Of a stretch of 41,246 nucleotides of DNA, positions 1 through 41,246 are shown piece after piece. Under the pieces are notes generated by a model. It did no database searches. It was not told the DNA's origin and worked only from the letters and a program-made list of their open reading frames with translations. Numbering within the stretch: the stretch's first letter is position 1; each line of letters begins with the position of its first letter. Source of the stretch: Actinomycetes bacterium (GTDB taxonomy: Bacteria; Actinomycetota; Acidimicrobiia; Acidimicrobiales; Ilumatobacteraceae); contig JANYDH010000050.1 of assembly GCA_025359865.1 (NCBI GenBank), forward strand, positions 1-41,246, written 5' to 3'. The position numbers and the translations under genes are program-made.

Positions 1-38
1 GGGCACCGGTGGTGGGCTATAGCCCACCACCGGTGCCC
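1..38. terminator. Perfect 38-bp palindrome, probable terminator
   Basis: Two 19-base arms are exact reverse complements with no spacer; the centre is CTATAG. It lies 28 bases past the stop codon of the minus-strand cyclic-nucleotide-binding gene, where a terminator is expected. Any T-run on the minus side would fall outside the window. A very stable hairpin is certain from the sequence; the termination role is inferred, and it could serve a convergent gene to the left as well. Confidence 0.6.
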
Positions 39-65
39 AGATCGGTGTAGGCGGGTTTGGGCGTC

Positions 66-1082
66 CTAGCTGATGGCATCCTCCCGGCGATGTTGACCGG
101 CTAGCTCGGCCAACTTCTCGACGTCGACCCGGTCGGATGGCACGGCTGCCACCTTGCACTGCGTCAGGGCACGTAGCGTGGCCGTGCGGGTCCCTCCGTC
201 GAGCACCGCGCGTTCGCCAAACACGGCACCTGGGCCGAGTTCGGCGAGCTTCTCGCCGTCTACCTCGACGACCAGAACCCCGTTCAACAGTAGGTAGAGC
301 TCGTCGCTCGTCGCTCCTTGCTCGACGAGTGTGTGGCCCTCCTTCACCCGACGGATGTCGGGCCGCTTGCCGCCGCGCATGATGACGTGCTGGAGTTCTC
401 GCTCTAACAACGTCTCGATCTCGCTGACGAGTGCGGGGGAGTCCTCATCACCCCACGGGGTGCGGCGGCCGAACGAGTCGGCCATCCAGTTCTTGTATTC
501 GGCCACGCTGCTCTTTGCTGCGAGCAGCCCGTCGTTGTCGAAGACCCAGTGCCGCGGGAACCCTGATGCGCCGGTCATGGCGGCCGTGTGGGTGCCATCG
601 GCGAAGATCGTGAGCTCGAGCGTGGTCCAAACGATCGGCGCTCGGTACTGGACGAACGGCGGGTGCTTGACCGCTCTCGGCATTGGCGCACCGGTTCGGC
701 CGCCGACGGTCTGAACGAACCGTGCGGAGCTGTGCGTCACCTCGGGATTGCCCCGCTGGTCGGCGAGCTTGACCGCGGGGATCGTGATCGATCCCAGTCC
801 CAGGCCGACCGTCGTGGCGCCGATGGATCCGCGGCCGCAGTATCCGCAGTCGACGATCTCCCCATCGTCGTCGACTTCGATGTATGCGCGTAGCTCATTG
901 GCAAATCGGAACCGGTCGGCGAGCCGAAGCGCTTCGATCCCGGCAGGGATGTCCTCACCGAGCGAATCAGGTGGCGGCGGATCGTGGTGGGCCATTTTCA
1001 TTCTGGTCGCGATCTTGCCCATCCCTTCCAGCAGATCGGACGGGATCCACGACACGGTGTTGATACTTCGTTCGATTCGCAT
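66..1082 (-). CDS. Cyclic-nucleotide-binding domain protein with uncharacterised N-terminal domain
   Basis: A 338-residue cytoplasmic protein. The C-terminal third (about 235-335) is a Crp/PKA-type cNMP-binding domain: it starts with VKEGHTLVEQGA, has the G-rich turn LLNGVLVVEVDG, and carries a phosphate-binding cassette, FGERAVLDGGTRTATLRA, with the Glu and Arg that grip the cyclic phosphate. No DNA-binding helix-turn-helix follows, so it is not a CRP-type transcription factor. I do not recognise residues 1-230; they contain a CGYC pair and no membrane segment. The start is supported by a strong Shine-Dalgarno GAGGAGGA (1086-1093, minus strand). It is divergent from an ABC permease and lies 5 kb from a nucleotide cyclase in the same locus, so it may sense that cyclase's product (inference). 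Confidence 0.8.
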   Translation of the reverse strand: MRIERSINTVSWIPSDLLEGMGKIATRMKMAHHDPPPPDSLGEDIPAGIEALRLADRFRFANELRAYIEVDDDGEIVDCGYCGRGSIGATTVGLGLGSITIPAVKLADQRGNPEVTHSSARFVQTVGGRTGAPMPRAVKHPPFVQYRAPIVWTTLELTIFADGTHTAAMTGASGFPRHWVFDNDGLLAAKSSVAEYKNWMADSFGRRTPWGDEDSPALVSEIETLLERELQHVIMRGGKRPDIRRVKEGHTLVEQGATSDELYLLLNGVLVVEVDGEKLAELGPGAVFGERAVLDGGTRTATLRALTQCKVAAVPSDRVDVEKLAELAGQHRREDAIS

Positions 1083-1166
1083 GATGTCCTCCTCGAATGA
1101 TGCGGTTGATCACTGCATCGTGCGCTTCGAATGCGACCTGCGCCAGGGCACCAACCGGCGGGTGGG

Positions 1167-1184
1167 GGTGTGGCTGGCATCACC
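1167..1184. promoter_or_regulatory. Putative operator, site 1 of 3
   Basis: GGTGTGGCTGGCATCACC is an imperfect dyad of the form GGTG-N2-GC-N2-GC-N2-CACC, preceded by a G-run and followed by AC. It lies between the divergent cNMP-binding gene and the first permease, about 70 bases before the permease start. Close copies occur at 6109-6126 and 10974-10991. The regulatory role is inferred from recurrence and placement. Confidence 0.5.
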
Positions 1185-1253
1185 ACGGTTCGGGGTGCTC
1201 GTGCCCTGGACCTCGCTTCGTTGATCAGGTTCAATGAGCGGGTGAACCGGGGT

Positions 1254-3584
1254 GTGGTGCTGTGGGTGCGAAGCGAGTGGCGTCACCGTTGGGGCACCAT
1301 GACGTTGCTGGCAGTGCTCGTCGCCATCGGTGGTGGTGCCGCTGTCGGTTCGGCCGCGGCAGCCCGCCGTACCGACACCGCCTTTTCGCGCATGACCCAG
1401 TTCACCCGGGAGCCGAACCTGGAGATAACGAGCTTCGACTCGGGAGGAATGGCCGATCTCGACCCGGCGCTCCTGGACCGTGTTATCCAGATCGATGGTG
1501 TGCAGGGAGCGATAGGGCTCGCGTTCGTAGCGGTTGCCCCCGAGGAATACCCGAACTACTTCGCGCTTGCGATCGTCGGCGTCCGGGGGGAACCGCCACG
1601 GTTGATCCCGGTCGAGGGGATCGACAGCTCCGACCAGCTCGTGGCGATGGCCCCCGATGAGGTGCTTCTGAACGAAGCTATGCGCGATCAACTCAACAAG
1701 GCAACGGGAGATACGGTGCGCGTCGGTTCTCTCACCCCCGATCAGTTCATCGGGTCCATCGCAGGGGCTGATGCGATCGAGCCCGGCGGGCCGACACTCA
1801 CCGCTCGAATCGTGGGCGTGTCGCGCGACATCGAAAGTGTCAGCGATGCACCCGATCCGTTTCTCCTCTTCGGGCCGGCGTTCTACGCCACGTATGGCGC
1901 ATCGATCGGTGGGTGTCGCTGCATCGTTCGGATCCATGCCGATCCGGATTCGGTCGATGCTGTAGCGATCCAGTTGGCGAAGATCTACCCGGATGCCGCA
2001 ATCTCGAAGCCGGAGGACTTCTCGCTCCGCATCGCCGACACGGTTGCTCTCCAGCGTAGGACCTGGTGGCTCATCGCTTTCGCCGCCGCCATCGCCGGCG
2101 TCGTGACCCTGTTCCAGGCCTGCTCAAGGATGACACGGTCGCTGATGTCGGCAGATGCCGCCAACACCTCGACCGGGATGACGCTGCTCGAGCGCCGAAT
2201 CGGACGGTTCTTGGTGCTGGCGCCCGCTGTCGTGGTTGGCACCGTCCTGTCCGCAGGTGTGTCCTACGCACTCTCGCCGCTCTCGCCCGTCGGGCTGACC
2301 AAGCGGGCCGAGCCCCATCCGGGGTTCCGCTGGGACCCGGCGGTCGTCCTACCGGGAATCGTGGTCGTCCTCGTGTTGTCGTTGGGTGTCGTCCTGGCGT
2401 CTGTGGTGGTCCAGCGAGGCACCCGGGATTCCCATTCGGGAGCCGGTGTTGTTGGAGGTGGCGGTATCGGCAGTGTTGGCGGGCCGGTGCTGTCGTTCGG
2501 TAGTCGTCTTGCATTCGGACCGGGCCGTGGTGCGTTGTTCGGCGTAGCTCTCTGCTCAGCCGGACTTGTCGGAGCGTTGACACTCGAGCATTCGATACAT
2601 CACGTTCTCTCGACACCGTCGCTGTTCGGCGCCGATTTCGATGCAGGCAACTTACTCTACGATGGCTCCGACAAGCGGGCGGACGGCGCCACGTTGGCGA
2701 ATGATCCGGATATCGAAGCCGTTGCTCTGGTGTGGGATGGGACGACCGCGGGTGATTCCGCCGTTCACGTCGTCGGCCCAACAGGATCGGTCGACCTTGG
2801 ACCGAAGGCGTTCGAAAGCCTGAAGGGTACAATCGATGTCCGACCGACGCAGGGACGCGTGCCAGGTCGTCCAGATGAAGTGGCCGTCGGACGCGCTGTC
2901 CTGGTCGAACTCGGTGCACATGTCGGCGACCGCGTCACCGCCGCCGGTTCGCGAGGTACCGTCGAACTGACGATCGTGGGTGACAATCTCGATCCCGGGG
3001 TCGATGTAGCGGGCGGAGGGTTCGCGATGACACTAGACGGGCTCGTCAAACTCGTCGATCCGGCGCTCGCGGGCGTGGTCGTACGGTTCGGCGCTGGCGT
3101 CGACCATGCTGGCGTGATCGATCGATACCCCGAACTTCATCTCGACCCGGTCAGGCCGCCATCGGAGGTCGGCAACATCGGCCAACTCGGTGGTGTTCCC
3201 CTCCGTGCGGGTCAGCTGTTCACCATCCTCGGCGTGGCGGCCACCCTCAACGCCGGTGTCCAAACAGTGCGTCTCAGCCGCCGCCAGATCGCGATCCACC
3301 GTGCACTCGGTTTCACCAGCGGGCAGGTCGTGGCCGTGTATCTCTGGCAGGGTCTGATCACTGCCGTCGCCGGTGCGTTTCTCGGCGGCGGGATCGGATT
3401 TGTCGTCGGTCGCGCAATCCTTCTCGATCTCGTCGGCAACGTGGGTGCCGTGGCGCAGGCAATCTTCCCGAGTACCGCGTGGCTGGTCGTCGTCGGCATC
3501 GCGCTGGGGTGCGTCGGCGTGGGGACTGTCACCGGACTGGCGGCCTTGCAGCATCGCCCCGGAAGCGGCCTGCGGGCGGAATGA
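1254..3584 (+). CDS. FtsX-type ABC transporter permease
   Basis: An intact permease of about 776 residues in the FtsX/MacB superfamily. An N-terminal membrane segment (TMTLLAVLVAIGGGAAVGS) is followed by a large extracytoplasmic region. Then come three membrane helices around LIAFAAAIAGVVTLFQ, a second hydrophilic domain (DEVAVGRAVLVELGAHVGD) and a C-terminal helix group. The cytoplasmic motif RRQIAIHRALGFTSGQV matches the coupling segment that contacts the ATPase in this family. The open frame extends back to 1131, but family members begin just before the charged WVRSEWRHRW segment, so I chose GTG 1254; GTG 1242, 1257 and 1266 remain possible. It probably works with the ATPase at 7545-8288 in export or envelope lipid/peptide handling; the substrate is unknown. 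Confidence 0.8.
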   Translation: MVLWVRSEWRHRWGTMTLLAVLVAIGGGAAVGSAAAARRTDTAFSRMTQFTREPNLEITSFDSGGMADLDPALLDRVIQIDGVQGAIGLAFVAVAPEEYPNYFALAIVGVRGEPPRLIPVEGIDSSDQLVAMAPDEVLLNEAMRDQLNKATGDTVRVGSLTPDQFIGSIAGADAIEPGGPTLTARIVGVSRDIESVSDAPDPFLLFGPAFYATYGASIGGCRCIVRIHADPDSVDAVAIQLAKIYPDAAISKPEDFSLRIADTVALQRRTWWLIAFAAAIAGVVTLFQACSRMTRSLMSADAANTSTGMTLLERRIGRFLVLAPAVVVGTVLSAGVSYALSPLSPVGLTKRAEPHPGFRWDPAVVLPGIVVVLVLSLGVVLASVVVQRGTRDSHSGAGVVGGGGIGSVGGPVLSFGSRLAFGPGRGALFGVALCSAGLVGALTLEHSIHHVLSTPSLFGADFDAGNLLYDGSDKRADGATLANDPDIEAVALVWDGTTAGDSAVHVVGPTGSVDLGPKAFESLKGTIDVRPTQGRVPGRPDEVAVGRAVLVELGAHVGDRVTAAGSRGTVELTIVGDNLDPGVDVAGGGFAMTLDGLVKLVDPALAGVVVRFGAGVDHAGVIDRYPELHLDPVRPPSEVGNIGQLGGVPLRAGQLFTILGVAATLNAGVQTVRLSRRQIAIHRALGFTSGQVVAVYLWQGLITAVAGAFLGGGIGFVVGRAILLDLVGNVGAVAQAIFPSTAWLVVVGIALGCVGVGTVTGLAALQHRPGSGLRAE

Positions 3585-3692
3585 GCAGCCGACGACTGAC
3601 CTTTATCGAGTAACGCGCCCGCCGACCATCTGGGCGCTGATGATCTCGTCGAACGCTCGTGGTAGCACACAGTTCCAGGGCGGTCTGCACCA

Positions 3693-3721
3693 TTGCCCGT
3701 CGCACTCAGAGCGCCCATACT
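3693..3721 (+). promoter_or_regulatory. Sigma-A-like promoter of the broken permease
   Basis: TTGCCC (3693-3698), a 17-base spacer and CATACT (3716-3721) form a good -35/-10 pair. The -10 ends six bases before ATG 3728, so the transcript would start at or next to the start codon (leaderless). This supports 3728 rather than the upstream ATG at 3659 as the original start. Confidence 0.55.
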
Positions 3722-3727
3722 CGGGCG

Positions 3728-6075
3728 ATGCTCGCACCGGTTCTGTTCGTCGCTCGATCGCAGCGTCGCAGTCGTCGCGCCACCATGGTCGGACTTGCAT
3801 TGTTCGTGGGTATCGCCGGTGCCATCGCGCTATCGCTCATCGCCGGCGCCAGACGCTCGTCCACGGTGGTTGACCGCTTCTTGTCCGCTGCACCCCGTTA
3901 TGACCTGGGAATGTTCGGTCCGGCATTGGATCGCACAGAGGTCCGTTCGCTTCCGGGCGTGACGCGGGCCAACCCGGGGGCCTACATCGCAATGAATTCG
4001 GTCGACGGGCAGGCAGGGCCGTCTACGGGCATCAACGGGCTCACGATGGACTTCACACTGCCGCCCGATCCGACGATTCGCGTTCTGGAGGGCAGGATGC
4101 CTGACGGCAGCGATCCATTCCAGATTGCGGTCAACGATGTATTCGTCCAGCAGTTCGCTAGGTCGGTCGGTGACCGGGTGACGGTGCGGATGTTCTCACC
4201 GGGACAGCGAGACGATGTTGCCAAGGGCATCTACGAACCGGCCGGGCCGACCTATGAGTTCGGGATTGCGGCCGTCGTGCGGCCGTCGTGCGGCCGCCGA
4301 GCAACGTCGTGGAAACCGAGGTGCGATTCAATCGCTCTGCGGGACACCTGTCAACGAATCAAGTGTTGGTACCCATCGAGTTTTGGGAACAACATCATGG
4401 CGAGTATCTCGACTTCGGGATCGAGTATCATCTGCAACTCGCCGACGGTTCGGCAGGGATACCAGCGGTGAGGGCGGCACTCTCTGCGCTCGTCGGTCCC
4501 GGGGAACCGCTGCATCTGTACCCGGTCGACGATGTCCGGCTTCGACAGGCGTCGCTTTCCACTCCGGTCGATCTGGAAACCACGGCATTGCTTGCACTCG
4601 GAATCGGGGTCGCCATGGTGGCCGCAGTGATCGTCGTACTCGTGCTGCGAACCGAACAGCGGCTACACGACCGTGATGTACCGGAACTGCGTGCCCTCGG
4701 GTTCACCGAGGGGCAACTCACCACACTTGCCGCGGTCCGGACATGGCCGGTAGCGGTCGCCGGCGCGGCGATTGCGTTGATCGGATCCGTTGGCTTGTCG
4801 AGTCGGTTCCCGATCGGCATCGGTCGCCAACTCGAACTCGACCCGGGACTCGAGGTAAACGTCGAGGTGCTGGCTGTCGGCGCACTCGCGATCGTGGTGC
4901 TCGTCATCGTTGTGGGCATGGTGGCGTCGAGATCCCGACGCGCTCGCGAAACCAATTCTCGGTCAACCGTGACCGGCTGGCTGCGCACTGCGGGAGCACC
5001 GACCGAGGCTGGTTTGGGTGCTCACTTCGCGTTCGAAGGTTCCAATGGGCGACGATCGACCACCACGTTGCAGGGCATGCTGACTGCTGTTGTCGCATTG
5101 GTGGTGGTTGGGGCGGTCGGCATGTGGGTAGGTGGTGAGAGTCGGTTGTACGACATTCCGGCCGATCACGGATGGCCGTGGGACGTGAGCATCGGCAACT
5201 CCTCTTTTGCGCTGGCACCGACGACGCTCGATCGCCTTGGCGCTGATGCTTCTCTGACCGGGCAAACACGAGCGACCAGCGGCATGGGGACGCTCGACGA
5301 GGTCCCGTCCGAACTGTTCGCCATCGACGCGGATGGCACGGCACCTCCGGTGGTGCTGAGTGGCCGGCTTCCGGTCGCCGCTCGCGAAGTCGCACTGGGC
5401 TCGCGTGTACTGGACCGCCTCGGTGCTGGTCTTGGAAGCATCGTGACTCTCTCGGTTGCGGGGGGTGAGTTCGACACCGGCGGACAAACCACCGACATCG
5501 AGCTGACCGTGGTCGGCACGGCCCTCGCCCCACAGTTCGGGGATTCCGATATCGGTGAAGTGTCAGTGGTGATATTCGACGCGATTCGTGATGCCGGTGG
5601 CGATCCTGCACCACAGCTCGTGATGGCACGCGTGTCCGGCACCGACCGGGCAACGGCGATGGCGAGGCTCAGCACCGACTAGAGCGAGGAACAATGGACG
5701 GATCTCATTCCCTCGCGGATTGTCAACATGCACAGGGTGGAGGGCGTGCCGTTGCTCGGGATCGCACTCGCCATCGCTCTCGGGATCATTTCTCTCGCCT
5801 ACGTGTGCGTAGCCGGAGTGCATGCTCATCGACGTGAACTCGCGATCTTGCGTGCGCTCGGCCTCGACATGAAGGGCACCCGCCGAGTCTTGGTCTGGCA
5901 CGGTGTGCTCATCGCGACGGTGACGGTCGTGATCGGGGTGAAGTCGGACTCGGTAGTTCCGGTGGCGTTCCTTCTGACGATTCCGGGTGCGGTGGTGGTT
6001 GCGGTGTCTGCCTCGCTGTTGGCGGGTCTGCGCACCCGGCTATCGATGGTCGCCGACGTGCTCCGCAGTGAGTAG
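3728..6075 (+). pseudogene. Second FtsX-type permease, inactivated by several lesions
   Basis: The locus still encodes almost a whole FtsX/MacB-type permease of about 780 codons, similar in layout to its neighbour: N-terminal helix (ATMVGLALFVGIAGAIAL), extracytoplasmic domain, three central helices with DVPELRALGFTEGQL, second domain (LGSRVLDRLGAGLG) and C-terminal helices with HRRELAILRALGLDMKG. Three defects are visible. GCGGCCGTCGT is duplicated at 4268-4289, shifting frame; deleting one copy restores the reading AAVVRPPSNVVETE. An in-frame TAG at 5680-5682 interrupts the reading between ARLSTD and SEEQWTDL. After VVIGV (about 5939) some 15-20 residues normal for the family seem missing before KSDSVVPV. 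Translation of fragments is possible, but a working permease is unlikely unless the duplication contracts and the amber is read through. Confidence 0.85.
4268..4289 (+). repeat. Exact 11-bp tandem duplication causing a frameshift
   Basis: GCGGCCGTCGT occurs twice back to back (4268-4278 and 4279-4289), with GCGGCCG of a partial third copy following. Upstream frame (mod 3 = 2) and downstream frame (mod 3 = 1) become the same when 11 bases are removed, so the duplication alone explains this frame break. Confidence 0.9.
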
Positions 6076-6108
6076 CAGGGTGCGCCTGAGCAGGGGGTGC
6101 CTGGGTGG

Positions 6109-6126
6109 GGTGTAGCTGGCACCACC
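6109..6126. promoter_or_regulatory. Putative operator, site 2 of 3
   Basis: GGTGTAGCTGGCACCACC, again preceded by GGGTGG and followed by AC. It differs from site 1 at two of 18 positions. It lies after the broken permease and 48 bases before the cyclase start codon at 6175, placing it in the promoter region of the cyclase-ATPase-kinase run. Confidence 0.5.
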
Positions 6127-6174
6127 ACAAGACACCGGCTCACGCCCTCGCCATGAACGCCCGGGTGGTGTTGA

Positions 6175-7548
6175 ATGCTCCTCATGGGGACGATCACGGT
6201 GTTCGTGGCAGACGACAGTGTCTTCATCCGCGAGGGTGTCAGAGCAATGTTGTCACGCCAGCACGACCTGGAAGTTGTGGGCGAGGCGGAGGATTACGAC
6301 AGCCTGGTGGGCGGGGCAGAAGCTGCGGCCCCGAATGTGGTGGTGAGCGACATTCGGATGCCACCGAACTTTCTTCGTGAGGGCATCGAGGCGTGCAAGC
6401 ACATTCGTAAGCGCCATCCAGGGACGGGGATCGTCATTCTCAGCCAGTACGACGACCCTGACTACGCGATCGCGCTGTTGTCCGAAGGTGCCGCCGGATA
6501 TGCCTACTTGTTGAAGGATCGCATCGCAGAGGGCGATCAGCTGGCCCGAGCAATTCGTGAAGTCGCGTCGGGTGGTTCGATGCTCGACCCGGCAGTGGTG
6601 AGCGCATTGATGAATCCCGTACGGCGAACCGGTGGCCTCGACACGGCGGACGAAGCACTGCTCGAGATGGTCGCCGAGGGCAAGCCGATCAAGGCGATCG
6701 CGGTGGCGACAAAATCGACGCCGGGTGCCGTCGAAGCGCGCGTCGAGAGCCTGTTCGTGCAACTTGCGGAGGGTGTCTCGGCGGGAACGGCAGGGGCGCT
6801 CGACCGACTCAAGCGAATGCACGCTGCAATCGTGTCGCGTGAGGAGCTTGGGGAGTCGTTGTCGCGGCTTCTGCCGACCGGTGTCGCCGAGCGCATTCGC
6901 GCTCGAGGCGCTCATGCCGGCGACACCGAAGTACTTAACGTCACCATCTTGATGAGCGACATTCGTGGATATACGACGATCAGCGAACACACCGATCCAT
7001 CGAGGCTCGCTCAACAACTGAATCGACATCGGGCAGAAATGAACCGAGCGATCCTTTCGGTCGGGGGTACGGTCATGCAGTACGTCGGTGATGCGGTGAT
7101 GGCGGTGTTCGGAGCGCCCGAGCCGATGAGCGATCACGCCGATCGGGCTCTGCTGGCTGCTGCCGAGATGCACGCTGCCCAACTCGCGGTGAACGTCGAA
7201 TGGACGCTCGAGGGGATGGAGCCGTTCCCCATCGGTATCGGCCTGTCCACGGGCGATGTAGCGGCAGCACTGCTCGGGTCGGAGGAACGGCTGGAATACA
7301 CCGTCGTCGGCGACGCGGTGAACCTGTGCCAGCGACTGCAGCAGTTCGCCGCCAACGGCGAGATCGTCGTGAGCGACACCACATGGGACCAGCTCTCGGT
7401 GAAACCCGAAGCCGAAGACCTCGGCACGAAGCTCGTGAAAGGCCGCGAGACACCGGTTCGACCGCGCAAGATCGCGTCCCTCACATCGAACGCATCCCTC
7501 ACATCGAACGGGGCCGAATCCGTCACCGGCCAGGAGGCATCATCATGA
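6175..7548 (+). CDS. Receiver - LuxR-like linker - class III nucleotide cyclase fusion
   Basis: A 457-residue cytoplasmic protein. Residues 7-130 are a response-regulator receiver with acidic pair D13/D14, phospho-acceptor D59 (VVVSDIRMPP), S90 and K114. Residues about 157-215 align with the LuxR/GerE helix-turn-helix of the neighbouring regulator at 10965-11648 (EMVAEGKPIKAIAVATKS against EMAQGKSNAAIAAMLVLS) but the recognition helix is altered, so it may now be a signal-transmitting linker. Residues 253-425 are a class III cyclase: metal aspartates D262 and D306, and transition-state N383 and R387 are present. The usual purine-selecting Lys position reads Q302, with T376 opposite, so cAMP or cGMP as product is open. 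ATG 6184 is an alternative start. Its stop overlaps the ATPase start (ATGA), so they are cotranslated. Confidence 0.85.
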   Translation: MLLMGTITVFVADDSVFIREGVRAMLSRQHDLEVVGEAEDYDSLVGGAEAAAPNVVVSDIRMPPNFLREGIEACKHIRKRHPGTGIVILSQYDDPDYAIALLSEGAAGYAYLLKDRIAEGDQLARAIREVASGGSMLDPAVVSALMNPVRRTGGLDTADEALLEMVAEGKPIKAIAVATKSTPGAVEARVESLFVQLAEGVSAGTAGALDRLKRMHAAIVSREELGESLSRLLPTGVAERIRARGAHAGDTEVLNVTILMSDIRGYTTISEHTDPSRLAQQLNRHRAEMNRAILSVGGTVMQYVGDAVMAVFGAPEPMSDHADRALLAAAEMHAAQLAVNVEWTLEGMEPFPIGIGLSTGDVAAALLGSEERLEYTVVGDAVNLCQRLQQFAANGEIVVSDTTWDQLSVKPEAEDLGTKLVKGRETPVRPRKIASLTSNASLTSNGAESVTGQEASS

Positions 7549-8288
7549 CCATCGTCGAAGCGGAAGCGGAAGCGGAAGATTCGATTGTCGATCAGGACCT
7601 AGTGGTCGACGCGCGACTGGTCTTTCGCACGTTCGAACTCGACACAGCGCCCGTTCGTGCGCTGCGCGGTGCCAACCTCGACATTGCCCGCGGCGAGTTC
7701 GTCGCGGTGATGGGTCCCTCGGGCTGCGGCAAGTCCTCGCTGCTCAACATCGTCGCTGGCCTCGATGTGCCCGACGAGGGCGAGGTCTCCGTGGCCGGCC
7801 GAGCGTTGGTCGGCATGAGCGAGAGCGAGCTGGCGATCATGCGCCGCCAGCACATCGGCATCGTGTTTCAGTTCTTCAACCTGCTCGAAGGGATGACGGC
7901 GCTCGAGAACGTGCTCATGCCGGCGCTGATCGCCGGGAGGAAGCGTAAGCCGGCCGAGACCCGCGCCCGTGACCTGCTCGACCTGCTTGGGATCAGCGAC
8001 AAGGCCAAGCAATCACCATCGGCACTGTCCGGCGGGCAGCGCCAGCGGCTGGCCATCGCCCGCGCTCTTGCCAATGAACCGACGCTGCTGCTTGCCGACG
8101 AACCGACCGGGGCGCTCGATTCCGAGGGCGGTGCCGAGGTGCTCGAACTGTTCACACGGCTGCATTCGGGGGGCCAGACGATTCTGCTCGTGACCCACGA
8201 TCAGCCGGTCGCCGACGCGGCGCAGCGCGTCATCCGGATGAAGGACGGTCGCGTCGTCGTCGATGGCCGTGAACCGGCAGGCAGCTGA
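7545..8288 (+). CDS. ABC transporter ATP-binding protein, LolD/MacB type
   Basis: A 247-residue cytoplasmic ATPase that would power the FtsX-type permease. It has Walker [11 protein letters not shown]-loop [12 protein letters not shown], signature [15 protein letters not shown], Walker [13 protein letters not shown] and the switch histidine in [17 protein letters not shown] and EPTGALDS are typical of the LolD/MacB subgroup that pairs with FtsX permeases. An ideal AGGAGG (7532-7537) precedes ATG 7545, which overlaps the cyclase stop by four bases. Residues 5-11 come from a GAAGCG hexanucleotide repeat (7557-7578), giving an acidic EAEAEAE stretch. The ATPase is separated from its permease genes by the cyclase gene, an unusual order. 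Confidence 0.92.
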
Positions 8289-8309
8289 GCCTCGCTGCTC
8301 CGGCGCGCC

Positions 8310-10448
8310 ATGGTCGAGACCCACATGAACACTCATGCACATTCGCTCCGGCGTGCGAAGCACGACGCCGAAGCCGTCACCACGGGTGCCAAGTTGGGGC
8401 TCGCCGTGGGCGCGGCCAGCGTGCTGACGGCAGCCGGCGCTGCATTCGCAGCAGCGGGCGAGCGGGCCAGCGCCGACCTCATCGTGGTTTCATGCCTCGC
8501 GATGGCATGGGCGATGGCCGGTGCCGCGATCACGTTCCGTCGTCACTGCCCGGTGGCGGCGGTGGTGCAGGCGTTCGCTGCCGCGACCGCGATCGGCGCA
8601 CTGGCGTGGAGCCGCAACCTCACTCAGGACCTTCATGGTGTGAATGCGTTGGCGGCCGACCTCGGCCAACGACTGGCGTTGGGGATCACGCCGGCGCTCG
8701 TGTTTCATCTGCTGATGACGTTGCCCGACGGACTCATGGCCCGCGTCGGGCACAGACGGCTCGTGAGTGCCGGCTACGTGCTTGGCGCCGTGACCGGCGT
8801 CGCCATGTTGACGACTCGCGATCACGTGCTTGTCTGGCCGATCGTGCTGTTGTGGGCACTGACGATGACTGCCCTCCCAACGGCTCACACCAACTACCGG
8901 GCGGGGGGCATCGTCGATCAGCGGCGATTGCAGTGGATCGGCTGGGCCTCACTCGTAGCGGTCGAGGTGACGCTGGTCTCCGTCTCGCTCTCGCTCGTCG
9001 CTGATTGGCCACACCACAATGCAGAGATCGCACTGGCCGCATCGGGGCTCGTGCCGCTCGCCCTCGCCGCTGGCACGGTGCCGCGCCTACTGGTCAGGGT
9101 CGATCGGCTCCTGACGAACACTGTGTCGCTCGCAGGGCTTACGGTGCTCATCGTCGTCGCCTACATCCTTGCGCTCGCTGCGTTCGGCCGCAAGCCGAAT
9201 GGCAGTGAACGGTCCCTGCTGCTGCTTTCGATGCTTGCCGCTGCGGGCGCAGCCCTCGCGTACCAACCGGCGCGAACCTGGCTCGCTGAGCGAGCGAACC
9301 GGGTCGTGTACGGCGAACGGGTATCGCCCGACGAGGCACTGCGCACCTGGGGTTCTCGTCTCACCCGAGCGATTCCGCTCGACGAGTTGCTGCTCCAACT
9401 AGCCGAGACGCTGCGCAAATCGATGCAGCTCAGCAGCGCCCAGATCTGGACCGGCTCGAATGGTGAGTACGACGTGACTGCAATGGTGCCGCATCGTCAC
9501 GTGCAGTTGTACACCGTGGGTGAGAAGGAGCGCGCTGTGGTCAGCCGATCTGGCGTGGCCGGAGGGACGTGGCTCGACATCTGGCTGCCAGGGTTGGTCG
9601 AGCCGGTGACGTCGGCGGTCACACGCGTCGCCCCCATTGCTCATAGCGGCGAGCTGCTCGGATTCATCGCCTGTGAACGACCGCTCGGCCGGGCTGTGTT
9701 TACTGAAGACGATGATCGCCTGCTCACCGAACTAGCCCGCCAGGTGGGGCTCGCGTTACACAACGTCCAGCTTGACACGGCGCTCCAGGCGTCGCTCGAC
9801 GAACTTCGCCAGACCAACGACGAGTTGCGCGCCTCCAGGGTTCGCATCGTCGCCGCCGGTGATGCCGAGCGCCGTAAGCTCGAGCGAAATCTCCACGACG
9901 GCGCGCAACAACACCTCGTCGCGCTCGCTGTGAAGCTGCGTCTGGCCAAGGATTCGGTCGTCGATGATCCAGCTGATGCCGAAGCGATGATCGACGAGAT
10001 TCGAGGCAATCTCCAAGAGGCCATCACCGAACTGCGTTCGCTGGCCCACGGCATCTATCCGCCGTTGTTGATGTCGGGGGGGCTGGCCGAGGCGCTCCCG
10101 TCGGCGGCATCACGCGCCGCGTTGCCTACCGACCACTCGGTCCATGTGGGCCGCCACTCACAAGAGATCGAGGCCGCCGTCTACTTCTGTTGCATGGAGG
10201 CAATGCAGAACGCCGGGAAGTACGCCGGTCCCGATGCCTCGATGGTCCTACGGGTCTGGGAGGACGCCGAAGCACTCCATTGGGCGGTAGCCGATGACGG
10301 TGTCGGTTTCGACCAGGAGAGCACGGCGGCAGCCGGTCATGGCTTCGTCAACATGCGCGACCGAATGGGCTCGTTCGGTGGCTCGGTCGACGTGACCAGT
10401 AGCGCCGGATCCGGCACGACGATAGGTGGCTACATTCCGCTCGGATAG
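8310..10448 (+). CDS. Membrane sensor histidine kinase, NarL/DesK type (HisKA_3)
   Basis: A 712-residue kinase. Residues about 25-325 contain roughly eight to ten membrane helices and no large periplasmic domain, suggesting sensing within the membrane. A GAF-like region follows (about 345-490: LLLQLAETLRKSMQLSSAQIW, then GELLGFIACERPLG). A short coiled coil leads to the HisKA_3 box ERRKLERNLHDGAQQHL with phospho-acceptor H529. The HATPase domain has an N-box (EAMQNAGKYA), DDGVGFD and GHGFVNMRDRM. It follows the ATPase by 21 bases on the same strand and ends 17 bases from the convergent regulator genes, its likely partners along with the receiver-cyclase. Start choice between ATG 8310 and ATG 8325 is uncertain. 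Confidence 0.9.
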   Translation: MVETHMNTHAHSLRRAKHDAEAVTTGAKLGLAVGAASVLTAAGAAFAAAGERASADLIVVSCLAMAWAMAGAAITFRRHCPVAAVVQAFAAATAIGALAWSRNLTQDLHGVNALAADLGQRLALGITPALVFHLLMTLPDGLMARVGHRRLVSAGYVLGAVTGVAMLTTRDHVLVWPIVLLWALTMTALPTAHTNYRAGGIVDQRRLQWIGWASLVAVEVTLVSVSLSLVADWPHHNAEIALAASGLVPLALAAGTVPRLLVRVDRLLTNTVSLAGLTVLIVVAYILALAAFGRKPNGSERSLLLLSMLAAAGAALAYQPARTWLAERANRVVYGERVSPDEALRTWGSRLTRAIPLDELLLQLAETLRKSMQLSSAQIWTGSNGEYDVTAMVPHRHVQLYTVGEKERAVVSRSGVAGGTWLDIWLPGLVEPVTSAVTRVAPIAHSGELLGFIACERPLGRAVFTEDDDRLLTELARQVGLALHNVQLDTALQASLDELRQTNDELRASRVRIVAAGDAERRKLERNLHDGAQQHLVALAVKLRLAKDSVVDDPADAEAMIDEIRGNLQEAITELRSLAHGIYPPLLMSGGLAEALPSAASRAALPTDHSVHVGRHSQEIEAAVYFCCMEAMQNAGKYAGPDASMVLRVWEDAEALHWAVADDGVGFDQESTAAAGHGFVNMRDRMGSFGGSVDVTSSAGSGTTIGGYIPLG

Positions 10449-10465
10449 CAGCGCGCTGCCAACCG

Positions 10466-10924
10466 CTACCCGGCCGGGTTCGCCCGCCATGCCGGATCGC
10501 CGCCGGTTTCCCAGAGTCGACCTACGACCTTCGGCGACAATTCGTCTTTGTTCACGTACGCCGCTGCACCGCATGTACGGGCGCCCGCAGGCAAGTCATC
10601 CTCGGTGTAGGTCGACACCAGCACGACGAACGTATCCGGGTAACGGGCGGTGATGATCCGCGTTGCCTCGATCCCGTTCATAACACCCATGTTGATGTCC
10701 ATCAGCACGACCGATGGCCTGAGGTGCTCGACGATCTCGACCGCTTCCTCGCCTGTTGTGGCCTCAGCCGCCAACTCGAACCCCGGCACGCGGGTGATGA
10801 CCGCCCGTGCTGCATCGCGAAACGGTGCCTGGTCGTCGACGATCATGACTTGCACGAGTTCTGCTGCCGCACCGACCGAATCGTCCGGTTGTTCCATGAC
10901 CACTACCTCCATCACATCAGTCAT
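10466..10924 (-). CDS. Receiver-only response regulator
   Basis: A 152-residue protein made of one receiver domain: MIVDDQAPF supplies the acidic pair, VVLMDINMG the phospho-acceptor Asp, LVSTYTE the Ser/Thr switch and YVNKDEL the conserved Lys. After the receiver only about 20 residues remain, so there is no DNA-binding output. It may act as a phosphate sink, a CheY-like protein-binding switch or a competitor in the local relay (inference). The frame opens at 10993, but ATG 10924 has AGGA at a good distance on the minus strand and avoids overlap with the upstream regulator gene, so I chose it. The gap to that gene is 40 bases. Confidence 0.8.
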   Translation of the reverse strand: MTDVMEVVVMEQPDDSVGAAAELVQVMIVDDQAPFRDAARAVITRVPGFELAAEATTGEEAVEIVEHLRPSVVLMDINMGVMNGIEATRIITARYPDTFVVLVSTYTEDDLPAGARTCGAAAYVNKDELSPKVVGRLWETGGDPAWRANPAG

Positions 10925-10964
10925 CGTGGCATTTCCTGACGTCGCGGGGAACCGTGCTGCTACG

Positions 10965-11648
10965 TCACTGGGGGGTGTGGCCAGTATCACCATCGGTCAG
11001 ATACATCAGTACTGCCGCGACTCGTCGATTGACATCACGTTCCTCGCTCAAATGCAGCTTCGAGAAGATCGAATTGATGTGCTTTTCGACAGCGCGCTCG
11101 GAGAGCACCAGCATTGCAGCGATGGCAGCGTTGGACTTACCCTGGGCCATCTCGCCGAGAACCTCGCGCTCGCGAGGCGTCAGGAACTCGAGTGGCGTCT
11201 TTTCGGCACGACTGGACGAGGACACCAACTGATCAACCACTTTCGGGTCGATGACCGCACCGCCGGTGGCGACCACCCGGATCGCCGCGACGAGATCGTC
11301 GACGTCGGCTACCCGGTCCTTCAACAGATAGCCACGTCGCTCGGACCCGTCGGCGAGTAGGGCCATGGCGTAAGCGGGCGAAACATACTGGCTGAGGACG
11401 ATGACACCGATGTGGGGATGCGTGGTCCGCAGCGTTGCGGCGGCTCGGATGCCTTCGTCGGTACCGGTCGGCGGCATCCGAATATCGGTGACGACCACGT
11501 CGGGATTCGTCTCGTGGACGAGCGCGATCAGTTCGTCGTAGTCCCCAGACGTACCAGCGAGCTCGAACCCGGCCACCGAAGTGATCAGTCGTGCCAATCC
11601 ATCGCGTAACAGGGCGTTGTCCTCAGCAATGGCGACGCGAATGGACAC
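10965..11648 (-). CDS. LuxR/NarL-family response regulator
   Basis: A 227-residue transcription factor. The receiver occupies residues 3-125: acidic pair in AIAEDN, phospho-acceptor in VVVTDIRMPP, Ser in IVLSQY, Lys in YLLKDRV. The GerE helix-turn-helix is at about 158-215 (LTPREREVLGEMAQGKSNAAI, AVEKHINSIFSKL) and is intact. Its receiver is a clear paralogue of the one fused to the cyclase (both have SQY..P.YA.ALL and YLLKDR). The start is GTG 11648, six bases after TAGGAT, pointing to a leaderless transcript. It is convergent with the kinase gene and is the obvious DNA-binding partner of that kinase. Confidence 0.92.
   Translation of the reverse strand: MSIRVAIAEDNALLRDGLARLITSVAGFELAGTSGDYDELIALVHETNPDVVVTDIRMPPTGTDEGIRAAATLRTTHPHIGVIVLSQYVSPAYAMALLADGSERRGYLLKDRVADVDDLVAAIRVVATGGAVIDPKVVDQLVSSSSRAEKTPLEFLTPREREVLGEMAQGKSNAAIAAMLVLSERAVEKHINSIFSKLHLSEERDVNRRVAAVLMYLTDGDTGHTPQ
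10974..10991. promoter_or_regulatory. Putative operator, site 3 of 3
   Basis: GGTGTGGCCAGTATCACC, preceded by GGG, matches site 1 at 15 of 18 bases. It lies inside the last codons of the LuxR-type regulator gene, about 50 bases upstream of the receiver-only gene that follows on the minus strand. Because it is in coding sequence, its conservation could partly reflect chance. Confidence 0.4.
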
Positions 11649-11654
11649 AGCGCG

Positions 11655-11660
11655 ATCCTA
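11655..11660 (-). promoter_or_regulatory. -10 hexamer for leaderless regulator transcript
   Basis: TAGGAT on the minus strand ends six bases before GTG 11648. No convincing -35 is seen at 16-18 bases. There is no Shine-Dalgarno before this start. Confidence 0.4.
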
Positions 11661-11691
11661 GACGGTGGATCGACACCGCCCGTCGTACGGG

Positions 11692-11740
11692 TTGCGTGAG
11701 AATATCTATTCTCGTAGAGTGAGAACCATAGTTCTCACTC
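11692..11740 (+). promoter_or_regulatory. Promoter with two TetR-type operators
   Basis: TTGCGT (11692-11697), 17 bases and TAGAGT (11715-11720) form the promoter of the SnoaL-like/TetR/MOSC operon. Operator 1, GAGAATA-TC-TATTCTC (11698-11713), is a perfect dyad that fills the spacer. Operator 2 (11717-11740) has perfect 10-base arms GAGTGAGAAC and GTTCTCACTC around CATA, covering the -10 and start point. Both share the GAGAA half-site. Occupation would block RNA polymerase; the TetR protein at 12229-12810 is the natural candidate, giving autorepression. GGGAG (11741-11745) is the ribosome site for ATG 11753. Confidence 0.75.
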
Positions 11741-11752
11741 GGGAGATGAATC

Positions 11753-12232
11753 ATGCCCTCTGTGTCAGGCCCACCACGCCCTCCACGCCCACCACTACCG
11801 CCGTTCGACCAAGCCACTGCCCGGGCCAAGGTCCTGGCAGCCGAAGCCGCGTGGAACTCACGCGATCCGCTACGCGTTGCAGCGGCCTACACGGCAGATT
11901 CCGTGTGGCGCAATCGTGACCGGTTCATCGTCGGTCGCGATGAGATCGTGCAGTTTCTGAGCGACAAGTGGGAACGCGAACTCGACTACGCCTTACGCAA
12001 AGATCTGTGGGCGTTCAGCGGGAACCGAATCGCCGTGCGGTTTCAGTACGAGTGGCACGACACCGGCGGGCAGTGGTTCCGGTCGTATGGCAACGAGAAC
12101 TGGGAGTTCGACGACGACGGGTACATGCGTCGCCGCGAGGCGAGTATCAACGACGTTGCGATCGCCGAGGAGGATCGGCGCATCCAAGGCCCTCGACCCG
12201 ATGGCGATACAACTGGGCTCGCTCTGCAATGA
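11753..12232 (+). CDS. SnoaL-like (NTF2-fold, DUF1348-type) protein
   Basis: A 159-residue cytoplasmic protein of the NTF2-like superfamily. Features are the helix [45 protein letters not shown] and the sheet [28 protein letters not shown], typical of the DUF1348 subgroup of small ligand-binding or isomerase-like proteins. A Pro-rich N-terminus ([11 protein letters not shown]) precedes the fold. First gene of a three-gene operon; its stop overlaps the TetR start (ATGA). TetR-controlled members of this family often act on small organic or oxidised compounds, but the substrate here is unknown. Confidence 0.8.
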
Positions 12233-12810
12233 GCCCTGCCGCGACGATGACAATGGACACCGCCGAGCGGGCAATCCTCGATGTCGCAGACGCGCTGTTC
12301 TACGAACGCGGTATCGCCGGAGTAGCGATGAGCGAGATCCGTGACGCATCAGGCGTCTCGCTTCGACGGCTGTATGCGCTGTACCCGTCCAAGCGCGAGT
12401 TGGTGGCAGCGTGGTTGGACGACCGGCATCGCCGATGGATGCTGTGGTTCACCACGGCCATCGATCGACATTCGGCGGCGGGTGTCAATGCGTTGCTGGC
12501 GCCGTTCGACGCTCTCGGTGAATGGGCCGCATCGCCGGGCTACCGTGGTTGTGCGTTCCTCAACTCGCTAGCCGAGACCGCAGAGATCGACGACACGCAC
12601 AAGGCGATCATCGCCGACCACAAACGGTCGCTCATCGACCATCTCACTCTGCTCGTGGCACGCGACCTCCCGGAGAGCGCGGCGTGGCTGCCCGCGGCGC
12701 TCGGCGTGCTCATCGACGGCGCAATCATCCAATCGACCGTGTTCGAAACGGACGAACCCATCCGGGCCGCCAGGCGTGCGGCCTCACGACTCCTGGAGTG
12801 CACATCATGA
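12229..12810 (+). CDS. TetR-family transcriptional regulator
   Basis: A 193-residue repressor. Residues 10-58 are the TetR DNA-binding domain ([51 protein letters not shown]). The C-terminal helical domain has [13 protein letters not shown], a motif seen in the TetR_C subgroup that controls quinone- or aldehyde-responsive genes. The start overlaps the preceding stop (ATGA), and its own stop overlaps the MOSC start in the same way, so all three are translationally coupled. Two perfect operators over the operon promoter (11698-11713, 11717-11740) are the likely binding sites, giving negative feedback. The inducer cannot be read from the sequence. Confidence 0.92.
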
Positions 12811-13451
12811 ACCTGACCGTCCAATCACTGTGGCGCTACCCGGTCAAGACGTTGGCGGGAGAAGCACTCGACGTGGCCGATGTGACCAAGAACGGAATCG
12901 TCGGTGATCGTGTCGTGCATGTACGCGGCCCCGAGGGCGTGCGTACATCACGACGGCACCATCGTTTGATCGGACTGCACGCCACGCTCGGCCCGGATGG
13001 TGAGCCACTCGTCGACGGGCTTGCGTGGTCGTCGCCTCAGGTGCTCGACCTGGTTCGAGATGCGGCCGGAAACGATGCGACGCTGGCCCACTTCGACGGA
13101 CCCGAACGGTTCGACATTCTTCCGTTGCTGGTCGCGACCGACGGCGCGGTCGCCTCGTTCGGTCGCGACGTTCGTCGGCTTCGGCCGAACATCGTGATCG
13201 GTGGCGTCGAAGGTATGAGCGAGACGGAGTGGCCGGGCGCCGAACTCCACATCGGCGATGTGATCATCTCGCTCGATTCGCTCCGCGGTCGTTGCCCGAT
13301 GACTACCGTCGATCCCGACACGCTCGAGGTCGATCGCGAGGTGCTGAAAGACATCGTCCGCCGGTTCAACGGAAAGTTGGCGCTCAACGCCGATGTCGTC
13401 CGACCGGGCACCGTGCGCGTCGGTGATCCGGTACGGCTCGTCAGGCCGTAG
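12807..13451 (+). CDS. MOSC-domain protein
   Basis: A 214-residue protein with a MOSC N-terminal barrel (LTVQSLWRYPVKTLAGEALD) and MOSC core (RRLRPNIVIGG, GAELHIGDVIISLDSLRGRCPMTTVDPDT). C163 in RCPMTT is the conserved Cys used by MOSC proteins to hold sulfur or molybdenum cofactor. The length fits stand-alone MOSC proteins of the YcbX/mARC N-terminal type but without a ferredoxin domain. ATG 12807 overlaps the TetR stop and has CTGGAG before it. Co-expression with a SnoaL-like protein under TetR control suggests detoxification or cofactor-sulfur handling; this is inference. Confidence 0.85.
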   Translation: MNLTVQSLWRYPVKTLAGEALDVADVTKNGIVGDRVVHVRGPEGVRTSRRHHRLIGLHATLGPDGEPLVDGLAWSSPQVLDLVRDAAGNDATLAHFDGPERFDILPLLVATDGAVASFGRDVRRLRPNIVIGGVEGMSETEWPGAELHIGDVIISLDSLRGRCPMTTVDPDTLEVDREVLKDIVRRFNGKLALNADVVRPGTVRVGDPVRLVRP

Positions 13452-13536
13452 GTATCGTGCTGGCGGTAGTCGATATTTCTTTTCCGCCGCCGAGATTTCT
13501 TCGGAACCGATCCGCGTCGCGCGGCGTCTGAAGTGC

Positions 13537-14562
13537 ATGACCAACACGATGAAGAAGCCAGTCACTGCTCGGAACTGTCGGAACCTGATCCTCGAGGGAG
13601 CAACGCTTGCGGTGCTCATCTCGGCGGGGTCGGTGTTGATGACAAGCAGCGGGGCGAGCGCCGCGGGCCTCGGGGGCGCCAGCCGCGCCGCAGCGGTGAA
13701 CTTCACTATTGATGGCGCCTTCGGTCAGTCGCTCGTTGCCGACGATTTTGGTGCCGATGCTGCGGGCGTCACTGACTGCCCTGTCTACGACCAAAGCATG
13801 GAGCCCGTCGATACCTCTGCCAACGATGAGCAAGATGCATTGGCTGCCTACCTCGACTCGGTGGGCATCGAGCACACGATGGTGACCGAATGCGACTCAC
13901 ACTGGGTGGAGTACAACTGGGATAACGAGGCGGCAGTGAATGCGGTGGATGACTACTGGTGGTCGCTGTATCCGATGGCGCAGGACGATATCGACTCGAA
14001 CAACGCCCAGGCCGAGAGCCTCGTCGCCTACTTGAATGCTCACGGTGTCGCCGCGACGTTGACGACTGATCGTCATGGTCTGGAGTCTGCGGAGTACAGC
14101 TGGGATGACCAGGCAGCGATCGACGCGGCTGACGACTACTACTACTCGCTGTATCCGATGGCCCAAGCAGACATCGACTCGAACAATGCTGATGCTGAGG
14201 CTTTGGTTGCTTACTTGACCGGCCACGGCGTTACGGCGACGTTGACGACTGATCGTCATGGTCTGGAATCTGCGGAGTACAGCTGGGATGATGAGGCAAC
14301 GTCGAATGCGGTCGATGACTACTACTGGTCGCTGTACCCGATGGCCCAAGCAGACATCGACTCGAACAACGCTGATGCTGAGGCTCTCGTCGCCTACATG
14401 GCCGACCATGGTGTGACCGCGACGTTGGTCACGGATCGCCATGGGCTCGAGTCCGCAGAGTACGACTGGAACGATCAAGCAGCCAACGACGCGGCCAACG
14501 ACTTCTACGCGGCGCGGTACCCGGACATGTACTCGGAAATGGATGCCGCCGCTGCCGAGTGA
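13537..14562 (+). CDS. Secreted protein of four 61-residue tandem repeats
   Basis: A 341-residue protein. Basic residues (KKPVTARNCRN) and a hydrophobic stretch (LEGATLAVLISAGSVLMTSSGASA) form a signal peptide with probable cleavage near residue 43. From about residue 87 four copies of a 61-residue unit follow, each carrying LVAYL..HGV.ATL.TDRHGLESAEY.WDD and a YYWSLYPMAQADIDSNNA segment. Copies 2-4 are near identical; copy 1 (HTMVTECDSHWVEYNWD) and the end of copy 4 (FYAARYPDMY) have diverged. The mature protein is strongly acidic and rich in Tyr/Trp. I recognise no family. Start ATG 13537 is preferred because the signal peptide begins there; ATG 13549 is possible. No strong ribosome site is visible. 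It stands alone between a plus-strand operon and minus-strand genes. Confidence 0.8.
   Translation: MTNTMKKPVTARNCRNLILEGATLAVLISAGSVLMTSSGASAAGLGGASRAAAVNFTIDGAFGQSLVADDFGADAAGVTDCPVYDQSMEPVDTSANDEQDALAAYLDSVGIEHTMVTECDSHWVEYNWDNEAAVNAVDDYWWSLYPMAQDDIDSNNAQAESLVAYLNAHGVAATLTTDRHGLESAEYSWDDQAAIDAADDYYYSLYPMAQADIDSNNADAEALVAYLTGHGVTATLTTDRHGLESAEYSWDDEATSNAVDDYYWSLYPMAQADIDSNNADAEALVAYMADHGVTATLVTDRHGLESAEYDWNDQAANDAANDFYAARYPDMYSEMDAAAAE
13795..14529 (+). repeat. Four tandem 183-bp coding repeats
   Basis: Anchor sequences recur at exactly 183 bases: the GCGACGTTG segment at 14053, 14236 and 14419, and the codons for SLYPM at 13963, 14146 and 14329. Stretches of 30 or more bases are almost unchanged between the second and third copies, which indicates recent duplication or gene conversion. 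Confidence 0.9.
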
Positions 14563-14652
14563 TGGCGCGAGCCGATGGACCGGCTGGTCGCCTGGGTCAC
14601 CCTGAATGCCCGGGGGCCGTTACAGGCGGCCAGCCGAAACATCCGCGTCAGC

Positions 14653-15621
14653 TCAGAATCCGTACACCGGCTGCGGCGTGTACGGCTGCTCGAGTGACCG
14701 GATCTCATCGGCAGTGAGTTCGATGCTGATGGAAGCGAGCGCATCATCGAGATGGTGCGGCTTGGTGGCACCGACGATCGGCGCGGTGACCGCAGGGTGA
14801 TGTGCTACCCAGGCGAGTGCGACCTGGGCACGAGGCACGCCGCGCTGGCCAGCGATCTGGGCGACCCGCTCGATGATCTCAGTGTTCGCCGTGGCGTAGA
14901 GCGTCTTGCCGAACTCGTCGGTCTCGCTGCGGTCGGTGCGCTCTGTTGTGTCACGTGTGAGCAGACCCCGCGCCAATGGGCTCCAAGGGATGACCCCGAC
15001 GCCCTGGTCAAGGCACAGTGGCAGCATCTCGCGTTCCTCCTCGCGATAGACGAGGTTGTAGTGGTTCTGCATCGTCACGAACTTCGTCCAGCCGTTTCGC
15101 TCGGCCACGTACTGGGCCTTTGCGAACTGCCAGGCCCACATCGATGACGCACCGATGTACAGCGCCTTGCCAGCCTTCACCACATCGTGCAGCGCCTCCA
15201 TCGTCTCGTCGATCGGTGTGCGGTTGTCCCAGCGGTGGATCTGGTACAGGTCGATGTAGTCAGTATTCAACCGGCGAAGACTTGCATCGACTTCGAACAT
15301 GATCTCCTTTCGTGACAACCCGCCACCGTTGGGCGGTCGGCGCATCGTGCCGCACACCTTGGTGGCAAGAACGATCTCTTCGCGGCGGGCGAAATCGTTG
15401 AGGGCACGGCCGACGATCTCTTCACTCGTCCCGTCGGAATACACGTTGGCCGTGTCGAAGAAGTTGATGCCCTCTTCCACAGCGCGACGAATGAACTGGC
15501 GACTCGTGTCCTCGTCCAACGTCCACGAGTGACTGCCCCGATCGGAGGAGCCATAACTCATGCATCCAAGGCAGATTTTCGACACATCGAGACCGGTGGA
15601 GCCAAGCTTGACGTACTTCAT
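14653..15621 (-). CDS. Aldo/keto reductase
   Basis: A 322-residue NADPH-dependent oxidoreductase with a TIM-barrel fold. The catalytic tetrad is complete: D56 and Y61 (FFDTANVYSDG), K88 (LATKV) and H129 (YQIHRWD). Cofactor-binding segments IPWSPLARGLLT and PIVGATKPHHLDDAL are present. The sequence resembles the YajO/YhdN-type aldo/keto reductases of about 320 residues. It starts ten bases after the WS/DGAT stop, and TAGAGT (15628-15633, minus) sits six bases before ATG, so it may also have its own leaderless transcript. The substrate is not predictable; linkage to lipid acylation could mean aldehyde reduction. Confidence 0.92.
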   Translation of the reverse strand: MKYVKLGSTGLDVSKICLGCMSYGSSDRGSHSWTLDEDTSRQFIRRAVEEGINFFDTANVYSDGTSEEIVGRALNDFARREEIVLATKVCGTMRRPPNGGGLSRKEIMFEVDASLRRLNTDYIDLYQIHRWDNRTPIDETMEALHDVVKAGKALYIGASSMWAWQFAKAQYVAERNGWTKFVTMQNHYNLVYREEEREMLPLCLDQGVGVIPWSPLARGLLTRDTTERTDRSETDEFGKTLYATANTEIIERVAQIAGQRGVPRAQVALAWVAHHPAVTAPIVGATKPHHLDDALASISIELTADEIRSLEQPYTPQPVYGF

Positions 15622-15630
15622 CGCAACACT

Positions 15631-17250
15631 CTACGAGCGCGCTGTGGCCGACTTCGAAGCCGTGCGAGCACCTCCACCGGCTCGTGGGACTTTCGCCTTT
15701 ACCGCTGGCGTCGGGTTCGCTCCCCGGCGGGGAACCGGCGCCACGTGGGTGCTGCCGCGTCGCATGGCCGGCGGCAATTGCGGCACAGCCCAGTCGATAC
15801 CGCAGGCATCGAACAGGCGGCCGATCTCTGCGATGTGCATGTCGGCCATGTCCCAAAGGTCTGGCACAAGCTCGCGTGCCGCAATGATGCCGAAGTCCAA
15901 GTTCTCGAGGTAGCTGTGAACCGTGATGTTGAGCCCCATCCCGTCGGTCACGATGGAGACGGGGATGTAGTTGTCGAGGCGCGCGCCGGCGAAGTACAAC
16001 GGCGTGCGTGGGCCGGGCACATTGGAGATGGTGAGGTTCGCCGGCAGGTTGATCCGACTGGACATCCGCGACACGAGTCGCATCGCCGCCGTCGCTACCA
16101 CTGGAGAGGCGGTTTGAGCGATATCGGAAAGCGCGCTCGCCGGTACGAGTTCGAATTGGCGCTTGGCTGCGGCCATTGCCTCCCTGCACAGTGCAACACG
16201 TTCGAGCGGATCGGCGCAATTGGTCGGTAGGTCGGCAATGATGCTCGACACCCGATTCGTCCACGGGTCGGTCTCGTCTCCGGTGCGGATGGAGACCGGC
16301 ACCATTGCTCGAAGCGGTCTCTCGGGTAGTGCATCATGCTTGATCAAGTACTCGCGCAGCGCGCCAGCGCTGATTGCCATGACCACATCATTGACGGTGC
16401 CACCGGTTGCGTTCTTCAAGGCTTTGATGTTCTCGAGCGATGTGCTGCGCATCGCGAACCGGCGGTGGGCAGTGATCGGCTTGTTCCACGGTGTGTCGGG
16501 TGCCGGGGTCACCGGTAGCTGGATTCGCCGCTCGTTTTCGGGGCCTTCGGGTGCTCGTGTGCGCGACACGCTCTTCATCACAGTGCGCGCTTGCGATGCC
16601 ATCTTGCTGACGCTCGTGATTCCAAGCACGTCAGCCAGATTGCGAACCAGCCTGAGTTGCAAGCGCACCCCCTTGAACGGGTTCGCCGCCAGGTGTTGCA
16701 ACGTGTGCTGTAGCAATTCGGATTGGCTCGGCGGCTGTTCCCCCTCCCAGTGGATGGGGGTTGGTGCAGGCGCACCGGGATCGGTATCGGTGAGCATGTT
16801 CAGCAAGATCACTCCGGCGGCACCATCAATGGTGGCGTGGTGGGTCTTGGTGAGCATCGCCCACCGGCCGTCGGCCAACCCTTCGATGACGTACACCTCC
16901 CACAGCGGTCGGCTACGGTCCATCTTGCGCCCGACAATGCGCGACACCTGCTCACCCAACTGGTCGGCTCCACCGGGAGGGGCAAGACCGATGTGGCGGA
17001 CGTGGTAGTCGAGATCGAAGTCGGGATCATCGATCCAGTACGGGTGGTCGAGTTGGAAGGGAACCTCGACCAGCCGACGACGCATTGGTTCGGCCTGTCC
17101 GACCAGCGCTCCAAATCGGTCGTACACAACTTGAAATGGGTCGAACTCGGGTGTCGGGCGTTGATAGATGCCCAACCCACTGACGTGACCGAACGTAGTG
17201 GCGGTCTCCATGTAGAGAAAGCTCGCGTCGAGCCCGCTGAGTTGCTTCAT
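15631..17250 (-). CDS. WS/DGAT-type wax ester synthase/diacylglycerol acyltransferase
   Basis: A 539-residue acyltransferase that would join acyl-CoA to diacylglycerol or fatty alcohol, forming storage lipid at the membrane. The catalytic motif is THHATIDG with H137, H138 and D142. The start (LSGLDASFLYMETATTFGHV) and later motifs (GTVNDVVMAISAGALREYL, RAMVPVSIRT, ISNVPGPRTPLYFAGA, NITVHSYLENLDFGI) match the family in order. The C-terminal tail after DWAVPQLPPA is long, basic and Pro/Ala-rich (about 70 residues), an extra compared with typical members of 450-480 residues. It lies 14 bases after the PPOX stop; TATCCT five bases before ATG may give a leaderless start. Confidence 0.92.
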   Translation of the reverse strand: MKQLSGLDASFLYMETATTFGHVSGLGIYQRPTPEFDPFQVVYDRFGALVGQAEPMRRRLVEVPFQLDHPYWIDDPDFDLDYHVRHIGLAPPGGADQLGEQVSRIVGRKMDRSRPLWEVYVIEGLADGRWAMLTKTHHATIDGAAGVILLNMLTDTDPGAPAPTPIHWEGEQPPSQSELLQHTLQHLAANPFKGVRLQLRLVRNLADVLGITSVSKMASQARTVMKSVSRTRAPEGPENERRIQLPVTPAPDTPWNKPITAHRRFAMRSTSLENIKALKNATGGTVNDVVMAISAGALREYLIKHDALPERPLRAMVPVSIRTGDETDPWTNRVSSIIADLPTNCADPLERVALCREAMAAAKRQFELVPASALSDIAQTASPVVATAAMRLVSRMSSRINLPANLTISNVPGPRTPLYFAGARLDNYIPVSIVTDGMGLNITVHSYLENLDFGIIAARELVPDLWDMADMHIAEIGRLFDACGIDWAVPQLPPAMRRGSTHVAPVPRRGANPTPAVKAKVPRAGGGARTASKSATARS

Positions 17251-17264
17251 GCCAAAGGATAACG

Positions 17265-17780
17265 CTATGCGCCCTGCCCCGCCGCCATCGCCTCGGTGGT
17301 GAAACTCTGGAACTTGACGGTGTCGAAGGCGACCACAAGTCGGGCTTCGGTCTCGATGATCACACGATGTGGCGAATCGAGGAACTTCGCGAACGACTGG
17401 CGATATGCATTGTCCGGCTCGCGTTCGCTGCCAGAAAGGGCTGCGTAGAACCAGGCCTTGAGTTCGGCGAAACCGTCGTCGCCTGCTGCGTGGACAATGG
17501 AGTCGCCCTTGTACGAGGCCGTCTTGCCGTCTCGATTGATCACGATCGCCGATTGTGGGCGAACCTTCAACGCCGGGACACGCTTGCGCCGGTCAGCACA
17601 CGTGGTCCAGAACTTGCCGTCTCTGTAGATGTAGGCGACGACCACTCCGACGGGATAACCATCTTTGGTGGTCCAGTTGAAGATGCACTCGCCTCCTCCG
17701 TCGACGAGGCCACGTAGCGCGGCTTCGTCGAGCTTCATCGAGGTGAGATCCTCATAGTCGACCTGGGCTTCGGCGCTCAT
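17265..17780 (-). CDS. PPOX-fold flavin/F420-type protein
   Basis: A 171-residue protein with the split-barrel fold of the pyridoxamine 5'-phosphate oxidase superfamily: an opening strand pair with TTKDGYPVGVVVAYIYRDGKFW, the RRKRVPALKVRPQSAIVIN segment that follows the phosphate-binding site, and a closing strand RVIIETEARLVVAFDT. In actinobacteria such proteins bind FMN or coenzyme F420 and reduce small substrates; which cofactor is used here cannot be told. A strong ribosome site, GGAGGAA, precedes ATG 17780. It is first in a probable minus-strand operon with WS/DGAT and the aldo/keto reductase. Confidence 0.75.
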   Translation of the reverse strand: MSAEAQVDYEDLTSMKLDEAALRGLVDGGGECIFNWTTKDGYPVGVVVAYIYRDGKFWTTCADRRKRVPALKVRPQSAIVINRDGKTASYKGDSIVHAAGDDGFAELKAWFYAALSGSEREPDNAYRQSFAKFLDSPHRVIIETEARLVVAFDTVKFQSFTTEAMAAGQGA

Positions 17781-17872
17781 CGTGTTCCTCCAAGGAGTGG
17801 TCAGTTCGGGTAGGCGGGATGTCGCGCGACGGCCGTTGACCCGAGGTTTGCTCCGCGGCGCGACGAAGTTTT

Positions 17873-17890
17873 AGCCGATCATGATCGGCT
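17873..17890. promoter_or_regulatory. Perfect 18-bp palindrome upstream of PPOX gene
   Basis: AGCCGATCATGATCGGCT is fully symmetrical without a spacer and lies about 93 bases before the PPOX start, inside the 273-base gap after LigT. Another hairpin (TGCCCG...CGGGCA, 17915-17933) is next to it. It could be an operator for the PPOX operon or part of the LigT terminator; nothing else is recognised in this gap. Confidence 0.4.
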
Positions 17891-18053
17891 CGAGTTCATC
17901 GGCCGTCCACGTTCATTGCCCGGATTCGTCGGGCAGGTTCGACCACTCCATGCCGCGCTCGGTCTTCGAGCGCTGGATCTGGTGCGCCCCGGAAACGTGA
18001 AGTTGTTGATCTGCAGGCCGAGTCGAATCATTCAACCAGGTGCCGCTCCGCTG

Positions 18054-18548
18054 TCAGTCCAGCGGCCACGTCAAGAGCGTTTCGTATTGGACGCCCTCGG
18101 GACCCCGTCGGCTCTGCACGAGCGCAACCTCGTCGACATCGAACTCGGCGCTTACCATCGCGCCGAGTAACCGGGGCATCGGAACATGCGATTTCACCCT
18201 CGCCAACGTGAGGTGGCCGATGAATCGTTTACGCGACGGTTCACCGATTCCCTTTGTGCGGTCGATCACTTGCTCGGCCAGCACATCGAGCCCGTCGACC
18301 GGCACGACGAGTGCACGTTCGGCGATGACGTCGACGGCCGGCCCGAGATGTGCACGGGCGGACGTGAGCGAGGCATCGCCGAGTGCGGCGATCACATCGC
18401 CGGGGTGGGCGTCGCCGAGAAATCGCAGTGTGATGTGCCAGTTCTCGGGCTGGACGAAGCGAACGCCACGTTGATCTTTCCGGTGAAGGGTGGTCAGTTC
18501 TGCGGCCACCTCCTCCGGTGGCCACACCGCAATGAACAGTCGTGCCAT
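18054..18548 (-). CDS. thpR: RNA 2',3'-cyclic phosphodiesterase (LigT/ThpR family)
   Basis: A 164-residue 2H phosphoesterase. Both catalytic histidine motifs are present, H38-I-T-L and H112-L-T-L, spaced as in the LigT/ThpR family, and the protein opens with the usual RLFIAVWPPEEV. It would open 2',3'-cyclic phosphate at RNA ends; in vitro 2'-5' ligation is also known for the family. The open frame continues upstream to 18677, but that extension is not family-like, and ATG 18548 follows GGTGGG on the minus strand, so I place the start there. It is a single gene with no clear operon partner. Confidence 0.9.
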   Translation of the reverse strand: MARLFIAVWPPEEVAAELTTLHRKDQRGVRFVQPENWHITLRFLGDAHPGDVIAALGDASLTSARAHLGPAVDVIAERALVVPVDGLDVLAEQVIDRTKGIGEPSRKRFIGHLTLARVKSHVPMPRLLGAMVSAEFDVDEVALVQSRRGPEGVQYETLLTWPLD

Positions 18549-18719
18549 CCCACCAGTCAAGCGGCGAACAGCGGCCCCGATGCAGGCCGAGTGGACGCAT
18601 GTCGGAACCCGCCCCACGTCGCGTCGACCTGTCGTCGTCAGGGACGTATAAGTCGACGCGACCCGCGCCAATAGCACCGTTTGACCTTCGCCCGCCGGGG
18701 CGTGTCAGCTGACAACGGC

Positions 18720-18908
18720 TCAGCGGCCAGGCGAGAGGACTCGCTGGAGAACGATGTCGATCTGCGGGTCGGGACCCGGTCGGAAAATGGTGAACCAACG
18801 CGGGTGAGGCCGCGGCTCGGCCCTGCGGAACTGGGCGCGGATGCGGGCAAGCAATGATGGCCCGATGCGTTCGTCGTCTTCGACGATCAGGATCCGTTCA
18901 CCGGCCAC
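18720..18908 (-). pseudogene. Deletion remnant of an OmpR-type response regulator
   Basis: A 62-codon frame begins as a normal receiver (GERILIVEDDERIGPSL) and then continues with LLARIRAQFRRAEP, which in OmpR-type regulators comes about 90 residues later, in the linker after the receiver. The next part, PDPQIDIVLQRVLSPG, resembles the first strands of the winged-helix domain, then a stop. The phospho-acceptor, switch residues and DNA-binding helices are all missing. The simplest reading is an internal deletion joining receiver start to linker plus loss of the C-terminus. A functional micro-peptide is possible but I have no evidence for it. Confidence 0.6.
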
Positions 18909-18971
18909 GAGTCCAACGGTACGTCAGCGGACTGATGGACGCGTCGAACTCGGGCAGTTCTGGCAGTCCTC

Positions 18972-21287
18972 TCACCTTTGGCCCAGGCTTGTCGACCGGA
19001 ACCGACGCAAGCGGAGGCTGTTCGAGACCACGAACACGCTCGAGAACGCCATTGCTAGGCCGGCCAGCATGGGGTTCAGCAGACCCGCTGCAGCGAGGGG
19101 GAGCGCGGCCACGTTGTAGGCGAACGCCCAGAACAGGTTGGCCTTAATGGTGGCAAGGGTGCGTCGCGAGAGCCGGATGGCATCGACCGCAGCGCGCAGG
19201 TCGCCGCGGACGAGGGTGAGATCGCTCGCCTCGATCGCCACATCGGTGCCGGTACCCATCGCCAGGCCGAGGTCGGCTTGCGCCAATGCTGCAGCGTCGT
19301 TGACGCCGTCGCCGATCATCGCGACCACGCGGCCTTCTGCCTGCAGGCGCCGGATGACATCGACCTTGTCGGCCGGAAGCACTTCGGCGATGACTTCGGT
19401 GATGCCGACCTGGGCGGCCACGGACTGCGCCGCACGCGCGTTGTCGCCGGTGAGCAGCACCGGTCGCAGACCGAGTTGACGCATGCCGATGATGGCTTCT
19501 GCAGACGTGGCCTTGATCGTGTCAGACACAACCAGTACAGCGCGGGCCTGACCATCCCAGCCGACATAGATCGGCGTACGTCCTGCCGCCTCGGCTGTGT
19601 CGCGGGCAGCGGCAAGTGTGTCGTCGAGATGCATCGACCAGTCGATCAAGAACCGCTCGCGTCCAGCGACCACAGCATGACCGTCGACGATGCCCTGCAC
19701 GCCAAGCCCTTCGGTGTTGGCAAACGATTCGACCAGAGCGAGGTCGATGCCGCGGCTTGCCGCACCGGCCGCAATGGCCTGAGCGATCGGGTGCTCGGAG
19801 GCGTCTTCCAGCGACCCGGCCAGAAACAGCGCCTCGTGTTCGGTCACGCCCGTCGCAGTGATGACCTCGACCAGCGACATCTTGCCAGTGGTGACGGTTC
19901 CGGTTTTGTCAAGGACGACGGTGTCGATCTTGCGGGTCGATTCCAGCACCTCGGGACCCTTGATCAAGATGCCGAGCTGTGCTCCGCGCCCGGTGCCGAC
20001 CATCAGCGCTGTCGGAGTCGCCAACCCCAACGCGCATGGGCAGGCGATGATCAACACCGCGACGGCTGCGGTGAAGGCGGTCGTTGCGTTGTCGGTGGCC
20101 GCGGCGGTGAGCCAGAAGCCGAGCGTGGCAAACGCCAGCGCGATGACGACGGGTACGAAGATAGCCGACACTCGGTCGGCAAGGCGCTGTACCTGAGCCT
20201 TACCAGTCTGGGCTTCTTCGACCATTCGTCCGATCTGGGCGAGGGCCGTGTCGGCGCCGACGCGCGTGGCGCGCACGACGAGTCGTCCGCCAGCATTGAC
20301 CGTGGCACCGGCGACCGGATCGCCTGGCGCTACTTCGACCGGCACTGGCTCGCCGGTGAGCAGCGATGCGTCGACGGCCGATGTGCCGGTTTCGACCACG
20401 CCGTCGGTAGCGATCTTTTCACCGGGCCGCACCACGAACCGATCACCGACGACGAGTTGCTCGATAGGAATGCGCACTTCGGTGCCGTCACGAAGCACGG
20501 CGACGTCTTTCGCTCCGAGTTCGAGTAGGGCCTTCAACGCCGCGCCTGATCGTCGCTTGGCGCGTGCTTCGAAGTAGCGACCAGCCAGGATGAATACGGT
20601 GACGCCCGCGGCGACCTCGAGGTAGATCTGGCTGGAACCCATGCCGCGCTCTGGTGTGAGCGAGAAGCCGTGGCGCATCGACAAGTCGCCCGCATCGCCG
20701 AGGAACAAGGCATACAGGCTCCATCCGAACGCGGCGAGCGTGCCAACGGAGATGAGGGTGTCCATCGTGGCGGCCGCGTGCCGCAGGTTGGTGAAGGCGG
20801 CTTTGTGGAACGGCCACGCTCCCCAGGCGACCACCGGGGAAGCGAGCGTGAGCGACAGCCACTGCCAGCCATCGAATTGCAGGGCGGGAACCATCGCCAT
20901 TGCAATTACCGGCACTGCCAACACAGCCGAAATGGTCAGACGTTGGCGGAGCAGTCGGGTCGGGTCGTCCCCTGCTGCGGAGATCGATGCTGAAGAGATC
21001 GAGCCAGGGGCGGCGGAGTTGGCCGACTGCTTTGGCAGCGGAACATGCGCGGTGTACCCGGTCGCTTCGATCTGGGCGATCAGGTCGGCTGCCGTGATGT
21101 TGTCGGCGAAGACCACCTTGGCCTTCTCGGTGGCATAGTTGACCGACGCGGTCACGCCCGCCATCCGGTTGAGCTTCTTTTCGATGCGCGCCGCGCACGA
21201 CGCGCACGTCATCCCACCGATGTCAAGTTGGATCTGCGACCCGCCGGTCGAATCGCTGTGGCTGTGATCGGTGACGTCAGTAGACAT
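18972..21287 (-). CDS. copA: Copper-exporting P1B-type ATPase
   Basis: A 771-residue inner-membrane pump that expels Cu(I). The N-terminal heavy-metal domain has GMTCASC (C28, C31). Membrane helices flank an actuator domain ([24 protein letters not shown]). The metal-transport motif CPC is C416-P417-C418, the phosphorylated residue D460 is in DKTGT, the P1B-specific HP is in [11 protein letters not shown], and the hinge is [10 protein letters not shown]. All are intact. A His-rich start (DHSHSDS) may add metal binding. It is the last gene of the copper operon, beginning one base after the stop of the membrane-anchored double-domain protein, and should be controlled by the CsoR operators at 22471-22547. 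Confidence 0.96.
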
Positions 21288-21288
21288 G

Positions 21289-22197
21289 TCAGTGCCCTTC
21301 GGAAGCGACGGTCATGGTCATCGTCGTGGCGTCGGTCGAGCTGTGCTGAGGCCCGTTCGGTACCACGACGGTAAAGGCAGCGGTGTGTACCGCGCCATCG
21401 TGAGAGAAGTCGAGGAACAACCGGTAGGTGCCCGCACTCGGAAACTCGCCGGTGAACGCAACGACAGGCGAGTCGTTCGAATCGTGAGGGTGGACATGGA
21501 GGTATGCAAGGTCGCCACTGCGGATCGCGACGAGATGGCCGGCTGCGCCGAGGTACGGGTCGGTGTACACGGCATGGCCACCGCGTTCGACCTGGAAGTT
21601 CAACTCGGCGGCCCCCACCGAGGCGACCCCCGTGAGCGAGATGGTGTACGCACCGACTGTGGTGATAGTTGCCGGCTGCGGCAAAGCAACGGCAACGACG
21701 GTGCCCGCAACAGACAGATCGGCCCCGAGGGTGATGTTGTCGGCGTTGATGGGCTGGAAGTCGGCGAAGACGCGGTACGAGCCGGGTGTCAGTGCCGGGA
21801 GCGCGACGGTCCATCGGCCGGAGTTGTCGATTACAGGGTGAAGATGCAGGTAGTCGACGAGGTTACGCGAGACCACGATCAAGTGCAGTGGTCGATCGTG
21901 TACCTGCTGATAGCCGATGACTGAGGTGCCGTTGTCGTCGACGATCCTGAATGCGAAGGTGGACGGCGCGTCGGCCTTGACCGAATCGGTCTCGACCTCG
22001 AGGCGATAGCCCGCTTCGGCGATAGCGAGCCCGCGAGGTCGATCCGACGACGGTGCTGCTGCCGAGGTCATGGTGTTGTGGCCCGCACTGCTACCACCCT
22101 CGTCGATCGGGCCGACGGCTGCCCCGACCGCCATCGCCCCGCCGAAGATGGCGGCGACGACGGCGATGAAGACACCCAACTTGGTAGCGGTGTTCAA
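21289..22197 (-). CDS. Membrane-anchored copper-operon protein with two HLHP-type domains
   Basis: A 302-residue protein with an N-terminal membrane anchor or signal (residues 7-29) and an exported part. Two related domains are visible: about 62-148 with [20 protein letters not shown] and GSYRVFADF, and about 187-278 with [20 protein letters not shown] and GTYRLFLDF. The His-rich strands and Met/His-rich tail ([12 protein letters not shown]) are plausible copper ligands, though no biochemical role is known to me. I assign start TTG 22197: it overlaps the copZ stop as TTGA and follows GAGG; the longer frame to 22434 runs through copZ in another phase. Position between copZ and copA implies extracytoplasmic copper handling. 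Confidence 0.75.
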
Positions 22198-22409
22198 TTC
22201 GCTACCTCGAACCCGGCCTCGTCGATAGCTGCAGCGAACGCTTGTGTATCGACAGGGCCGTCGGAACTGACGGTGACGGATCCGGTGGTGAGATCGACCT
22301 GAACATCGCTGACGTTGTGCAACTTGGTGACCTCGCTGGTGACAGCAGCGACGCAGTGGCCGCATGTCATGCCTGTGACGGCGAACGTGGTGATGGTGCT
22401 GGTGTTCAT
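22194..22409 (-). CDS. copZ: Copper chaperone, heavy-metal-associated domain
   Basis: A 71-residue HMA-domain protein with metal motif GMTCGHC (C16, C19) and the usual ferredoxin-like pattern ending in [11 protein letters not shown]. It would carry Cu(I) in the cytoplasm to CopA or CsoR. AGGGAG (22415-22420) precedes ATG 22409. First gene of the copper operon; its stop overlaps the TTG start of the next gene. The leader of about 50 bases contains a hairpin CATGCC-TGT-GGCATG (22451-22465). Confidence 0.95.
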   Translation of the reverse strand: MNTSTITTFAVTGMTCGHCVAAVTSEVTKLHNVSDVQVDLTTGSVTVSSDGPVDTQAFAAAIDEAGFEVAN

Positions 22410-22465
22410 GTCGACTCCCTATGGCTGGGTTCATGGCTCATGATCTACGCCATGCCTGTGGCATG

Positions 22466-22487
22466 AGTATATACCCTTGGGGGGTAT
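22466..22487 (-). promoter_or_regulatory. copZ promoter -10 with CsoR-type operator
   Basis: ATACCCTTGGGGGGTAT (22471-22487) has inverted ATACCC/GGGTAT arms around a G-rich centre, the form of CsoR operators. Immediately downstream on the minus strand is TATACT (22471-22466), a good -10. Binding of CsoR would cover the region between -35 and -10 of the copper operon. Confidence 0.7.
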
Positions 22488-22530
22488 CGTGGGGCGGTCG
22501 ATTGGCATGGTCTGAAGGTCCCGAGTTCGC

Positions 22531-22550
22531 GTACCCCCTCCGGGTATGAT
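22531..22550 (+). promoter_or_regulatory. csoR promoter -10 with second CsoR-type operator
   Basis: GTACCCCCTCCGGGTAT (22531-22547) has TACCC/GGGTA arms and overlaps TATGAT (22545-22550), which ends five bases before ATG 22556. CsoR would thus repress its own leaderless transcript. No clear -35 is seen. Confidence 0.65.
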
Positions 22551-22555
22551 CGCTG

Positions 22556-22864
22556 ATGATGGACGCAGACACACGTGGGACGGTTCGTGGCTACAGCATC
22601 GACAAGGCCGACTACCTCAAACGTCTGAAACGAATTGAGGGTCAAGTGCGCGGGCTGCAACGGATGGTCGACGAAGACACGTACTGCATCGATGTGCTCA
22701 CTCAGGTCAGCGCCGTTACTAAGGCACTGCAAAGCGTCGCAGTTGGACTACTCGACCAACATGTGCGGCACTGCGTCGCCCACGCGGTGATCGATGATCC
22801 TGTTCATGCCGATCGAATGGTCACCGAAGCCACGAAGGCCATCGAACGGTTGATCAAGTCATAG
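22556..22864 (+). CDS. csoR: Copper-sensing repressor CsoR
   Basis: A 102-residue all-helical repressor of the CsoR/RcnR family. The Cu(I) ligands C44, H69 and C73 have the exact family spacing (25 and 4), and the start DYLKRLKRIEGQVRGLQRMV is the conserved first helix. Copper binding releases DNA and turns on the divergent copZ-copA operon. The -10 TATGAT five bases upstream indicates a leaderless message beginning at ATG 22556 or 22559. Two operators in the 146-base divergent region fit joint control of both directions. Confidence 0.95.
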   Translation: MMDADTRGTVRGYSIDKADYLKRLKRIEGQVRGLQRMVDEDTYCIDVLTQVSAVTKALQSVAVGLLDQHVRHCVAHAVIDDPVHADRMVTEATKAIERLIKS

Positions 22865-22911
22865 TGCGAGTGAGAGGGATTGTTGACTGGCGGTCAGATT
22901 TCCGTGATGCG

Positions 22912-22945
22912 TTGTTACGAAACGATGTACGAACTACGGTAGTTC
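22912..22945 (+). promoter_or_regulatory. Promoter of the M23 peptidase gene with inverted repeat
   Basis: TTGTTA (22912-22917), 17 bases and TACGGT (22935-22940). A perfect dyad GAACTA-CGG-TAGTTC (22931-22945) overlaps the -10 and the predicted start point, so a repressor could act here. The message would have a leader of only a few bases before ATG 22950. Confidence 0.5.
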
Positions 22946-22949
22946 TGTC

Positions 22950-24296
22950 ATGAGATCGAAACATTCGGGCATCGGCTGCCCAAGACCTCACCACGGCCGC
23001 GGTGTTCTGCTCGCAGTGCTGTTGTTGTCGATCTCATCGGTGTCGGCCGGGTCCGCATCAGCATCCGACTCCAACCAGACGTCTGAGCAGGTGGCTGCCG
23101 AGATACTTCGCGTCCAGGACAAGGCCGATACGACAGCGCAGCGGTTTGCCAGGGCCGAGCAGCGGTCCGCAGATCTCGCCGTGGAGATCGAGGCCGCACA
23201 GGCCCAGGTCGCCCAGACGTCGGCGCAGTACGATCAACTTCAAGCAGGACTCACCCGAGTCGCGATCAATCGATTCACCGGCGGATCTGGTGCGTCGGTC
23301 ATGGTGATGTTCGACAACTCGAACGACGAGATGCAGATGAACGTCCTGCGCAGCGTGGCGCTCGATGCCGGCGCCACCACCCTCGACACCGTCGACGCGG
23401 TGCGTACCGACCTCGAGAAGGATCGGGCGCATCTTGATGCTCTGAACAACGAAAACATCCAACTCATTGATGAGCTTGCGACGAGCCAGGCCGAGATCGG
23501 CACTCAACTCGCAGAACTCACGGTGCTGCGTGAGCATCTGAAGGATGAAGAGGTCAGGCGGGCGTACGAAGCACAACTGGCCAAGCAGCGCGCCGACGAG
23601 GCGCGTGCCGCGGCCGAGCGAGAGGCACAGGCGGCCGCCGACCAGCAAGCCAGTGCAGCCGCGGCAGCGCGAACGGTACGCGGCGGCGGTTCGCAAGCTC
23701 CGAAGCAGTCCCCGGCTTCACCGCAGTCTCCGGCCACGCCGCAGTCTCCGGCCACACCGCAGTCTCCGGCCCCGGCGGCGGATCCATCGCCGGCATCGCC
23801 GGCCTCTCCAGCTTCGCCGGCGGCCGAGCCGGACCCGGCTCCAAGTCCTACCCCGGACCCGGACCCGGCACCTGCACCGGAGCCGACTCATCCAGCGCCG
23901 GTCATCATCGGTGGATCCTGGTTGTGTCCGGTCGCCGGTCCCACCGCGTTCGGCGACACCTGGGGCGCACCGCGTTCTGGAGGTCGCAAGCACCAGGGCG
24001 TCGACATGATGAGCCCGTTCGGTACGCCGCTGGTTGCGGTCGTCGCCGGCAGCGTGACGATGAGCATCAACACCCTCGGCGGCGACACGGTCTCGCTCGC
24101 CGGTGCCGATGGCAACAAGTACTACTACGCCCACCTGTCGTCGTGGGAAGGTGGATCCCGCAGCGTCAGCGCGGGCGAGGTGATCGGCTACGTGGGCGCC
24201 ACGGGAAACACGACTGCGAACCACCTCCATTTCGAGATCCACCCCGGGGGTGGGCAGGCGGTGAACCCGTATCCGACGGTCCGTCAGCATTGTTGA
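22950..24296 (+). CDS. Secreted M23-family peptidoglycan endopeptidase
   Basis: A 448-residue exported protein. The signal peptide has a hydrophobic core [21 protein letters not shown]. Residues about 45-240 are a long coiled coil like that of EnvC/RipA-type hydrolases. Residues 245-318 are a Pro/Ser/Ala linker with PQSPAT repeats, suited to crossing the wall. The C-terminal M23 domain has the zinc ligands HxxxD ([12 protein letters not shown]) and HLHFEIH; the catalytic HLSS is also present (YYYAHLSSW). All zinc ligands are intact, so it should cut peptidoglycan cross-links; coiled-coil members often regulate cell separation. It has its own near-leaderless promoter and stands between csoR and a toxin-antitoxin pair. 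Confidence 0.92.
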
Positions 24297-24299
24297 CGG
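24281..24299. terminator. Hairpin over the M23 stop codon
   Basis: CCGTCA-GCATTGT-TGACGG forms a six-pair stem whose right arm contains the TGA stop. No T-run follows. It may end transcription of the peptidase gene or be chance. Confidence 0.3.
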
Positions 24300-24330
24300 T
24301 CGGCGACCACCGAATCTGATCAGGTCTGAC

Positions 24331-24336
24331 TAGACT
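24331..24336 (+). promoter_or_regulatory. -10 of the leaderless antitoxin transcript
   Basis: TAGACT ends six bases before GTG 24343. No good -35 is found and there is no Shine-Dalgarno, which fits a leaderless start. Confidence 0.45.
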
Positions 24337-24342
24337 TGTTTC

Positions 24343-24582
24343 GTGGCCGTGAGCATCTATGAAGCGAAAACCCATTTCTCGCAGTTGATCGCGCAGGTTG
24401 AAGCGACGGGTGAAGAGGTGGTCATTCGCCGTCACAACGTGCCGGTCGCCAAGCTGGTCCCCTTCCGCCCCGTAGTGGCTGACCGGGTTCTCGGAGGGTG
24501 GGAAGGCCAGGTGGCGATCCACGATGACTTCGACGAATTGCCGAGTGCGATGGTCGACGCGTTTGCGGGCAACGGCCCGTGA
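24343..24582 (+). CDS. Phd/YefM-type antitoxin
   Basis: A 79-residue protein with the Phd/YefM fold at its start: VSIYEAKTHFSQLIAQVEATGEEVVIRRHNVPVAKLVPF. This part dimerises and binds the operator; the acidic C-terminus (DDFDELPSAMVDAF) would wrap the toxin. GTG 24343 is the start because TAGACT lies six bases before it; GTG 24349 is an alternative. It overlaps the toxin start by four bases (GTGA), which ties their synthesis. Confidence 0.92.
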   Translation: MAVSIYEAKTHFSQLIAQVEATGEEVVIRRHNVPVAKLVPFRPVVADRVLGGWEGQVAIHDDFDELPSAMVDAFAGNGP

Positions 24583-24965
24583 CGCAGTACCTGCTCGACA
24601 CTCATGTGGTGTTGTGGGCCTTTGGTAGCCCCGACTCGCTGGCGCCTTCGATTCGAGTTGCCATACAGGATCCGCGAAATACCATTGTCGTGTCGGCAGC
24701 GTCGGTATGGGAGGTCGAGATCAAACGCGCGCTGGGCAAGCTCACGGCGCCATCAGGATTCGCAGCCACCTGTATCCAACGTGGGTTCGACGCGCTTGCC
24801 ATCTCGTTCGAACACGCCGAAGTGGCTGGCGCGCTGCCGCTGCATCACGGCGACCCGTTCGACCGGATGCTCATTGCGCAGGCGATGGTCGAAGACCTGG
24901 AGATCATCAGCGACGACCGGGTGTTCGAGCAGTATCCAGTCCGTGTGGCGCCGGCAACCGTCTGA
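24579..24965 (+). CDS. vapC: VapC-type PIN-domain toxin
   Basis: A 128-residue PIN-domain ribonuclease. The acidic metal-binding residues are present: D7 in LLDTHVVLW, E in SVWEVEIK, D in DPFDRMLIAQA and the SDD pair near the end. Members cut tRNA or rRNA and stop growth when free of antitoxin; this one is of the subgroup often paired with Phd-like antitoxins. Start GTG 24579 overlaps the antitoxin stop. Nothing suggests that it is broken. Confidence 0.92.
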   Translation: MTQYLLDTHVVLWAFGSPDSLAPSIRVAIQDPRNTIVVSAASVWEVEIKRALGKLTAPSGFAATCIQRGFDALAISFEHAEVAGALPLHHGDPFDRMLIAQAMVEDLEIISDDRVFEQYPVRVAPATV

Positions 24966-25014
24966 GTTGGGCCTCCGGGTACGGGGCATCTCGGCGATGG
25001 TCCAACGGGCATGA

Positions 25015-25034
25015 GCTACGCTTGAACGCGTAGC
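25015..25034. promoter_or_regulatory. Inverted repeat before the beta-propeller gene
   Basis: GCTACGC-TTGAAC-GCGTAGC, perfect seven-base arms, 20 bases before ATG 25054 and 50 bases after the vapC stop. Could be a terminator for vapC or an operator. Confidence 0.35.
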
Positions 25035-25053
25035 AACCGGTCGAAGCGTTGGG

Positions 25054-25983
25054 ATGGTGGTCGGCTTGGCGGTCGGTGCTCTCGTGGCGAGCATCGCGGC
25101 CATTTCGATCGTCCGCAACCACGACGCCGACCACGGACGCTTCCCCGATCAGGTCGTTGCCGCTCCGGCGAAGGTCGGCGTTTCCCGCAGAGCCGACGCG
25201 CAATGGACGCTCGACGGATCCACGCTGTACGTGGTGGGGGAGACGGGCATCGACATCCTCTCCGGCTCTCCGCTGGCTCGAACCGGCAGACTCGAGTCTC
25301 GGTTGACGCGACCCGACGCGACGTGGAGCCCGGATCGGTCGATGGTCGTGTTGTCATCCAACGAAGACGGCGAAGCAGAGGTGTGGGATGTCTCCGATGG
25401 GCGCTTGCTCTCCGACGTCGCTCCCGGGCGGACTTCAGCACAACCGGCGTGGTCACCCGACGGGAGGTACCTCGTCGCGTCCGACCGCAATGGTCTCGTC
25501 GTGGTCCGCGACGCGCGCAGTGGCCAGGTGTCATCGTCGTTCACTGTGTTTCAGCCAGGTATCTCAGTGCTCGGAATCTCATGGCCGACGCCCGACCGGA
25601 TGGTCGCCGTCTCGATCTCACGGATTGTCACGGTCGATGCGTTCACCGGCGAGACGATCTGGAGCCATGCCTCAGGCCCGAGTGGCCTGGTCGTGTCGTC
25701 GCCCGATGGTGCCGATGTGGTCATCGGTCAGGGGCTGAGTCACCGCCACGACGTCTACGCACTCAGAGACGGTGCCGTACTCGGTGATGTCGAGGTCGAC
25801 AGCCGCACATTGCTCGCCGTCGTTTGGTCGCCCGATGGCCACTGGTTTGTCGCTTCCGGAGACGATGACCGACCGAGGTTGTGGGACGCGACGGCGGCCG
25901 TCACTCGCGACGAGTACCCGACGGTCGCCCCGTACGCGGCCGGCAGTGACGGCACAATCTTCGTCTGGAACGTCACCAACTGA
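25054..25983 (+). CDS. Membrane-anchored WD40-like beta-propeller protein
   Basis: A 309-residue protein with an N-terminal membrane segment (VVGLAVGALVASIAAISIV) and an exported part made of WD40/YVTN-like blades. Repeated signatures are DATWSPDRSMVVLSS, PAWSPDGRYLVASD, AVVWSPDGHWFVASG and closing LWDAT and VWNVT strands, about five to six blades, one closing blade short of a full ring by eye. Such propellers act as protein-binding platforms; no enzyme motif is visible. The frame is closed by TGA at 25012, so ATG 25054 or GTG 25057 is the start. It is convergent with the beta-CASP gene. Confidence 0.75.
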   Translation: MVVGLAVGALVASIAAISIVRNHDADHGRFPDQVVAAPAKVGVSRRADAQWTLDGSTLYVVGETGIDILSGSPLARTGRLESRLTRPDATWSPDRSMVVLSSNEDGEAEVWDVSDGRLLSDVAPGRTSAQPAWSPDGRYLVASDRNGLVVVRDARSGQVSSSFTVFQPGISVLGISWPTPDRMVAVSISRIVTVDAFTGETIWSHASGPSGLVVSSPDGADVVIGQGLSHRHDVYALRDGAVLGDVEVDSRTLLAVVWSPDGHWFVASGDDDRPRLWDATAAVTRDEYPTVAPYAAGSDGTIFVWNVTN

Positions 25984-26008
25984 TCACCCGTCGCAGAGCG
26001 TGCAACGG

Positions 26009-27418
26009 TCAGCTCGGAAGGTCGAGTCGGAGTCGCTCACCATGGTGGGGGACTGCGGCGGTCCAGTCGAGTTCTCGTTCGATACGGTCATGGAGGGCAG
26101 CGGCGGCATCGGGTTCGCCGTGCACCACGAACACTCCACTCGGTTGGCGACTTGCCGTTTTCAGCCAAGCCATCAGTTCATCGGCGTCGGCATGAACAGA
26201 GAAGCCGGTGAGGTCGGCAACCTCTGCTCGCACACGAACGTACTGTCCGTGAATCTTGATGGAGGTAGCGCCATCCAACAAGGTGCGGCCACGAGTACCG
26301 GCCGCTTGGAATCCGACAAGGGCGACGCTGTTGCGCGGATCGGGGAGATGCTGGGCGAGATGATGGACCACCCGACCACCAGATGCCATACCGGCACCCG
26401 CGATGATGATGCCTGGCTCCGATCGGCGTGACAACTTCTTGGAGCCATCGGTGTCGTGAACCTCGTGTAGATCCGGTAAGTCGAACACGTCGCCTCGACC
26501 GTACAGCGCCGGCCGGATGTCGACGGCTCGGTCTGCGATCGCGCTGCGATAGATGTCGAGGGCGGCCAGCGCCATCGGGCTGTCCACGAAGATCGGTACC
26601 TGCGGCAGCCGGCCCGCATCGGCCAGCATCCGCAGGTGGTACAGCACTACCTCGGTCCGGTCGACAGCAAACGCCGGGATGATCACGAGCCCGCCTCGCT
26701 TCACCGTGCGATGGATCAAGTCGGCAAGGCGGTCGACCGAATCATCGGATTCGTGCAGACGGTTGCCGTAGGTGGACTCGACCAGCACCCAGTCGGCATC
26801 GCCCAGCGGTGCCGGCGGCTGCAGTAGCGGGTGCAATTGGCGACCGAGGTCACCACTGAACCGAACCGTGGTGGGGCGTTCAGTTGCCAGATGAAGTTCG
26901 ATCTCGGCTGAACCGAGAATGTGGCCGGCGTTGCGGAACATGACAGACATTCCGTTCGTCACCTCCACCACCTCATCGATCGGTACCGACGTGAGCTGTT
27001 CGAGCGCCTTCCAAGCGTCGGCCTCGGTGTACAGCGCGAGGGCGGGAGCGTGTCGCGAGTACCCGACGCGGTTGGCGAACTTCGCTTCTTCCTCCATCAG
27101 TCTGCCGCTGTCGGGTAGTACGACCGACATCAGCCGCCCGGTGTCGTACGTGACGTACACAGGACCCTGGTAGCCGGCACTGATCAACCGAGGCAGGTAG
27201 CCGCAATGATCGAGGTGAGCGTGCGTGATGACGACCGCATCGATCGAGGCTGGATCGACCGGGAACTCGGCCCAGTTACGTTCGCGCAGTTCCTTGAGTC
27301 CTTGGAACAGGCCGCAGTCGATGAGCACTCGTCGATCGTTGAACTCGACGAGGTACTTGCTACCCGTGACGGTGCGGGCGCCGCCGAGCGTGGTGAGGAG
27401 CGCTGTCGTGTTGTTCAT
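26009..27418 (-). CDS. Beta-CASP metallo-beta-lactamase-fold ribonuclease-like protein
   Basis: A 469-residue protein of the CPSF/Ysh1-like beta-CASP group. The metal motif HAHLDHCG (H66, H68, D70, H71), the distal His in NAGHILGSAEIE, the Asp in RFSGDLG and the beta-CASP motifs IPAFAVDRTEVVLYHL, ASGGRVVHHLAQHL and FSVHADADELMAW are all present, as is the closing FVVHGEPDAA. The family cuts or trims RNA in the cytoplasm. The length is right for prokaryotic CPSF-like exonucleases without KH domains. Start ATG 27418 has no strong ribosome site. Confidence 0.88.
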   Translation of the reverse strand: MNNTTALLTTLGGARTVTGSKYLVEFNDRRVLIDCGLFQGLKELRERNWAEFPVDPASIDAVVITHAHLDHCGYLPRLISAGYQGPVYVTYDTGRLMSVVLPDSGRLMEEEAKFANRVGYSRHAPALALYTEADAWKALEQLTSVPIDEVVEVTNGMSVMFRNAGHILGSAEIELHLATERPTTVRFSGDLGRQLHPLLQPPAPLGDADWVLVESTYGNRLHESDDSVDRLADLIHRTVKRGGLVIIPAFAVDRTEVVLYHLRMLADAGRLPQVPIFVDSPMALAALDIYRSAIADRAVDIRPALYGRGDVFDLPDLHEVHDTDGSKKLSRRSEPGIIIAGAGMASGGRVVHHLAQHLPDPRNSVALVGFQAAGTRGRTLLDGATSIKIHGQYVRVRAEVADLTGFSVHADADELMAWLKTASRQPSGVFVVHGEPDAAAALHDRIERELDWTAAVPHHGERLRLDLPS

Positions 27419-27493
27419 GGCAACTCAAGTGTGAGCGCACGATGCGCAGACAGTTAGGGCAGAACGTCCCGACCGTGTCGAGGCGCGGTGAGC

Positions 27494-27904
27494 TCAATCG
27501 TCTGGACGCCAGCGGCGTGATGACTTACGTTCCGCCGAACGCTGTTTCGTGTCGAGACGACGATGGACCCCCGCCCTGCTCGGCCGAGTCGGGCGACGAG
27601 GTGGGTCGACGACCGCAGCATCGTCGAGGAGCGCCATCAGCCGTTCCAGCGCGCGCTGCCGGTTACGCCATTGCGAACGCTCCTGCTGTGAGCTGACGCG
27701 CACCTCGGGACCGAGTCGCTCGACCAACCGCTCAAGAATTTGGCCGGCGGTGACGAGCGTGCTGATATCGCAGCGCAACTCGGCACGTGTTGACGAGGTG
27801 TTGACGTGTTGGCCGCCTGGGGCTGAGGAGCGAGAGAATCGCCAAGTCAGTGATGTGCCAGGTATGCCGATCCCACCGGGCGTACGTAGGTCATCGAGGT
27901 CCAC
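27494..27904 (-). CDS. arfB: ArfB-type peptidyl-tRNA hydrolase (class I release-factor-like)
   Basis: A 136-residue protein with the GGQ loop in SAPGGQHVNTSST that hydrolyses peptidyl-tRNA, and a basic C-terminal tail (TKQRSAERKSSRRWR) that in ArfB/YaeJ enters the empty mRNA channel of stalled ribosomes. The length matches ArfB and there is no stop-codon recognition domain. Start is GTG 27904. It is on the same strand as the GGDEF-EAL gene, 39 bases downstream of that stop. Confidence 0.9.
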   Translation of the reverse strand: MDLDDLRTPGGIGIPGTSLTWRFSRSSAPGGQHVNTSSTRAELRCDISTLVTAGQILERLVERLGPEVRVSSQQERSQWRNRQRALERLMALLDDAAVVDPPRRPTRPSRAGVHRRLDTKQRSAERKSSRRWRPDD

Positions 27905-27943
27905 GGTCGGTCAGCTTGTCAGAAGTTGCGGCATGGTCACTGG

Positions 27944-30244
27944 TCAGCGACGCGCCAACGTTGCTACAGAGCGCAGTAGCGGAGTTTGTTGAAGTCGCTC
28001 GAGCGCGGCCACGGTTGAGCGCATCGCATCGGCAGGCATGGGATGACTGATCAGGTACCCCTGCGCCTTGTGGCAGCCGAGGTCGCGAAGCACCTGCATC
28101 TGTTTGGCTGTTTCGACCCCTTCTGCGACAACGTCGAGATCGAGCGAAGCTGCCATGGCGATGATGGTTCGAACGAGTGAACGATCACCTTCACTCTCGG
28201 CCAGACCTTGCACGAATGCCCGGTCGATCTTGATCCGCTGGAGTGGAAATCGCTGGAGCATCGACAGTGACGAATAGCCAGTGCCGAAGTCGTCGAGTGC
28301 GATGAGCACGCCGAGCGACTTCACCTTCTCCAACGTCGCCAGCGCCAACTCCGGCTCGGAGATCATCACACCCTCGGTGATCTCGAGCCAGACCGATGAT
28401 GGGTCGACTCCGGACTGGTTCAGGACGTCACTGACGATCGAGGGGAATCGCGGGTCGGCCAGTTGTCTGGGTGAGACGTTGACAGACATCGTCGCCGCTG
28501 GACTGCATACGTCGTCATCGATCCAACGGCGAAGCTGCGAGAGGGCATCGAGTAGAGCCCATGACCCGATGGGAATGATCGTGCCGTTGTCCTCGGCGAT
28601 GGGGATGAACTCGCCGGGTGACACGATGGTGCCGTCGTCTCGTTGCCACCGCATCAACGCTTCGAAGCCAACGACGTCGCCGGTGACGATGTCGAGGATC
28701 GGCTGGTGGTACAGCTTCAACTCGCGCCTGTCGAGCGCGCGGTACAACGCTGTCTCGACCGACATGCGGTGCGCAACGCGTTCGTGCATCGATTCGACGT
28801 AACGAACGGCACGGTTACGCCCAGCGTCTTTGGCCCGGTACATCGCCGTACAGGCCTGGCGTAGCAGTCCCTCCGCCTCGGTACGGGTGTTCGATTCGAC
28901 CGTGGCGATGCCCACGCTGGCGGTGACGAACACGTCGCCGTGATGCAAAGAAATCGGCTCGGCGAACACTGCAAGGATGCGGTCGGCGAGCAGTATGGGG
29001 GATTCTCCGGCTCTGGCTGGGTCGAGCACTGCGTACTCGTCGCCAGCGAGTCGAGCAACCATGGCCCGTTCTGGCACCACCGACAACAACCGCTGAGCAA
29101 CGGAGCGAAGCACTTCGTCGCCGGCACCGTATCCGTGGCTGTCGTTGATGTTCTTAAAGCGGTCGAGGTCGACGAAGTAGAGAACGGGCCGAAGGTCGCC
29201 GTGCCACGAGTCTTGCAGCCGTTGGGAGAGACGTTCGAGCAGCAGCGCGCGTGTCGCAAGGCCGGTCAATGCGTCGGTTTGGGTGGCGAGCAAAAGCTCG
29301 GCCTGAACATGGCGTGTCGCGCGTGCCCCGTGCAGCGTCCGGATGGTGACGGCGCCGGCCAGTAGCACGGCCGATATGCAACGAATCACCTTGTCGGAGG
29401 TGCTGCGGGCATCGACGACTGCGAGCACAGCGATGGGTAGTGCCAGTGTCAGGGTTGCAACACCAACACGGCCGAAAATGCCGGGCATCGGTCCCTCCGA
29501 TTGCATTTCTGCAACCGAGGTGATGCTGGGGTGGAGTAACCCTGCGGTGGCGAGCATGTAGGCAAGAACGTAGAGTGAGATCGCAACATCGTGGGCGCCA
29601 TGGCTGACGTGCCTCGCGTTCGCCAAGGCAATGATCAAGTCTGCGGCAAGGTAGAACATCGCTGCACCGGTGACCAGCAATCCGCTTGCCCGACCGGCAC
29701 GGGGGGGTGGCAGCAGTGATACCACGAGAAACAGCGCCACCGCCCCGGTCGCCGGCGAAAGACTGTTCAGCGAACTGGCGAGCCAGGTGGTTGTGTCGAT
29801 TCGGCCCTGAGGCTGGGCAAGGGTGGCCCATGCCACGACCCACACGCCGAGACCGACGAGCACGCTGTCGCCAACGACACGTTCAGCGGCGCGGACGTGG
29901 CGTGAGAGCAGTACCCGGTGGAGTCCGATGATCAACCCGGCGGTTCCGCACAGTCCGAAAAGTGTGGCCACGATCGCCGAGCGTTGCGCATCGGCGATGG
30001 TTGCCGCCGCTACGACGGAGCTGGTGGAGCAGGCGCCGATCGCTGCGGCGAGGTAGACCACTCGCCGGCTGATCGCACCACGAAGCATGGCGACGGAGAT
30101 GGCGCCGGCAACGCTGAGGCAAGCAAGGGCGTACCAGACGTAGTCTGTCGATGGTACGACGATGGTGGCCGCGACCAGGCCCACGCCCACGCCCACGCCC
30201 ACGCAGAGCATCCACAAACTCGTTGATGTGCTTGCCCGCCGCAT
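27944..30244 (-). CDS. Membrane GGDEF-EAL cyclic-di-GMP protein
   Basis: A protein of 766 residues. The first 290 or so residues contain about eight to nine membrane helices with no known sensor name. The GGDEF domain has FVDLDRFKNINDSHGYGAGDE and the active-site version AGDEY, a permitted variant of GGDEF. The EAL domain carries FEALMRW, NVSPRQLADPRF, LEITEGVMI, ALDDFGTGYSSL and KIDRAF, so metal-binding residues for phosphodiesterase action are kept. It may make or break c-di-GMP, or use GGDEF as a GTP sensor. The frame reaches 30367, but ATG 30244 has GAGGGG at the right distance and precedes the first helix. A hexanucleotide repeat encodes VGVGVGVG in helix 1. Confidence 0.88.
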   Translation of the reverse strand: MRRASTSTSLWMLCVGVGVGVGLVAATIVVPSTDYVWYALACLSVAGAISVAMLRGAISRRVVYLAAAIGACSTSSVVAAATIADAQRSAIVATLFGLCGTAGLIIGLHRVLLSRHVRAAERVVGDSVLVGLGVWVVAWATLAQPQGRIDTTTWLASSLNSLSPATGAVALFLVVSLLPPPRAGRASGLLVTGAAMFYLAADLIIALANARHVSHGAHDVAISLYVLAYMLATAGLLHPSITSVAEMQSEGPMPGIFGRVGVATLTLALPIAVLAVVDARSTSDKVIRCISAVLLAGAVTIRTLHGARATRHVQAELLLATQTDALTGLATRALLLERLSQRLQDSWHGDLRPVLYFVDLDRFKNINDSHGYGAGDEVLRSVAQRLLSVVPERAMVARLAGDEYAVLDPARAGESPILLADRILAVFAEPISLHHGDVFVTASVGIATVESNTRTEAEGLLRQACTAMYRAKDAGRNRAVRYVESMHERVAHRMSVETALYRALDRRELKLYHQPILDIVTGDVVGFEALMRWQRDDGTIVSPGEFIPIAEDNGTIIPIGSWALLDALSQLRRWIDDDVCSPAATMSVNVSPRQLADPRFPSIVSDVLNQSGVDPSSVWLEITEGVMISEPELALATLEKVKSLGVLIALDDFGTGYSSLSMLQRFPLQRIKIDRAFVQGLAESEGDRSLVRTIIAMAASLDLDVVAEGVETAKQMQVLRDLGCHKAQGYLISHPMPADAMRSTVAALERLQQTPLLRSVATLARR
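30179..30204. repeat. GCCCAC hexanucleotide repeat in GGDEF-EAL gene
   Basis: Four full copies of GCCCAC plus two bases. On the coding (minus) strand it gives alternating Val-Gly in the first membrane helix. Changes of one unit keep the frame and alter helix length by two residues. Confidence 0.85.
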
Positions 30245-30438
30245 CTGCACCCCTCGCCCACCGTCACATGCACTGCCCGCATCTCGCTGAGTGAGCGATG
30301 GCGACCAGAAGTCACTGAGGGCGATTGTAATCTCACGTAGAGAGATAGAGCAAGCATTTTCCGTCAACTCGCCTCGGAACCATCGTCACGCTCCGTCGCC
30401 AGAATCGATCAGAGCGCTCTCGATGACTGTCAGGGAGC

Positions 30439-30452
30439 GCACCGGGCGGTGC
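30439..30452. promoter_or_regulatory. Inverted repeat in the divergent GGDEF-EAL/phoH region
   Basis: GCACCG-GG-CGGTGC, perfect six-base arms, in the 260-base region between the two divergent genes. TAGCCT (30463-30468) nearby could be a -10 for phoH but lacks a -35. Nothing else is recognised there. Confidence 0.25.
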
Positions 30453-30504
30453 CCGAATTGGCTAGCCTGGGGGGCCACATGGTCTCCACGTCCACCTGGT
30501 CTGC

Positions 30505-31545
30505 ATGACTCACCCCGCTTCACCCACTGCCAGCACCCTCGCGGATGTCGCCGATGTCGCCGATGTGATGGTGCCGTTCGTCGTCGCCGTCGTTGTCCCA
30601 GGCACACATTTGATGCCAGCATTGTGCGGCCCGCGTGACGCGTTCCTTCGCCAGATCGAACTGGCTTTTTCCGGCGCTTCCATCGTGGTTCGTGGCAACG
30701 AGGTACACATCCACGGGCCAGATGCCGATGTGGCCGGTCGCCTCATCGAAGAGCTCGTGTTGTTGTTGCAGCGCGGACAACATCTCGACAAGGTCGGCCT
30801 TGGTCGTGCGATCGACATGGTGCGCCATAATGAACGCCCGAGCACCGTGCTCACCGATGACATCGTCCGCGGGGCGAAAGGGCGTGCCGTCCGCCCGAAA
30901 ACCGCAGGGCAGAAGCACTACATCGATGCAATCCGCCAGAACGTCATCACCTTTGGCCTGGGCCCGGCCGGTACTGGCAAGAGCTGGTTGGCCGTTGCGA
31001 TGGCGGTCCACGCGCTGCAAACCAAGCAGGTACAACGAATCATTCTCACCCGCCCGGCGGTCGAAGCAGGTGAGCGTCTCGGGTTTCTGCCTGGCGATCT
31101 GATGGCCAAGATCGATCCATACCTCCGCCCGTTGTACGACGCGCTCTACGACATGGTCGATGCCGATGGGACCCAGAAGCTACTCGAGCGCCAAGCCGTA
31201 GAGGTCGCCCCGTTGGCGTTCATGCGGGGCCGGACGCTCAATAACAGCTTCATCATTTTGGACGAGGCGCAGAACGCGACGCCCGAGCAGATGAAGATGT
31301 TCCTCACACGTATCGGCTTCGGTTCCAAGGTAGTGGTCACCGGCGACACCACCCAGGTCGACGTTCCCGATGGTCGCAGTGGTCTGCTCGGACTCGAGCG
31401 GATCCTCACAGGAATCGAAGGACTCGCCTTCGTCCACCTCACCGCAAGCGATGTGGTCCGGCACCGCATCGTGTCCGACATCGTCGCGGCCTATGAACTG
31501 GCCACGGCAGCGAAACAGTCACCACCCGGAGGCCGACATGGGTGA
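30505..31545 (+). CDS. phoH: PhoH family ATPase
   Basis: A 346-residue cytoplasmic ATPase. Walker A is GPAGTGKSWLAV, Walker B is SFIILDEAQNATPEQMKMFLTRIG, and TRPAVEAGERLGFLPGDL and VVTGDTTQVDVP are PhoH signatures. The N-terminus has the small RNA-binding-like region GASIVVRGNEVHIHGP. PhoH proteins of this arrangement act with YbeY in RNA metabolism. The start is followed by a nine-base GATGTCGCC repeat (30544-30567) encoding DVADVADV; ATG 30568 is an alternative start nearer the family start. It overlaps ybeY by eight bases. Confidence 0.93.
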   Translation: MTHPASPTASTLADVADVADVMVPFVVAVVVPGTHLMPALCGPRDAFLRQIELAFSGASIVVRGNEVHIHGPDADVAGRLIEELVLLLQRGQHLDKVGLGRAIDMVRHNERPSTVLTDDIVRGAKGRAVRPKTAGQKHYIDAIRQNVITFGLGPAGTGKSWLAVAMAVHALQTKQVQRIILTRPAVEAGERLGFLPGDLMAKIDPYLRPLYDALYDMVDADGTQKLLERQAVEVAPLAFMRGRTLNNSFIILDEAQNATPEQMKMFLTRIGFGSKVVVTGDTTQVDVPDGRSGLLGLERILTGIEGLAFVHLTASDVVRHRIVSDIVAAYELATAAKQSPPGGRHG

Positions 31546-32131
31546 CCCCAGCCGTCCACACCTGGGTGGCAGCGCCAAGGTTGGCGGCGATGGCGAGCCC
31601 GAGGTGTTCTGCGCCGACGAGCAGCATGACGTGCCAGTGGATCTTGCCCGGTGGCAGGCCCTGGCGCTCGACGTATTGCAGGCCGAGGGAGTCCGCGGTC
31701 TTGCCGAACTCTCCGTGCTCTACGTCTGCGAAGATGAGATGGCGGAACTGAACGAGAATTACATGAGCAAGATGGGGCCTACCGACGTGCTTGCGTTCCC
31801 CCTCGATGGTCATGACGTCACTCAGGCGGTGGTCAGTACGGGAGCAACGCGCGGCCCAGATCGTGCGCCGCTAGATCCGGGCGACATGCCGTTACTTCTC
31901 GGTGACGTGGTCATCTGCCCGGCGGTCGCAGCAGCGCAGGCCGGTGCCCATGCCGGAACCCTGGATGACGAACTGGCCTTGCTACTCGTACACGGTCTCC
32001 TGCACGTACTTGGTTACGACCATGCGGAACTCGACGAGGCGACGGCGATGCGGGCACGCGAATTGGTGTTGCTCGAAGCGCACCATTGGCACGGTGCAGC
32101 TCCGAGCGGGTTCCGGCAGGAGCAGGAATGA
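31538..32131 (+). CDS. ybeY: Endoribonuclease YbeY (rRNA maturation)
   Basis: A 197-residue metal-dependent ribonuclease for 16S rRNA 3'-end processing and ribosome quality control. The zinc motif is HGLLHVLGYDHAE, with three histidines at family spacing; LNENYMSKMGPTDVLAFPLD is the other signature. It has a longer insert between these (GATRGPDRAPLDPGDMPL), common in actinobacteria. GGAGG (31528-31532) supports ATG 31538. Its stop overlaps the start of the CorC-like gene (ATGA), in the conserved phoH-ybeY-CorC order. Confidence 0.94.
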   Translation: MGDPSRPHLGGSAKVGGDGEPEVFCADEQHDVPVDLARWQALALDVLQAEGVRGLAELSVLYVCEDEMAELNENYMSKMGPTDVLAFPLDGHDVTQAVVSTGATRGPDRAPLDPGDMPLLLGDVVICPAVAAAQAGAHAGTLDDELALLLVHGLLHVLGYDHAELDEATAMRARELVLLEAHHWHGAAPSGFRQEQE

Positions 32132-33441
32132 TCGCCGGAGATTTCTCCACGGCCGATGCGTGGATGCTCGTCATCGTCTTCGTCCTGCTGTTCATTCTCA
32201 TCTTCTTGTCGGTGGCCGAGATGGGCTTGTCGCAGATGACCAAGCCCAAAGCGGCGGCGCTGGCCGACAAGGGCCTCAAATCTGGTAAGGCGTTGCAGAA
32301 GCTGGTGAAGGAGCCCGAACGGTGGATCAACCCGCTGCTCCTCACCGTCAACGTCTGCCAGACCGTGCAGGCCACACTGACCGGCATCGTCGCCGGCAGT
32401 CTCTTCGGCACGTGGGGCGTGGTCGTCGGGGTGGTGCTCAACGTTGTGGTTTTCTTTGTCTTCGCCGAGGCCGTTCCAAAGACATACGCAGTGCTGTATC
32501 CCGAGCGGGCAGCATCCATTACGGCCAGGCCGACGCTCGCGCTCATCGCCTTCTCGCCGCTGCAGCTCATCTCACGCGCCCTCATTCGCCTCACCAACGT
32601 CATCGTGCGCGGCAAGGGTCTTGAGAAGGGGCCGTTCGTGTCGGAGCAAGAGTTTCTCGGAATCGTCGAGGCAGCTGCCGCCGACGAGGTGATCGAACTC
32701 GAAGAGCGGCAACTCATCGAAAGCATCATCGAGTTCGGCGACACCATCGCGCGTGAGGTGATGACGCCGCGGCCAGATCTCATCACGATCGAGCACAACT
32801 CAACGGTTACCTCGGCACTCGATGTCGCAATCGAGCACGGGTTCAGCAGACTGCCGGTACTCGGTGCTGGCGATGAAGACGACATCGTCGGACTGGCATA
32901 CGCAAAAGACCTGATGCGCGCAGAACGCGAAGGCGGAAGGGATCGGCCCGTCACCGACCTGCTCCGTCCTGTTCGGTTCGTGCCCGAGAACAAGCCGGTG
33001 AACCGGCTGATGCGCGAAATGCAGGCAGAGAAGTTCCATCTGGCCATCGTCGCCGACGAATACGGTGCCATCGCCGGGTTGATCACCCTCGAGGACTGCC
33101 TCGAGGAATTGGTCGGAGAGATCACCGACGAGCACGATGCGGCGAGCACCGAGATCATCCGCCTGCCCGACGGTGACTACATCGTCGATGGCGGCACTGG
33201 CATCAGCGATCTCAACGACCTGCTCGACCTGCGGATTCCCGACGACGACTGGGACACCATCGGTGGTTTCATCTTCAGCACCCTGCAGCACGTTCCCACC
33301 ACCGGCGAGTCGGTCATGCACGACGGATGGCGGTTCACGGTGATCGAGTTGGAAGGACGGCGCATTCGTCATGTCCGGATCTCGGTGGTCGGTGCGCACG
33401 GCGAACAGGCGGACCCCGCCAATGAGGTCGTCGCCGACTAG
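32128..33441 (+). CDS. CNNM/CorC-type membrane protein with CBS domains
   Basis: A 437-residue protein. Residues 10-190 are the CNNM (DUF21) membrane domain with segments AWMLVIVFVLLFILIFLSVAEMGLSQM and VVVGVVLNVVVFFVFAEAVPKTYA. A CBS pair follows (REVMTPRPDLITIEHNSTVTSALDVAI; PENKPVNRLMREMQAEKFHLAIVADEYG), then a CorC_HlyC domain (GDYIVDGGTGISDLNDLL to the end). The family exports or controls Mg2+ or Co2+; earlier annotation as haemolysin is misleading. The start overlaps the ybeY stop and has AGCAGGA. In many actinobacteria era follows; here an SDR gene does. Confidence 0.92.
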   Translation: MIAGDFSTADAWMLVIVFVLLFILIFLSVAEMGLSQMTKPKAAALADKGLKSGKALQKLVKEPERWINPLLLTVNVCQTVQATLTGIVAGSLFGTWGVVVGVVLNVVVFFVFAEAVPKTYAVLYPERAASITARPTLALIAFSPLQLISRALIRLTNVIVRGKGLEKGPFVSEQEFLGIVEAAAADEVIELEERQLIESIIEFGDTIAREVMTPRPDLITIEHNSTVTSALDVAIEHGFSRLPVLGAGDEDDIVGLAYAKDLMRAEREGGRDRPVTDLLRPVRFVPENKPVNRLMREMQAEKFHLAIVADEYGAIAGLITLEDCLEELVGEITDEHDAASTEIIRLPDGDYIVDGGTGISDLNDLLDLRIPDDDWDTIGGFIFSTLQHVPTTGESVMHDGWRFTVIELEGRRIRHVRISVVGAHGEQADPANEVVAD

Positions 33442-33450
33442 CGTCGGGTT

Positions 33451-34200
33451 GTGGACATCTCTCTCGACGGCAAAGTTGCATTGGTCACTGGAGCATCGAA
33501 GGGCATCGGCAAGGCCATCGCGAAGACGCTGGCGGAATCCGGAGCGCGGGTGATGCTGGTCTCGCGCAAGATCGACCAACTCCACGCCGCTGCAGCCGAT
33601 ATCCAAGGCGATACTGCCGTCTACGCTGCGAACGTCGGCGATCTCGACGCCGCTACGGCCTGCGTGGCGGCAACAGTCGAACGCTTCGGCGGCCTCGACA
33701 TTCTGGTCAACAACGCGGCAACGAACCCGTATTACGGCGCCACACTCGGTGTCGACCCGGGCCGCTTCGACAAGACATTCCAGGTGAACCTCAAAGGTCC
33801 ACTGTTTTGGTGCCAGGCTGCCTGGGATGCGGCGATGAAGGACCATCCCGGTGTCATCGTGAACGTCGCCTCGGTCGGCGGCTTACGTGCCGAAGGTGGT
33901 CTCGGGGTGTACAACCTCACCAAAGCCGCGCTGATCCATCTCACCCGCCAACTCGCTTCGGAACTCGGCCCGACGCGCGTTGTCGGCGTCGCACCTGGTC
34001 TGGTGCAGACAGACTTTGCAGCCTTTTTGGTCGACAACTTCGGTGACCGGCTGGCGGCCCAGTTACCGCTCAAACGGCTCGGCGAGCCGCAGGACATTGC
34101 CAATCTCGTGGCCTTCCTGGCCTCACCGGCCGCCAGTTGGATCACCGGGGAAACCTACGTGATCGATGGCGGTGCCGGCGTCCGCAGCGCCAGCGCGTAG
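33451..34200 (+). CDS. Short-chain dehydrogenase/reductase (FabG-like)
   Basis: A 249-residue classical SDR. The NAD(P) motif is TGASKGIG (residues 13-20), NNAATN follows, and the catalytic S141, Y154 and K158 are present. The C-terminal GETYVIDGGAGVRSA is typical of FabG-like enzymes. GTG 33451 is six bases after TAGCGT, which itself overlaps the CorC stop, so the gene may have its own leaderless transcript or be read from the upstream operon. The last 46 bases overlap the convergent MFS gene. The substrate is not predictable. Confidence 0.92.
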   Translation: MDISLDGKVALVTGASKGIGKAIAKTLAESGARVMLVSRKIDQLHAAAADIQGDTAVYAANVGDLDAATACVAATVERFGGLDILVNNAATNPYYGATLGVDPGRFDKTFQVNLKGPLFWCQAAWDAAMKDHPGVIVNVASVGGLRAEGGLGVYNLTKAALIHLTRQLASELGPTRVVGVAPGLVQTDFAAFLVDNFGDRLAAQLPLKRLGEPQDIANLVAFLASPAASWITGETYVIDGGAGVRSASA

Positions 34201-35456
34201 TCCAAGCTCGATTCGGTCGAGGAGGCCCGCTCGATCGACGCTGCGGTCACGTTGCGAAGAACGAGGACCAATGCGATGAACACGAAGACGGCGCCGATGA
34301 AATACGGCGCTCTCAACCCGTAGGCGCGGGCGACCTGGCCACCGATCACCGAGCCGATCGGCAACGTGCCCCATGCGAACCAGCGGTACACGCTGTTGAC
34401 CCGTCCGAACAGTTCGGTCGGCACGATCTGTTGACGAAGTGACACCACGACGACATTCCAGACCGTGGCGGCCATCGACTCGACGATGGCCATCAGGGCG
34501 ACGAACCAAGTGACGGGGAACAACCCGGTCGCCGTCATCGTGATGAACCAGGTGATCAATGTCCCACGGATGGCTCCGGCCCGGCCGATGTGGGCAGCGA
34601 TGCGCTCTCCGAGCAGCGCACCCAACAGGGCGCCGACCCCCATCAATCCAAGGAGTATTCCGAACCCGCGTTCGCTGACACCCAGGCGTTCAGCCGCAAA
34701 TAGCACGAAGACCGCCTGTGCCATCTGAAACCCGAGGTTGCTCAGTCCGAGTGCGATGGCGAGCGTTCGTAGCAGTGGATGATCCCACAACCAGCGGATT
34801 CCCTGTCTGGTCTCGTTTACCAAACTGCCAGACGGCACAGGGTCGCCCGCTCGAGCCTGGAATGAGCCGCGGATGGGCAAGATCAACAGCACAGCGAGCA
34901 CGAATGAAGCCGCGTCGATACCAAATGGCAACCAGATCGCGGCGGCGAACAGCACACTTCCGAGTGGGGCCCCGATGAAGAGGTTGGCAAGGATCTCCGC
35001 TGCGTAGAGGCGCCCGTTGCCCCGTTCGAGCAGTTCGGCGGGAACCACGGCAGGCACGAGCGCCTGCGAGGCGTTGTCGAAGAACACCTCGGCGATCCCG
35101 AGTGCGAGCGCAGTGATCCACAGCATCCAGATACGGACATGGCCGGTGGCGGCAAGCACGGCCAGCACACCGATAACGATCGCCCGAATGGTGTCTGCCA
35201 CGAGCAAGATCCGTTTACGGTCGCTCCGGTCGATGATCGTTCCGATCGGCAGCGACAGAATCAGCCACGGAAGCGTCGCTGCCGCCGCGACAAGCGAAAT
35301 CGAAACGGCGCTGCGGGTCAGTCGTGCTGCCAGTAGGGGTAGCGCTACCAGGAAGATTCCGTCACCAAGGTTGGAGACCGTGCTCGCAGACCACAGCCGC
35401 CAGTACGCACCCGGCAATCGAGCGGTGCTGCGTGGTGGGCGGGGCTGGCGGCTCAC
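34155..35456 (-). CDS. MFS transporter, EntS-like exporter type
   Basis: A 433-residue membrane protein with about 12 helices and the MFS inter-helix motif GTIIDRSDRKRILLV (loop 2-3). The sequence style (SNLGDGIFLVALPLLAARLTRS, VPAELLERGNGRLYAAEILANLFIGAPLGS, RVNSVYRWFAWGTLPIGSVIGGQVA) is that of the MFS_3/EntS-like exporter group. It starts at GTG 35456, overlapping the menE stop by four bases (GTGA), so it is translated with menE. Its C-terminus runs 46 bases into the convergent SDR gene. Confidence 0.9.
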   Translation of the reverse strand: MSRQPRPPRSTARLPGAYWRLWSASTVSNLGDGIFLVALPLLAARLTRSAVSISLVAAAATLPWLILSLPIGTIIDRSDRKRILLVADTIRAIVIGVLAVLAATGHVRIWMLWITALALGIAEVFFDNASQALVPAVVPAELLERGNGRLYAAEILANLFIGAPLGSVLFAAAIWLPFGIDAASFVLAVLLILPIRGSFQARAGDPVPSGSLVNETRQGIRWLWDHPLLRTLAIALGLSNLGFQMAQAVFVLFAAERLGVSERGFGILLGLMGVGALLGALLGERIAAHIGRAGAIRGTLITWFITMTATGLFPVTWFVALMAIVESMAATVWNVVVVSLRQQIVPTELFGRVNSVYRWFAWGTLPIGSVIGGQVARAYGLRAPYFIGAVFVFIALVLVLRNVTAASIERASSTESSLDYALALRTPAPPSIT

Positions 35457-36586
35457 CTGATCACGTCAATCGGGTTCGACCCCACGAGTTCGGCGCGGAT
35501 CATCTTGCCGAGAGTCGTACGGGGGACGGCCTCGACCAGTCGGATCTCGCGGGGCGCCATGAACGCCGGCAGTTCGCGGCGGACATGATCTCGTAGGGTC
35601 TGCAGTGATGGAGGCGAGGAACTGTCGGCGGGTACCACCCAGGCCACTACCCGCAAACCCCATTCAGGGTCGGCGACACCGGCGACCGCCACGTCGAGGA
35701 CGCCCGAATGTGTAGCGAGTACTGCCTCGACAGCATCAGGCCACACGTTCTCGCCGCCGGTGACGATCAGGTCGCCGCGCCGACCTTGTACGTGCAGGCG
35801 ACCATCGGGAAGCCAGTGCCCGAGATCGTTGGTGTGTAGCCAACCGTCGGCATCAACGGGTGTCGTGCCATCGCGGTAGCAGCGCAACACCATCTTGCCG
35901 CGAACCAGCACCTCGCCGTCATCTGCGATCTGGATGTCGACTCCGGCAAGCGGCACACCGTCATAGACAACACCACTGCCTGTTTCGGTCAGCCCGTAGG
36001 TGGCAACGACGTTGGCAGGCCGGTTGGCGGGTGGGCGACTGCCGCCGAGGACGATCCAGCGAAATAGTGATGGGTCGATCCGGCGCAGCGCCGTAGCCAC
36101 GAGCGAGACGAGTGTGGCACCATGCGCGACCGCCCGGTGAACGGAGGCCGCATCGAACATGGGAAGCACCGTGAGCGGGGTGCCGGTGACGAGTGCCCGC
36201 GTGACTACCGAGAGGCCACCGATGTGCGACAACGGAAGGCACGAGAGCCAGTGGTCATCTGCGCCGACCGCCAAGCGGTCGCTGGTCGCTAAGGCGGATG
36301 CTCGTACAGCGTCGTGCGTGAGCACGACACCCTTCGGCGTTCCAGTCGATCCACTTGTTGCGATCACCAACGCATCGCCGGTCTCGGTCGGCAACCCATC
36401 GAGCATCACTTCACCATCGGGATCTAGGATCGAGGTCGGCCGCAGGGTCGTGAGCAGAGCCCGTCGGGCGGGCCCTGGTAGCCGTTGGTCGATGGGCAGC
36501 GCGGCGCTGCCCTCGTCCCAGACTCGTCGCAGGGCGGCTACGAACGGGGGTCCAGCGGGCAGATCGAGTGCGACAAGACCGGCCAT
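35453..36586 (-). CDS. menE: o-succinylbenzoate-CoA ligase
   Basis: A 377-residue AMP-forming ligase of menaquinone synthesis, converting o-succinylbenzoate to its CoA thioester. The P-loop is ATSGSTGTPKGVVLTHDA; the A5-like motif is VATYGLTETG, A7 is GWLHTNDLGHW, A8 is GRRGDLIVTGGENVWP and the catalytic Lys is in PRTTLGKMIRAEL. It is short for the adenylate-forming superfamily, as is usual for compact actinobacterial MenE, and lacks most of the N-terminal subdomain. TAGTCT six bases before ATG (36593-36598, minus) suggests a leaderless message. menA is divergent 90 bases away. Confidence 0.92.
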   Translation of the reverse strand: MAGLVALDLPAGPPFVAALRRVWDEGSAALPIDQRLPGPARRALLTTLRPTSILDPDGEVMLDGLPTETGDALVIATSGSTGTPKGVVLTHDAVRASALATSDRLAVGADDHWLSCLPLSHIGGLSVVTRALVTGTPLTVLPMFDAASVHRAVAHGATLVSLVATALRRIDPSLFRWIVLGGSRPPANRPANVVATYGLTETGSGVVYDGVPLAGVDIQIADDGEVLVRGKMVLRCYRDGTTPVDADGWLHTNDLGHWLPDGRLHVQGRRGDLIVTGGENVWPDAVEAVLATHSGVLDVAVAGVADPEWGLRVVAWVVPADSSSPPSLQTLRDHVRRELPAFMAPREIRLVEAVPRTTLGKMIRAELVGSNPIDVIR

Positions 36587-36677
36587 GACCGCAGACTATT
36601 GCAGCTCAGAGTGATCGGCCGCCAGACTGACCAAATGAACGAGTCGCCAAGCTGCACCAGGATGAACGGATGAGCGA

Positions 36678-37544
36678 ATGAACCGGTGGCTCATCGGCGC
36701 GCGTCTGCGCACGCTTCCCGCAGCCGTGGTGCCTGTCGCTCTCGGCTCGGCCGTGGGCGTGGGTGAGTCGGGGGCCAGGTGGTGGACGGTACCGTTTGCC
36801 GGCGTCGTCAGCCTTTCCTTGCAGGTAGGGGTCAACTATGCGAACGACTACAGCGATGGGGTTCGAGGCACCGATGACATCCGGGTTGGCCCGCCCCGGC
36901 TGGTCGCCGGGGGACTAGCGGTGGCATCAGCCGTCAAGCGTGCGGCAATGTTGTCGTTCGGCGTCGCCGCGGCGACCGGTCTCGTGCTTGCCGTCACCAC
37001 CACATGGTGGCTTCTCGTAGTCGGAGTAGCCAGCGTGTTGGCCGCATGGTTCTACACCGGGGGACCGAATCCATACGGGTACCTCGGGTTGGGAGAGGTG
37101 TTCGTGTTCGTGTTCTTCGGGCTCGTCGCTACCGCGGGTACCACGTATGTGGTGATCGAGCGACTGCCGGCGATCACGTTCGTTCTCGGCTGTGCAGCCG
37201 GATCGTTGGCATGTTCGCTGCTCGTCATCAACAACCTCCGCGACATCCCCACCGACCGGGAGGTGGGCAAACGAACCCTTGCCGTCCGGTTCGGTGACCT
37301 GCTCACCCGAAGGTTCTACGTCGCGCAGATCGTCGCGGCCTTCGTGCTCCTCGTGCCCGTGGCGCTGCTCGGCCGCCCGCTTGCGCTGTTGGGGCTGCTC
37401 TCGATTGCGGCTTCACTCCCGCCGATTCGAGTCGTGCTGCGTGGCGCCGTCGGCAAGGAGCTGATCGCCGTGTTGGCGGGCACGGGCAGAGTGCAACTCG
37501 TGTTCGGTGTGCTTGTCACTGCGGGTTTGGTGCTCAGCGGCTGA
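36678..37544 (+). CDS. menA: 1,4-dihydroxy-2-naphthoate prenyltransferase
   Basis: A 288-residue UbiA-family enzyme with about eight to nine membrane helices that attaches a polyprenyl chain to dihydroxynaphthoate. The two Mg2+/diphosphate motifs are NYANDYSDGVRGTD and NNLRDIPTDREVGKRT. GPPRLVAGG and the length match MenA rather than UbiA or haem prenyltransferases. There is no strong ribosome site; several short ATGAAC/ATGAGC words precede ATG 36678. Its end overlaps the convergent menH-like gene by 11 bases. Confidence 0.93.
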   Translation: MNRWLIGARLRTLPAAVVPVALGSAVGVGESGARWWTVPFAGVVSLSLQVGVNYANDYSDGVRGTDDIRVGPPRLVAGGLAVASAVKRAAMLSFGVAAATGLVLAVTTTWWLLVVGVASVLAAWFYTGGPNPYGYLGLGEVFVFVFFGLVATAGTTYVVIERLPAITFVLGCAAGSLACSLLVINNLRDIPTDREVGKRTLAVRFGDLLTRRFYVAQIVAAFVLLVPVALLGRPLALLGLLSIAASLPPIRVVLRGAVGKELIAVLAGTGRVQLVFGVLVTAGLVLSG

Positions 37545-38331
37545 GCGCCGTGGCTGCCTTCGTATCTCGCAGCCACAGTTCCAGACGGGTGGCTACTTGC
37601 GCCGGCTGCTGAACGTGCGCAGCATGTCCGGCGCCGAAGATCGTGCCGAACGAACCGTGCGGGACCGATGCGGCAATCCGTTCGGCCATCGGATGGAACT
37701 TCAGATCATGCTCGCCGGCCATCCCCAGCACGGGCATGTTCAACGAGTGCAGCCGGTCCCACAACGGAACCTGGGTTCCGGTTCCGGCCAGGCGGAGACT
37801 CGTTGCGAGACCCTCGGCTGTGTTGCGCAGTCGGTCGCGTCGATCCTCATCGGTCAGCGCGAGGCCAGCGAACAATGGCTGAGCCACCCACTCCTCGAGG
37901 AACGATTCGATTCCGGATTCGAGCAGTCGTGTGGCGAGCTGGTCGTCGGTTGCTCGCCGCGCGAGACGTTCGTCGTCGTCGACGATTCCGGGCGAAGTGC
38001 TCAGCACCGCGACGCGGTCGGCAATGTGCGGGTACATCAAGGCGAGGTGGAGCAGTACCCGTCCACCAAGGCTGTAGCCCACGTAGGTGGCGCGCCCGGT
38101 GGTCGATGCAATCAGGTCGGCAGTGGTTCGTAGATCGGCACGGATCGAGCCGGAATCGCCGTGCCCCGGTAGATCGACGATGACCACCTCGTAGCCCAAT
38201 GCGGCGATGCGTTCAGCGACCGGTATCCACGACCGCCCTGTCTGGGTGAAGCCATGGATGAACACCACCCGTCGGCCGTTGCCGGACAGTCGAGCGGCAA
38301 GCGGGCCCGACAGAGGCCGCCAGTCAGACAT
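37534..38331 (-). CDS. menH: Alpha/beta hydrolase, MenH-like
   Basis: A 265-residue hydrolase: oxyanion segment VFIHGFTQTGRSW, nucleophile elbow GYSLGG, acid in GEHDLKFH and catalytic His in GAGHAAHVQQP. The sequence and menaquinone context favour MenH (SHCHC synthase), though other hydrolases of this fold look alike. The frame runs to 38667 through the DsbA gene, but ATG 38331 is the proper start by homology; it lies eight bases inside the end of that gene, so the two are coupled. Confidence 0.75.
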   Translation of the reverse strand: MSDWRPLSGPLAARLSGNGRRVVFIHGFTQTGRSWIPVAERIAALGYEVVIVDLPGHGDSGSIRADLRTTADLIASTTGRATYVGYSLGGRVLLHLALMYPHIADRVAVLSTSPGIVDDDERLARRATDDQLATRLLESGIESFLEEWVAQPLFAGLALTDEDRRDRLRNTAEGLATSLRLAGTGTQVPLWDRLHSLNMPVLGMAGEHDLKFHPMAERIAASVPHGSFGTIFGAGHAAHVQQPAQVATRLELWLRDTKAATALSR

Positions 38332-39058
38332 CGCTGCCCGTTTCGGGATCGGCATCGGCATCGGCGACGCCATCGGCATCGACATCGGCATCGGCATCGG
38401 CGACGCGAGCGGCGAGGCGGCGGAGCACGCGTACAAATACATCGGTGTCCTGGGCTCCAGGCACCATCCATGCCGTGGACTGGGTGGGGTCGGAAAAGAC
38501 GAACGTCGGCACTGCTGTAATTCCGTTGTCTTGCGCATGGGCGATGAAGTCGCGGACCTCGGTGAGGCCGTCGGTGGTGTCGAGAAAGGAGCGGACGGCG
38601 CTGTGGTCAAGTCCGGCGTCGGCCGCGCAATCGGCCAATACGTCACGGTCTGCGATGTCGAGGCCATCTTCGAAGTACGCGCGCAGCAGTCGCTCCTTCA
38701 CTTCGTGCTGGCCGCCGGTCTGCTCCGCAAACCACAGCAACCGGTGGGCGAGGAGTGTGTTGGCGCGCAGCGCACGCTCCATGTGGAAGGTGATTCCATC
38801 AACCGCCGCCACATCGGTGACGTGTTGAATGATCTGTGCGGCGCGTTCCGGACCGCCGAATTTTTTGGCGTACGCCTCGATGACGGGTGTGTTCGTGCCA
38901 GGTACTGCGGTGGGGTCCAACTGATACGGCCGATAGACGATGTCGACGTCGATCGCATCGGCCACTTCGGCAAGCGCGCGCTCGAACCGGCGCTTGCCGA
39001 TGTAGCACCAGGGGCACACGACATCTGACCAGATCTCCACCGCAAGCGTGGTACGCAT
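38324..39058 (-). CDS. DsbA-family oxidoreductase, FrnE-like
   Basis: A 244-residue cytoplasmic thioredoxin-fold protein with active site CPWC (C15-C18) in SDVVCPWCYIGKRRF and the FrnE-type helical insert (HMERALRANTLLAHRLL). The cis-Pro loop is ITAVPTFVFSD. It has no signal peptide, unlike periplasmic DsbA. The last about 30 residues are a low-complexity Ala/Asp tail (ADADADVDADG) made by a hexanucleotide repeat and absent from the family. It heads a two-gene unit with menH and is divergent from menD. FrnE proteins act in oxidative stress or polyketide pathways; the role here is open. Confidence 0.85.
   Translation of the reverse strand: MRTTLAVEIWSDVVCPWCYIGKRRFERALAEVADAIDVDIVYRPYQLDPTAVPGTNTPVIEAYAKKFGGPERAAQIIQHVTDVAAVDGITFHMERALRANTLLAHRLLWFAEQTGGQHEVKERLLRAYFEDGLDIADRDVLADCAADAGLDHSAVRSFLDTTDGLTEVRDFIAHAQDNGITAVPTFVFSDPTQSTAWMVPGAQDTDVFVRVLRRLAARVADADADVDADGVADADADPETGSDV
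38348..38402. repeat. ATCGGC hexanucleotide array in DsbA-like gene
   Basis: About nine imperfect copies of ATCGGC with GACGCC interruptions. It encodes the acidic Asp-Ala tail of the minus-strand FrnE-like protein and ends 17 bases before the menH start, so length change would alter only this tail. Confidence 0.8.
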
Positions 39059-39066
39059 CCGACCCT

Positions 39067-39084
39067 ACGATAGTGCCGTATCGT
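39067..39084. promoter_or_regulatory. Inverted repeat in the dsbA-like/menD divergent promoter
   Basis: ACGATA-GTGCCG-TATCGT, perfect six-base arms. It carries -10-like words for both strands: TACGAT (39066-39071) towards menD and TATCGT towards the FrnE-like gene. The divergent gap is only 24 bases, so one bound protein could govern both. Confidence 0.45.
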
Positions 39085-40774
39085 GGCGCCTGTGCCCGCG
39101 CCCGCGACCCGTTCGGAATCCGTTGCCGACGTGCAGGCGACGTTCTGCGCAACGCTCGTCGACCAGTGGGTGCTCGATGGTGTCACCCATGCCGTGGTTG
39201 CCCCTGGATCGCGCAGCACCCCCATGGCGTTGGCGCTCGCCAACCATGCCGACGTTCACGTCCATGTGTTCCACGACGAGCGTTCGGCTGCATTCGCGGC
39301 GCTCGGAATCGGACTGTCGTCGGCAGTACCAGCGGTCCTCCTGTGTACAAGCGGGACTGCCGCCACGCACTTCCATGCAGCGGTGGCCGAGGCCGACCTG
39401 TCGTGCGTGCCGATGTTGGTGCTCACCGCCGACCGTCCACCGGAACTGCTGCATGTCGGCGCACCACAGACGATCGATCAGACCAAGCTGTATGGCCATG
39501 CGGTGCGGTGGTTTCACGATCCGGGCGTCGCGTCGGCGCTTGCCGCTGGGTCGTGGCGATCGTTGGCGCGTCAGGCGTTGTCGGCCACGGTAGGAGCCCA
39601 TCCAGGCCCGGTGCATCTCAACTTGCCGTTTCGTGAGCCGTTGATCGGTATCGCCGGCGACCTACCGGTGGCTCATCTCGGACCGCTCCTTGATGAGGCA
39701 ATGGCGCTTCGGTTGGATGGTCTGGCAGTGGCAATGGGGTGCGAACGCGGTGTCATCGTTGCCGGACGCGGGGTCGATGATCCGGCAGCAGTCGAGTCAT
39801 TGGCGGCGTTGACGGGATGGCCGATCCTGGCCGACCCGCGTTCTGGCTGCCGCGGATTGCCGCATTCGGTGGCTGCGTTCGATGCGATCCTGCGTCACGA
39901 GGGATTCGCTGATTCCCATGTGCCAGATGTAGTCGTCCATCTTGGCGAGCCACCGGCGTCGAAGGTGCTTGCGCACTGGTTGGCGGCGGCCACTGGAGTG
40001 CAGGTACGAGTCCATCCAACTCGCTCGGTCATCGATCCAGCTCATCAGATCACGCACCGGGTGGTCGCTTCGGTCGGCGGATTCTGCAGGTCACTCGCCA
40101 ACGAGTTGGTCGGCGCAGCGGATTCGAACTGGAGCCGAGACTGGATTTGCGTCGACCGTCAGGTTCGTGATGTGTTCGATGCGCAGTTAGGTCAGTCATC
40201 CGGATTGTCCGAACCTGTTGTCGCCCGCGTCGTTTCGCAGTTCCCTGGCCGCGTGATGGTGGCGTCGTCGATGCCGATACGCGATCTCGAATGGTTCGGC
40301 GCGTCGAACCAATCCGCTCTCGTCTCATGTAACCGCGGTGCGAACGGTATCGACGGCACGATTGCCACGGCGATCGGGATTGCGGTGGTGGAAGGCGCGC
40401 CGGTGGTGGTGCTGCTCGGAGATGTTGCGTTCCTGCACGATGCGTCGTCGCTCACGGCCCTTTGCCTACGTGGCGTCGACGTGCGGATTGTCGTGGTCGA
40501 CAACGATGGAGGCGGGATATTTTCGTTCCTTGCGCAGGCTGACGTACTCAGCGACGACCGGTTCGAGTTGCTGTTCGGCACTCCCCACAGTACCGATCTC
40601 GTAGCGCTCGCTGCTGCGCACGGACTACCGGCCCGTACCGTCGATCATGTCGAAGAACTCCGCGCTGCGTTGGTCGAACCCGGCCCGTGGCTGGTGCGTG
40701 TGCCGAGCGGACGCGCCGCCAATGTTGCCGTCCATCGCACGCTGAACCAAGCAGCAGCCGACGCCATCACCTGA
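39083..40774 (+). CDS. menD: SEPHCHC synthase (menaquinone biosynthesis)
   Basis: A 563-residue thiamine-diphosphate enzyme joining 2-oxoglutarate to isochorismate. VAPGSRSTPMALAL and FHDERSAAFAALG (with the ThDP Glu) are MenD signatures; TADRPPELLHVGAPQTIDQ follows. The C-terminal ThDP-binding part has LLGDVAFLHDASSL and VVDNDGGGIFSFL. All expected domains are present and the length is normal. Start GTG 39083 is the first in-frame start before VADVQATFCATLV; GTG 39092 is possible. It lies near menE and menA but in a separate transcription unit. Confidence 0.94.
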   Translation: MAPVPAPATRSESVADVQATFCATLVDQWVLDGVTHAVVAPGSRSTPMALALANHADVHVHVFHDERSAAFAALGIGLSSAVPAVLLCTSGTAATHFHAAVAEADLSCVPMLVLTADRPPELLHVGAPQTIDQTKLYGHAVRWFHDPGVASALAAGSWRSLARQALSATVGAHPGPVHLNLPFREPLIGIAGDLPVAHLGPLLDEAMALRLDGLAVAMGCERGVIVAGRGVDDPAAVESLAALTGWPILADPRSGCRGLPHSVAAFDAILRHEGFADSHVPDVVVHLGEPPASKVLAHWLAAATGVQVRVHPTRSVIDPAHQITHRVVASVGGFCRSLANELVGAADSNWSRDWICVDRQVRDVFDAQLGQSSGLSEPVVARVVSQFPGRVMVASSMPIRDLEWFGASNQSALVSCNRGANGIDGTIATAIGIAVVEGAPVVVLLGDVAFLHDASSLTALCLRGVDVRIVVVDNDGGGIFSFLAQADVLSDDRFELLFGTPHSTDLVALAAAHGLPARTVDHVEELRAALVEPGPWLVRVPSGRAANVAVHRTLNQAAADAIT

Positions 40775-40790
40775 CGAACGATGACCAGCT

Positions 40791-40840
40791 CAACAGGCTG
40801 TCGCACCGTGCGGGTGGGGTGTGGCGGGATCCCGACCTGA
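40791..40840 (+). repeat. Direct repeat, left copy
   Basis: CAACAGGCTGTCGCA (40791-40805) is followed by GGGTGGGGTGTGGCGG and the palindrome CGGGATCCCG (40825-40834). The same 15 bases and a similar follow-on recur at 41038-41090, a spacing of 247 bases. Confidence 0.7.
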
Positions 40841-40869
40841 CTTCACCGATGTGAGTGGTGTGGCGTGGT

Positions 40870-40926
40870 CGACACGTGGAGGCACGTGTGCCTACGTAGC
40901 GACACGTGCCTCCACGTGTCGCTACG
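40870..40926. repeat. Nested perfect palindromes with four CACGTG boxes
   Basis: Hairpin A pairs 40870-40889 with 40902-40921 (20 perfect pairs, 12-base loop containing CTACGTAG). Hairpin B pairs 40895-40908 (CGTAGCGACACGTG) with 40913-40926 around CCTC. A smaller hairpin pairs 40872-40878 with 40883-40889 around GAGG. A excludes the other two. It begins 96 bases after the menD stop and has no T-run on the plus side. Confidence 0.9.
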
Positions 40927-40990
40927 ATCAGCGATTTGAACTCGCCACGGCGGAGACCTGGTCCCCAGCCGACTGCCCCTCAGTCGAGCG

Positions 40991-41245
40991 TCACTCCACC
41001 TCAGCCCGAGGGCTAAGCTTTGGCGTTGGGTTGTTGCCAACAGGCTGTCGCAATATGTGGGTGGGGTTGGCGGTACCAGATCCCGATTTCGATCCCGATC
41101 CCGATCCCGGCCGTGCGGTCGCGCTGCAGCGTGAACGTTCGTTGCATGACAGGCGGGCGTGGTGGAAGTTTGGATCAGCGACCACGACGGCTGCGGGCAG
41201 GATCGCGTCGACTTTCATGTCGCCAGCGCCGATAGCTCGACGCGA
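40991..41245 (-). CDS. Possible 3' end of a gene entering from the right
   Basis: A minus-strand frame is open from the window edge to a stop at 40991. Near the edge the codons look coding (SRRAIGAGDMKVDAILPAAV), but after about residue 38 the frame passes through the hexanucleotide array and the direct repeat (SGSGSKSGSG, then NPTHILRQPVGNN), which looks non-coding. I do not recognise a family. It may be the end of a real gene read into repeat DNA, or chance. Confidence 0.25.
   Translation of the reverse strand, partial: SRRAIGAGDMKVDAILPAAVVVADPNFHHARLSCNERSRCSATARPGSGSGSKSGSGTANPTHILRQPVGNNPTPKLSPRAEVE
41038..41090 (+). repeat. Direct repeat, right copy
   Basis: CAACAGGCTGTCGCA (41038-41052), then GTGGGTGGGGTTGGCGG and AGATCCCGAT. 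The match to 40791-40840 is exact in the first 15 bases and diverges with small insertions afterwards. Confidence 0.7.
41079..41108 (+). repeat. GATCCC hexanucleotide array
   Basis: Five units, the second being GATTTC. It starts inside the right direct repeat. On the minus strand it would encode GSGSGSKSGSG in the possible partial gene below. Confidence 0.85.
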
Positions 41246-41246
41246 C

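Follow-up and report, generated by a model that had tools for sequence, protein, structure and literature searches.

The palindrome and its setting

The window, meaning the whole 41,246-nucleotide stretch of DNA under analysis, ends in repeated sequence: positions 40789-41246 are its sole multi-copy repeat when compared with 101 repeat-bearing stretches of the same genome. Three other window matches, each single and of 67-76% identity, lie inside called genes (19202-19478, 23917-24296 and 34074-34155). Similarity to the repeat begins 15 bp past the stop codon of an ORF labelled menD in the preliminary description, a putative name, and a 52-bp palindrome, itself 325 bp from the contig end, begins 96 bp past the same stop. 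The features of this region are as follows.

39083..40774, + strand: upstream neighbour, the ORF labelled menD (putative name)
40793..40869, + strand: left flanking repeat module "Lf" (CTGTCGCA...GGTGTGGCGTGGT), present in many but not all copies
40870..40921, no strand assigned: 52-bp palindromic repeat unit with 20-bp perfect arms, a 12-base loop and five NACGTN boxes on a 10-bp period (from direct reading, shuffles and the copy search)
40895..40926, no strand assigned: alternative hairpin of the right arm, 14 pairs, loop 40909-40912, which requires the flank CTACG (4 of 33 near-complete copies)
40922..41008, + strand: right flanking repeat module "Rf" (GCGATCAGCGATTYGAACTCGCC...CCTCAGCCC), present in many but not all copies
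41013..41246, + strand: start of a further repeat, with half of a TTTGGCGTTGGG hairpin (from 41019) and then a CAGGCTGTCGCA-ended element, within which the contig stops

Farther upstream, the end of a minus-strand ORF (38324-39058) is a run of Asp-Ala repeats (window 38324-38400; DADADVDADGVADADADP), an unusual low-complexity coding sequence.

By direct reading, positions 40902-40921 are the exact reverse complement of 40870-40889 (CGACACGTGGAGGCACGTGT), and the two arms enclose a loop at 40890-40901. The second arm can also fold by itself, with 40895-40908 pairing with 40913-40926 to give 14 pairs and a loop of 4; the corresponding hairpin of the first arm has 7 pairs only. The 20-pair hairpin with its 12-base loop and the overlapping 14-pair hairpin of the preliminary description were both confirmed, and its four CACGTG boxes are present at 40873, 40883, 40903 and 40913. 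Absent from that description were a central TACGTA at 40893 and the strictness of the spacing, given that all five boxes of the 52-bp palindrome fall on an exact 10-bp period, with one ACGT per 10 bp.

The folding of the palindrome is more than chance. Its fold energy gives z = -7.0 as DNA and -6.7 as RNA against 200 dinucleotide shuffles of 40850-40945, and no shuffle folded equally well (0/200 for DNA and 0/200 for RNA). The hairpins had been called mutually exclusive, which they are on paper; the calculated energies favour the long hairpin over the two-hairpin form by 5.4 kcal/mol as RNA (-40.9 vs -35.5 kcal/mol) and make the two forms near-equal as DNA (-26.7 for the long form vs -26.1 kcal/mol).

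Copies, modules and sequence variation

The palindrome, whole or partial, occurs in at least 43 places in the source genome (4.99 Mb, 219 contigs). This count combines at least 40 places from a 74-base search with two found by an arm pattern (C186 and C124:1196) and one found by a box-pair pattern (C74); the 74-base search gave 40 distinct places among 82 two-strand matches and is a lower bound, with 40 of 55 first-look candidates scored. A 16-base arm at up to two mismatches gave 42 + 43 matches, compared with 2 + 2 for the reversed-pattern control. The preliminary description had proposed a genome search and had named a lack of copies elsewhere and a lack of conservation, along with the absence of a transcript end or protein binding, as telling against its interpretation. 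Of these, a lack of copies is contradicted by those found, and a lack of conservation holds as to relatives, given that 0 of 60 relatives, including four of the same genus, had a match to the palindrome.

Wider searches were likewise negative. A 221-base module, searched in 220 other genomes of the family with at most three candidates scored in each, gave only two weak matches (G111 and G237), which are probably due to chance, as their E values of 3.9e-4 and 6.6e-4 were computed per genome and 221 genomes were searched. Three modules of the source genome had no match in 282 kb of the congener G001 or in 244 kb of the congener G002. Inverted repeats of at least 12 bp, excluding masked N runs, number 6 in G001 and 17 in G002, vs 9 in 254 kb of the source genome (G000), a sample of contigs without listed palindrome copies that therefore gives no density; none of these inverted repeats was judged by eye to be recurrent. 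A 26-mer of the palindrome and a 24-base hairpin pattern had no exact match among the other species in genome_contigs, a search that diverged copies would escape. The repeat had no match in phages, plasmids or viral contigs, and an origin from any of these was rejected; like genome_contigs, these collections may omit the records of the source genome itself. No description of this repeat was found in the open-access literature by title or abstract start.

In many cases the palindrome lies in the middle of a larger dispersed repeat, which in the window spans 40793-41008. The same 52-mer was found to follow two or more different left modules and to precede several different right ones, and the 52-bp palindrome forms the conserved core of this modular mosaic. 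Most copies have at least one flank module in common, so larger modules that were duplicated, or that underwent gene conversion, could account for a good deal of the dispersal. In copy L103, neither side resembles the flank modules tested, which suggests that the palindrome may be able to stand alone, and several other copies are unlike these modules on one side. Among the relatives of the flanks that lack the palindrome, L132, L135 and L147 were compared by eye, and each could reflect loss of sequence between short repeats rather than an empty site; others, such as L160, may represent the unfilled state.

The number of 52-mers depends on the cut-off. There are 36 full-length copies at up to 11 mismatches (and two further truncated matches), 34 regular copies after two rearranged ones are removed, 33 near-complete copies at up to five mismatches with the first ACGT intact, and 28 copies by end pattern. 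The consensus sequence is exact in 8 of the 36 full-length copies, the window copy among them, and both arms are intact in 11 of the 33 near-complete copies. In the 34 regular copies, 33 arm-pair changes break pairing and none is compensated, where changes common to related copies are counted repeatedly and 14 arm changes are distinct; inclusion of the two rearranged copies raises the number of pair-breaking changes to 46, again with no compensation. Such uncompensated changes speak against selection on each copy to keep its arms paired.

Variation is lower in the core than in the flanks. Variability among 18 copies, hand-picked for alignable flanks and with the truncated L106 left out, is 1.8% in the core vs 12.8% in the left flank and 11.8% in the right. 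Pairwise difference among 14 copies, chosen for having no more than 12 mismatches over 45 positions in each flank, is 3.1% in the core vs 15.8% on the left and 11.1% on the right (Wilcoxon p = 0.001 and 0.006, with copies that are not independent). The right flank is 3-9% variable beside the palindrome and 17-20% farther out; the left flank has no such rise, and its block from -20 to -11 varies as little as the core does (1.7%). Within the palindrome, the 34 regular copies show changes at 6 of 20 ACGT-core positions and at 13 of the 32 remaining ones, which is no clear difference. The greater uniformity of the core could stem from gene conversion at breaks in the palindrome, from a core that moved into older repeats at a later time, or from protein binding. 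Because variability rises with distance on the right and does not on the left, the profile favours none of the three clearly.

Arrays with both ends intact measure 12 bp (L132), 22 bp (L081), 52 bp (the common form) or 72 bp (L075 and L078) and hold 1, 2, 5 or 7 boxes, such that their lengths differ by whole 10-bp steps. The 72-bp palindromes, with seven ACGT boxes, lie at L078:4024-4095 and L075:4098-4169, and that of L078 contains one 10-bp unit three times. The copies of L079, L080 and L083 are truncated and are not stepped by 10 bp.

A second palindromic family lies beside the first, in the form of a 40-bp TTTGGCGTTGGG...CCCAACGCCAAA hairpin (for example, L121:4602-4641 and L126:3889-3928). 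Its TTTGGCGTTGGG end pattern, at up to three mismatches, has 194 matches in the source genome, 0 for the reversed control and 0 in the 60 relatives. Of the inward pairs that this end forms within the 101 stretches (796 kb), 54 are exactly 40 bp in span and 17 are 350-598 bp; the stretches were chosen around repeats, so that neither number is a genome total. The long pairs are read as the 40-bp hairpin, apparently opened by an insert with CAGGCTGTCGCA ends. This MITE-like element of 350-598 bp, seemingly placed in the hairpin loop, is seen at L094:3366-3795 and in 16 others, and TTGA is found on both sides of the CAGGCTGTCGCA-ended element in several copies. On contig C19, from which both L124 and L116 derive, tandem GATGTCGATGTTGATGTGGTC-like units adjoin a copy of the 40-bp hairpin (L124, bases before 281).

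Gene context and alternative readings

The position of the copies was analysed with genes called by a codon-usage script and with 41 genuine clusters, which are the 42 listed minus a lone arm within a gene (L077:3426); L082 and L083 of the 43 places are absent from this set. Forty of the 41 lie outside called genes, and the other overlaps an ORF (L100) whose start was probably called too far upstream. Ten clusters are between convergent genes, 10 between tandem genes and 4 between divergent genes, and 16 are at contig edges. Convergent gaps therefore account for 10 of 24 informative copies, compared with 45 of 276 gaps of at least 50 bp without counted elements, a background that is not length-matched (Fisher p = 0.005); the deficit of divergent gaps is not significant (p = 0.24). 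Across three gap-length classes, the convergent share is 8/16, 1/12 and 17/56 with repeat motifs vs 19/130, 10/51 and 11/80 without, and the 150-300-bp class has no convergent excess (1/12 vs 10/51).

The convergent excess, the distance of 96 bp from the upstream stop codon and the strong hairpin on the plus strand, which the palindrome also offers on the other strand, could suggest a bidirectional (I-shaped) transcription terminator or a protector of mRNA 3' ends after genes. Such a function is nevertheless unlikely. No T-run, as expected for an intrinsic terminator, was seen by eye on either side of the palindrome, 4 of the 24 informative copies lie between divergent genes, and arm changes are never compensated. 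The convergent excess itself is measured against gaps of unmatched length and disappears in the middle length class, 17 of the 41 clusters are unclassed (16 at contig edges and the one ORF overlap), and the passages cited from PMC3733652 describe a convergent and tandem bias for known REPs as well. The absence of compensation also bears on the proposal, in the preliminary description, of a two-state RNA switch between one long hairpin and two short ones. Both folds are possible on paper, but the long one is better as RNA by the margin given above, all 33 pair-breaking changes in the 34 regular copies stand uncompensated, and the CTACG flank that gives 14 Watson-Crick pairs follows just 4 of the 33 near-complete copies. 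No Rfam family reached its gathering score in the window. A switch of this kind is very improbable, and the proposal is not supported.

Uncompensated substitutions are expected where sequence, rather than pairing, matters, and it is conceivable that a candidate dimeric protein bound along one helix face of the five ACGT boxes keeps the core uniform. Such a protein might be a regulator, a nucleoid- or chromosome-organising protein, or a recombinase that moves the repeat. The exact 10-bp phasing, the whole 10-bp steps between intact arrays and a core variability of 1.8%, compared with about 12% in the flanks, are all consistent with a protein-binding array. This reading is tentative, as slippage between repeated boxes would also yield 10-bp steps, constraint on the ACGT cores is not visibly greater than on the spacers (6/20 vs 13/32 changed), and some 43 scattered copies would fit no single regulon. 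An assembly artefact, in which the palindrome was misjoined to the end of menD and the contig stopped inside a repeat, is very improbable. The window copy is indeed near the end of its own contig, and in 16 of 41 clusters no called gene intervenes before a contig end, but 24 clusters are inside contigs with called genes on both sides, and copies vary in point changes and module order. The internal clusters and the differences between copies indicate that the family is not an artefact, and only the exact neighbour of a copy at a contig end could be wrong. The repeats probably help to explain the broken assembly, with those 16 palindrome clusters at contig edges.

Origin of the repeat and known systems

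The search for a mobiliser covered the families PF01797, PF01609 and PF00872. The Y1/RAYT transposase (Pfam PF01797) had 0 matches in the source genome, in a search with a positive control in 5 of 14 genomes, and a RAYT/IS200 origin was rejected on that basis; given that the assembly is 96.6% complete, a Y1 transposase gene could have been missed. Other transposase matches in the genome comprise two to PF01609 and three to PF00872. The surroundings of these genes lack the repeats, beyond isolated matches of 10-13 bases with up to two mismatches, and exact AGGCTGTCGCA-type ends form no inward pair 700-6000 bp apart among the 89 listed. As none of these transposases bears or adjoins such ends, they were rejected as the source. 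L182 and L139 share a 265-bp match of 74% identity outside the repeats described.

The feature at 40870-40921 is probably one copy of a species-specific, non-autonomous palindromic intergenic repeat that has spread as DNA and whose core is homogenised or constrained; most likely, this is a DNA module of a parasitic or mobile kind and not an RNA switch. The "mobile palindromic element" of the preliminary description stands as a dispersed repeat family, and its mobility is something that we infer. The repeat would spread as non-autonomous DNA, in which the strands adopt hairpins or a cruciform, and it would be copied by an enzyme acting in trans. DNA is prone to break at long palindromes, and gene conversion initiated there, or constraint from a binding protein, could then keep the core uniform. 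It is rather doubtful that the phased array of ACGT boxes serves as the recognition core of a RAYT-free system for spreading and homogenising intergenic palindromes, in which a putative binding protein holds the core several-fold more uniform than the flanks. A repeat-rich 5-Mb genome in which no RAYT was found, with two palindromic families not found in four congeners, offers a test case for the origin and uniformity of such repeats without a known mobiliser.

The nearest parallels are REP, BIME and REPIN sequences, described in the cited parts of PMC3733652, PMC3116915 and PMC2817692 as short, high-copy intergenic palindromes that form mosaic composites and lie mostly in convergent or tandem gaps. 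In the passages of PMC3733652 on gene context and origin, known REPs prefer tandem and convergent gaps, and the GTAG-type REPs are attributed to RAYT transposases. The copy number and position of the present repeat agree with this pattern, apart from the lack of a convergent excess in 150-300-bp gaps. In contrast to REPs of 20-40 bp, the unit here is 52 bp and consists of an array of five 10-bp boxes, and no Y1 transposase was found in this genome. A GTAG or CGTC tag, or its complement, lies within six bases of the 52-mer in only 4 of 33 copies, and the GTAG present in the palindrome is in the loop rather than at an end. CGTC-type REPs are closer in one respect, as the same source, in the part cited, presents them as palindromic repeats without a dedicated transposase. 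They have stems of 8-9 bp, loops of 4-5 bases and a CGTC, TGTC or CCTC tag (PMC3733652, same part), whereas the present repeat has 20-bp arms, a 12-base loop and no regular tag.

A likeness also exists to bacterial MITEs, small dispersed elements that in the cited portion of PMC2229807 include Correia, the pneumococcal repeat unit, ERIC/RU-1, RU-2 and RU-3. The 52-bp palindrome differs in that no separate terminal repeats were seen, the whole unit being one palindrome, and in that no autonomous partner with the same ends was found among the PF01609 and PF00872 genes. As to target-site duplication, the relatives without the palindrome that were compared by eye could also have arisen by deletion between short repeats. 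In short, with neither the transposase nor the tag of a REP, the element is not classed as one, but it works like a REP/BIME or a MITE.
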